From assembly GCA_021824575.1 (NCBI GenBank), contig JAKAKJ010000082.1:1-38844 (forward strand): a stretch of 38,844 nucleotides of DNA. Direction: 5' to 3'. This stretch comes from Chloroflexota bacterium (GTDB lineage: Bacteria > Chloroflexota > Anaerolineae > Anaerolineales > Villigracilaceae). The notes beneath the pieces were generated by a model. It saw only the letters and a list, made by a program, of their open reading frames with translations. It searched no databases and was not told where the DNA came from. Positions within the stretch are counted from its first letter, which is position 1. Every line of letters begins with the position of its first letter. Made by a program: the position numbers and the translations under genes. Of this stretch, positions 1-38,844 are shown one piece after another.

Positions 1-78
1 TGCCCGCGCACTTGGATTTGAACTGGTGGACGCATGGATAGCCTCTCCGCGAGCGAACAATTTCAGGAGCAGTCTCAT
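1..78 (-). CDS. possible 5' end of a further gene (partial)
   Basis: An open frame of 26 codons starts with ATG at 78 on the minus strand and runs off the window edge. It begins MRLLLKLFARGEA. A weak purine stretch (GGCGGAATAGA) precedes the ATG. It follows the truncated GT87-like frame at 106-381 by 27 bases on the same strand, so it could be the next gene of that set. The peptide is too short to assign, and the frame may be open only by chance. Confidence 0.15.
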   Translation of the reverse strand, partial: MRLLLKLFARGEAIHASTSSNPSARA

Positions 79-105
79 TCTATTCCGCCAGTTTCAAAAC
101 CGCAA

Positions 106-381
106 TTATTTCTTGGTTTCATTTAGAAAGACAACTTGAAGCATGGGTACAAAGAAAATCCAATAGAGCGAATCCTTTTTCAGCGTAAGCACGATGATCA
201 CGATCATGGCGGAAAGCCAGATGATTGCCGCTGTGTCAACCGGTAAGAGCGAGACGGGAGCAAATAAAACCATCAACGGATATGGATATTGACCGACATA
301 AACTCCATGCCATATTTGGCCTGCCCATTGATGGATGAGGGCGAAGTCGCTAAAAAATCCAAACCCGTTCGTGACAACCAT
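106..381 (-). pseudogene. truncated GT87/DUF2029-like membrane glycosyltransferase fragment
   Basis: This 91-residue protein matches only the N-terminal signature region of GT87-type polyprenyl-phosphate-sugar-dependent mannosyltransferases. A short SDFALIHQWAGQIW segment is followed by GQYPYPLMVLFAPVSLLP and one or two membrane helices, then a stop after NETKK. The family usually has about 400 residues with 8-11 helices, so about three quarters is missing. I chose ATG 381 because GGAAAGGGG lies six bases upstream; a longer frame to 486 would overlap the preceding gene and has no such site. It lies 17 bases downstream of the full-length relative (399-1778) and may be a decayed duplicate. No other frame downstream continues the family. 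A genuine small protein is possible but less likely. Confidence 0.5.
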
Positions 382-398
382 AATGTGCCCCTTTCCAT

Positions 399-1778
399 TT
401 ATTGTTTCGCTTGAATGGAGATGGAATCCAGCCAAAAGTTCAAACGTGGCAACAAACTCGACCCGATAGCACGCCGCATCAGCCATAAAATAATCAGCGG
501 CGCGATGAGACGGCCGTACGACCAGGGAAAGAAATCAAACGTCGGCAAAATAAATTCGAGGAAATAAGCGAATCCAAACCACATCCACTCGGATGGCGAA
601 TCGATTCGCTTGAGCATGAGAAGAAAAGACAACGCCACGAAGATGCCGTGATGTTCCCAAACCACCGGTGAAGCCAACGTCATCAAAATGAATAGTGATG
701 GAACGGCGTTCAGAAGGTTCGCACCGCGTTCTTTGGAAGCAAAGAAAGTTTGCATCCTCACGCATTGTGCCATCACAAAAAACGTTGTCGCGGCGAGAAT
801 CACTTTGGCCGCGTCCGCCGCAATCTCGATCCAAACGCCGGGCAGTTTGAACACGGGCAGGATGAAGCGGAAGAATGAATCAAACGATGTCTCGTGAAAG
901 ATTGCCTGACGCGCTTGCGTCAATCCGCGAATGTTATTTAAATAATCAAAGTATGGCGAGACACCATTGAACGCGACTGGTATTGCGGCCAGAACAAGGA
1001 AGCTCAGAACAAACCAGCCAAACCAACGCCGATCCTTTTCGAGTAAAAAGGCGAGAACGATGACCGCGGGCGATGTTTTTAAATGAACCGCTAATGCCAG
1101 CGACAATGCCGAGAGAAATGAATACTTCGGATAAAGCAGAAGACTCAAGAAAATGAAATTGATGACCAGCAAATTAACTTGGACATAATCCAATGTCCGC
1201 AAAAGCGGCGTGTTGACCAGAATAAAAAGTGTCGTGACGATGGCGGCGAGTCGAATCGAGAAGCCGTATTTTTCAAGCAGGCGATGCAGCAAAAAATAAA
1301 ACAGAAAGAGCGAAAAAATATTGACCAGCCATAAGATCAACAACATTCCTTCATCACCCAGCGGCGCAATCGGTTCGAGCAAAGTTGCCCATAACGGCAA
1401 ATAAAAATATGTGTCGGGCAGCGGCTTATGTTGAAGCAAATTGTTGGCGGCTTGAAGATAATATTGATAATCGCCGTAGCGGAATCTTTCGCTCAGTACA
1501 TTCAAATAGGCGAACGCAATTAGGAAACATCCGGCAAAGGTCAGCGCGTTGGATGAATTGATTTTTTCATTTGCCAGCAGATATAACAAAAATCCGAACA
1601 GAAGCCATGTCAACGCGACGGATGCCAGAACAATTGGCAAATCAGTTAGCGGCCATTGCTGGATGAAGATGCTGAATCCCGCGACGCCCCAGCGCAAATC
1701 AATAATCAATAGACTGGCCGCGACCAGTGCGGTGATCGCGGCCCAGAAAATCAAAGCGGTACGAGCAATGCGCGTCAT
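399..1778 (-). CDS. GT87-family (DUF2029) polyprenyl-phosphate-dependent glycosyltransferase
   Basis: This is a 459-residue polytopic membrane protein with about ten hydrophobic segments. Near residues 102-140 is the family signature: GDYQYYLQAANNLL, then a proline-containing segment YFYLPLWATLLEPIAPLG, equivalent to the usual GDFxxYY...YPPL...LLAPL. A second landmark at 232-246 (HLKTSPAVIVLAFLL) corresponds to the conserved K-x-(S/T)-P loop. GT87 enzymes move a sugar, usually mannose, from a lipid-phosphate carrier to a glycan or lipid on the outer face of the membrane; the acceptor here cannot be told. Length is typical. Its start overlaps the stop of the C39-SH3b gene by four bases (ATGA), so the two are probably co-translated. 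A truncated relative follows at 106-381. Confidence 0.8.
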   Translation of the reverse strand: MTRIARTALIFWAAITALVAASLLIIDLRWGVAGFSIFIQQWPLTDLPIVLASVALTWLLFGFLLYLLANEKINSSNALTFAGCFLIAFAYLNVLSERFRYGDYQYYLQAANNLLQHKPLPDTYFYLPLWATLLEPIAPLGDEGMLLILWLVNIFSLFLFYFLLHRLLEKYGFSIRLAAIVTTLFILVNTPLLRTLDYVQVNLLVINFIFLSLLLYPKYSFLSALSLALAVHLKTSPAVIVLAFLLEKDRRWFGWFVLSFLVLAAIPVAFNGVSPYFDYLNNIRGLTQARQAIFHETSFDSFFRFILPVFKLPGVWIEIAADAAKVILAATTFFVMAQCVRMQTFFASKERGANLLNAVPSLFILMTLASPVVWEHHGIFVALSFLLMLKRIDSPSEWMWFGFAYFLEFILPTFDFFPWSYGRLIAPLIILWLMRRAIGSSLLPRLNFWLDSISIQAKQ

Positions 1779-2956
1779 TGACTCAGTTGAACATATTGCG
1801 CGGCGACGTAGCCTCTCAGCCCATTGTCATCGCGTACGGCGATCCATTGTCCGGACACACCGATCTTCGGCAGCGCTGAATTGGATGGTTCGATCACCGT
1901 AAGCGCCGCACCGGGATGTTCAACAGCGACCAATGCGCCGCCCAGCGAAGGAACTTTTCGCAGACGCAGTCCTCCGGGCGCCAGAGTCGTCGAAACGATG
2001 ACCTGGAATTTTTGCGGCGCGGACGATGGCGGAGGTGCGGTCGGCGCGGGAGGAGTTGAAGGCGTGGGAGCTGGTGCCGGTTCGGGCGTGGAACCGGGAG
2101 CGGGTGCGGCGGCAGCTGATTTTTCCACGTACCATGCCGCCACGTATCCCTGATTGCCATTCGGGTCGCGCACATAAATCCATTGATTGTTGACACCGAT
2201 CTTTGCCAGCGCGCCGGTTTTATCTTCGATCACATTCAACTGTGTGCCCGGCATTTCCGCAAAGTTTGCAGGTGAATCAGCAGAAGCTTGTGTGTGCAAG
2301 CGAAGACCAGCGGTTGCACTCGCCATGACTACCACAACGAGGTCCGTTTCAACGGCGGGAGGCATGGATGTGGATGGCGTTGTCGTGGTGGAGCCGCCCG
2401 GCGTCGAGGAGGGAGCCGGGGTCGCCCCGGCAGTGCAGACGTACCACGCCACGGCTTTGATCGCACGTTGAAGCGGCTGCCCCTGGCTAAAGCGCGACAT
2501 CAGTGTGACTTGATTCGTCTCCGGTGGATTCGGCCACGGGTCCTGAATCAAATAATCGTTGCCTTGTTTGGCGTAAACCAAAACCCAATGCGTTTGCAGT
2601 CCAGCATCGGGCGAATAATCCACCTCGACAACAACCGGTTGACCGGCGGCGAGGGAGTCGTCAATCTGCGAAAGCGGCGCGGCGCTGTTCTGGCAAATTG
2701 TCAGGCCTGTGCTTTGAATTTGCGGATGAATGGAAGTTACTTTGGACCAAACGATGGCTTCGTCAATGAACCCGCCGATGGCTGTAAGTTTTTTGTTGAG
2801 GGTGTCTGGCGTTTCTTCATATCCCCAGCCGCTGACGAGCATTGCGGTGCTGGTCAGCGCACAGCCGATATAGCCAATGGTATCCGGCCCGCCGCCAATC
2901 TTGTTGTTTTTCCATTGCGGGTCTTGCTGAGAATAACGGACAAGGTTGAAAGCCAT
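1775..2956 (-). CDS. C39-like cysteine peptidase with two C-terminal SH3b domains
   Basis: This 393-residue protein has an N-terminal papain-like peptidase C39_2-type domain (about 1-175): an oxyanion Gln at 10/11, nucleophile Cys32 in GYIGCALTS, His123 in QTHWVLVY and Asp139 in IQDPW. A Thr/Ser/Pro linker (178-203) leads to an SH3b domain (about 206-278). A Pro/Ala linker (281-315) leads to a second SH3b domain (about 318-392). Both end in a G-Y-V-A-A-x-Y-V strand. SH3b domains usually bind peptidoglycan, suggesting a wall-directed peptidase or amidase. No signal peptide or membrane helix is visible, which is odd for that role. Start: AAGGAGG lies five bases before ATG 2956, and a TATAAT box lies upstream. 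It is coupled to the GT87 gene downstream by an ATGA overlap. Substrate is unknown. Confidence 0.8.
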   Translation of the reverse strand: MAFNLVRYSQQDPQWKNNKIGGGPDTIGYIGCALTSTAMLVSGWGYEETPDTLNKKLTAIGGFIDEAIVWSKVTSIHPQIQSTGLTICQNSAAPLSQIDDSLAAGQPVVVEVDYSPDAGLQTHWVLVYAKQGNDYLIQDPWPNPPETNQVTLMSRFSQGQPLQRAIKAVAWYVCTAGATPAPSSTPGGSTTTTPSTSMPPAVETDLVVVVMASATAGLRLHTQASADSPANFAEMPGTQLNVIEDKTGALAKIGVNNQWIYVRDPNGNQGYVAAWYVEKSAAAAPAPGSTPEPAPAPTPSTPPAPTAPPPSSAPQKFQVIVSTTLAPGGLRLRKVPSLGGALVAVEHPGAALTVIEPSNSALPKIGVSGQWIAVRDDNGLRGYVAAQYVQLSQ

Positions 2957-2991
2957 AAATGCCTCCTTCGGTTGGTAAACGCGATGGCTTG

Positions 2992-3019
2992 ATTATACAC
3001 TTGGAAATTAGAGAAACAA
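2992..3019 (-). promoter_or_regulatory. probable promoter of the C39-SH3b/GT87 operon
   Basis: On the minus strand a TTGTTT box (3019-3014) is followed after 16 bases by a perfect TATAAT (2997-2992). This predicts a start of transcription near 2985 and a leader of about 30 bases carrying the AAGGAGG ribosome site of the gene starting at 2956. Confidence 0.55.
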
Positions 3020-3104
3020 AACATCATCGCTTATGGAAATATTCAGTTTTATAAACAACCACCCGCGTTCCATGAACTCGGCCAGTTGTTTCTTTCCGGT
3101 GTAT

Positions 3105-3896
3105 TTATGGTGTAGATGGAGCCACTGGCAGGGAAGCAAGATCGCCGGCGGAAAACTTGATGAGGGTGGCGTACAACCAGGCGGTCTTGCCGGGCTGTCC
3201 GGGGATTTGGATCAAAACCCATTCTCCAGTGGCAGTTTTCCCAATCGCGGTGGCCGATGTTCCAACGTTGAGCGTGCTAATTGTCTGGGATGTGAGCGAG
3301 GCGGAAACATGCAGGTTGATCGGATTTGGTCCAGGGTTGACAACCGTAATTGCTGCTGATGCAGGCGTAGGAGTTGTACTTGTCGCTGCCGGTGTCTGTG
3401 CGCTGGGTGTGGAAGCAGGCGAAACAACAACCGTAAACCCGAGCAGACGGGCAAGTTCAATGGCATATTGCTGGTGATATTGCCTTGCCTGTGCGATGCC
3501 AGCATTGAGAATATCTGATTTGGCATTCGATTCGAATGCCAGTAACGTTTGTATGGTGGTGTCCATATACTGCAGCTGGAACTTCTTCAGTTGTTCAAGG
3601 CAGGATGGGACGCTTAGATCCTCTGCGGAGCGACGGATGGTTTGCATGGGCGGGATCACCTGCACTAATTGAGACTGCGGTGTATTGGATGCCAGCGCGG
3701 AATAATCATCGAACTGACGCGTCAGGTCGTTTAATGGTTTAACGGTAGCAGACAGGTTCGTTGTGCCACAAGGATCGGGGGTGGATGTTGCAGAAGGTAT
3801 GGCAGGAGTGGCAGTCACAACAACGACTTTGGATGTGCCGCATGCTGAGAGAAGGAGCACGAAGAATCCAACCAAGGGGATAAAGACTTTTTTCAT
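3105..3896 (-). CDS. predicted lipoprotein with C-terminal SH3-like domain
   Basis: This is a 263-residue exported lipoprotein. It has a short basic start (MKK), a hydrophobic core and the lipobox LSAC with Cys19 as the lipidation site. The middle part (about 40-135) is mixed helical with no recognised family. A Thr/Ser/Ala/Pro linker (about 155-180) leads to an SH3-like domain (about 183-250) with a short W-V-L-I-Q-I strand and a final A-W-L-Y-A. ATG 3896 was chosen over an in-frame TTG six bases upstream because AAAGG lies six bases before it. The gene lies 69 bases after the stop of the beta-helix gene, behind a strong terminator, so it probably has its own promoter. Its job is unknown; an envelope or wall-binding role is inferred from the SH3 fold. 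Confidence 0.75.
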   Translation of the reverse strand: MKKVFIPLVGFFVLLLSACGTSKVVVVTATPAIPSATSTPDPCGTTNLSATVKPLNDLTRQFDDYSALASNTPQSQLVQVIPPMQTIRRSAEDLSVPSCLEQLKKFQLQYMDTTIQTLLAFESNAKSDILNAGIAQARQYHQQYAIELARLLGFTVVVSPASTPSAQTPAATSTTPTPASAAITVVNPGPNPINLHVSASLTSQTISTLNVGTSATAIGKTATGEWVLIQIPGQPGKTAWLYATLIKFSAGDLASLPVAPSTP

Positions 3897-3918
3897 TTCC
3901 AACCTTTCGAGAAAAAAA

Positions 3919-3947
3919 TAGGGACGGCTAATTATATGCCGTCCCTA
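3919..3947 (-). terminator. intrinsic terminator of the beta-helix gene
   Basis: A perfect 10-bp stem (TAGGGACGGC / GCCGTCCCTA) with a 9-base loop is followed on the minus strand by seven T (plus positions 3912-3918). It lies 19 bases past the stop at 3966. The loop contains TATAAT on the minus strand, which could be the -10 box of the lipoprotein gene starting at 3896. Confidence 0.85.
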
Positions 3948-3965
3948 GATTATGAGTAACGAAGG

Positions 3966-6900
3966 TTATTGAGTAACGAGCACGAAAGTGCCCGTCAGAT
4001 TGGTTTGGGCCCTGAAGAAACCGTCGGGGGTTTTGGAGCCGCCGATGTCAACCCACTTGGCCCCATCCCAATGCAGTATGGTGAAATTGGCATTCTGCTT
4101 GTCGGATGGGATCTTGAAGCTGACAATCAAGGAACCATTGGAGGAAGGTACAACTTCAACATCGAAGGCAGAAATGAAAGTGTACTTGCTGTTCAGCTTG
4201 TTGGGCAGGTCATTATTTGCCTTGTTGGTCAGTGTGGCGTTGCCGGTAGTCGGGCATGGCAAAAGCACATAATCTTGATTTGGCAGCACGAGTTCAGTAC
4301 CACTGAAGTTGGTGCAATCAAGAGCATTGCTTTCACCGCTGTTAACGTTGATTACATTCAGAGGAAGGCCGCCGCCAACCGTTCCCTTACTTCCTGAAGC
4401 GCAATTGCCCGTGTTGGTGACTAAAGTCCCGCCGCCACTGATATCGGTAGCGCTTACGGTATTGCCGCTGAGCGTCACACCGTTCAAAGTAATGGTGCTT
4501 CCGCCGGGTATGTCTGCCAGGAGTCCGGTACCGGAATTATTATTGAAGGTACTGCAATGAATATCAATATTACCCGTCGAAGCAATGAAAGCGCCGCCGC
4601 CACTGTTGGAAGTACCATTTCCGTTTGCAGTGACATGGTCAAAGGAAACAGTACCTCCTGTTCCTAAATCCAGTATTTCAATTCCTCCACCGAAACAATC
4701 GCCAAGAGCACAATTTCCACTGAAATCGCTATTTGCAACAAATACGTTGCCGCCATTATGAAGAATCAGCGCACCCACAGCAGCCGCAGAACCTGTATAA
4801 CCATTTGCGGGGTCATTACCATTGTTGTCAGCTGTGACACCTTGTAAAGTGATATCGCCATTTCCTATTGAAAATACAACGAATCCAACGCCTATATCGC
4901 AAGTTGTGCAATTCTCGCTGAAGTTGCTGTTTGCAATGGATACGCTTCCTCCATCAGTGCCCAGAAAAGCGCCTCCCCCCTCGCCATAGCCATTTCCAAG
5001 AGCTGTAACTCCACTCAAAGTAATGTTGTCATTGGAGACTGCATACAGACCGACACTTGGCGCTAGATTAAAACCATTGTCATTGAACGTGTTACTGCCA
5101 GACAGAGTGATACTGCCGTTTCCAGTCGTATTATCCAACTCGGCACCACCGCCAGCATTATCGATCGCTATTACATTGTTAAGGGTGATGTCACCGTTTG
5201 AGTGGGCAATTAGGCCTCGGCCGGTAGTGGTAGTACCATTCGCGCTGAGGTTGCCGTTGTTGATACTAATCCCGCCGCTACCGGAAGTATTATCGAGGTA
5301 AGCACCGTCGCCGCCATTATCGCTGGCTATTACATTGTTGAGGGTGATGTCACCATTCGAATAGGCAGTTAGGCCTCCGTTGGTAGTGGTAATGCCATTC
5401 GCACTGAAGGTACCGTTGTCGATACTAATCCCTCCACTTCCGAATTTATTATCGAGGTAAACACCGTCGCCAATTTTGTTGTTATCTGCAGTGACATTGC
5501 TGGCGCTGATGGCTCCCTTGGCTACGACCCACAGGCCATTTCCGTTGTTCCCATCGAAAACATTCGCGCCGGTCAAGGTGACCGAGGGCGCCCCTGAAGT
5601 TGCGTGTGTAGTGTCAATATAAGCGCCGTCGCCCGTGACACTGTTACTGGCGGACAGGTTATTGATGGTTATATCTCCTGTCGACCACATGGCAATATTG
5701 GTGCCGTGATTGTTATTGAATTCATTCGTACCGGTGAGTGTGACGCCCGAACCTGTGTTGAAAAAGGTGTTGTCAATATACAGGCCGTTGTTACCTGAAT
5801 TATTATCAGCAGTTATGTTATTGAGAGTCGCAACTCCGGAAGAGTAAATACTTATACCGGCGGAGCCGTTAGTATTGAATTCATTGGTTCCGCTCAGGTT
5901 GACATTATTCAAACTAGTTCCCCCATTGCCCAGGATCGCACCATTTATATGATTTCCATCAGCGATCACATTCGAGAGGCTAATGTCTCCATTGGAATAA
6001 GCTTCGATGCCGGACCCATGGTTATTATTGTTACTGAAATTATTCGTACCATCCACGGTAATACTCTTACCAGTGCCGGAGGTATTGTTCAAATAAACGC
6101 CGTCGTTATAAGCATTTTTCGATGTCACATGATGGACGCGAATGTTGCCTGATGTTTCGAGATCGAGATTATTACCAGCGGAGCCGTTGAAGGTGAGATC
6201 ATTGGCGGTCAGATCGTTCTTCCAACCTGTGATTGAAATGTAAGCGTTGGTGAAATCAGATGTACCGGTGATTGTGCCAGCGCTGGAACCGTTCCAGCCG
6301 CCTTGAAAGGTCAGTGCATAGTTGGCCCAGGTTGTAAGAGAACCACCGTTCATGCTGATGTTACTGGTGGAGCTATCCGCACCGGATGTGATCCAGATCG
6401 TACCATTGGATGTAGGCTGGTTGGAAGAAAGATAGGTGACCAGATTGTAGAGGTTGGAGTATGAACTCGTACAACCACCTGTACCTGCAACTGGCGAAGC
6501 GCCAGCCGGACACCAAATCGGGTCGCCAGTTGCGATGATATTTGCGGCGGCCTGTGTGGCCAACGGCTGAACAGCGCCGCTATTGTCCACAGCGACCACC
6601 TGTGTGCCGCTCGGAACCTGAGCCAATGCTGTAGCCGTTGCGGTAGCAGTTGCGGTGCTTGTTGCAGAAGGTGTGGCATCAGTCGGTGCTGCAGTTACAG
6701 AAGGCACAGGGGTGTCGGTTATGGTCGGCGCTTGTGTGGCGTCTGTGGGGGCAATTGTCGTGGCTGGAGCAGGTGTATCCGTCGTCGCGGTTGGAGCGGG
6801 TGTATCCGTCGTTGCGGTTGATGCCTGTGTAGCATTTGTTGGAGCCGCAGTAGTGGCTGGCGCACTTGTACTTGTCGCCTGAGTCGCGGCTGGCGTATCG

Positions 6901-7031
6901 GTGGTCGTTGTATTTGTGGGCGGGGGGGTGGAAGTGCCGTCTGCAAGAGCGCTGAACGGTGTGAAGAGACTGACTATAAATGTTAGAAGGATAAAGATAA
7001 CTGCGAAGGTTGTACGAAACTGTGTTTTCAT
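3966..7031 (-). CDS. large secreted right-handed beta-helix repeat protein
   Basis: This 1021-residue secreted protein has a signal peptide (basic MKTQFR, hydrophobic core, likely cleavage after ALA30). A Thr/Pro/Ala-rich stalk follows (about 33-135) with repeated T-D-T-P-A-P-type units. From about 190 to 905 there are many turns of parallel beta-helix, seen as recurring blocks of the type S-N-G-D-I-T-L-N-N-V then a short D-N-x-G stretch. A separate C-terminal domain covers about the last 105 residues. It has no membrane anchor, sortase motif or SH3 domain, so it is either released or held by other contacts. Beta-helix proteins of this kind are adhesins, polysaccharide lyases or surface-layer components; no catalytic signature is visible. 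AGGTGA lies before ATG 7031. A consensus promoter and a terminator isolate it as a single-gene unit. Confidence 0.8.
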   Translation of the reverse strand: MKTQFRTTFAVIFILLTFIVSLFTPFSALADGTSTPPPTNTTTTDTPAATQATSTSAPATTAAPTNATQASTATTDTPAPTATTDTPAPATTIAPTDATQAPTITDTPVPSVTAAPTDATPSATSTATATATATALAQVPSGTQVVAVDNSGAVQPLATQAAANIIATGDPIWCPAGASPVAGTGGCTSSYSNLYNLVTYLSSNQPTSNGTIWITSGADSSTSNISMNGGSLTTWANYALTFQGGWNGSSAGTITGTSDFTNAYISITGWKNDLTANDLTFNGSAGNNLDLETSGNIRVHHVTSKNAYNDGVYLNNTSGTGKSITVDGTNNFSNNNNHGSGIEAYSNGDISLSNVIADGNHINGAILGNGGTSLNNVNLSGTNEFNTNGSAGISIYSSGVATLNNITADNNSGNNGLYIDNTFFNTGSGVTLTGTNEFNNNHGTNIAMWSTGDITINNLSASNSVTGDGAYIDTTHATSGAPSVTLTGANVFDGNNGNGLWVVAKGAISASNVTADNNKIGDGVYLDNKFGSGGISIDNGTFSANGITTTNGGLTAYSNGDITLNNVIASDNGGDGAYLDNTSGSGGISINNGNLSANGTTTTGRGLIAHSNGDITLNNVIAIDNAGGGAELDNTTGNGSITLSGSNTFNDNGFNLAPSVGLYAVSNDNITLSGVTALGNGYGEGGGAFLGTDGGSVSIANSNFSENCTTCDIGVGFVVFSIGNGDITLQGVTADNNGNDPANGYTGSAAAVGALILHNGGNVFVANSDFSGNCALGDCFGGGIEILDLGTGGTVSFDHVTANGNGTSNSGGGAFIASTGNIDIHCSTFNNNSGTGLLADIPGGSTITLNGVTLSGNTVSATDISGGGTLVTNTGNCASGSKGTVGGGLPLNVINVNSGESNALDCTNFSGTELVLPNQDYVLLPCPTTGNATLTNKANNDLPNKLNSKYTFISAFDVEVVPSSNGSLIVSFKIPSDKQNANFTILHWDGAKWVDIGGSKTPDGFFRAQTNLTGTFVLVTQ
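5167..5484 (-). repeat. tandem 159-bp (53-codon) internal repeat in the beta-helix gene
   Basis: Two adjacent units with a period of 159 bases (5167-5325 and 5326-5484) are clearly similar at the DNA level. Examples are GCTATTACATTGTT at 5167 and 5326, and TATTATCGAGGTAA at the two boundaries. In the protein this is a 53-residue repeat containing G-D-I-T-L-N-N-V-I-A. The high DNA similarity suggests a fairly recent duplication of beta-helix turns. Confidence 0.7.
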
Positions 7032-7079
7032 ATCTCACCTGTGACGGAACTCAGTGCTTTATTGGGATAAATCCGCCCC

Positions 7080-7108
7080 ATTTTAGGATTGAGAGTATCT
7101 TTTGTCAA
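7080..7108 (-). promoter_or_regulatory. consensus sigma70-type promoter of the beta-helix gene
   Basis: On the minus strand TTGACA (7108-7103) is followed after exactly 17 bases by TAAAAT (7085-7080). Both boxes fit the consensus well. The predicted transcript starts near 7073, leaving a leader of about 40 bases with AGGTGA before ATG 7031. This is the strongest promoter seen in the window. Confidence 0.75.
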
Positions 7109-7173
7109 TGTCTGACTAAGACCTTGTGAAAAATCACCCAGTTATGAAGATCCAACAATGGGCATAAAACAAT

Positions 7174-7200
7174 CAGGCTGCATCCATTGAATGCAGCCTG
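7174..7200 (-). terminator. terminator of the sdh operon
   Basis: A perfect 10-bp inverted repeat (CAGGCTGCAT / ATGCAGCCTG) with a 7-base loop lies 28 bases past the sdhB stop. On the minus strand it is followed by the T-rich ATTGTTTTATG. The T-run is imperfect, so efficiency may be moderate. Confidence 0.65.
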
Positions 7201-7228
7201 ACTTCTTCTACTTTCTATTCTCTATTTT

Positions 7229-7936
7229 CTAATCTACTTTTCCCGTTAACGTTGCCATCTTCAACTCGCCGATGGCTTTTGTGATTTGAATATCGCGCGG
7301 GCAGGCCATCGTGCAGTTATAGACGGTGTGACAACGCGCCACGCCGCTTGTCTCGCTGATGATCTTCAGGCGTTCGGACGCGGCTTCATCGCGGCTGTCG
7401 AAGATGAAGCGATGCGCGGTAACCAATGCAGCCGGGCCGAGATAATCATCGCTGCCCCAGAATGACGGGCAGGATGTTGTGCAAGCCGCGCACAGGATAC
7501 ATTTGGTTGTGTCATCGAAGCGGGCGCGCTCCTCGGGAGACTGGAGCCGCTCTTTTCCATCCGCGGGAAGCGGGCTGTCATTGATGAAATACGGAAGGAC
7601 TTTTTTGTAATTGTCGAAGAACGGTTCCATATCAACAATCAAATCCTTCATTACTTTCAGGCCGAGCAAAGGTTCAACCGTGATCTTGTCACCGACGTCG
7701 CGCACCAGCGTTTTACAGGCCAGCATGTTGCGCCCATTGATGCGCATCGCATCCGATCCGCACACGCCGTGCGCACATGAACGCCGGAACGAGAGCGAGC
7801 CGTCGTAATGGCCTTTGACCAGCTCGAGCAGATCGAGAATGCGCTCGGTTTCTTCGACATCGAGATTGTACGTCTCGTAATGCCATTTCTTGTCAACATC
7901 AGGATTGTAGCGGAAGACTTTTAGTGTTACCTGCAT
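7229..7936 (-). CDS. sdhB: succinate dehydrogenase/fumarate reductase iron-sulfur subunit
   Basis: This is the electron-transfer subunit of complex II, passing electrons from the flavoprotein to the membrane anchor and quinone. The N-terminal ferredoxin domain has the [2Fe-2S] ligands Cys54, Cys59, Asp62 and Cys74 (CAHGVCGSD, then LACK), with Asp at the third position as in E. coli SdhB. The C-terminal domain has CILCAACTTSCP and CHTVYNCTMACP for the [4Fe-4S] and [3Fe-4S] clusters. At 235 residues the length is normal. It is the last gene of sdhC-sdhD-sdhA-sdhB, 11 bases after sdhA, with GAGG before its ATG. Direction cannot be read with certainty, but the neighbouring bc complex favours succinate oxidation. 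Confidence 0.95.
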   Translation of the reverse strand: MQVTLKVFRYNPDVDKKWHYETYNLDVEETERILDLLELVKGHYDGSLSFRRSCAHGVCGSDAMRINGRNMLACKTLVRDVGDKITVEPLLGLKVMKDLIVDMEPFFDNYKKVLPYFINDSPLPADGKERLQSPEERARFDDTTKCILCAACTTSCPSFWGSDDYLGPAALVTAHRFIFDSRDEAASERLKIISETSGVARCHTVYNCTMACPRDIQITKAIGELKMATLTGKVD

Positions 7937-7947
7937 GGCAGCCTCAA

Positions 7948-9741
7948 CTAATAAACTCGCTCTTTGGGTTGGTATTTCGTGATCACAACCGGCTTATAGC
8001 CGATCTCGATTTTGCCATTCTTCTTCCAGGCCAGTGTATGCTTGAGCCAATTGACATCATCGCGTTTTTGGAAGTCCTCGCGTGAATGTCCACCTCGCGA
8101 CTCTTTTCGATTCAGAGCGCACTCGGCAATGACATCGGATATTTCCAGCATGTTGCCCAGTTCCCACGCATTGAGCAATTCGGTGTTGAAAACCCTGCCC
8201 GTGTCCGTGATACGAACATGCTTGAATCGCTCCTTCCATTCCGCAATTTTTTCGATGGCAGATTTCATGCCCTTCTCGTTGCGATAAATGCCGACATCCT
8301 CGAACATCACTTTCTTCATTTCACGGCTGATGTCGAAAACGTTCTCTTTGCCGGACCCGCTGCGGAGCCCGTCAAATTGAGCGCGCGCCTCCGCTGTCGG
8401 ATCATCCGGCAACTTCTGGAAGTCGGCCTGCCTGGCGTATTCCGCCGCGCGCAGGCCTGCATGTTTGCCAAACACTATGAGATCGAGTAATGAGTTCGTT
8501 CCGAGCCGGTTGGCTCCGTGGACGGAAACACAAGCGCATTCGCCCGCCGCATAAAGTCCGGGAAAGACCGTGTTCTTGTCATCAATTACCACTTCGCCAA
8601 ATTTATTGGTCGGGATTCCGCCCATCGTATAATGCGCCGTCGGCTGGATCGGCATCATCTGCGTCATCGGGTCAATGCCAAGATAGACGCGGTTGAAGTC
8701 CACTATGTCCGGAAGTTTCTTTAACAATTCTTCCGCCGTGATGGTGTACGGTGAGCCATCAGAATTGGTACGTCCATCTTCCGCGGCGTATTTGATGATC
8801 GACTCGGGGCGTGAGTCGAGATAAACGTAATTCTGTCCGTTGACGCCGCGCCCCTCGCGAATTTCGGTATAGATGGCGCGCGAGACAACATCGCGCGAAG
8901 CCAGGTCTTTGACGTTCGGCGCGTACTTCGGCATGAAGCGTTCGCCCTTGCCATTGACTAACACTCCGCCTTCGCCGCGCACACCTTCGGTAATAAGAAT
9001 TCCAAGTTTGTAAATGCCGGTTGGGTGGAACTGGAAGAATTCCATATCTTCGAGGGGCAGGCCCCGGCGCAGGAGGATCGCAGCGCCATCGCCTGTGTAC
9101 GCGTATGCATTCGATGTCACTTCGAAGACGCGGCCATGTCCGCCAGTGGCGAAGATGACAGCTTTGGCGTGGAAGGTATGCAATTCGCCGGTTGCCAATT
9201 CAACAGCAACAACGCCCGCGGCTTTGCCATTCACAACGAGAAAATCCAAAACCTGATACTCATCGAAAAAGTTGACTTTGTTCTTCAGGCATTGCTGGTA
9301 CAGCGTTTGAAGGATCATGTGACCGGTTCGGTCAGCGGCGTGGCAGGCGCGTCGGACAGGCTTGCCGGTTACGTTGTTGGTGTGACCGCCAAAGTTGCGT
9401 TGAAGGATGCGCCCTTCCGGTGTGCGGTCGAACGGCAGTCCCATGTGTTCGAGTTCGAGCACCGCGTCAATGGCTTCATTGCACATGAACTCAATGGCGT
9501 CCTGGTCGCCGAGATAATCCGATCCTTTGACCGAGTCATAAGTATGCCATTCAGGGTGGTCTTCTTCTGTATTGCCAAATGCAGCGCTGATACCGCCCTG
9601 CGCCGCACCGGTGTGGGAACGCGTTGGATATAATTTGCTGATGACGGCGGTCTTGGCGCCGCGTGAGGCATACAAGCCAGCCATAAGGCCGGAGCCGCCC
9701 GCACCGACAACCACCACATCAAATTCATGAACGTTTGCCAT
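7948..9741 (-). CDS. sdhA: succinate dehydrogenase/fumarate reductase flavoprotein subunit
   Basis: This 597-residue catalytic subunit of complex II interconverts succinate and fumarate with FAD. The FAD-binding fold is at the N terminus ([14 protein letters not shown]). The flavin-linking histidine is His43 in [10 protein letters not shown]. The active-site region with FHPTG and TEGVRGEGG is present, followed by the arginine-containing SRDVVSRAI. The C-terminal part ends with RGGHSREDF and the usual basic tail. AGGAG precedes ATG 9741. Gene order and tight spacing (10 bases from sdhD, 11 to sdhB) show one operon. All the main catalytic landmarks are intact. Confidence 0.96.
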
Positions 9742-9751
9742 GCAATAACTC

Positions 9752-10186
9752 CTAGAGAGTCCAGACTACGTAAAGACCGATCACGATCATGGCGATCATG
9801 AACACGATGCTGATAAAGCGGACAATCTGCCTCCCCCGCGGCGTTACGATGTAATCATCGCAGATCACGACCAGTCCGTGAACGCCGTGCGCTGTCGCAA
9901 CGAGAAGCAGCAAACTTCCGACGGCTCTCCAAAACGGCGTGGACCAGGGCGCAATGTCCGGCACATTCGTATTCTGCACATGTGAAAGGTTCGGCATGAA
10001 TCCCCAGCGCAGGACATCAGCCATGTTCATCTGCGTGCGTGCACCCATAATCAATGCGCCGATGATGGCGAACAGGATCAATGCATACATTGCCAGCGCA
10101 GAAAGGCGCGTGAAAATCCACATGATCATTTCAAAGTTGATGCCGCGCTTTGCGAGCGGCAGATTTCTTGATTTTGTCGTTGTCAT
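9752..10186 (-). CDS. sdhD: succinate dehydrogenase membrane anchor subunit (SdhD-like)
   Basis: This 144-residue membrane protein has three hydrophobic segments. The third follows a conserved A-H-G-V-H-G motif and D-D-Y, the usual haem/quinone region of SdhD (His ligand, then Asp-Tyr). With SdhC it anchors SdhAB and passes electrons to quinone. ATG 10186 was chosen because GGGAGG lies six bases upstream and the start sits just past the sdhC stop (10188). The longer frame to 10234 would overlap sdhC. A long polar stretch between helices 1 and 2 (about 60-82) is somewhat larger than in E. coli. Confidence 0.85.
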
Positions 10187-10187
10187 G

Positions 10188-10562
10188 CTAACCTCCCAGT
10201 GCGGCGCGGATGATGATGTAAACGGCAATGCCATAGATCGGCAGGAACACAGCCCACTCCACCCAAATGGCCTCGCGCTGATGTTGGATCAATTTCGGCC
10301 ACAGATCGGAGATGGTAATCCGCAGGCCATTGATGGCATGGAACAACACGCAGAAGAAAATAAAAATCTGAAAGAGCCAGCTTTCGTAAATGGAGTTGGC
10401 GAAGATTCCAGCTTTACCTCCCACGAACGATGCTAGAATATGTACCGTAACAAAGACCGCCATCCCCACTCCGCCGATGCGATGCAGGATGTACGTCAGC
10501 ATGGGGCCTTGCCCTTTATAACGCAGGGCAGATGCCAGACTGACGTTCCTTTTCAGAACCAT
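10188..10562 (-). CDS. sdhC: succinate dehydrogenase cytochrome b556 subunit (SdhC-like)
   Basis: This 124-residue membrane anchor has three hydrophobic segments. The motif ILHRIGGVGMAVFVTVH near residue 26 matches the SdhC S-x-x-H-R-x-[ST]-G quinone-site segment. A second His lies in LFHAINGLRI. It is the first gene of the sdh operon. AAGGAGG lies before ATG 10562. Upstream the 378-base divergent intergenic region holds a hairpin, a motif shared with the icd promoter region, and the start of the Rieske operon on the other strand. Confidence 0.9.
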   Translation of the reverse strand: MVLKRNVSLASALRYKGQGPMLTYILHRIGGVGMAVFVTVHILASFVGGKAGIFANSIYESWLFQIFIFFCVLFHAINGLRITISDLWPKLIQHQREAIWVEWAVFLPIYGIAVYIIIRAALGG

Positions 10563-10672
10563 CTGTGCCTCCTTGGAAAGATTTTACATGAGCACATATT
10601 TTACCTCTTGTTGTGAGGAGTGCCATACCGTGACTCAACTTTACAGTTTTATGCTCATTGCAGCCCAACCGT

Positions 10673-10732
10673 CAAAAAACGAGGCGATTATCCTTTGGCA
10701 GGTTTATGCCAGAAAGTGACAATCGTCCTCGT
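10673..10732 (-). terminator. terminator-like hairpin upstream of sdhC (attenuator or small-RNA end)
   Basis: ACGAGGCGATT (10679-10689) pairs with AATCGTCCTCGT (10721-10732) with a single bulge. An inner stem TGGCA/TGCCA lies in the loop. On the minus strand the stem is directly followed by TTTTTT (10678-10673), the form of an intrinsic terminator. It lies about 110 bases before the sdhC start on the same strand, so it would stop transcripts begun further upstream. On the plus strand only a weak T-rich stretch follows. Confidence 0.5.
10714..10727 (-). promoter_or_regulatory. candidate operator shared with icd (GACRATYGTCACTT)
   Basis: On the minus strand this reads GACGATTGTCACTT. The icd promoter region (15090-15103) reads GACAATCGTCACTT in the same orientation, differing only at two transitions. 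GACGATTGTC is the reverse complement of GACAATCGTC. Both lie upstream of TCA-cycle genes. Here the motif is 152 bases before the sdhC start and lies partly in the arm of the hairpin. Confidence 0.4.
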
Positions 10733-10865
10733 TATTTTAGTCCACACTTCCTCTAATGAAGGGCTGACAGACCTTTATAATCCAAAATGAACACACTCAT
10801 TTATTCGTGTGAGCTGTCTAATTCTAATCGAACTGTCGCGCCACTGCGAGGAGGCGGGCCCATTT

Positions 10866-10891
10866 TGGGAATGATTTTATTCGAATTCCCA
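10866..10891. promoter_or_regulatory. inverted repeat upstream of the Rieske operon
   Basis: TGGGAAT, 12 bases, then ATTCCCA form a perfect inverted repeat ending 49 bases before the Rieske ATG. The size and spacing fit a dimeric regulator site or an RNA hairpin in the leader. No known regulator consensus was recognised. Confidence 0.35.
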
Positions 10892-10940
10892 TTGTGGGTC
10901 TTTTATGGATTGTGGTGCCGCACTGTTCGCGGAGGTGTTT

Positions 10941-11453
10941 ATGTCTGATGAAGGCCATACCGGCCGCAACGAAATCAGCCGTCGCGACTTTATCAAAGTC
11001 ACAACGGGCATCGTCGGAGGAGTGATCGGGCTGGCTGTTGGAGTTCCGGCCATTGCCTATTTGCTCGATCCCGCTTTCAAGTCCGGCGCAAAAGAAGCGT
11101 GGATTCCCATCGGTAAATTTGCAGATATGCAGATTGGACAGCCGTACGCGTTCTCGTTCACGCGCGTCCAGGTCAACGGCTGGGAACGCACTTCGACGAG
11201 TCACGGCGGGTTTGTGATTCGCAAATCTGATAACCCAACCGACACGGTTATTTTCAACAGTCGCTGCACGCACCTCGGCTGCACCGTCAACTGGAAAGCT
11301 GACGCGCAGGCGTTTATCTGTCCATGCCATGATGGAAAATTCGGCATTAATGGAAAAGTATTGGGTGGGCCTCCGCCTCGACCGCTCGACCAATTCACAG
11401 ATTTCCGTGTCACACAAGACGGTGTGCTCGAAATCTATTATAAGGAAAGCTAG
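10941..11453 (+). CDS. Rieske [2Fe-2S] protein of a cytochrome bc complex
   Basis: This 170-residue protein has a twin-arginine-type start (SRRDFIK at 13-19) and one N-terminal hydrophobic anchor (about 22-42). The Rieske domain has CTHLGC at 109-114 and CPCHDG at 127-132: ligands Cys109, His111, Cys127 and His130, with Cys114-Cys129 as the usual disulfide. The Pro loop GGPPPRPL follows. It takes electrons from quinol at the Qo site and passes them to cytochrome c. ATG 10941 was chosen because GGAGG lies five bases upstream; an upstream in-frame ATG at 10905 lacks a site. It is followed two bases later by the cytochrome b gene. Confidence 0.94.
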   Translation: MSDEGHTGRNEISRRDFIKVTTGIVGGVIGLAVGVPAIAYLLDPAFKSGAKEAWIPIGKFADMQIGQPYAFSFTRVQVNGWERTSTSHGGFVIRKSDNPTDTVIFNSRCTHLGCTVNWKADAQAFICPCHDGKFGINGKVLGGPPPRPLDQFTDFRVTQDGVLEIYYKES

Positions 11454-11455
11454 CC

Positions 11456-12115
11456 ATGTGGAAAAATGTTTATGAATGGTTGGATGAGCGGCTTGGCTTG
11501 AACGACCTTTACAAAAACCTGCTCGACCGCCCTGAACCGAAAGGCAACTGGTGGAACACACTTGGCTCAGCTGCTTTGTTCCTGTTTATTTTGCAGGGTG
11601 TGACCGGAATTTTCCTGACCGTTTATTACACGCCTTCGCCCGATCACGCGTACGACAGCATCAACTACATCATGAACGGCGTGGCGTTCGGCTGGCTGAT
11701 CCGTGGTATCCATCATTGGGGCGCAACCTTGATGGTGGTGGTGGTCTTCATCCACATGCTGCGCGTGTTCGTGACGGCCTCGTTCAAATATCCGCGCGAG
11801 TTGACGTGGTTGATTGGTATTGGCCTGTTCCTTGTGACGCTTGGCATGGGCTTTACCGGATACCTGCTTCCGTGGAATCAGCAATCCTACTGGGCAACGA
11901 CGGTCGGTACGCAGATCGCGGGAAGCGTGCCGTTCATTGGCGATTTCATTCTCAAGGTTTTGCGCGGCGGATCGGATTTGAGCGCCCTCACGTTACAACG
12001 GTTTTTCTCCGCCCACATCTGGATGCTGCCAGCCGCTTTAGCGGGTTTGATCGGTGTTCATCTGTATCTCATCATCAAGCATGGCGAGTCGAACTTCCCG
12101 TCGAAAGAAGATTGA
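11456..12115 (+). CDS. cytochrome b6-like subunit of the bc complex
   Basis: This 219-residue four-helix cytochrome b N-terminal half carries two b haems. The ligand pairs are His86/His187 and His100/His202. The 15-residue step from 187 to 202 is typical of b6-type proteins rather than mitochondrial cytochrome b (14). The protein contains no cysteine, so the covalent haem ci of plastid b6 is absent. It is the quinol-oxidising core together with the downstream subunit IV. AAGGAA precedes ATG 11456. It sits in the order Rieske - b6 - subunit IV/cytochrome c, with gaps of 2 and 10 bases, clearly one operon. Confidence 0.94.
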   Translation: MWKNVYEWLDERLGLNDLYKNLLDRPEPKGNWWNTLGSAALFLFILQGVTGIFLTVYYTPSPDHAYDSINYIMNGVAFGWLIRGIHHWGATLMVVVVFIHMLRVFVTASFKYPRELTWLIGIGLFLVTLGMGFTGYLLPWNQQSYWATTVGTQIAGSVPFIGDFILKVLRGGSDLSALTLQRFFSAHIWMLPAALAGLIGVHLYLIIKHGESNFPSKED

Positions 12116-12125
12116 GGAACACGCT

Positions 12126-13553
12126 ATGGATAACGAAACAAAACAGAAAATCAACAAACGCTACGAGCGCGAACTCAATCGAGGCGAACGTTTTTGGCCG
12201 GACAGCATCTTCAAAGACCTGATCGTATCTTTGGGCATCTTCGTCCTGCTGATTATGCTGGCTACATTTATCGGCGTGGACGCCCAGCCCAGGGTGGACC
12301 CCAGCGACACCACGTATATTCCGCGACCGGAATGGTATTTCCTGTTCCTGTTCAAGTTCCTGGCGATCTATGGACAAATTCCGGTGCTCGGAAAAATCGA
12401 ATGGCTTGCAACGGTGGCTGTTCCAGGACTCGTAATCCTGGTCCTGGCATTGATGCCTTTTATTGATCGCAACCCGAATCGCTATTACGGCAAACGTGTC
12501 CTGCCGATTTCAGTCATGGCGATCATCGTCGTTGACATCGTAATGCTGACCATCATGGCCGATGTTCCAACCGTCACCGAAAATGGCTCGATGCTGCCCG
12601 GTATTCTTCAAGCAATTGCCGGCATGGTCATTCCCCTCGTCGCGATCATTCTGTTGTTCCTGATGACATTTGTCTTCAGGAAAACTTCCACGAAAACCAT
12701 GATTTGGACAGCGGCTATTTCAGCCATTTTGACGATCGGCCTGACTGGTGGCGTGTTGGCATGGTTTCCTGTGCCTGCCACAACGGAGACGGCTGTTGCA
12801 ACGACACTGGTTGATCAAATTTCAGCGGGCCAGGATTTGTATTCTGTGAACTGTGTTGAATGTCATGGCGACGATGGCAAGGTCACCAAGATCGAAGGCG
12901 TAAAAGGACTCGAGGGTAAATTAATTCCCGCCATCAACAGCACCGATGTGCTGTACACGCTGGATGATGCCACGCTGGCTGAAGTCATTGCATATGGGCG
13001 CCCGGAAGCAGGCATGACTCCATTTGGCAAAGCCTATGGCGGGCAGCTTTCCACAAGCGATATCGAAAACATCGTCACCTTCATGCGTTATACATGGGAT
13101 GACCGCTTCGAAGCGCCAAAGCTCAAACCGCTTTATCCTCCGCTGGCCGCAGGCGAAGTGCCATCGTATGATGTTCACATTGCGCCGATTGTCAAACGCT
13201 ATTGCCTGTCATGCCATCAAGCCGGAAAGCAGAATAATAATTATTTGATGGATACATACGATGACATCTTGAAGACCGGCGATCAAGCACCGAACGTGAC
13301 TGCGGGCGACGAGAACAGTACCCTGCTCAAAGTCATTGAAGGCACGCCTATTCCCGACCCGAAAGATCCAACGCAGACTCTGATCCGCGCCATGCCGCCG
13401 AACGGCCATATGAGTCCGGATATCATTAATGTATTCAAACTCTGGATTATGAACGGAATGCCGCAGACAGCTGAGGATGCCGCAAAACTTTCGGTCACAC
13501 CGACGCCGGGAGCGGGTTCCACGGGAACACCTGCTACTACACCGACGCCGTAA
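12126..13553 (+). CDS. subunit IV (cytochrome b C-terminal half) fused to a two-haem cytochrome c
   Basis: This is a 475-residue fusion. Residues 1-125 are subunit IV-like, with the Qo-site PEWY motif (68-71) and helices at about 32-52 and 92-112. Two further hydrophobic segments follow at 125-145 and 160-183, and a last helix at 193-213. A class I cytochrome c domain comes next, with CVECH (243-247) and a possible Met ligand in AGMTPFG. A second domain has CLSCH (360-364) and RAMPPNGHMS then KLWIMNG (421-444), resembling the Planctomycete-type cytochrome c domain. The tail is Thr/Pro-rich. It would carry electrons from the Rieske protein outward without a separate cytochrome c1. ATG 12126 follows GAGGAA; the frame open upstream to 12054 overlaps the b6 gene and is not used. 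Confidence 0.9.
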   Translation: MDNETKQKINKRYERELNRGERFWPDSIFKDLIVSLGIFVLLIMLATFIGVDAQPRVDPSDTTYIPRPEWYFLFLFKFLAIYGQIPVLGKIEWLATVAVPGLVILVLALMPFIDRNPNRYYGKRVLPISVMAIIVVDIVMLTIMADVPTVTENGSMLPGILQAIAGMVIPLVAIILLFLMTFVFRKTSTKTMIWTAAISAILTIGLTGGVLAWFPVPATTETAVATTLVDQISAGQDLYSVNCVECHGDDGKVTKIEGVKGLEGKLIPAINSTDVLYTLDDATLAEVIAYGRPEAGMTPFGKAYGGQLSTSDIENIVTFMRYTWDDRFEAPKLKPLYPPLAAGEVPSYDVHIAPIVKRYCLSCHQAGKQNNNYLMDTYDDILKTGDQAPNVTAGDENSTLLKVIEGTPIPDPKDPTQTLIRAMPPNGHMSPDIINVFKLWIMNGMPQTAEDAAKLSVTPTPGAGSTGTPATTPTP

Positions 13554-13577
13554 CATTAAAGCGAAAAATGCAAGACA

Positions 13578-13608
13578 AAAAGGCCACCTCAATTTGAGGT
13601 GGCCTTTT
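13578..13608. terminator. bidirectional terminator between the bc operon and icd
   Basis: A near-perfect palindrome (AAAAGGCCACCTCAA, one-base loop, then the complement) is flanked by A-rich sequence on one side and TTTTGCGTTTTGTTTTTTT on the other. It lies between the stop of the plus-strand bc operon (13553) and the stop of the minus-strand icd gene (13634), so it can serve both. Confidence 0.85.
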
Positions 13609-13633
13609 GCGTTTTGTTTTTTTGCGTTTTATT

Positions 13634-15034
13634 TTACATGTGTTTGATGATCGCGTCTGCGAACTCTGAGCATTTGACTTCGGTGGCGTTGTCCATCAGG
13701 CGGGCAAAGTCATACGTGACGACCTTTGCATTGATCGCGCCTTCCATGCCTTTGACGATCAAATCGGCAACTTCCGTCCAGCCCATGTAGCGGAACATCA
13801 TCTCGCCGGAGAGAATGACCGAGCCGGGATTGACTTTATCCAGATCAGCGTATTTCGGTGCAGTGCCATGCGTCGCCTCGAAGATGGCGTGACCAGTCTC
13901 GTAGTTGATGTTTGCACCTGGAGCGATACCGATACCGCCAACCTGTGCGGCTAACGCATCGGAGAGATAATCGCCATTGAGATTCAATGTGGCGATCACG
14001 TCGTAATCCTTCGGACGAATGATCGTGAACTGCAGGCTCACATCTGCAATGGAATCTTTGATCAGTAGCATCTTCTTCCATTTGCCCTCGCCGTGTGTGG
14101 GCCACAACTTCAGGGCTTCTTCCACTTCTTTCTTTATGTCGTTCTGCTGATCAGGCGACATCATGTCGAAGCCGGGGTCAATCATCTTTGCGTTTTCTTC
14201 CAGACTCAAGTTCGGATTCTTTTCCTTGTTTCCGAGAATCCATGACTCGCGTTCGGTCACAATGTCGTTGCGGAATTCACGTTTGGCTAGTTTATAACCC
14301 CAATCCTTGAAGGCGCCTTCGGTGAACTTCATGATGTTGCCCTTGTGGACGAAGTTCACGCTCTTGCGTTTGTTGTCAAGCGCCCATTGGATCGCGGCAC
14401 GCACGAGACGTTCCGTGCCTTCGACCGAAACGGGTTTGATGCCGATGCCCGCCGTATCAGGGAAGCGCATCTTGGCATATTCCTTCGGGAAAGCTTCCTT
14501 GAATAATTCCTTGAATTTCTTGTTTTCGTCCGTGCCGTATTGGAATTCGATGCCGGTGTAAATGTCTTCGGTGTTTTCGCGGAAGATGACCATGTCCACG
14601 TATTCCGGATGTTTAACGGGGGAAGGCACGCCGTTGTAATATCTCACGGGGCGCTGACAGACATACAGGTCCAGGATTTTGCGAAGCGCCACATTCAATG
14701 AACGGATGCCGCCTCCAATCGGAGTCGTGAGCGGGCCTTTGATCCCCACCAAAAATTCCTTGAAGGCGTCAGTCGTTTCCTCGGGCAGCCATGAGTTGAA
14801 CATCTTGAAAGATTTCTCGCCCGCGTACACTTCCATCCAATGGATCTTGCGTTTGCCTTTGTAGGCTTTTTCCACCGCCGCGTCGAACACACGCACCGAC
14901 GCGCGCCAGATGTCGCGGCCAGTGCCGTCGCCTTCGACGAATGGAATAATCGGATTATCGGGAACTTGTAATTTGCCGTTTTTGATGCTGATCTTTGCCC
15001 CACCTGCGGGGACTTTGACGTTTGTATATGCCAT
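13634..15034 (-). CDS. icd: isocitrate dehydrogenase (NADP-type)
   Basis: This 466-residue homodimeric TCA-cycle enzyme converts isocitrate to 2-oxoglutarate with CO2 and NADPH. The substrate loop [12 protein letters not shown] carries the serine that is phosphorylated in E. coli Icd. It is followed by [19 protein letters not shown] and [15 protein letters not shown], which closely follow the E. coli enzyme; the E. coli-like pattern favours NADP. There is an insert of about 35 residues (about 290-325, [11 protein letters not shown] region) relative to the shortest forms. ATG 15034 is preceded by AAGGAG and an upstream promoter. The frame stays open to 15232 only because the repeat at 15114-15232 has no stop in it, so I did not use that start. 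Confidence 0.93.
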
Positions 15035-15062
15035 GAGGATGCTCCTTACGAAAGATGCGCGG

Positions 15063-15091
15063 ATTATAACTGTGGGCTTTTCAGCCTCCAA
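15063..15091 (-). promoter_or_regulatory. promoter of icd
   Basis: On the minus strand TTGGAG (15091-15086) is followed after 17 bases by TATAAT (15068-15063). The predicted start is near 15056, leaving about 22 bases of leader with AAGGAG. The motif GACAATCGTCACTT (15103-15090) directly abuts the -35 box, a typical position for an activator or repressor. Confidence 0.65.
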
Positions 15092-15103
15092 GTGACGATT
15101 GTC
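15090..15103 (-). promoter_or_regulatory. candidate operator shared with sdh (GACRATYGTCACTT)
   Basis: This minus-strand motif, GACAATCGTCACTT, overlaps the outer edge of the icd -35 box. The matching copy lies upstream of sdhC at 10714-10727 and differs at only two positions, both transitions. The shared position upstream of two TCA-cycle units is what makes it notable. Confidence 0.4.
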
Positions 15104-15113
15104 CTTATTCCCG

Positions 15114-15232
15114 ATGTCATTGCGAGGCTGATGGTTGAGTAGCGTTCTTTGCGTATCGAAACCTAGCCCGAAGCAATCTCCTGTGAAAAAGAGATTGCCA
15201 CGTCGCCGATGTGCGGCTCCTCGCAATGACAT
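15114..15232. repeat. palindromic repeat, family A (CATTGCGAG type), with nested family B
   Basis: This 119-bp element has perfect 13-base inverted ends (ATGTCATTGCGAG and CTCGCAATGACAT) and an inner inverted core (GCAATCTC ... GAGATTGC). Nested inside at 15132-15163 is a second motif, TGGTTGAGTAG ... TATCGAAACC (family B). Other copies in the window are at 17251-17363 and 33461-33603. No transposase is encoded, so it is a non-autonomous element. It separates the icd promoter from the pyr promoter. Confidence 0.8.
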
Positions 15233-15241
15233 TAATTGCCC

Positions 15242-15269
15242 TTGACAGAATCCCTTGCCTGCATAGAAT
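15242..15269 (+). promoter_or_regulatory. promoter of the pyr cluster
   Basis: TTGACA (15242-15247), a 16-base spacer and TAGAAT (15264-15269) form a near-consensus promoter. The predicted start is near 15276, giving a leader of about 120 bases before pyrC that contains the terminator-like hairpin at 15347-15376. Confidence 0.7.
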
Positions 15270-15346
15270 CAGCCCGAAATGAGAAACCGCTTCTTACATG
15301 ACTTGTTATCTTTGCCCGTCAAATTGAATTTTTCTTTTCCTGTTTC

Positions 15347-15376
15347 GAGAGTCGCTTTTAGCGGCTCTCTTTTTTT
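15347..15376 (+). terminator. attenuator-like terminator in the pyr leader
   Basis: GAGAGTCGC (15347-15355) pairs with GCGGCTCTC (15361-15369) through nine pairs including one G-U. The loop is TTTTA and the stem is followed by seven T (15370-15376). It ends 21 bases before the pyrC ATG and about 100 bases after the predicted transcription start. A terminator inside the leader of a biosynthetic operon suggests attenuation. I see no clear PyrR-type binding sequence, and only a weak alternative pairing with CCGCT near 15290. Confidence 0.65.
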
Positions 15377-15397
15377 GCCTGTTGACTGGATACAAAC

Positions 15398-16495
15398 ATG
15401 CTCAAACTACCTGGATTGATTGATCCTCACGTCCACGTGCGCGAACCCGGACAAACCCACAAGGAAGATTGGGACACCGCGACGCAAGCCGCCCTCGCTG
15501 GCGGCATAACGATGATTTTGGCGATGCCGAACACCAAGCCGCCGATCTTCGACGCATCCACTCTTGACCTCGCGCTGGATTCCGCTAAACAAAAAGCGCG
15601 CTGCGATTATGCCCAATACGTCGGCGCAGGACCAAATAATGCAGATAAGGTTGCCTCGCTTGCTGATAAGGCCGCCGGTCTGAAAATGTATCTCGACTCA
15701 ACCTTCGGCGAGTTGCGCCTCGACGATATGACTCTTTGGGTGCCACATTTTGAAAAATATCCAAAGCAATATCCAATTGTGGTTCACGCGGAAAGCCGAA
15801 GCATGGCCGCCGCGATCTTATTCGCGGCGATTTATGATCGTCCCGTTCACATCGCACATGTTTCTTTGAAGGAAGAAATTCTGCTCATCAAAGCCGCGAA
15901 GGAACGTGGAATTAAAGTCACATGTGAGGTCTGTCCGCATCATTTGTTTCTTATGGAGGGTGATGTTCCCTTATCCCCTAGCCCCTCTGCATTTCCAGGG
16001 ATAAGGGAAAGGGGAAAAAGTGGACGTGCTGAAGTCAGACCTCGCCTCGCCACGCAAGAAGACGTTGACGCATTATGGCAAAACCTCGATGTCATTGACT
16101 GTTTCGCCACCGACCACGCGCCGCATACTTTGGAGGAAAAAGATTCCGAGAATCCTCCGCCTGGATTCCCTGGACTGGAAACAGCGTTGCCGTTGTGGCT
16201 TACAGCGGTCAAAGACGGGCGATTGACAGTGGACGATATTATTTCTAAGATGTATGTGAATCCCAAAAAGATTTTCAATCTCCCTGAACAAGCGGACACT
16301 TTTGTTGAAGTGGATGAGAATGCCAAATATGAAATCAAAGCCGCGAATCAATTCACGCGCTGCGGCTGGACTCCGTTCGAAGGCTGGAAGGTGAAGGGAC
16401 GCGTAACGCGCGTCGTTCTGCGCGGACGCGAAGCATTCAAGGATGGCAAGGTGCTTTCGGAAAAAGGCTTTGGAAGGAATGTGAGAGAATATTAG
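15398..16495 (+). CDS. pyrC: dihydroorotase, CAD-like short form
   Basis: This 365-residue zinc enzyme closes carbamoyl-aspartate to dihydroorotate, the third step of UMP synthesis. Metal and catalytic residues are visible: His11 and His13 (HVHVRE), carboxylated Lys96 (GLKMYL), His130 (VVHAE), His154 (IAHVS) and Asp239 (ATDHAPH). It starts directly at the metal motif, lacking the N-terminal beta domain of ordinary bacterial PyrC. The blocks KEEILLIKAAK, HHLFL, VIDCFATDHAPHTLEEK and GWTPFEGWKVKG resemble the dihydroorotase domain of animal CAD (recalled comparison). Residues about 190-207 are extra, encoded by a palindromic repeat inside the gene. It heads the pyr cluster behind a promoter and attenuator. 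No strong ribosome site is seen. Confidence 0.92.
   Translation: MLKLPGLIDPHVHVREPGQTHKEDWDTATQAALAGGITMILAMPNTKPPIFDASTLDLALDSAKQKARCDYAQYVGAGPNNADKVASLADKAAGLKMYLDSTFGELRLDDMTLWVPHFEKYPKQYPIVVHAESRSMAAAILFAAIYDRPVHIAHVSLKEEILLIKAAKERGIKVTCEVCPHHLFLMEGDVPLSPSPSAFPGIRERGKSGRAEVRPRLATQEDVDALWQNLDVIDCFATDHAPHTLEEKDSENPPPGFPGLETALPLWLTAVKDGRLTVDDIISKMYVNPKKIFNLPEQADTFVEVDENAKYEIKAANQFTRCGWTPFEGWKVKGRVTRVVLRGREAFKDGKVLSEKGFGRNVREY
15966..16009. repeat. palindromic repeat, family D, in frame inside pyrC
   Basis: TTCCCTTATCCC (15966-15977) and GGGATAAGGGAA (15998-16009) form a perfect 12-bp inverted repeat with a 20-base loop, followed by AGGGGAAAAAG. The insert adds about 13 residues between HHLFL and EVRP compared with CAD-type enzymes, and keeps the reading frame. 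A related sequence forms the hairpin at 22646-22693, and a partial match lies inside gatB at 24131-24154. Confidence 0.75.
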
Positions 16496-16508
16496 AAAAG
16501 GCAACGAA

Positions 16509-17120
16509 ATGATACTTGCTGAACGAGTTATAGAAACACTAAAACAAAAATCAGGGTTATCTGATAGGCAAATTGCCGATGAATTGCTGGGCAAAGATAA
16601 ACCGCAACAGTCTATCAATATTGTTTGTAGAAGCTTGGAAAGTAAAGGAATCTTGGTTCGTCGGAAAATTGGCGAAGACCCGATCAAAAATTATTTGACT
16701 GGTCAAGAAGTAAATATCCCGCTCAAGAGAGAAAATCCAGATTCAAATAGTAAATATTTTTCTGAGGATGCTATCAAAGAAGTTTTAGAAAAGTGGCTAG
16801 TCGTTCAAGACTGGAAAGTAAAAGTTGCATGGGGACGAGATCATGGAGTTGATATAGAAGCGATTAAAGAAAATCGAAGATGGTTAATTGAAGTTAAAGG
16901 ACATGGCTCTCGTGATGCCATGCGAGTAAATTATTTTCTTGGAATTCTGGGAGAAATGCTACAACGTATGGAAGACTCCAACGCAAAGTACAGTATTGCA
17001 TTGCCCGATATACAACAATTCAGAAATCTCTGGACACGACTGCCTTTGCTCGCAAAATCACGTACAGGAATAACAGCCATTTTCGTAACTGGTGACGGCA
17101 AGGTGAGCGAGATTCGATGA
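16509..17120 (+). CDS. winged-helix plus PD-(D/E)xK nuclease-like protein
   Basis: This 203-residue protein is not assigned to a named family. Residues 1-55 look like a winged helix-turn-helix (LSDRQIADELLG, then a recognition-type helix and GILVRRK wing). Residues about 85-200 look like a restriction-endonuclease-type PD-(D/E)xK fold: Asp115 in GVDIEAI and Glu128-x-Lys130 in WLIEVKG, with a later beta strand GITAIFVTG. This layout fits a DNA-binding, DNA-cutting or methylation-sensing protein, perhaps a solitary defence nuclease; this is inference. The gene is clearly more AT-rich than its neighbours and lies between pyrC and pyrB, 13 bases after pyrC, with AAAGG before the ATG. This suggests a transferred cassette that uses the pyr transcript. 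No methyltransferase partner is nearby. Confidence 0.65.
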   Translation: MILAERVIETLKQKSGLSDRQIADELLGKDKPQQSINIVCRSLESKGILVRRKIGEDPIKNYLTGQEVNIPLKRENPDSNSKYFSEDAIKEVLEKWLVVQDWKVKVAWGRDHGVDIEAIKENRRWLIEVKGHGSRDAMRVNYFLGILGEMLQRMEDSNAKYSIALPDIQQFRNLWTRLPLLAKSRTGITAIFVTGDGKVSEIR

Positions 17121-17250
17121 TGAACATATGTGTCGAAACTGAGTCGCCTCACCCGTCGCGCGTATTCGAACAGAGAAAGAATGAAGCGTAGAACAAAGTG
17201 ATTAAACGGGATTCACTCTCAGTGCGCAACAAAATCCCGATATTCAAAAA

Positions 17251-17363
17251 TGTCATTGCGAGGCGCGCAGTGCCGTGGCAATCTCAACGAACCTGCAAAC
17301 AAACCATTACATAAAAACACAGGATTGCCACGCTCGCCAAAGAACGGCTCGCTCGCAATGACA
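17251..17363. repeat. palindromic repeat, family A
   Basis: This 113-bp element has perfect 12-base inverted ends (TGTCATTGCGAG and CTCGCAATGACA). The inner core is CGTGGCAATCTC ... GGATTGCCACG. It lies in the 265-base gap between the nuclease-like gene and pyrB and ends 22 bases before the pyrB ATG. The rest of that gap (17121-17250) shows no gene or clear signal. Confidence 0.8.
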
Positions 17364-17385
17364 GAAATCAAAAGGAGACTAACTT

Positions 17386-18369
17386 ATGCCCACCCCATCT
17401 TCATCCCAACACCTGCCGTTCGGCGAGAACAAAAACGCTGAGTGGTACGGCAAGGACATCATATCCGTCAAGCAGTTCAAGCGCGAAGATTTGGAATACG
17501 TCTTCGGCGTGGCGCACGAAATGCGCGGCATGGTCGAGCGCGTCGGCACGTTCGATCTGCTCAAAGGAAAAATCCTTGCCAATCTTTTTTATGAACCATC
17601 CACGCGTACCTCGTCGTCGTTCACTGCCGCGATGGAACGACTCGGCGGCTCGGTCATCCCAATCAACGAGGTGAAATATTCGTCAGTGACGAAAGGCGAG
17701 AGCCTGCCCGATACCGTCCGCACGCTGGAAAGTTACGCAGATGTGATCGTGCTGCGCCATCCTGAAACCGGCTCGGCGGCAATTGCGGCGAAAGCGGCGC
17801 GCAAACCTGTCATTAACGCCGGCGATGGAACGGGCGAACATCCCACGCAGGCTTTGCTCGATACGTTTACGATCTTTGAAGAACTTGGTGCGGGGCTTAT
17901 TGATGGTATGACCGTGACCATGCTGGGCGATTTGAAATATGGACGCACCGTCCACTCGTTGGCGCGTCTGCTTTCGCTTTATAAGGTCAGGCTCAATTAT
18001 GTCTCACCGGATATTCTAAGAATGCCAAAGGAAGTTATGGATGAGGTCGCGGAGAAAAATATTCCGCAAGCCGAGTTCTCGTCGCTTGAAAAAGTTTTGT
18101 CCGAAACTGATGTGTTGTACGTGACGCGCGTCCAAAAAGAACGATTTGAAGACCCCGCCGATTACGAAAAGGTCAAGGGCGCGTATGTGATTGATCCCGC
18201 CATCATGAAAGCCGCAAAGAAGGATATGATTGTGATGCACCCGCTGCCGCGCGTTGGCGAGATCAGCACCGACTTCGATGATGATCCTCGCGCCGCATAT
18301 TTCCGCCAGATGGAATATGGTCTGTATGTGAGAATGGCATTGCTGGCGATGGTGTTAGGGAAAGCATAA
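17386..18369 (+). CDS. pyrB: aspartate carbamoyltransferase catalytic subunit
   Basis: This 327-residue enzyme joins carbamoyl phosphate and aspartate, the committed step of UMP synthesis. The carbamoyl-phosphate loop is at 71-77 (PSTRTSS), the active-site lysine lies in [12 protein letters not shown], and the C-terminal half has [10 protein letters not shown] for aspartate binding. Length is typical for the catalytic chain. A polar N-terminal stretch of about 20 residues precedes the first helix. No pyrI regulatory subunit is present nearby. AAGGAG lies nine bases before ATG 17386. It is separated from pyrC by a nuclease-like gene and a family A repeat, and followed by two family E repeats. 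Confidence 0.95.
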
Positions 18370-18371
18370 AG

Positions 18372-18474
18372 GAATAGAACGCGGATAACACCGATTAAGC
18401 GGATATTCGCGGATGCAGATAAAATAAAAAACATCCGCGAGAATCTGCTCGAACCGCGTAAATCCGTGTTCTAT
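18372..18474. repeat. palindromic repeat, family E, copy 1
   Basis: The left half GAATAGAACGCGGATAACACC ends in GCGGAT motifs, and the right half is its imperfect inverse (ATCCGCG ... AATCCGTGTTCTAT), giving a ~100-bp hairpin. It begins just after the pyrB stop. Copy 2 follows with a period of 109 bases. Confidence 0.75.
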
Positions 18475-18480
18475 ATTGAT

Positions 18481-18578
18481 GAATAGAACGCGGATGACAC
18501 CGATTAAGCGGATATCCGCGGATAAAAATTAAAAAATCTGCGGAAATCCGCCTGATCCGCAAAATCTGCGTGCTATTT
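18481..18578. repeat. palindromic repeat, family E, copy 2
   Basis: It starts GAATAGAACGCGGATGACACC and has an imperfect inverse right half (GCGGAAATCCGCC ... TCTGCGTGCTATT). It is a tandem copy of 18372-18474 and lies directly upstream of the GxxExxY gene. Its left end forms a perfect 14-base inverted pair with 19007-19020. Confidence 0.75.
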
Positions 18579-19020
18579 TCAATATAAGGAGTCAAGATGC
18601 TTCACGAAGGAATAACCTCTGATATCATCAATGCCTTCTACAAAGTCTATAACACATTGGGATATGGGTTTCTTGAGAAGGTCTATGAAAATGCTTTAGC
18701 AATGGAACTCGCGGAACGCGGTCATGTTGTGAAGCAACAATTACCCATTCAGGTTTATTATGAAGGCAAAGCTGTTGGCGAATATTTTGCCGATATGCTT
18801 ATTGACAACAAAGTCATTCTTGAACTTAAGACTGCCGAAAGCATTGCCAAAGAACATGAGGCGCAGCTTGTCAATTATTTGAAAGCCACAAAAGCTGAGA
18901 TTGGTCTCTTGCTCAATTTTGGCAAAGAGCCGAATTTCAAACGGAAAATCTTTTCCAACCAAAAAGAATCCCAAACATATCCGCGTCAATCCGTCAAATC
19001 CGTTTAATCCGCGTTCTATT
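18482..19020. mobile_element. candidate mobile unit: GxxExxY gene between inverted repeat ends
   Basis: AATAGAACGCGGAT at 18482-18495 and its exact reverse complement ATCCGCGTTCTATT at 19007-19020 bracket a 539-bp unit that contains only the GxxExxY gene. The right half-repeat (about 18977-19020) also encodes the last residues of that gene. The arrangement looks like a gene carried inside a palindromic repeat, inserted between pyrB and pyrF. No transposase is present. Whether the unit moves is inference. Confidence 0.45.
18597..19007 (+). CDS. GxxExxY family protein (PD-(D/E)xK nuclease superfamily)
   Basis: This 136-residue protein has the family motif in GYGFLEKVYENAL (Gly-x-x-Glu-x-x-Tyr at about 24-30). 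The nuclease-like core follows: an acidic residue in YFADMLI and Glu-x-Lys in VILELKT, the pattern of the PD-(D/E)xK superfamily. The biochemical role of GxxExxY proteins is unknown to me. AAGGAGTCAAG precedes ATG 18597. The C-terminal stretch after about residue 122 (ESQTYPRQSVKSV) is encoded by a palindromic repeat and is unlikely to belong to the fold. The gene sits inside the pyr cluster and is bracketed by inverted copies of the same repeat. Confidence 0.8.
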   Translation: MLHEGITSDIINAFYKVYNTLGYGFLEKVYENALAMELAERGHVVKQQLPIQVYYEGKAVGEYFADMLIDNKVILELKTAESIAKEHEAQLVNYLKATKAEIGLLLNFGKEPNFKRKIFSNQKESQTYPRQSVKSV

Positions 19021-19028
19021 TATTTACT

Positions 19029-19871
19029 ATGGAAACCTTTTTCTCTTTTCTCGAAAAACGCGTCGACGATTGTTCCTCGCTTTTATGCATTGGACTCGAC
19101 CCGCATATTCCTGACTTAAAGGAACCCACTGCCGCCTCTGCCCTCGACTTTTGCTTGAATCTCGTCAAACAAACTTCATCTTACGCCGCAGCTTTCAAAC
19201 CCAACGCCGCGTTCTTTGAAGTCTTCGGTGCGGACGGCTGGACCGCGCTCAAACAAGTGATTGATGCGATCCATGCAGAATCGAATCGACTCGGCTCGAA
19301 GATTCCGATCATCCTCGATGCCAAGCGCGGCGACATTGCGTCCACGGCGGAAGCATATGCCAAATCTGCGTTTGAAAATCTCGGCGTAGATTGCATTACA
19401 TTGAGTCCATATCTCGGAAAAGATTCCATCGAACCGTTTATTACTAATTATGAAAAAGGCGTTTTCCTTTTGTGTAAAACCTCCAATCCGGGTTCGGGTG
19501 ATCTGCAGGATGTGTCCGTCGTAGGGGCGACTGGCCAGTCGCCCCTACCTTTATATGAACACGTTGCCTACCTAGCCCAAACATGGAATACAAAAAACAA
19601 TATCGGTCTTGTCGTTGGCGCAACTCACATTGACGCGATGAAACGCGTCCGTGAAGCCGCTCCAGACTTGTGGTTTCTCGCCCCCGGCGTTGGGACTCAA
19701 GGCGGCGATTTGGAATCCGCGCTGAAGGCTGGCTTGCGAAAAGACGGCAAAGGGATGCTGATCAATGTTTCGCGCTCGATTGCCCGCGCCGACAATCCCA
19801 AACCCGCTGCCGCAGAATTGCGGGATCAGATCGTAAATATCAAAAGAGATTTGAATCGCAAAGCCCGCTAA
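19029..19871 (+). CDS. pyrF: orotidine 5'-phosphate decarboxylase, type 2
   Basis: This 280-residue enzyme decarboxylates OMP to UMP, the last step of the pathway. Key segments are GLDPHI (22-27), FKPNAAFFE (57-64) and the catalytic DAKRGDI (97-103), followed by S-P-Y-L-G and TSNPGSGDLQD for phosphate binding. The pattern is that of the longer type 2 enzymes. Residues 165-174 (VGATGQSPLP) are an insertion encoded by a perfect 28-bp palindrome. The last residues and the stop lie in another palindromic repeat. No ribosome site precedes ATG 19029 because the family E half-repeat runs up to 19020, so translation may depend on the upstream gene. Confidence 0.93.
   Translation: METFFSFLEKRVDDCSSLLCIGLDPHIPDLKEPTAASALDFCLNLVKQTSSYAAAFKPNAAFFEVFGADGWTALKQVIDAIHAESNRLGSKIPIILDAKRGDIASTAEAYAKSAFENLGVDCITLSPYLGKDSIEPFITNYEKGVFLLCKTSNPGSGDLQDVSVVGATGQSPLPLYEHVAYLAQTWNTKNNIGLVVGATHIDAMKRVREAAPDLWFLAPGVGTQGGDLESALKAGLRKDGKGMLINVSRSIARADNPKPAAAELRDQIVNIKRDLNRKAR
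19521..19548. repeat. palindromic repeat, family C, in frame inside pyrF
   Basis: This perfect 28-bp palindrome (GTAGGGGCGACTGG and its reverse complement, no loop) lies within the pyrF reading frame. It encodes most of an extra loop, VGATGQSPLP, between GDLQDVSV and LYEHVA. Close relatives with a GGGGCACAGC arm are at 23474-23502 and 26466-26494, both between genes. Confidence 0.85.
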
Positions 19872-19917
19872 GAACGCAAAGAAAAAAGAATCTTTGCGGG
19901 CTTTGCGTTCTTAGCGG
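19865..19917. repeat. palindromic repeat, family F, between pyrF and pyrE
   Basis: CCGCTAAGAACGCAAAG (19865-19881) and CTTTGCGTTCTTAGCGG (19901-19917) form a perfect 17-bp stem with a 19-base loop. The pyrF stop codon lies inside the left arm. The repeat ends just before the AAAGGAA ribosome site of pyrE. It could also act as an RNA stability or partial termination hairpin. Confidence 0.8.
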
Positions 19918-19938
19918 TTTGAAAAAAAGGAATCCTCT

Positions 19939-20550
19939 ATGGCAGAACTTAATCTCTCGCAAACATCTCTCGCTGACGGACTCCTCTCGGCAGGCTGTAT
20001 CAAATTTGGTAACTTCACTTTGAAATCGGGATTGCAATCCCCGATCTACATTGATTTACGGCAAATTATTTCTTATCCAAAATTGTTGGAACAAATCGGC
20101 GCGGCATATTTACCTCTGCTCAAAGATCTGAAATTTGATCGCGTCGCAGGTTTGCCTTACGCTGCGATTCCGATTGCGACGGCAATTTCTTTGCAGGGAA
20201 ATTATCCGATGATCTACCCGCGTAAGGAGGTGAAGACCTACGGCACGAAAGCTGAGATCGAAGGCGAATACCATGCAGGCGAGACGGTTGTCGTCATTGA
20301 CGATCTCGCCACGACTGGCGGAAGCAAATTCGAAGCGATTGAAAAATTGACCGGCGCAGGCTTGATCGTACAGGATGTTGTTGTGCTGGTAGATCGTCAA
20401 TCCGGCGCGAAAGAATCGCTGGGACAGGCTGGATTCAATCTTCATGCAGTTTTGACAATTACGCAATTGTTGAATTATTGGGAAGAGACAGGCAGAGTGG
20501 AAAAGGATAAAATTGAAGAGGCGAGAAAGTTTTTGAGGCAAAGCAATTAG
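19939..20550 (+). CDS. pyrE: orotate phosphoribosyltransferase
   Basis: This 203-residue enzyme joins orotate and PRPP to give OMP. The PRPP-binding loop VVVIDDLATTGGSK lies at 117-130. The flexible-loop lysines are in PRKEVKTYGTK (94-104), and FTLKSGLQSPIYIDLR (26-41) is the orotate-side segment. Length is normal. AAAGGAA lies about seven bases before ATG 19939. It sits between pyrF and a DinB-like gene in the pyr cluster. Confidence 0.95.
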   Translation: MAELNLSQTSLADGLLSAGCIKFGNFTLKSGLQSPIYIDLRQIISYPKLLEQIGAAYLPLLKDLKFDRVAGLPYAAIPIATAISLQGNYPMIYPRKEVKTYGTKAEIEGEYHAGETVVVIDDLATTGGSKFEAIEKLTGAGLIVQDVVVLVDRQSGAKESLGQAGFNLHAVLTITQLLNYWEETGRVEKDKIEEARKFLRQSN

Positions 20551-20563
20551 CCAAGGAGAAAGT

Positions 20564-21076
20564 ATGAATTTATTGGATTACATAAAACAGGTTTACGATT
20601 ACACCTATTGGGCGAATAAACGTTATTTTGCGGTTGCGGAAAATTTGTCGGAAGAATTGCTCCGCAAAATGCAGGGACACAGTTGGGGCGACATCCATGC
20701 CATGTTTGTACACATGATGAGCAGCGAATGGGTTTGGTATCAGCGCTGGCACGGAACTTCGCCTGCAGGCCATTTGAACAAAGATGACTTTCCGACGCTG
20801 ACATCCGTCAAAGAGCAGTGGGATAAAATCGAAACCGATATGCGGACTTATATCGAGTTGCAAACTGAAGAAAGCTTGCAAGCGAAGATCATTTATAACA
20901 ATTTCCGCGGCGAGACGTTCAGTGTGCCGTTGTATCAGATGCTAATGCACGTAGCGAATCATGAAACACATCATCGCGGCGAGCTGGCGGCGATGTATGC
21001 GTTGATGGATGTTCCACATCCTGAAGAAGAATTGATTCAATATTTCCTGAACTTGAGCGGGCAGAAAAAGTTTTAG
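20564..21076 (+). CDS. DinB-like metal-binding four-helix protein
   Basis: This 170-residue protein has the DinB/YfiT-like pattern. An N-terminal helix carries YDYTYWANKRYF. A first His in FVHMMSSEWVWYQRWHG (about 50) is followed by the HVANHETHHRGEL motif (129-141), supplying the other metal ligands (His133, His137). The family binds a divalent metal; some members are thiol transferases, others have no known activity. It lies 13 bases after pyrE with AAGGAG before the ATG, and before pyrD, so it is probably co-transcribed with the pyr genes. No link to pyrimidine synthesis is evident. Confidence 0.85.
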   Translation: MNLLDYIKQVYDYTYWANKRYFAVAENLSEELLRKMQGHSWGDIHAMFVHMMSSEWVWYQRWHGTSPAGHLNKDDFPTLTSVKEQWDKIETDMRTYIELQTEESLQAKIIYNNFRGETFSVPLYQMLMHVANHETHHRGELAAMYALMDVPHPEEELIQYFLNLSGQKKF

Positions 21077-21084
21077 GTGATCGC

Positions 21085-21153
21085 TGGTCGAGTAGGCGGC
21101 GGGGTCTCGATATATCCTGCGGATCACTCGACCAACGCCGCCGTACCGAGACC
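21085..21153. repeat. palindromic repeat, family B, abutting the pyrD start
   Basis: Units TGGTCGAGTA ... GGCGGCG, GGTCTCGATATATCC ... CTCGACCA and CGCCGCC ... TACCGAGACCA alternate in both orientations over 69 bases and can fold on themselves. The repeat ends only three bases before the GTG start of pyrD, so any pyrD ribosome site must lie inside it. Nested copies are in the family A elements at 15132-15163 and 33461-33603. Confidence 0.7.
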
Positions 21154-21156
21154 ACC

Positions 21157-22236
21157 GTGTATCCTTTCTTTCGTCCTTTCCTCTTTCGTCTCGAACCCGA
21201 ACGCGCACACCGGCTTACACTGAACCTTTTGCGTTTTGCGGGCAACTTTCCTCCCTCACGCTGGATGATGCAGGCGATGTTCGCCGCACCATCCAAACCT
21301 GTCCACGTTTTTGGATTGGATTTCAAGAATCCAATCGGACTTGCTGCGGGATACGATAAAGACGGCATCGCCATCCGCGGACTGGCCGCTCTGGGATTTG
21401 GTCACGTCGAAATCGGGACGGTCACGCCGCTGCCGCAAACGGGAAATCCACAGCCGCGGTTGTTCCGCCTCATCGAAGATGAAGCCATCATCAACCGCAT
21501 GGGATTCCCAAGCCGCGGCACGGAATTTGTCCAGGCGCGGCTGAACGCTGGATTGTCAATGAATTGGGTGGAAAGATTTATCGGCATGTCCCGCAAAAAG
21601 CCGCATGTAAGCCGCCACAAATTTACTGCAATTCTTGGTGTGAATCTCGGCAGGAACAAATCCACTTCCAATGAACAGGCTGTCTTCGATTATCTTGCCC
21701 TGCTGCAAAACTTTGCGCCGCTGGCAGATTATCTGACCATCAACGTCAGTTCGCCGAACACGGAAGGTTTGCGCCGCTTGCAGGAACGCGATGCGCTCGA
21801 AAGCCTGCTAAAGAATCTTCACCAACAGCGATTGATCGAACAGAACCAGCTTCAGCGGCGCGTGCCTTTGCTCGTTAAGCTCTCACCGGATTTGACGGAT
21901 GAAGAACTCGATGACGCGGTGGATGTCATCCTGCGTACGCACATGGACGGCATCATCGCCACCAATACAACTTTGGAGCGCTTCGGACTACGATCAAATT
22001 ATCGGGGTGAAAGCGGCGGGTTAAGCGGCGCCCCGCTCAAAGTCCAGAGTGAAGCGATGTTACAAAAAATCGTCAAGCGCGTAGGTGGAATGGTCCCGGT
22101 TGTCAGCGTTGGCGGCATTATGTGTCCCGAAGATGCCAAGCGCAGACTCGATATGGGCGCGGCGCTCGTCCAGATTTATACGGGCCTGGCTTATCAAGGT
22201 CCGGGCCTGGTCAAAAGAATCGCAAGGTTCCTATAA
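21157..22236 (+). CDS. pyrD: dihydroorotate dehydrogenase, quinone-linked class 2
   Basis: This 359-residue FMN enzyme oxidises dihydroorotate to orotate and passes electrons to membrane quinone. Class 2 marks are the N-terminal helical extension ([17 protein letters not shown]), [27 protein letters not shown], and the catalytic serine region [15 protein letters not shown] instead of the class 1 cysteine. The C-terminal FMN-phosphate region GGLSGAPLK and SVGGIM is present. The start is GTG 21157, chosen because the protein aligns from there; no clear ribosome site is seen since a repeat runs up to it. Being quinone-linked ties pyrimidine synthesis to the respiratory chain encoded upstream. 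Confidence 0.93.
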
Positions 22237-22248
22237 AAGCTTTTATGG

Positions 22249-22262
22249 TATAGTTTTAATCA
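22249..22262 (+). promoter_or_regulatory. -10 box seven bases before an ATG (possible leaderless start)
   Basis: TATAGT (22249-22254) is followed by seven bases and then the ATG at 22262, with no Shine-Dalgarno sequence. The expected transcription start would fall at or next to the ATG. No good -35 is visible. The same layout occurs at 31314, 35265 and 38162. Confidence 0.45.
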
Positions 22263-22633
22263 TGGACGAAAAGATTACCATTATCGAAGGCCCGCCGCCC
22301 GTGTTCGAGCAAGTCAGTGACGCGTGGGCGCTGGGCTTGAACGAAAGCCCGAATGTGCTGGTTCCCGCGTTAACGCGCCTGCGCACGTTCAACGGGAATG
22401 CGTTGGTCGAGCGATGCCATCGCGCCTGGAGCAACCAACAGCCGATCCATTTGCATTATCGCAATGATATGGGACTCGAAGAGACCGCGCCAATCCTCGC
22501 GGCCCGCAATGTCGAAACATCCGAAGGACACGTTTTGCTCTTGTGGGTTTATCTGGACAAGGAACATGTCGAATATGAATTTGGTTCGGACGATGACGAC
22601 GAGGATGCCGAGCCGGACGATCACAATCTCTAA
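22262..22633 (+). CDS. hypothetical protein with acidic C-terminal tail
   Basis: This 123-residue protein was not recognised. It starts MDEKITIIEGPPPVFEQV, has a central ALTRLRTFNGNALVERC segment and a predicted mixed alpha/beta fold ending in VLLLWVYLDK. It finishes with a strongly acidic tail of about 15 residues (DDDDEDAEPDD). It has no signal peptide or membrane segment, so it is probably cytoplasmic. ATG 22262 was chosen because the open frame before it overlaps pyrD, and a TATAGT box lies seven bases upstream. It sits 25 bases after pyrD. Codon use is like its neighbours, so it looks like a real resident gene. Confidence 0.7.
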   Translation: MDEKITIIEGPPPVFEQVSDAWALGLNESPNVLVPALTRLRTFNGNALVERCHRAWSNQQPIHLHYRNDMGLEETAPILAARNVETSEGHVLLLWVYLDKEHVEYEFGSDDDDEDAEPDDHNL

Positions 22634-22645
22634 AATAAAATGAAA

Positions 22646-22693
22646 GGGGATAAGGGATAGGGATCCAAAACTTCCCTATCCCTTTCTTTATCC
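22646..22693. repeat. palindromic repeat, family D, hairpin before the crotonase gene
   Basis: AAGGGATAGGGA and TCCCTATCCCTT form a perfect 12-bp stem, extended outward by GGGGATA / TATCC with a bulge. It begins 12 bases after the stop of the acidic protein gene and ends one base before the crotonase ATG, so it may also act as a terminator or mask the start. It shares GGGGATAAGGGAT with the sequences inside pyrC and gatB. Confidence 0.7.
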
Positions 22694-22694
22694 T

Positions 22695-23471
22695 ATGCCA
22701 ACGCTTCCTTCCAAGACCGATAACGGCGTGCTGACCCTGACGCTGAATCGCCCCGAACGCGCCAACGCGTTCAACCTTGAGTTGATCGGCGAATTGCAGG
22801 ACGCATTTGCCAAAGCTTCGAGCGACTCTCAAACGCGCGTGATCGTGCTGACGGGCGCGGGCAGTTCCTTTAGCGCTGGCCACGACATCACCGAAATGTC
22901 GAGCGTGCGCGAGCAGGATATTTCTTATGGCGAGCACTTGCGCCAAACGTATAATCCGCTGATTCTGCAAATCCGCCAAATCGAAAAACCCATCATTGCC
23001 GCAGTCAATGGAACCTGTGCGGGTGCGGCATTGGGAATAGCACTGGCTTGTGATTTGCGCTGCGCTTCGGATGAAACCAGATTGGTCGTTGGCTTTGGAG
23101 GAATTGCGCTTGCCCCTGATTCAGCCGTGTCATTGTTTTTGCCGGTTTTGATTGGCTTGGGACGCGCCGAAGAATTTTATTTCAGCAACGCGCCGATTTC
23201 CGCGCAACAGGCATTAGAATGGGGATTGGTCAATCGCGTTTTTTCCCCCGCAAGTTTTATGAAGGAAACGTTGGCTTACGCGGAGCGATTGGCAGCGGGT
23301 CCCATCGGCGCGTTTGGGTTGGCAAAGCAGGCATTCAACAAGGCCGTGTTGCCAAATCTCGAAGAGGCGTTGAATGCCGAAGCCGATTTGCAGGAGATTG
23401 CCAGCAAACACGCGGAACACAAAGAAGGCGTCGCAGCATTTTTGGAAAAGAGAAAACCGAAATACATTTAA
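22695..23471 (+). CDS. enoyl-CoA hydratase/isomerase (crotonase) family protein
   Basis: This 258-residue protein has a crotonase fold. The oxyanion-hole segments are SFSAGHDI (about 56-63) and [18 protein letters not shown] (about 104-121). The position where hydratases carry a catalytic Glu reads [15 protein letters not shown], with Asp as in PaaG-like and enoyl-CoA isomerases, so isomerase or ring-opening chemistry is as likely as hydration. The C-terminal part has the usual [11 protein letters not shown] and a final trimer helix. No ribosome site is seen upstream; a palindromic hairpin ends one base before ATG 22695. No other fatty-acid or phenylacetate genes are near, so the pathway is uncertain. 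Confidence 0.85.
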
Positions 23472-23473
23472 TG

Positions 23474-23502
23474 GTAGGGGCACAGCGCCGCTGTGCCCCT
23501 AC
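23474..23502. repeat. palindromic repeat, family C, between the crotonase gene and gatB
   Basis: GTAGGGGCACAGC, three bases, then the reverse complement make a 13-bp stem. It starts two bases after the crotonase stop and ends 10 bases before the gatB ATG, where the ribosome site should be. A copy differing only in the loop is at 26466-26494. Confidence 0.85.
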
Positions 23503-23512
23503 GCGAGACATC

Positions 23513-24964
23513 ATGGAATTTGAACCTGTCATTGGCCTTGAAGTCCACGCCGAGCTTCAAACAAAATCGAAGATGTTCTGTTCGTGTGCAGTGGTTGATT
23601 CCATGACCGCCGCGCCGAACACAACGGTCTGCCCTGTTTGTTCCGGGATGCCGGGAACATTACCGGTTGTCAATCAAAAGGCGGTTGAGTTCGGAATCCG
23701 TGTGGCGCTGGCATTGGACTGCGAAGTCCAACATACCAGCATCTTTGCGCGCAAAAATTATTTTTATCCAGACCTGCCCAAAGGTTATCAAATCTCGCAA
23801 TACGAACAGCCGCTGGCAATCAATGGCAAGCTGATCATTCGAACGTCTGCAGGCGAACAGACGATCCGCGTGCGACGCGTGCATTTGGAGGAAGATACCG
23901 GCAAATTGACACATGTCGAACGCGACGGAAAATCCTATTCACTCGTGGATTTGAATCGTGCCGGTGTTCCGCTGCTTGAAATTGTGTCCGAGCCTGATCT
24001 TCATTCCGCAGAAGCCGCGCGGGCTTACGGCGAAGCTTTACGCGACATCTTGCGTTACCTCGGCGTCAACAGTGGCGATATGGAAAAAGGTGTCATCCGT
24101 TTTGAAGCGAATGTGTCAGTGAGGGAAAAAGGGGATAAGGGATTAGGGATAAGGACCGAGGTAAAAAATTTGAATTCATTTCGCGCACTCGAACGCGCCA
24201 TTGAATATGAGATCGAACGTCAGGGCAAAATCATCGAGGCGGGCGGAACCGTCGAACAGGAAACACTTGGTTGGAATGAAACGCGCGGCGAGACGTATTC
24301 CCAGCGCAGCAAGGAAGACGCGCACGATTATCGTTATTTCCCTGAACCGGATTTGCCACCGTTGGCCCTAGAGCAAAATTGGATTGATGAGATCCAAAGC
24401 AAATTGCCTGAACTTCCACGCGCGAAATATTTGCGGTTTATCAAAGATTATGGTTTGACTGAATACGATGCGGCGCGCCTCACCGATGAAAAGGAAATCG
24501 CTGATTATTTTGAATCGGCGGTCCATCATTTACCGTCCACGGTCCAGCCGAAGACCGTGGCAAATTGGATGCTCGGAGATTTGTTCTCGCTGATGAATCA
24601 GGCTGATTTAAAGGTCGGCCAGCTCAAAGTCCGGCCTGAGGCGCTGGCAGAGTTGGTGAAGATCGTGTCCGAAGGGCAGATCAATCAAACCAGCGCACGG
24701 GAAGTCTTGAACGAAATGTTCGAATCCGGCAAAAGCGCCTCGGAAATTGTCGGAATGCGCGGACTCAAGCAGCTTTCGGACGAATCGTCCATCGCGGAGC
24801 TGGTCAGCCAGGCACTAAAGGAAAATCCAAATGAAGTTGCCAGTTATAAATCGGGCAAAACGGGTGTGGTCAACTTCTTGTTCGGACAAGTGATGAAAAA
24901 AGCGGCAGGCAAGGCCAATCCGCAGGTGGTGCGTACCGAACTGGAAAAGCAACTGGCACAGTGA
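23513..24964 (+). CDS. gatB: Asp-tRNA(Asn)/Glu-tRNA(Gln) amidotransferase subunit B
   Basis: This 483-residue protein is normal length for GatB. With GatA and GatC (not in this window) it converts misacylated Glu-tRNA(Gln) or Asp-tRNA(Asn) to the correct aminoacyl-tRNA. The start [15 protein letters not shown] is the family signature, followed by the zinc-type cysteines FCSC ... CPVCSGMPG, the catalytic [18 protein letters not shown] block and EDTGKLTH. The C-terminal tail domain (about 330-483) ends in the YqeY-like helices. ATG 23513 is fixed by the family start; the frame open upstream runs through the crotonase gene. No strong ribosome site is seen. A stretch encoding [11 protein letters not shown] matches a repeat family at DNA level. 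Confidence 0.95.
24131..24154. repeat. family D-like sequence inside gatB
   Basis: GGGGATAAGGGATTAGGGAT differs by a single extra T from the arm of the repeat at 22646-22664. It encodes part of [11 protein letters not shown] using AGG, ATA and TTA codons, which are uncommon in the neighbouring genes. Protein length here matches the family, so it would be a replacement rather than an insertion, or a coincidence. Confidence 0.4.
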
Positions 24965-25092
24965 CCTCATCCATGACCTATTTGTGATAACCTTCATATT
25001 GACGGAGGGAAAAAAGTCGAGTAAGGTTAAGCGGCAAGTGAAAACTCAGGAAATTTATTGATATGACCTGTTTTTTGACATAGGCATTTTGT

Positions 25093-25129
25093 AAGCGGGC
25101 ACCGTCCGAACGTGCCCGCTTATTTTTTT
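25093..25129 (+). terminator. intrinsic terminator between gatB and gdhA
   Basis: AAGCGGGCAC pairs with GTGCCCGCTT (10 bp, 9-base loop) and is followed by ATTTTTTT. It lies 128 bases after the gatB stop and ends 26 bases before the gdhA ATG. It can end the gatB transcript or act as an attenuator for gdhA. The rest of this 191-base gap shows only a weak promoter candidate (TTGACG at 24999, 17 bases, TAAGGT). Confidence 0.8.
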
Positions 25130-25155
25130 CTAAAAAATCCTTTCAGGAGAACAGA

Positions 25156-26442
25156 ATGGCTGAACAACTTAATGCGTTTGAAATGGCGCAGGAACAATTT
25201 GACCATGTGGCAAAACTGCTCAAATTGGACTCCACCGTCTCAGAGATGCTTCGCTGGCCGATGCGCGAATATTCCTTCCGCATCCCGGTGCGGATGGATG
25301 ACGGCTCAACACGCGTCTTTCAGGGATTCCGCGTGCAGCATAACGACGCACGCGGCCCCAACAAAGGCGGCATCCGTTTCCATCCGGCTGAGACGCTGGA
25401 CACCGTGCGCGCGTTGGCAACCTGGATGACGTGGAAATGCGCCGTGGCGGATATCCCGTTGGGCGGCGGCAAAGGCGGCATCATCGTGGACCCGGCAACG
25501 CTTTCCGTTCACGAAAAGGAGCGTTTGTGCCGCGGCTGGGTGGACGTGATGTGGAAGAACATTGGTCCGCGCAACGACGTGCCCGCCCCGGATGTTGGCA
25601 CAACGCCGCAGATGATGGGCTGGATGATGGATGAATATTCCAAGCTCGTGGGGCAGTACACGCCGGGTGTGTTCACCGGCAAGCCTTTGGGTGGCGGCGG
25701 ATCAGAAGGCCGCACCGAAGCGACCGGTTATGGCGTGATCTACACCGTGCGTGAAGCGATGAAGCATTTGAAGATGGACCCGAAAAATTCCGTGGCGGCC
25801 ATCGAAGGTTTTGGAAATGTAGCGCAGTATGCCGCGATTGGTTTTATCGAAATGCTGGGCGGAAAGGTCGCCTGTGTTTCCTGCTGGGATCGCAATGATA
25901 AAAAGTCATATACCTATAGCCACAAGGATGGCATTGACCCGCATTTCCTGCTGACCATCGTGGACGAGTACGGCACAATTGACAAGAAGAAGGCTCAGGA
26001 CAAAGGTTATGTGGTTGAAGATGGCGGAGCATGGATCACGAAGGATGTGGATGTGTTGATCCCCGCGGCGATTGAAGGCCACGTCAACGCCGATACAGTC
26101 AAGACAATATCGAAGCGCGTCAAGCTCGTGGCGGAAGGCGCCAACGGTCCTGTCACGCCCGAAGCGGACGAATACCTCAAGGCGAACAAGATCTTTGAAA
26201 TCCCGGACTTCCTCTGCAACGCGGGCGGTGTAACAACTTCCTATTTCGAATCGGTTCAGAACGATATGAATTTCTACTGGACCAAGCAGGAAGTTCTTGA
26301 AAAGCTCGATACCAAGATGACGCAGGCGTTCAACGCTGTGCTTCACATGAGCGAGAAGGAAAAAGTCTACATGCGCGACGCGGCTTATATGGTCGCAATT
26401 GATCGCGTGGTCAAGGCCATGCAGTTGCGCGGCTGGGCGTAG
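25156..26442 (+). CDS. gdhA: glutamate dehydrogenase
   Basis: This 428-residue hexameric-type enzyme interconverts glutamate with 2-oxoglutarate and ammonia. The substrate domain has GPNKGGIRFHP, the catalytic lysine in PLGGGKGGI and the aspartate in DVPAPDVGT. The nucleotide domain has the glycine-rich loop GFGNVAQYAA. The acidic or basic residue after the second strand that decides NAD versus NADP (here VSCWDRND) does not allow a sure call. TTCAGGAGAACAG precedes ATG 25156. It stands alone between a terminator and a palindromic repeat. With icd it connects carbon and nitrogen metabolism. Confidence 0.94.
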   Translation: MAEQLNAFEMAQEQFDHVAKLLKLDSTVSEMLRWPMREYSFRIPVRMDDGSTRVFQGFRVQHNDARGPNKGGIRFHPAETLDTVRALATWMTWKCAVADIPLGGGKGGIIVDPATLSVHEKERLCRGWVDVMWKNIGPRNDVPAPDVGTTPQMMGWMMDEYSKLVGQYTPGVFTGKPLGGGGSEGRTEATGYGVIYTVREAMKHLKMDPKNSVAAIEGFGNVAQYAAIGFIEMLGGKVACVSCWDRNDKKSYTYSHKDGIDPHFLLTIVDEYGTIDKKKAQDKGYVVEDGGAWITKDVDVLIPAAIEGHVNADTVKTISKRVKLVAEGANGPVTPEADEYLKANKIFEIPDFLCNAGGVTTSYFESVQNDMNFYWTKQEVLEKLDTKMTQAFNAVLHMSEKEKVYMRDAAYMVAIDRVVKAMQLRGWA

Positions 26443-26465
26443 AAATTTATCTTTCCAAAATAAAA

Positions 26466-26494
26466 GTAGGGGCACAGCGACGCTGTGCCCCTAC
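26466..26494. repeat. palindromic repeat, family C, possible bidirectional terminator
   Basis: GTAGGGGCACAGC, three bases, then its reverse complement. It is flanked by AAAATAAAA on the left and AATTTTTAA on the right. It lies between the converging stops of gdhA (26442) and pepF (26512), so this copy may have been taken over as a terminator for both. Confidence 0.8.
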
Positions 26495-26511
26495 AATTTT
26501 TAAGATTGATT

Positions 26512-28311
26512 TTATATCTCGCAGAAGCGATCTATCCGTTTGCCGATGATCGCAATGCTGTCTTCCCAGAATTTGCGCTGGCGGATGTCAATGCCGAAGC
26601 GCTTGGCAAGTTTTGCAGCAGACTCTTCACCTGTAGAGGCCAGCAATTTTTTATAATCTTCCACAAAAGCCGCGCCGCGCTGCTGGTAGATGGCATACAG
26701 ACCGGTCGCAAATAATAAACCGAACGCGTATGGGAAATTATAGAAAGATAGACTCGGCGAATAATAATGCGGCTTCCACGTCCACATGAATTTTTGGAGA
26801 TACTTTTCATCGAGGCCGTCGCCGTAGGTTGCCCTTTGCGCGCGTTCCATGATCTCGTTGAAATCATCGGCTGACAGTTCGGCTTGCTCGCGGCGCTCGA
26901 AGACTTCCTTTTCAAAAAGATAGCGCGAATAAATGTCCACGACGATCTGCGCCGCGCCCTGGATTTGCGCTTCGAGCACGGCCAATTCCTCCTGCGGGTC
27001 TTTCGTGGAGGAAAGAACGGCTTCGGTCACGATGGTCTCGCACATGGTGGATGCGGTCTCGGCCAGCGTCATCGGCGTGAGCTGCTGCAATTCGGTTTTA
27101 CCGGCTTTGAACGCGCAATCGTTGTGGAAGCCGTGACCGAGTTCGTGCGCGATGGTGCTGACTGTATCGAACGAGCCGTCAAAGTTGCACAGCACGCGGC
27201 TTTCCTTTACGCCGGAAATGCCCATGCAGAACGCGCCGCCGCGTTTGCCGTCGCGCTGTTCGGCGTCAATCCAGTTGTTGTCGAAGGCGCGCTTCGCAAA
27301 TGCTTTGAGATCGGGCGAGAACTTCCCGAAGTTATCCAGCACAAAATCGCGCGCTTCCTCGAATGAATAGACTTTGTCCGTTTTGCCAAGCGGGGCAAAA
27401 ACGTCCCACCATGCCAGTTGTTCCTTGCCAAGTTTCTTTGCTTTGGCTTTGAAATACCTGCGGAACATCGGGAATGAATCGTGCATTGCGCCCAGCATGG
27501 CTTCGAGAGTCTTGCGGTCAATGCGCGCCGAATCGAGCGCGGAATGGACGGCGTCTTTGCGGCCACGGCGTTTGTTCAGCGTGTTCGCCTGGCCTTTGAC
27601 TCCGTTCATGCAGGCCGCCAGTGTTTCCTTGACTGATTCCCAGGCTTTGTTCTCTGCCTCATACGCGCGGCGGCGAACCGATTCGTCTGGGTGCGAGCGC
27701 AGGTTGATCAGCGCGGGCATGGGCAATTTCTGGGTTTTGCCGTCCAGCTCGAAGTCCACGGAAAGCTGCGAGGTCACCGTCCCCTGCAATTTCTCGAAGG
27801 CGTTGCCTCCGCTCAGGCTGAGTTCCGAAGCGAGTCCTTCCAGTTCATCACTCATTTGATATTTGCTTTGCTCAACGGATTCCTTGATCATGAAGGCGTG
27901 CGCTTCCGCAACCTTGTTTTTTGCGACGGCTTTGTCGAGCTTCGGGCCGACCTTGCCGAGCCAGCTTCGGAAGCGGGTGAAGAGCTTGTCCATCGGCAGG
28001 CTGGCTTGCTCGAACTCGGACATGGCGCGCATGGCGGTTTTATCGCGCGAGTCTGTTGTGACATATGAATAGATGAACGGCACGATGGTGCCGGCCAGCG
28101 TCTGGATTTTATTGATGCGGTTGATGGCGTCGCCGATCAGCGCGGCCAATTCCGCAGCGGGAGTCTTCGCTCCGGCTTTGCTCAGTTTGCTGGCAAAGAA
28201 TTTTTCCAAAGCGGCGACCTGCTTTTTGTAATCTTCGACAGCAGCTTTGTATTCTTTTGACTCAAGAGATGGATAAACGTTGGTTAAATCCCAATGTGGT
28301 GCGGTAGACAT
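26512..28311 (-). CDS. pepF: oligoendopeptidase F, M3 family
   Basis: This 599-residue zinc metallopeptidase cleaves short peptides in the cytoplasm. The zinc site is HELGH at 389-393, with Glu418 in LAETAST as the third ligand. The preceding block FDGSFDTVSTIAHE and the N-terminal helical lobe (NVYPSLES ... ) fit the PepF group. It has no signal peptide. AAGGAG lies five bases before ATG 28311. It converges on gdhA and follows the PPDK-domain gene by 151 bases on the same strand; a repeat lies in that gap, so it may have its own promoter. Confidence 0.93.
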   Translation of the reverse strand: MSTAPHWDLTNVYPSLESKEYKAAVEDYKKQVAALEKFFASKLSKAGAKTPAAELAALIGDAINRINKIQTLAGTIVPFIYSYVTTDSRDKTAMRAMSEFEQASLPMDKLFTRFRSWLGKVGPKLDKAVAKNKVAEAHAFMIKESVEQSKYQMSDELEGLASELSLSGGNAFEKLQGTVTSQLSVDFELDGKTQKLPMPALINLRSHPDESVRRRAYEAENKAWESVKETLAACMNGVKGQANTLNKRRGRKDAVHSALDSARIDRKTLEAMLGAMHDSFPMFRRYFKAKAKKLGKEQLAWWDVFAPLGKTDKVYSFEEARDFVLDNFGKFSPDLKAFAKRAFDNNWIDAEQRDGKRGGAFCMGISGVKESRVLCNFDGSFDTVSTIAHELGHGFHNDCAFKAGKTELQQLTPMTLAETASTMCETIVTEAVLSSTKDPQEELAVLEAQIQGAAQIVVDIYSRYLFEKEVFERREQAELSADDFNEIMERAQRATYGDGLDEKYLQKFMWTWKPHYYSPSLSFYNFPYAFGLLFATGLYAIYQQRGAAFVEDYKKLLASTGEESAAKLAKRFGIDIRQRKFWEDSIAIIGKRIDRFCEI

Positions 28312-28400
28312 GGCGGCTCCTTATTCTGATTGTGAATAGGTTATGGCAAGTATACTCAATACCTTCACAAAAAAACGCGCGGGAAATTGAAAACTTTTGG

Positions 28401-28448
28401 ACACGGATTTTTAAAAAGGGTTTTCCGTGCAATCCGTGGCATCCGTGT
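28401..28448. repeat. short inverted repeat related to family E
   Basis: ACACGGAT (28401-28408) and ATCCGTGT (28441-28448) bound a 48-base unit rich in CCGTG motifs (TTCCGTGCAATCCGTGGCATCCGTGT). It resembles the family E elements near 18.4 kb but is shorter. It lies between the PPDK-domain gene and pepF. No gene or clear promoter is seen in the rest of this gap. Confidence 0.5.
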
Positions 28449-28462
28449 ACTGAATGGCCGAA

Positions 28463-30844
28463 TTATTCATGATGTGCAGATTCTGAATTGGTTTCTTTTT
28501 GTTCCTTCTCTGGCGCGGCGGGCAATTCCTCGCGGGCGAGATAAGCGGCAGCGCGGTTTCGCTGGGCGTCCATGACGAGATCAAGAACGTGGCGAGGACG
28601 ATAATCCCTCACATCAATCAGGCGCAAGGCTTGCTGGATGGAGGGGTCCGCGTTGACAAAATCCAGGAGCCGATTGGGAGTCGAGTAGAAAAATTCTCTG
28701 TTGAAGGCGGTATCCTTATCGTTAAGGAAAACAGCCAGCGGGTAGATGCGCGCTTCCATCAAATCCTGGAAGAAATGTGTGCCAAAGGACGGTTCCGGCA
28801 AAGTGCTTCCTGTTTCATCTGAAAGCTCGATCAGCGCCCGCGTGTTGTAGATGTCGCCATAGGCAACATGCACTCCAAGATCGGGCGTGGAACTTCCCCA
28901 ACGTCCCGGCCCAACCGCGATGAAAATTTCGTCTTTGAGCGCGGCGTTTAATTTTCCAATGGAATGCTGCAATTTGATTCGTTCAACGTCTGTGGAAAGA
29001 TGGAAATATCCCTCCGGCGGGACGAACAGCACGTAACGTATGTTGAGCACCGCGCCCTGCGGAACCATGCGTTGTGATGAGAAGATGAAGTCCTGCGGTT
29101 TTATGTTTTTGGGGATGGAAGCTTCCACGGTATCCTGAATATGACTTTGGGGGCGGCATTGCAGAAGCGTGATGCGTATGCCGGGATGCTGCGAATCGGG
29201 TTCGACCACTTGCGCGGTAAATTCAACATCCACGGGCGAGCCGTAATGTTTTTCGAGCAACTGCAAAGCTTCGCGGATGCGGGCGGGGAACGGCGTGTGT
29301 CCAAGCAGGCCATCGAAGGTGACGAAGAGTTTTTCCGGCTCCACTTGATTTGTGACCATGGGCGAAAGATCGCCGTCCCATTCCACTTCCATAATGTAAC
29401 GTATGGGAGGATAACGCGGCGTGATCACTTCGCGAACCGGGATGGTGCAGAACTGGTTGGCTTGCAAGTCAATCACATCTATATTCCGCTGCGAATAGCG
29501 CCGGATGGAACGCGCATCCGATGACGGATATAAGCGCGGGTGACTCAATGCCACCAAGCGCGGATGATCTTCGGCGACCATTTCCACAGCGCGCGTGCCC
29601 AATCCCCAAACCAATCGCAGGAATCCATCCTCCTGTTTGATTTGCGGCGACCAGCGATACAGATTGCGGCTGAATGCCACGCCCGCCGCCTCCGGGAAGT
29701 AGTAACGGCCCATCGCTTCGCCTTCCACGAACTGAATCAGGATGGCGATGCGCTCGTCGTAATCGGTCAGCCCTTTGTGATGGCGGTACAGAAGCGCATC
29801 AGGATGCAGCGCGCTGGCATAGACGCGGGCAATGGCTTTGGTCAACGCCAGCAAATTTTCTTCGGGAGTTCCCTGGTTGGGGCAAAAGACGCTTTCATAT
29901 TTCCCGGCAAAGGATGTGCCGAAGTTATCTTCCAGCAAACTGGATGAGCGCACGATCAATGGAGACTTGTCTGCCTGACGGACAACCTGCTCCAGCCGCT
30001 CCAAAACCTCCGGCGGAAAATTCCCCTGCGAGAATTCGGCGCAAATTTTTGGATAATCTGCGCGCATCTCCTCCTCGGATTTATATTTCTGGTCGTTCCA
30101 GTGCATCAGCCCGTTCAGCGACATGAAATTGTAGAACGCGTCCGAGCCGAGATAATAGGATACAGGCGTTCTGAAACAATCGCGCACTTCGGGCGGAGCC
30201 GTGGCTTTCAGGATTCGCATGGCGAGCAACATGCCGGCAGCCTTGCCTCCCACTTTTCCGCCGCCGATCTTGCGCTGGCGAATTTCTTTTAAATCCTCCA
30301 CCTCGAACCAGCGGCGCGCAATATTGATGTATCGAAGCTGGTCGCTGATCATGGTGCGGATGAGCACCACTTTGATTTCCTGCAAGCGCGCCTCGTGCTT
30401 TTGCCGTTCCTCCGGCGGCATCGAGGCGATCAGCTCCGCCTGCTCGAACAACATGTTCTGCGGAGCCAGTTCGGGATTGAACCACACGAAGTCCGTTTCC
30501 GCCTGGCCGTGTTCCGTCAAAACCTGCCGCACAAGAGTCTCGAAATCGGAATAGGGAAAATTGTAGGCAAAGAGAAAATCGGTCAGCGAATCGCGCACGC
30601 GCCGCAGGCGGGTCTCCCATACTTCGGCGTTTTCCTCGATGAGCGGCTCATGCACGCCTTCCCGGATTTGGGACGCCATGGCTTTGTTGCGCGCTTCGTC
30701 CTCGAAATCGGCCTTGCTGATGATCCCGCGCGTGAACAGCTCACGCCGCATCCGCGAACGGATGCGCCCGCTCAGAATGGGGTACTGGCTGAGCGTCAGG
30801 TAGATTTGCAAAACGTTGTCGGAAGGCGGCTGTGGAAACGTCAT
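28463..30844 (-). CDS. PEP synthase/PPDK-type ATP-binding domain protein
   Basis: This 793-residue protein has an N-terminal helical region (about 1-190) of no known family. It is followed by the ATP-grasp nucleotide-binding domain of PEP synthase and pyruvate phosphate dikinase: GGGKVGGKAAGM (195-205), IVRSSSLLEDNFGTSFAGKY (297-316), QFVEGEAMGRYYFPEAAGVAFSR and, late, LLQCRPQS. The central phosphohistidine domain and the C-terminal PEP/pyruvate barrel are absent; instead about 180 residues of unknown type end in a charged tail. It cannot be a complete PEP synthase. Phosphorylation of another protein or a partner subunit is possible but unproven. No ribosome site precedes ATG 30844; TATAAT lies 14 bases upstream. 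It is divergent from spoVS. Confidence 0.75.
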   Translation of the reverse strand: MTFPQPPSDNVLQIYLTLSQYPILSGRIRSRMRRELFTRGIISKADFEDEARNKAMASQIREGVHEPLIEENAEVWETRLRRVRDSLTDFLFAYNFPYSDFETLVRQVLTEHGQAETDFVWFNPELAPQNMLFEQAELIASMPPEERQKHEARLQEIKVVLIRTMISDQLRYINIARRWFEVEDLKEIRQRKIGGGKVGGKAAGMLLAMRILKATAPPEVRDCFRTPVSYYLGSDAFYNFMSLNGLMHWNDQKYKSEEEMRADYPKICAEFSQGNFPPEVLERLEQVVRQADKSPLIVRSSSLLEDNFGTSFAGKYESVFCPNQGTPEENLLALTKAIARVYASALHPDALLYRHHKGLTDYDERIAILIQFVEGEAMGRYYFPEAAGVAFSRNLYRWSPQIKQEDGFLRLVWGLGTRAVEMVAEDHPRLVALSHPRLYPSSDARSIRRYSQRNIDVIDLQANQFCTIPVREVITPRYPPIRYIMEVEWDGDLSPMVTNQVEPEKLFVTFDGLLGHTPFPARIREALQLLEKHYGSPVDVEFTAQVVEPDSQHPGIRITLLQCRPQSHIQDTVEASIPKNIKPQDFIFSSQRMVPQGAVLNIRYVLFVPPEGYFHLSTDVERIKLQHSIGKLNAALKDEIFIAVGPGRWGSSTPDLGVHVAYGDIYNTRALIELSDETGSTLPEPSFGTHFFQDLMEARIYPLAVFLNDKDTAFNREFFYSTPNRLLDFVNADPSIQQALRLIDVRDYRPRHVLDLVMDAQRNRAAAYLAREELPAAPEKEQKETNSESAHHE

Positions 30845-30858
30845 GACTTGTCATCACT

Positions 30859-30864
30859 ATTATA
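30859..30864 (-). promoter_or_regulatory. -10 box of the PPDK-domain gene
   Basis: A perfect TATAAT on the minus strand lies 14 bases before ATG 30844. No convincing -35 is seen. The predicted leader is only about 7-8 bases and has no Shine-Dalgarno sequence. Confidence 0.45.
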
Positions 30865-30873
30865 CGAGCGTGC

Positions 30874-30902
30874 TTGAATCTTGGCGGCAAATCCTGTACA
30901 AT
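30874..30902 (+). promoter_or_regulatory. promoter of spoVS
   Basis: TTGAAT (30874-30879), 17 bases, then TACAAT (30897-30902). The predicted start near 30909 gives a leader of about 36 bases with GGGAGG five bases before the spoVS ATG. It partly faces the divergent PPDK-gene promoter. Confidence 0.6.
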
Positions 30903-30944
30903 TTTGTATGAACAAGCCCCTCTTTACCTGCCTGGGAGGCATAC

Positions 30945-31205
30945 ATGGATATGATCAAAGTTTCCGCCAACTCCCGAACCTCTGCTGTCGCCGGGGCGAT
31001 TGCGGGGGTCATACGCGAGCACAAACATGCGGAAGTGCAAGCGATCGGAGCCGGAGCCGTGAATCAGGCCGTCAAGGCGCTGGTGCTGGCAATCGGTTAC
31101 CTGAAGAACGACGGCATTGACGTGGTCTGCGTCCCCGAATTTGTGGATGTGGAGATCGAAGACAAAGTGCGGACCGCCATCAAGCTGGTGGTTGATCCGC
31201 GCTGA
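30945..31205 (+). CDS. spoVS: stage V sporulation protein S family (SpoVS)
   Basis: This 86-residue protein is a full-length SpoVS family member: it starts with IKVSANSRTSAVAGAIA, then the central VQAIGAGAVNQAVKALVLAIGYL, and ends FVDVEIEDKVRTAIKLVV. The family has an Alba-like fold and is thought to bind nucleic acid. In Bacillus it affects sporulation, but it is widespread in bacteria that do not form spores. GGGAGG lies five bases before ATG 30945 with a good promoter upstream. No other sporulation gene is in the window. Confidence 0.92.
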   Translation: MDMIKVSANSRTSAVAGAIAGVIREHKHAEVQAIGAGAVNQAVKALVLAIGYLKNDGIDVVCVPEFVDVEIEDKVRTAIKLVVDPR

Positions 31206-31292
31206 CGCGTCGCTTCAGACCGTTCGCGGGCTGCCGTTTAAAGACCGACTCTCAGGGAGAGTTTGACGCGCCGTGCTTTTCGATTTGGAAGG

Positions 31293-31319
31293 CGCGGCGC
31301 GCCGCGTTTCTGCTAAAAT
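31293..31319 (+). promoter_or_regulatory. palindrome and -10 box directly before the lamin-tail gene
   Basis: CGCGGCGCGCCGCG (31293-31306) is a perfect 14-base palindrome. TAAAAT (31314-31319) follows seven bases later and lies seven bases before the ATG at 31327. The palindrome sits where a repressor could block the promoter. No ribosome site is present, so the transcript may be leaderless. A small hairpin (ACTCTC/GAGAGT, 31248-31262) lies just upstream, perhaps ending spoVS transcription. Confidence 0.4.
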
Positions 31320-31326
31320 AAATACA

Positions 31327-33417
31327 ATGGCTCGATCCAAATCGTACTTGCGTGGTTTATTCGTCCTGTTCATCCTGGCGGGCTTGGTGGGAATTGCCAT
31401 TGCACCGAAAGTTGATTCCGTGAATGCCGCGCCGCAACAAGTGGTTTCAACAAGTATTGTTATAAGCCAAGTTTATGGGGGAGGTGGTAATTCGGGCGCT
31501 ACGCTCAAGAACGATTTCATTGAATTGCATAACTTAGGTAGCTCCCCAGTTGATGTAAGCAGTTGGTCAGTGCAGTACGCCTCAGATACTGGATCTGGTT
31601 GGGCCAAGACTAATTTATCTGGCACTATACAGCCGGGGCAGTATTATCTAATTCAAGAGGCAGTAGGTTCAGGTGGAACTGTTGATTTACCAACGCCTGA
31701 TGTTATCGGTACAATTGCAATGGCGGCCAGTGCAGGAAAGATTGCATTAGTAAATAATTCGACTCTATTGAACACAGCATGTCCAAGCGGTGTAGTGGAT
31801 TTCTTGGGTTATGGCACTACTGCTAATTGCTTTGAAGGCGCTGGCCCGGCTCCTGCACCAGGTAATACAACCGCTGATATACGAAGTAATGACTGTACTG
31901 ACACAGATGACAACTCCGTAGATTTTGCAGCAGTTGCACCCACTCCTCGTAATTCATCTAGCCCCATAAAACTTTGTATGGATCCTTTAACTGTTACCGC
32001 GGTTGCAAATCTTACTGGCACAGCAGCGTCAAACCTCACGGCCACTGCATCCGCTGTAAATGCTACCGGCACTGCTGCCGCGAATCTCACGGCAACGGCA
32101 TGTGCATCAGCTACAGGTTATCATAGCTTGCTTATCAACGAAGTAGCATGGATGGGAACGAAAGCAAACTCATCAGATGAATGGATTGAACTCTATAATC
32201 CCAGCGCGTGTTCCATTGACCTGACCAATGGTTGGTCGTTGGTTGGCATCAATTCTTATTATTACACTTCCACTAGCTACAATTTCGCGATCAGCTTTCC
32301 AGCTGATTCAAAAACAGGTGCGCATATCATTATCAATCCCAATGGCTATTTGGTAATAGCCGCAGACGCGAACGTTTTCCAGGCGTCATCCATAACGTTT
32401 ACTCCTTTTGTTCCCGACTCCAACACCACCCCTTGGACTCTTGCCAATAATTATGAATCTTTGAAATTGGTCAGTCCGTCTTCAACCACGGTTGATACCG
32501 CCAATGCTTATGCTACTAGTTATTATGGCAACTATTACTGGCCCGCAGGAACATCCTCGCCAAATTATGCCAGCATGGAACGGTATCACAATTTGGACGA
32601 TGGCCCCGGCGCGTGGGTCACATATGCCAATCCGAATACGCCATCAACAGGGCCTAAAGACAGCAAAGGTAACTTGATTCAAGGCACACCCGGCGGGCCA
32701 AACTGGGCTTACAACGTAGCAACAATCACGCCCTCGCCAATGCCAACCGCCACGAAAAAAATCAAAACGCCAACGCCGTTTCCTCCCACGCCCGCGCCGA
32801 AACTCGCCATCAACGAATTCCTGCCGCGCGCCGGCCACGATTGGAACAATGACGGGCAGATCAATGTCTACGATGAATTCATCGAGATCGAAAACGTCGG
32901 CGTGATCAACGTCAGCTTGTCGGGCTGGTCGTTGAGCGACGATCCGAACATCGGCGGCAAACGATATTCATTGCCCGCCCAAACCATCAAACCCGGCCAG
33001 CGCATGGTCTTTTACGGTTCGACGACCGGCATCCTGCTGATTGACAGCGGCGACTCGGTGCGCCTGACCAATTCGCGCGGCGTCATCGTGGACGCGCGCA
33101 CCTACGGGCCCGTCGAAGCGGCGGATCAATCCTATTGCCGCATCCCCGATGGAATCGGTTATTGGACGCATCCGTGTTTCCCGACGCCGGGCAACGAAAA
33201 CGCGCTGACGGGTGTCGCGCCTGTCCAGCCGACCAGCATCGCCATCGAACCGACTCCGTGCCTGCTGGCGGATACCGTTCCCGGGCCGTTTGTCCAAGCT
33301 ATCTGTGACGCGTTCGGTGCGGATGTTTGGAATCAAAATTATTGGAATCAACTTGCCGGTCAAAGCGATTTCCCCGTGCAGGATAATTACAGCAAGTGGC
33401 AGACGACCGTAAGATAA
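31327..33417 (+). CDS. secreted protein with three lamin-tail domains
   Basis: This 696-residue exported protein has a signal peptide (basic MARSKSYLRG, hydrophobic core, likely cleavage near VNAA). Lamin-tail domain 1 is at about 45-160 (IVISQVYGGGGN ... DFIELHNLG). A Thr/Ala repeat linker with A-N-L-T-A-T-A units runs at about 225-265. Domain 2 is at about 270-400 (LLINEVAWMGT ... EWIELYNPS). A Thr/Pro linker follows near 480-500, then domain 3 at about 505-640 (LAINEFLPRAG ... EFIEIENVG), ending with YWTHPCFPTPGNEN. Lamin-tail domains occur in many secreted bacterial proteins, often with nucleases or proteases, but no catalytic domain is seen here. ATG 31327 is preceded by TAAAAT rather than a ribosome site. 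Confidence 0.8.
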   Translation: MARSKSYLRGLFVLFILAGLVGIAIAPKVDSVNAAPQQVVSTSIVISQVYGGGGNSGATLKNDFIELHNLGSSPVDVSSWSVQYASDTGSGWAKTNLSGTIQPGQYYLIQEAVGSGGTVDLPTPDVIGTIAMAASAGKIALVNNSTLLNTACPSGVVDFLGYGTTANCFEGAGPAPAPGNTTADIRSNDCTDTDDNSVDFAAVAPTPRNSSSPIKLCMDPLTVTAVANLTGTAASNLTATASAVNATGTAAANLTATACASATGYHSLLINEVAWMGTKANSSDEWIELYNPSACSIDLTNGWSLVGINSYYYTSTSYNFAISFPADSKTGAHIIINPNGYLVIAADANVFQASSITFTPFVPDSNTTPWTLANNYESLKLVSPSSTTVDTANAYATSYYGNYYWPAGTSSPNYASMERYHNLDDGPGAWVTYANPNTPSTGPKDSKGNLIQGTPGGPNWAYNVATITPSPMPTATKKIKTPTPFPPTPAPKLAINEFLPRAGHDWNNDGQINVYDEFIEIENVGVINVSLSGWSLSDDPNIGGKRYSLPAQTIKPGQRMVFYGSTTGILLIDSGDSVRLTNSRGVIVDARTYGPVEAADQSYCRIPDGIGYWTHPCFPTPGNENALTGVAPVQPTSIAIEPTPCLLADTVPGPFVQAICDAFGADVWNQNYWNQLAGQSDFPVQDNYSKWQTTVR

Positions 33418-33460
33418 AATGTCAACGCCCTGCGCTCTTTCAGGGTTGCAAGCGGTGCGA

Positions 33461-33603
33461 TGGTTGAGTAGCCGTGCTTTTTCGGCGTACCGAAACCCAG
33501 CGCCGCGTGGCAATCTCAGGTACACATCAAACAGGAGATTGCCGCGTCACCTTGGTCTCGATATGTGCTTCGCACACTCGACCAGCGGCTCGTTGCAATG
33601 ACA
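33461..33603. repeat. composite repeat of families A and B
   Basis: TGGTTGAGTAGC ... TACCGAAACCC (family B), then CGTGGCAATCTC ... GAGATTGCCGCG (family A core), then GGTCTCGATATGTG ... CACTCGACCA (family B again), then the family A right end CGTTGCAATGACA. The family A left end is degenerate. It fills the 191-base gap between the converging lamin-tail gene and deoxynucleoside kinase gene. Confidence 0.7.
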
Positions 33604-33608
33604 TAACA

Positions 33609-34274
33609 TCAATCCTCCGCCGCTCTCGCCACTTCCTCCGCTTCGAACACAACTTCTTCATTTCCTGTCAACTTTTCCTGAATCTTTGATGCGACCAACT
33701 TCAAATGGCCGGAATGCGCGACGTAATCCAGATCGTCGGCGGGAATCGTCAGGATGGGGCAAAGCACAAAATCCGAGATCCACGTTTCGTAGAGATCGTT
33801 CAGGCTTTGCAAATATTCGGGAGCGATGGTCCGCTCGTAGTCCCGGCCGCGGTGCGAAATCCGGTTCATCAGAGTCGGCACCGAGGCGCGCAGATAAATC
33901 ATCAAGTCGGGAGGCGGCAAAAGCTGGACAGCCGTCTCGTACAATTCGCGGTATGTTTCATAATCGCGCGGCGCGATATATCCCTGCATGAAAAGATTCT
34001 GCGCGAAAATGTCGGCGTCCTCGTAAACGCTCCGGTCTTGAATGACAGAGTTTGGAAATTGCGATAATTCGTAATGCGAGCGCAGGCGGCGCGTCAAAAA
34101 GAAAATCTGCGAATGGAATGCCCACGCAGACATATTGGAATAAAAATCGGCGAGGTATGGATTCTCGCTGACCGGCTCATAGAATGCCTGCCAGCCGAGA
34201 CTTTTGCATAACATCCCCACCAGCGTGGATTTTCCCACACCGATATTGCCAGCCACTGCCACAAATTTTTTCAT
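33609..34274 (-). CDS. deoxynucleoside kinase (deoxyadenosine/deoxyguanosine kinase type)
   Basis: This 221-residue protein phosphorylates deoxynucleosides for the dNTP salvage pathway. The P-loop GNIGVGKST is at 9-17. The substrate glutamate is in FYEPVSENPY, the DRS motif in IQDRSVYEDADIF, and the lid arginines in HRGRDYERTI. Length is typical of the dNK/dGK/dAK family. Base specificity cannot be read with confidence. GGAGGAAAGAG precedes ATG 34274. The C-terminal 25 residues are strongly acidic. Upstream, a 174-base leader region holds TATAAT (34415-34410, minus) and a GC-rich stem. Confidence 0.9.
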   Translation of the reverse strand: MKKFVAVAGNIGVGKSTLVGMLCKSLGWQAFYEPVSENPYLADFYSNMSAWAFHSQIFFLTRRLRSHYELSQFPNSVIQDRSVYEDADIFAQNLFMQGYIAPRDYETYRELYETAVQLLPPPDLMIYLRASVPTLMNRISHRGRDYERTIAPEYLQSLNDLYETWISDFVLCPILTIPADDLDYVAHSGHLKLVASKIQEKLTGNEEVVFEAEEVARAAED

Positions 34275-34422
34275 CTCTTTCCTCCGTGTAGGTCATGCGC
34301 TTGAAACTTATTTATGCAGCCGCTCAAGCCGCGCTTGCGTTTTGTTCTTTGAGTGTCCCCGGCGGCGGGACGCCACCGGAAGCCTTCGTAAACTTCTTGA
34401 ACGCAAACCATTATAAAAATTT

Positions 34423-34442
34423 GGGCGACCAACCGGTCGCCC
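34423..34442 (-). terminator. terminator after the DsbA-like gene
   Basis: GGGCGACC and GGTCGCCC pair (8 bp) around an AACC loop. On the minus strand the stem is followed by AAATTTTTATAAT. It lies seven bases past the stop at 34449. The same T-rich stretch contains the likely -10 box (TATAAT) of the deoxynucleoside kinase gene. Confidence 0.65.
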
Positions 34443-34448
34443 TGTGAA

Positions 34449-35258
34449 CTAATTGTTTGGAATTTGTCCGGCGAGTTCCTTGTCAATGACCTGCTTGAAT
34501 ACATCAATCGGCTGCGCACCAACCACGGCCAGCCCGTTGATAAAGAACGTCGGCGTGGAGTTGACGCCCAAATTGGTGGCGAAATCGCTGTCGGCTTGGA
34601 TCGCCTGCTGATATTTATGCGTGCTGTAACACTGGTTGAACTGATCCATGTTCAAGCCGAGTTCCTGCGCGTATTGCTGGTACACGGCATCACCGAGGTT
34701 CGAACTGCTGAACAATTTGTCATGGAATTGCCAGAAGGCATTTTGTTCATTGGCGCATTGTGCGGCTTCCGCGGCGGGCATGGCATCCGGATGAATGCTC
34801 GTGAGCGGGAAATCGCGATAGACGATTCGAATCTTTCCGGGATACGCGGCCAATAGCGGTTGATACGTTTGTTGTTCCCAGGCGCGGCAGTACGGGCATT
34901 CGAAATCCGCAAACTCGACGATGGTGATCGGCGCGTTCGCCGGACCGAGGCTGGGGAATCCGTCAGTCGGAATTTTATAACGGACATATTGCGGCGCGGC
35001 GGTGGCTGGCGCCTGCGCGATCTCTCCGGGATTTTGAGCGGCCACCGTTTGCGCGGCGGGTGTGCGTCCCCAAATGAGATATCCGAGAATCACACCGACC
35101 GAGAAAGCCAGCACGACCAATACCGCGTAGAAGTGTGTGGCTTTGAACGTGAAGGTCTCCGGTTCTTCCTGTTCCTCTTCGACCGGTTCGTCATCAATAG
35201 GTTCAATAACAGGTTCGGGAGGAATTTCTTCGATTGTATTTTTCTTTCTGATTGGCAT
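34449..35258 (-). CDS. membrane-anchored DsbA-like thioredoxin-fold protein
   Basis: This 269-residue protein has an acidic cytoplasmic N-terminal stretch (about 1-38), one membrane helix (FYAVLVVLAFSVGVILGYLIW) and an outside DsbA-type thioredoxin domain. The active site is CPYC in FADFECPYCRAW, followed by IRIVYRDFPLTSIHP and the cis-proline region VNSTPTFFING. It probably forms or shuffles disulfide bonds in exported proteins. ATG 35258 was chosen over a frame open to 35291 because TATAAT lies exactly six bases upstream and there is no ribosome site for either; this fits a leaderless start. No membrane partner (DsbB or VKOR type) is in the window. Confidence 0.88.
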   Translation of the reverse strand: MPIRKKNTIEEIPPEPVIEPIDDEPVEEEQEEPETFTFKATHFYAVLVVLAFSVGVILGYLIWGRTPAAQTVAAQNPGEIAQAPATAAPQYVRYKIPTDGFPSLGPANAPITIVEFADFECPYCRAWEQQTYQPLLAAYPGKIRIVYRDFPLTSIHPDAMPAAEAAQCANEQNAFWQFHDKLFSSSNLGDAVYQQYAQELGLNMDQFNQCYSTHKYQQAIQADSDFATNLGVNSTPTFFINGLAVVGAQPIDVFKQVIDKELAGQIPNN

Positions 35259-35264
35259 GGGCGC

Positions 35265-35270
35265 ATTATA
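35265..35270 (-). promoter_or_regulatory. -10 box six bases before the DsbA-like ATG (leaderless candidate)
   Basis: A perfect TATAAT on the minus strand is followed by six bases and ATG 35258. TTGATA lies 15 bases upstream of it. The expected transcription start is at or within a base or two of the ATG. Confidence 0.55.
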
Positions 35271-35322
35271 ACATGCGGAACAAATTATCAATTAGGACGT
35301 ATATCCTAGCGGAGGTTTTACC

Positions 35323-35550
35323 ATGACACATAATAATCATCATCACGTTTCATGGCTGCTGTGGCCGTTTGTTTTCATCTGGCGGTTGATCGCGACCATC
35401 GTTGGTCTGACCGGCCGCTTCGTGGCGATGGTGATCGGGCTCGTCTTCATCATCGTCGGCGTGATCGTCAGCCTGACGATCATCGGCGCCATCGTCGGAA
35501 TCCCGATGGCGATCATTGGATTGCTGTTGTTCCTAAAAGGGATATTTTGA
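35323..35550 (+). CDS. small glycine-rich membrane protein
   Basis: This 75-residue protein has a short His/Asn-rich start (MTHNNHHHVS) and two long hydrophobic helices, rich in Gly and Ile (about 10-33 and 34-70). It matches no family I can name. GGAGG lies seven bases before ATG 35323, which supports real translation. It lies between the divergent DsbA-like gene and the converging msrQ gene. Confidence 0.65.
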   Translation: MTHNNHHHVSWLLWPFVFIWRLIATIVGLTGRFVAMVIGLVFIIVGVIVSLTIIGAIVGIPMAIIGLLLFLKGIF

Positions 35551-35578
35551 TTTCGTTGGGGCGCAAATCTTTGCGCCC

Positions 35579-36265
35579 TTACCGCGTTTCCGCTTTTGGC
35601 TGCGGATTCGATTTTGAAAACGGAATCCGGATTCGGGTGCGGACGGATGCGAAGAATCTGCGGATGAACGGCAATCGCAGGAACAACAAGAGTCCGATGA
35701 CCGCACCATACGCAACCGGCTGGCTGATGTCGCCCGACAAATGGAAAACATCGCCCTTGACCGCCATTGCATAATGCAGCGCGGCAATCGGCGCGGCGAA
35801 ATAAATCAATTGATGGAGCCGCTTCCAGTTCTTTCCGAGGCGGGATTTCCAAATATCGAAGGAAGTCATCGCCATTGGAACCAGCATGAGAAAAGCTGTC
35901 ATCCCATAAAGGATGTATGACTTTTGAATCACGGTGTCAATGAGCAGACTCCACGCCAGCCCATTATTCAAATCAATAAAGATAATGACGTGCAGAACCG
36001 CGTACATCAATGCGTACAACCCAAGCGCGCGGCGGCGTTTGATCGGCTCGCGCCAGCCGAGGACGGTGTTCAACGGCGTGCACACCAGCGAGAGGACAAG
36101 CAAGGCGAGCGCATGGCGTCCCGTAAGCAATTCCATTTGCTGGATCGGATTGGCGGTCAGGTGATGCGTGAAGAGATCGAAGATGATGATGACCAATTCC
36201 GACCACGCGTAAATATGCACCGCTAACTGAAGCGGCGTATATGGGAAATTTTTAATTCGTTCCAT
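35579..36265 (-). CDS. msrQ: MsrQ-like haem membrane subunit of the MsrPQ methionine sulfoxide reductase
   Basis: This 228-residue membrane protein has six hydrophobic segments of the ferric-reductase-like type. It passes electrons from the membrane to MsrP. Candidate haem histidines lie in TGRHALALLVLSL, YAVLHVIIF and LHQLIYFAAPIAALHYAMAV. The segment ANPIQQMELLTGRHAL matches the MsrQ landmark NPIE ... TG. A C-terminal basic tail follows. The start is uncertain: ATG 36265 fits the family, but an in-frame GTG at 36301 is possible and neither has a ribosome site. The stop of msrP is 112 bases upstream, with a strong hairpin between. Confidence 0.85.
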   Translation of the reverse strand: MERIKNFPYTPLQLAVHIYAWSELVIIIFDLFTHHLTANPIQQMELLTGRHALALLVLSLVCTPLNTVLGWREPIKRRRALGLYALMYAVLHVIIFIDLNNGLAWSLLIDTVIQKSYILYGMTAFLMLVPMAMTSFDIWKSRLGKNWKRLHQLIYFAAPIAALHYAMAVKGDVFHLSGDISQPVAYGAVIGLLLFLRLPFIRRFFASVRTRIRIPFSKSNPQPKAETR

Positions 36266-36311
36266 CAAAGCGGTTTGCACGGAAAGTCTTTCTGCGGGCA
36301 CAAGTTTACAC

Positions 36312-36353
36312 TAATCTCCGCGAACGAGAAGCTCCATCCGTTCGCGGAGATTA
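36312..36353. other. strong hairpin between msrP and msrQ
   Basis: TAATCTCCGCGAACG (36312-36326) and CGTTCGCGGAGATTA (36339-36353) form a perfect 15-bp stem with a 12-base loop. On the minus strand it follows the msrP stop by 24 bases and is not followed by a T-run, so it is not a standard terminator. It may limit msrQ expression, protect msrP mRNA, or be a single copy of another palindromic repeat. Confidence 0.6.
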
Positions 36354-36377
36354 TGAAAGAGGGATATTCCTCGAATA

Positions 36378-37343
36378 TCAGTAATTTGCCTTCAAATCCA
36401 TTCCCTTATAAAGATAAGCGACCTTGTCTCCATAACCGTTGAACATCAACGTTGGGCGCATGGTGATCTCGCCAATGCGCCGCTCGGATGCCTGCGACCA
36501 ACGCGGGTGCGGCACGTTCGGGTTGACATTGGCATAGAAACCGTATTCATCCGACGCAATATCCGACCAGAACGTGTTCGGCTGTTGGTCAACCAATTCG
36601 ATCTTGACGATGGCTTTGATTCCTTTGAAGCCATATTTCCACGGCACGACGAGTCGGATCGGCGCACCGTCCGGAGGCGGCAGCGGCGCGCCGTACAAAC
36701 CGGTCGCCAGGATCGCCAGATCGTTCATGGCCTCGTCGAGGCGCAAGCCTTCATGATACGGCCACGGATAAAGAGTCGTATCCGCCTCTTGTGGAAGTTG
36801 TTTCGGATCCATCAACGTTACGAAGCGAACATACTTTGCAGAAGAAGTGGGCTGGACGACGTTCAGCAATTTCGACAGCGGGAATCCCTGCCACGGAATG
36901 ACCATGCTCCACGCCTCCACGCAGCGCAGGCGATAAATGCGGTCTTCCTGCGGGAACATCTTGATTAACTCATCTATGTCGAACGTTTTGGGATTGCTGA
37001 CCATGCCGCTGACTTCGACAGTCCACGGGCGGGATTTGAAATTTCTCGAAAGCGGGTTGACGGCGTCCTTGGCAGTGCTGAATTCATAATAGTTGTTGTA
37101 GTTGGTAATATCGTCGTAACTATTAAGTGGGTCGCCCAATTCATCGGTCTTGCCTTTGTACAACGCCACGCTGGCCGGGTCGCTGGGCGATGGTCCGCTG
37201 CCTCCGGTGGGAGCGCACGCGGCGAGCAGCGCACCGCCTGTCAGAACGCTGGCGGCTTTGATGAAGTCGCGGCGGCGAAGATACAAGGATTTCGGTGTGA
37301 TCTCTGATGAACGAACGGGAACGGAATTGTACATGTCATCCAT
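36378..37343 (-). CDS. msrP: MsrP molybdopterin methionine sulfoxide reductase, possible Tat lipoprotein
   Basis: This 321-residue enzyme repairs oxidised methionine in proteins outside the cytoplasmic membrane, using electrons from MsrQ. It follows E. coli MsrP (YedY) closely: NYNNYYEF, the molybdenum-ligand Cys141 in RLRCVEAWSMVIPW, GLRLDEAM, PWKYGFKGIK, DEYGFYANVNP and HPRWSQA. The N terminus has a twin-arginine motif RRRDFIK (23-29), then a hydrophobic stretch ending in LAAC (Cys43), a lipobox, so it is probably exported folded and then lipid-anchored. GAGAGG lies five bases before ATG 37343. msrQ follows on the same strand. Confidence 0.93.
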   Translation of the reverse strand: MDDMYNSVPVRSSEITPKSLYLRRRDFIKAASVLTGGALLAACAPTGGSGPSPSDPASVALYKGKTDELGDPLNSYDDITNYNNYYEFSTAKDAVNPLSRNFKSRPWTVEVSGMVSNPKTFDIDELIKMFPQEDRIYRLRCVEAWSMVIPWQGFPLSKLLNVVQPTSSAKYVRFVTLMDPKQLPQEADTTLYPWPYHEGLRLDEAMNDLAILATGLYGAPLPPPDGAPIRLVVPWKYGFKGIKAIVKIELVDQQPNTFWSDIASDEYGFYANVNPNVPHPRWSQASERRIGEITMRPTLMFNGYGDKVAYLYKGMDLKANY

Positions 37344-37465
37344 ATCTGCCTCTCATTTCCAAAGATAAACTTCTGCAATAAAGTCTGGATGTGTGATTGC
37401 TTGATGACTCAATGATATGGAATCTTTCTTAGATGCGAATAAGAACAAATCGTATGCGACGGATT

Positions 37466-38155
37466 TCAATCGAGGATGAACGTTTCGCCTCGCGCGTGGA
37501 CTTCGAGCTTTGTCCCGTTTCGATAGAGCGTCACTTCACCCGCGCCGTATACTGCCCAATGCCCGGACGCGTCGCTCAGAATCCCGGTCTGTTCTTCGAG
37601 ACCGATCAAAGTTGCCCGCGGCATAAGCTGAGTCAATTTGCCGACCCATTTTTTCCCAAAACTGGAATGATGCGGTAGGACACAGCAATTTGGCAAGAGA
37701 TTAAGTCCAGGTAGAAGTTTATCTTCGTATGGATCGTAATAATGTTCGCACAAAACCATTGCACCCGCGCTGCTCCCGCCGATGACCGCGCCAGCTTGAT
37801 ACGCCGCCAATGCAGAATCCCAAACGCGGCTGTCGCACAGAGTCTCTCCAAGGTGACGCGGAAAACCGCCGAGCAAATAAATCAACTTCGCGGTGCGGAG
37901 GCGCGCCGCATAATCAGACTTGTCTGCGCTCGATTTATCGGTGACCGGCACGAGGTCCACGCGTGAAGCGCCGAGGGATTCAAACCAGCGCACGCCGTTC
38001 CGCCCTGCGCGTCCGTCGTTATGATCCGGCGCGGCAGCGGTTGGCAGGATGGCAATCGGCGCGTCCAGCCCACCCGCCAACTGGATGGCTTTTAAGTCCG
38101 GCTCGGACATCCGTCCGCCAAATTCCGCGCCGCCTTCCAGCAATAAATAGCCCAT
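37466..38155 (-). CDS. peptidase S51 (cyanophycinase/dipeptidase E-like) family protein
   Basis: This 229-residue protein has the S51 fold. The nucleophile serine lies in GGSSAGAMV, preceded by YLLGGFPRHL. Later landmarks are CCVLPHHSSFGKKW and LIGLEEQTGIL, where the acid and His partners are expected. Family members cleave cyanophycin or N-terminal Asp dipeptides; the substrate here is unknown, and no cyanophycin synthetase is in the window. It has no signal peptide. TAGAAT lies six bases before ATG 38155 with no ribosome site, suggesting a leaderless transcript. It is divergent from the pilin gene. Confidence 0.82.
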   Translation of the reverse strand: MGYLLLEGGAEFGGRMSEPDLKAIQLAGGLDAPIAILPTAAAPDHNDGRAGRNGVRWFESLGASRVDLVPVTDKSSADKSDYAARLRTAKLIYLLGGFPRHLGETLCDSRVWDSALAAYQAGAVIGGSSAGAMVLCEHYYDPYEDKLLPGLNLLPNCCVLPHHSSFGKKWVGKLTQLMPRATLIGLEEQTGILSDASGHWAVYGAGEVTLYRNGTKLEVHARGETFILD

Positions 38156-38161
38156 GCGTTA

Positions 38162-38167
38162 ATTCTA
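38162..38167 (-). promoter_or_regulatory. -10 box six bases before the S51 peptidase ATG (leaderless candidate)
   Basis: TAGAAT on the minus strand is followed by six bases (TAACGC) and ATG 38155. No Shine-Dalgarno sequence is present, and no good -35 at the usual distance. Confidence 0.45.
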
Positions 38168-38194
38168 ATCCGCCTGACATTTTTGCAAAACAAG

Positions 38195-38223
38195 TTGCGG
38201 ACTGCGCATTTCCCCGCTACAAT
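38195..38223 (+). promoter_or_regulatory. promoter of the Flp pilin gene
   Basis: TTGCGG (38195-38200), exactly 17 bases, then TACAAT (38218-38223). The predicted start is near 38230, at the foot of an 8-bp hairpin (TCCCGGAC/GTCCGGGA, 38231-38253). A 5'-terminal hairpin of this kind often stabilises mRNA. AAAGGAG follows, eight bases before the pilin ATG. Confidence 0.7.
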
Positions 38224-38278
38224 GATTTCATCCCGGACTTACCATGTCCGGGAAATCTCAAAGAAAGGAGAAGCTGCC

Positions 38279-38434
38279 ATGTTGTTCGCCCCTAAAGAAA
38301 AGGGCCAGGGCCTGGTCGAATATGCGTTGATTCTTGTTTTTGTTGCCATTGTTGTTATCGCAGCCTTGATGATTCTCGGCCCGGTTATCGGCAACGTATT
38401 CAGCACCATCAATGATAGTTTGACCAATGTATAG
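38279..38434 (+). CDS. flp: Flp/Fap-type pilin subunit
   Basis: This 51-residue pilin precursor has a short basic leader (MLFAPKEKG), then QGLVEYALIL with Glu at +5 and Tyr at +6 after the likely prepilin peptidase cut (Gly9/Gln10). One hydrophobic helix follows, and a short polar end (FSTINDSLTNV). This is the pattern of the major subunit of tight-adherence (Tad/Flp) pili. No other tad genes (cpaA prepilin peptidase, tadA ATPase) are in the window. The gene stands alone with its own promoter, leader hairpin, strong ribosome site (AAAGGAG) and terminator, fitting a highly expressed product. Confidence 0.9.
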   Translation: MLFAPKEKGQGLVEYALILVFVAIVVIAALMILGPVIGNVFSTINDSLTNV

Positions 38435-38452
38435 CTTGCCCAATCTTCAAAC

Positions 38453-38490
38453 AAAAGGGTTCCGCCGGAAGACGGAGCCCTTTTGTTTTT
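38453..38490. terminator. bidirectional terminator between the pilin gene and the ComEC-like gene
   Basis: AAAAGGGTTCC (38453-38463) pairs with GGAGCCCTTTT (38474-38484) with one G-T, followed by GTTTTTT on the plus strand. On the minus strand the stem is followed by TTTTGTTTG. It lies between two converging stops (38434 and 38505). Confidence 0.8.
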
Positions 38491-38504
38491 TGGTTATGAC
38501 ACAA

Positions 38505-38844
38505 TTATTTTTTCTCGACGCTGACCCACATCTGCTTGCCATCGGTCATGATTTGGATCCAGCCGTTTTGATCGGTGCGAAGCAGGGAACGCCCAGCCAG
38601 TGCGTCCAGTGTTTCCTGATCGGGCAGGCCGTTGATGTCGCCTGCCGCGACACTCAACACAACCAACTGCGGATTCAAATTCGCGATCCAATCAGGCGGA
38701 GAAAGCGGCGCGTACCCGCTCTGCGACAGAGACAATGCCGTAACAGGCTGAACGGCGCTGCCATTTTTCAATTGAGAAAGGGTGTCGAGATTTTCGCCAA
38801 TGGGAAGAAGCAGGCGGAAATCTTTCCACTCGATCAACAGCGCC
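38505..38844 (-). CDS. C-terminal part of a ComEC-like/metallo-beta-lactamase protein (partial)
   Basis: This is a 113-codon 3' end; the gene runs in from beyond the window. The frame is open to the edge and a TTG near 38837 is internal, not a start. The segment ALLIEWKDFRLLLPIGENLD resembles the strand before GD in the beta-lactamase-like domain of ComEC DNA-uptake proteins, but GD has become GE. A later LNPQLVVLSVAAGDINGLPD takes the place of the usual PQxVVISVG ... HP. The final strand W-I-Q-I-M-T-D-G is typical. The altered motifs may mean a degenerate or structural metal-site domain. Assignment is moderate because most of the protein is missing. Confidence 0.6.
   Translation of the reverse strand, partial: ALLIEWKDFRLLLPIGENLDTLSQLKNGSAVQPVTALSLSQSGYAPLSPPDWIANLNPQLVVLSVAAGDINGLPDQETLDALAGRSLLRTDQNGWIQIMTDGKQMWVSVEKK

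What the first reader, a model, noticed from the sequence alone, without database searches (positions are those of the whole stretch)
18482..19020. GxxExxY nuclease gene carried inside a palindromic repeat
Perfect 14-base inverted ends belonging to repeat family E bracket a 539-bp unit with only the GxxExxY gene, and the gene's last codons are made of repeat sequence. An empty version of the repeat sits directly upstream in tandem. This suggests that GxxExxY proteins travel with, or act on, such repeats: a possible minimal mobile system with a PD-(D/E)xK enzyme instead of a transposase.
Basis: partly seen in the sequence, partly recalled or inferred. Interest (0 to 1): 0.65.

Follow-up and report, generated by a model that had tools for sequence, protein, structure and literature searches.

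The report
Nuclease gene with its own palindromes
A small nuclease gene found in many bacteria and at least one archaeon sits inside mirror-image DNA repeats built from short repeating words, and each version of the nuclease tends to have its own version of the repeat, which suggests an undescribed minimal mobile system in which a nuclease stands where a transposase would be expected.

Summary
Perfect 14-base inverted ends (18482-18495 / 19007-19020) bracket a GxxExxY (TIGR04256/PDDEXK_3) gene whose last codons lie in the right arm. One complete palindrome precedes the unit, and the unit itself opens with a second.

It generalises. In the window's phylum (probably Chloroflexota), 59 of 71 GxxExxY genes have inverted flanks (score 14 or more), against 5.5% of swapped flank pairs and 0 of 25 PIN genes. 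Arms are tandem 8-10-bp words (48 of 50). Arm sequence follows the protein, not the genome (0 of 500 permutations as high). Relatives of the window's protein from many phyla and an archaeon share one arm, AATRGAACRCNGAT..., although their synonymous sites are saturated; six sister genes read GGAC instead. The arm also occurs without the gene: 44 of 50 carrier genomes have the arm pattern, 33 of them five or more times, against 2 of 24 others.

Best reading: a REPIN/RAYT-like partnership with a Cas4/RecB-fold nuclease in the enzyme's place, acting on DNA. Linkage and specificity are shown; binding, cutting and movement are inferred. No target-site duplication was found. Searches of the held open-access library found no paper on this link.

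The parts
18373..18474 (.). Complete gene-free palindrome 1 (left arm AATAGAACGCGGAT..., right arm ...ATCCGTGTTCTAT)
   Evidence: its first 56 nt are 88% identical to the next copy; its left arm has the four-word form of the family arm
18482..18577 (.). Complete palindrome 2, which opens the 539-bp unit (left arm AATAGAACGCGGATGACACCGATTAAGCGGATATCCGCGGAT; right arm ends ATCTGCGTGCTATT)
   Evidence: matches 2-104 of palindrome 1 at 79%
18597..19007 (+). GxxExxY / PDDEXK_3 gene, 136 aa; D66, E76 and K78 invariant, as are G22, G24, E27, Y30, Q90, Y94
   Evidence: AF2 mean pLDDT 89.4, residues 123-136 (coded by the arm and the bases just before it) disordered
18978..19020 (-). Lone right arm overlapping the 3' end of the gene; 19007-19020 is the perfect 14-nt inverted partner of 18482-18495

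Best explanation
The element is a small two-part system that works like a REPIN with its RAYT, but with a PD-(D/E)xK nuclease in the enzyme's place. Arms of about 42 nt, each made of tandem 9-10-bp words, stand in inverted orientation around the nuclease gene (about 0.5 kb in all). Gene-free palindromes of the same arm type are the non-autonomous copies. The nuclease recognises the words of its own subfamily's arm on DNA, probably on a hairpin or cruciform extruded during replication. It cuts or nicks there, and repair or copying of the freed palindrome spreads it without a target-site duplication. Shown: gene-arm linkage, subfamily specificity, arm conservation beyond neutrality, purifying selection on close protein pairs, conserved catalytic residues, gene-free copies. 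Inferred: binding, cutting, spreading, and the hairpin substrate.
For: Inverted flanks at 59 of 71 genes against 5.5% of swapped pairs (6.3% in the repeat) and 0 of 25 PIN genes. Arm period 8-10 bp in 48 of 50 arms of 24 nt or more. Arm similarity tracks protein similarity over 1685 pairs, 0 of 500 permutations as high; same-genome pairs with distant proteins are no more alike than others, 0.239 against 0.254. The window's subfamily shares one arm in Chloroflexota, Bacteroidota, Acidobacteriota, Geobacteraceae, a Methanoperedenaceae archaeon and others, while four-fold sites are 28% identical. Six sister genes (52-61% identical to the window's) have GGAC instead of GAAC in that arm, on both sides in 6 of 6. 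The arm pattern is in 44 of 50 carrier genomes, 5 or more hits in 33, up to 74, against 2 of 24 other genomes; the reversed pattern gave 0 in all 50. GxxExxY is the strongest of three predictors of repeat-rich genomes: 24 of 30 against 11 of 121, OR 40. dN/dS 0.03-0.10 in the four of eight pairs where it could be computed. D66, E76, K78 invariant; nearest folds Cas4 SSO0001 and LHK-Exo. Arm mismatches show no G.U preference, 69 G.T against 86 A.C.
Against: No insertion caught in the act. No target-site duplication in 43 loci, and no simple single-palindrome empty site among the four places examined in syntenic blocks of three genomes at about 92% identity. No fresh gene copies within a genome: best pair 81%, in a tandem trio, median 42% over 74 pairs. 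Six of 30 repeat-rich genomes lack the gene (G002, G015, G052, G065, G096, G118), and 11 of 35 carriers are not repeat-rich. 12 of 71 genes score under 14, and 32 of 75 subfamily loci lack the strict motif on one or both sides. Six of 50 carrier genomes lack the arm pattern. The window's own palindrome has no copies elsewhere in its genome. No binding or cutting data.
Confidence: 0.6

Rival explanations
1. Homing-like variant. The nuclease cuts gene-free palindromes and recombination copies the gene into the broken palindrome. The palindromes are then target sites that arose some other way, not non-autonomous copies.
For: In G160 the gene at the same pyrB-pyrF site is flanked by two complete palindromes with nearly identical right halves. 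In the window the unit is palindrome + gene + single arm. The order +G+- occurs at 6 of 80 loci and +-G- at 2 of 80.
Against: The commonest order is a gene between two single arms, +G-, at 26 of 80 loci. The arm pattern is absent from 22 of 24 genomes without this subfamily, so the palindromes seem to depend on it.
Confidence: 0.15
2. Host function or autoregulation. The nuclease is a host or regulatory protein that binds the arms (an operator for its own gene, or genome-wide marks), and the repeats spread by other means.
For: Strong purifying selection in the four pairs that could be measured and few, divergent gene copies per genome look like a kept host gene. No mobility event was seen.
Against: Gene-free arm pairs occur away from the gene: 8 of the 30 loci fetched hold a +/- pair within 100 bp and no GxxExxY gene. 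The same arm is shared across phyla and tracks the protein. The pyrB-pyrF spacer shows turnover.
Confidence: 0.13
3. RNA-level element like a 23S rRNA intervening sequence: the arms matter because they pair in the transcript and are processed, for instance by RNase III.
For: The window element lies between two co-directional genes. An IVS is an ORF inside inverted repeats, excised by RNase III, and has been proposed to be mobile (passages of PMC4990558).
Against: No excess of G.U over A.C mismatches on the sense strand, 69 against 86, p 0.20. No Rfam family over its gathering score. Word conservation with a period near 9 bp fits reading of DNA better (inference).
Confidence: 0.07
4. Another enzyme spreads the palindromes (a RAYT/Y1 transposase, a reverse transcriptase or the S23 four-helix protein), and GxxExxY is cargo.
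For: Y1_Tnp and S23 genes are also enriched in repeat-rich genomes (23 of 30 each). Six repeat-rich genomes lack GxxExxY.
Against: G034 and G043 have 576 and 548 repeat hits and no Y1_Tnp match. G012 and G134 have no S23 match. 7 of 30 rich genomes have no RVT_1 match. Flanks of Y1 and S23 genes do not carry the two-word CRCNRAK motif on both sides (0 of 22 and 0 of 29). In a joint linear model GxxExxY has t 8.5 against 2.2 (S23) and 2.4 (Y1).
Confidence: 0.05

Closest known systems
REPIN / RAYT systems (abstract and outline of PMC3116915)
   Same: Short extragenic repeats in inverted pairs that can form hairpins; repeat groups matched to specific enzymes; repeats far outnumber the gene. RAYTs being few per genome and leaving no target-site duplication is recalled, not from a call.
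   Different: The enzyme is a PD-(D/E)xK nuclease, not a tyrosine transposase. Arms are tandem 9-10-bp words. The gene usually sits inside the inverted pair.
23S rRNA intervening sequences with S23 four-helix protein genes (passages of PMC4990558)
   Same: One small ORF inside inverted repeats with no transposase; proposed mobile in the literature cited there
   Different: Not in rRNA; different protein; no sign of RNA-level pairing
Insertion sequences with terminal inverted repeats, and MITEs (recalled definitions)
   Same: Perfect 14-bp inverted ends, one gene, gene-free copies in relatives
   Different: No known transposase in the unit; no target-site duplication detected
Cas4 / RecB-fold nucleases (SSO0001, LHK-Exo, ACE1, MGME1)
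   Same: Nearest folds of the model
   Different: I know of no link of those proteins with matched dispersed palindromes (recall)
Heptanucleotide TAACTGA repeats of Beggiatoaceae, cyanobacteria and Bacteroidetes (passages of PMC4679880)
   Same: Abundant intergenic tandem short words; [quoted passage not shown]
   Different: 7-bp direct repeats (one inverted case reported), with no enzyme assigned in the passages seen

Membership tests
GxxExxY / PDDEXK_3 (TIGR04256, PF13366) | Profile match over the curated cut-off | tested here: met
   138.3 bits against 35 and 142.2 bits against 22
GxxExxY / PDDEXK_3 (TIGR04256, PF13366) | PD-(D/E)xK catalytic residues | tested here: met
   D66, E76, K78 invariant in 20 diverse and in 62 subfamily sequences
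REPIN / RAYT | Y1 (HUH) tyrosine transposase as partner | tested here: not met
   The gene matches PF13366 only; G034 and G043 have over 500 repeat hits and no Y1_Tnp match
REPIN / RAYT | Repeats as inverted pairs, gene and repeat matched by subfamily | tested here: met
   (for the GxxExxY partnership)
Transposon with terminal inverted repeats (IS) | Inverted ends around the gene | tested here: met
Transposon with terminal inverted repeats (IS) | Target-site duplication | tested here: not met
   43 loci, lengths 2-9, best z outside the arm 1.94
Transposon with terminal inverted repeats (IS) | Known transposase encoded inside | tested here: not met
   The gene in the unit matches only PF13366/TIGR04256
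23S rRNA intervening sequence (IVS) | Located in a 23S rRNA gene and encoding S23 | tested here: not met
   Lies between two protein genes; the ORF is PDDEXK_3
Homing endonuclease element | Cuts the allele that lacks the gene | not testable with these tools
   Needs biochemistry
Cas4 / RecB exonuclease family | Clear structural relationship | tested here: inconclusive
   4ic1: best Foldseek E 4e-4, VIA Z 9.7 at rmsd 4.5 over 104 residues; other nuclease and restriction-type folds follow at Z 7-8.6
Rfam RNA families | Match over a family's gathering score | tested here: not met
   Four weak matches, best 23 bits against 72.6

The most novel reading that the evidence does not exclude
Two small protein families of unknown function are the dedicated partners of dispersed palindromes made of tandem words: GxxExxY nucleases with words of period 8-10 bp, and S23 four-helix proteins with words of period 7 bp. 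In this reading the nuclease mobilises its palindromes by cutting hairpins at words it recognises specifically, with no transposase: a class of minimal mobile DNA spread over bacterial phyla and archaea that would explain many of the CACAGAG- and CGCGGAT-type intergenic palindromes of environmental genomes.
Probability: 0.45. Interest if true: 0.92.

Novelty: new variant of a known kind. Interest (0 to 1): 0.8.

Why it matters
GxxExxY proteins are common in environmental genomes and have no known function that I found; NCBIfam names them after a motif. Tandem-word palindromes are abundant there too and unexplained: one phylum sample holds up to 583 hits per genome. Tying each protein subfamily to its own repeat gives both a testable function. 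It would add a second, unrelated enzyme to the REPIN/RAYT way of life, and a nuclease whose target word may be read off its own flanks, with many natural protein-target pairs to study how such nucleases choose DNA.

Tried and rejected
RNA stem: tested by G.T against A.C mismatches, rejected as the main force; no Rfam family. RAYT, reverse transcriptase or S23 as the driver: not needed in several repeat-rich genomes. Common repeat that flanks anything: rejected. Assembly artefact: unlikely, since G160 has the same insertion at the same site. Phage or plasmid cargo: 1 relative among viral contigs and 8 of 72,556 plasmid records, so mostly chromosomal; the phage-genome collection was not searched.

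Led nowhere: target-site duplications; empty sites in syntenic blocks, where spacers are mosaics of several repeat families; solved-structure search by sequence, three matches at E 0.17 to a fumarate reductase. The two plasmid loci opened gave inverted-flank scores of 12 and 11 only; in the Fusobacteria plasmid the flanks look like direct copies of a right arm.

Limits. Swapped flanks are no fair control for the named set, because its arms are alike (32% of swaps score 14 or more); the motif test with resampled flanks replaced it. Homologous outer flanks were checked only for pairs over 55% protein identity. Of 97 match rows I took the 73 over 100 bits; 24 weaker or fragmentary rows were left out, and 2 of the 73 were dropped for short flanks. 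Comparators: 29 of 30 S23, 25 of 30 PIN and 22 of 30 Y1 loci were used (short contigs dropped). The 24 'other' genomes include G018 and G064, whose GGAC-type sister genes are 58% identical to the window's; three further genomes with related genes, G120, G080 and G046, were set apart (3, 0 and 0 hits). The counts were transcribed by me. Period counts use the 50 of 59 arms of 24 nt or more. The phylum name is inferred from named relatives.

Full report
What is there. Before it stand two complete imperfect palindromes, 18373-18474 and 18482-18577; after it stands a lone right arm, 18978-19020, that overlaps the end of the gene. The outer ends of the unit are perfect over 14 bases. In the 3.64-Mb genome this repeat was found nowhere else. 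The genome has four GxxExxY genes, all with inverted flanks but of four different sequences.

The pattern is general. In 151 genomes of the window's phylum, 35 carry the family. For 71 genes the best alignment of the upstream flank with the reverse complement of the downstream flank has median score 18; swapped flanks have median 9. Scores of 14 or more: 59 of 71 inverted, 17 of 71 in direct orientation, 5.5% of swaps. Comparators run the same way: PIN 0 of 25, Y1_Tnp 3 of 22, S23-type four-helix genes 16 of 29. The arms are tandem words: of 50 GxxExxY arms, 48 have a period of 8-10 bp; of 15 S23 arms, 13 have period 7 and two have 8. So two protein families each live in palindromes of their own grammar.

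Arm and protein go together. Across 59 loci, arm similarity rises with protein identity (means 0.24, 0.25, 0.28, 0.44 and 0.76 from the lowest identity bin to the highest, the last with 4 pairs). No permutation of 500 was as high, and sharing a genome did not help at equal protein distance (0.239 against 0.254 at 35-45% identity). Example: L001 of this genome and L010 of a distant member of the phylum, proteins 73% identical, have nearly the same CCACAAAGACACAAAG arm, while the four genes inside this genome differ.

The window's subfamily across life. A scan of one genome per species gave 80 loci, the best of 578: Chloroflexota, Bacteroidota, Ignavibacteria, Geobacteraceae, Acidobacteriota (for Blastocatellia), Cloacimonadota, a planctomycete, a Nitrospinia MAG, a Patescibacteria MAG and a Methanoperedenaceae archaeon. 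In 75 with usable flanks, GAACRCNGAT faces inward upstream in 54 and downstream in 49, in both in 43; resampled flanks give 0.3, 0.2 and 0.0. The arm reads about AATRGAACRCGGAT-GACRCGGAT-NNRRCGGAT-TTNCRCGGAT. Four-fold sites of these genes are 28% identical, yet the first word is 80% identical between arms from different loci (partly by selection on the motif), the second word 59% and the outermost AATR 57%, neither used for selection. The ends are thus held by selection or by some active process. Six sister genes, 52-61% identical to the window's, read GGAC in place of GAAC on both sides in 6 of 6; one of them also has a GAAC motif upstream.

Gene-free copies. The three-word arm pattern occurs in 44 of 50 genomes that carry the subfamily, five or more times in 33, up to 74 times (a planctomycete MAG); the reversed pattern gives none in these 50. 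Among 30 loci opened, 8 hold a +/- pair within 100 bp and no GxxExxY gene, and 3 hold the gene. Of 24 genomes with other or no GxxExxY, 2 have it (G055, 3 hits; G118, 9 hits). G034 and G102, with 576 and 583 hits of the general word pattern, have none of this arm. In the archaeon's genome the listed arms lie on nine contigs, which speaks against a single stray contig.

Which gene predicts the repeats? In 151 genomes, 30 have 10 or more hits of the general pattern. GxxExxY is in 24 of these and 11 of the other 121; S23 in 23 and 25; Y1_Tnp in 23 and 38. In a joint linear model GxxExxY leads, t 8.5 against 2.2 and 2.4. Six repeat-rich genomes lack it. RVT_1 is missing from 7 of the 30.

Site turnover. 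Between pyrB and pyrF, 2 of 30 loci carry the gene: the window and G160 of another genus (protein 73%; pyrB 85%, pyrF 71%). G160 has a complete palindrome on each side. Of 21 gene-free spacers with both neighbours found, 4 are 17 bp or less, and 11 of the other 17 have a stronger inverted repeat than any of 60 shuffles, of several word families. Of the remaining 7 loci, 3 have long spacers without the gene and 4 lack a pyrF hit. Whether G000 and G160 share an old insertion, lost in closer relatives, or gained it twice is open.

The protein. D66, E76 and K78 are invariant in 20 diverse members and in 62 subfamily members. dN/dS is 0.03-0.10 in four pairs; of eight tried, three had saturated synonymous sites and one had a stop. 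The model (pLDDT 89.4, pTM 0.81) is nearest Cas4 SSO0001 (Foldseek E 4e-4; VIA Z 9.7, rmsd 4.5 over 104 residues), with RecB-like exonucleases and restriction folds also matched; Hjc has Z 7.2. The arm-coded tail is disordered.

Mechanism. DNA rather than RNA: on the sense strand, arm mismatches are 69 G.T and 86 A.C, where RNA pairing should favour G.U. Ends are sharp at AATR|GAAC and no target-site duplication shows in 43 loci. The commonest order is arm-gene-arm (26 of 80; 14 of 80 show no strict motif near the gene, some on short contigs). I infer that the nuclease reads its words on an extruded hairpin and cuts, and that repair copies the palindrome. Cutting and copying are not shown.

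Print. GxxExxY is named in 2 held papers, in passing (listing; passages). Searches for PDDEXK_3 with palindromic, for repeats in Chloroflexi, for arm words, and for the family accessions found no paper on the link (listings only). Subscription journals are mostly missing and bioRxiv preprints are not held. The REPIN paper was seen as abstract and outline; the IVS and TAACTGA papers as passages.

Noticed in passing
L078-L107 (S23-type four-helix genes): TIGR02436 four-helix genes also sit in inverted repeats (16 of 29), with words of period 7 in 13 of 15 arms. This may connect them to heptanucleotide repeats such as TAACTGA.
   Followed up: partly
window 19857-19917: The next spacer, after pyrF, holds a gene-free palindrome with words of the GxxExxY grammar (CGCTAAG, CGCAAAG).
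   Followed up: no
window 19521-19548, 23469-23502, 26461-26494: A palindrome GTAGGGGCGACTGG/CCAGTCGCCCCTAC lies inside the pyrF frame; similar GTAGGGGC palindromes stand at two other places in the window.
   Followed up: no
pyrB-pyrF spacers of 21 relatives (L169-L195): The same spacer carries different tandem-word palindromes in different genomes, or none: a natural record of turnover at one site.
   Followed up: partly
G118, G052: G118 has 9 hits of the window's arm pattern and G052 has 32 hits of the general pattern, yet neither has a GxxExxY match: orphan copies, a missed gene or a gap in the idea.
   Followed up: no
G000:C27:90437-90796 and relatives: A Y1_Tnp match inside a frame of about 540-590 aa recurs in many genomes of the window's family; possibly a kept fusion protein.
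   Followed up: no
window 5110-5427: Tandem repeat of 159 nt, two copies 79% identical.
   Followed up: no
model mcd702ec76d5d: XisH (2okf, fdxN element excision controlling factor) is among the matched folds, Z 6.2; the TAACTGA paper notes that XisH/XisI have a distribution similar to those repeats.
   Followed up: no
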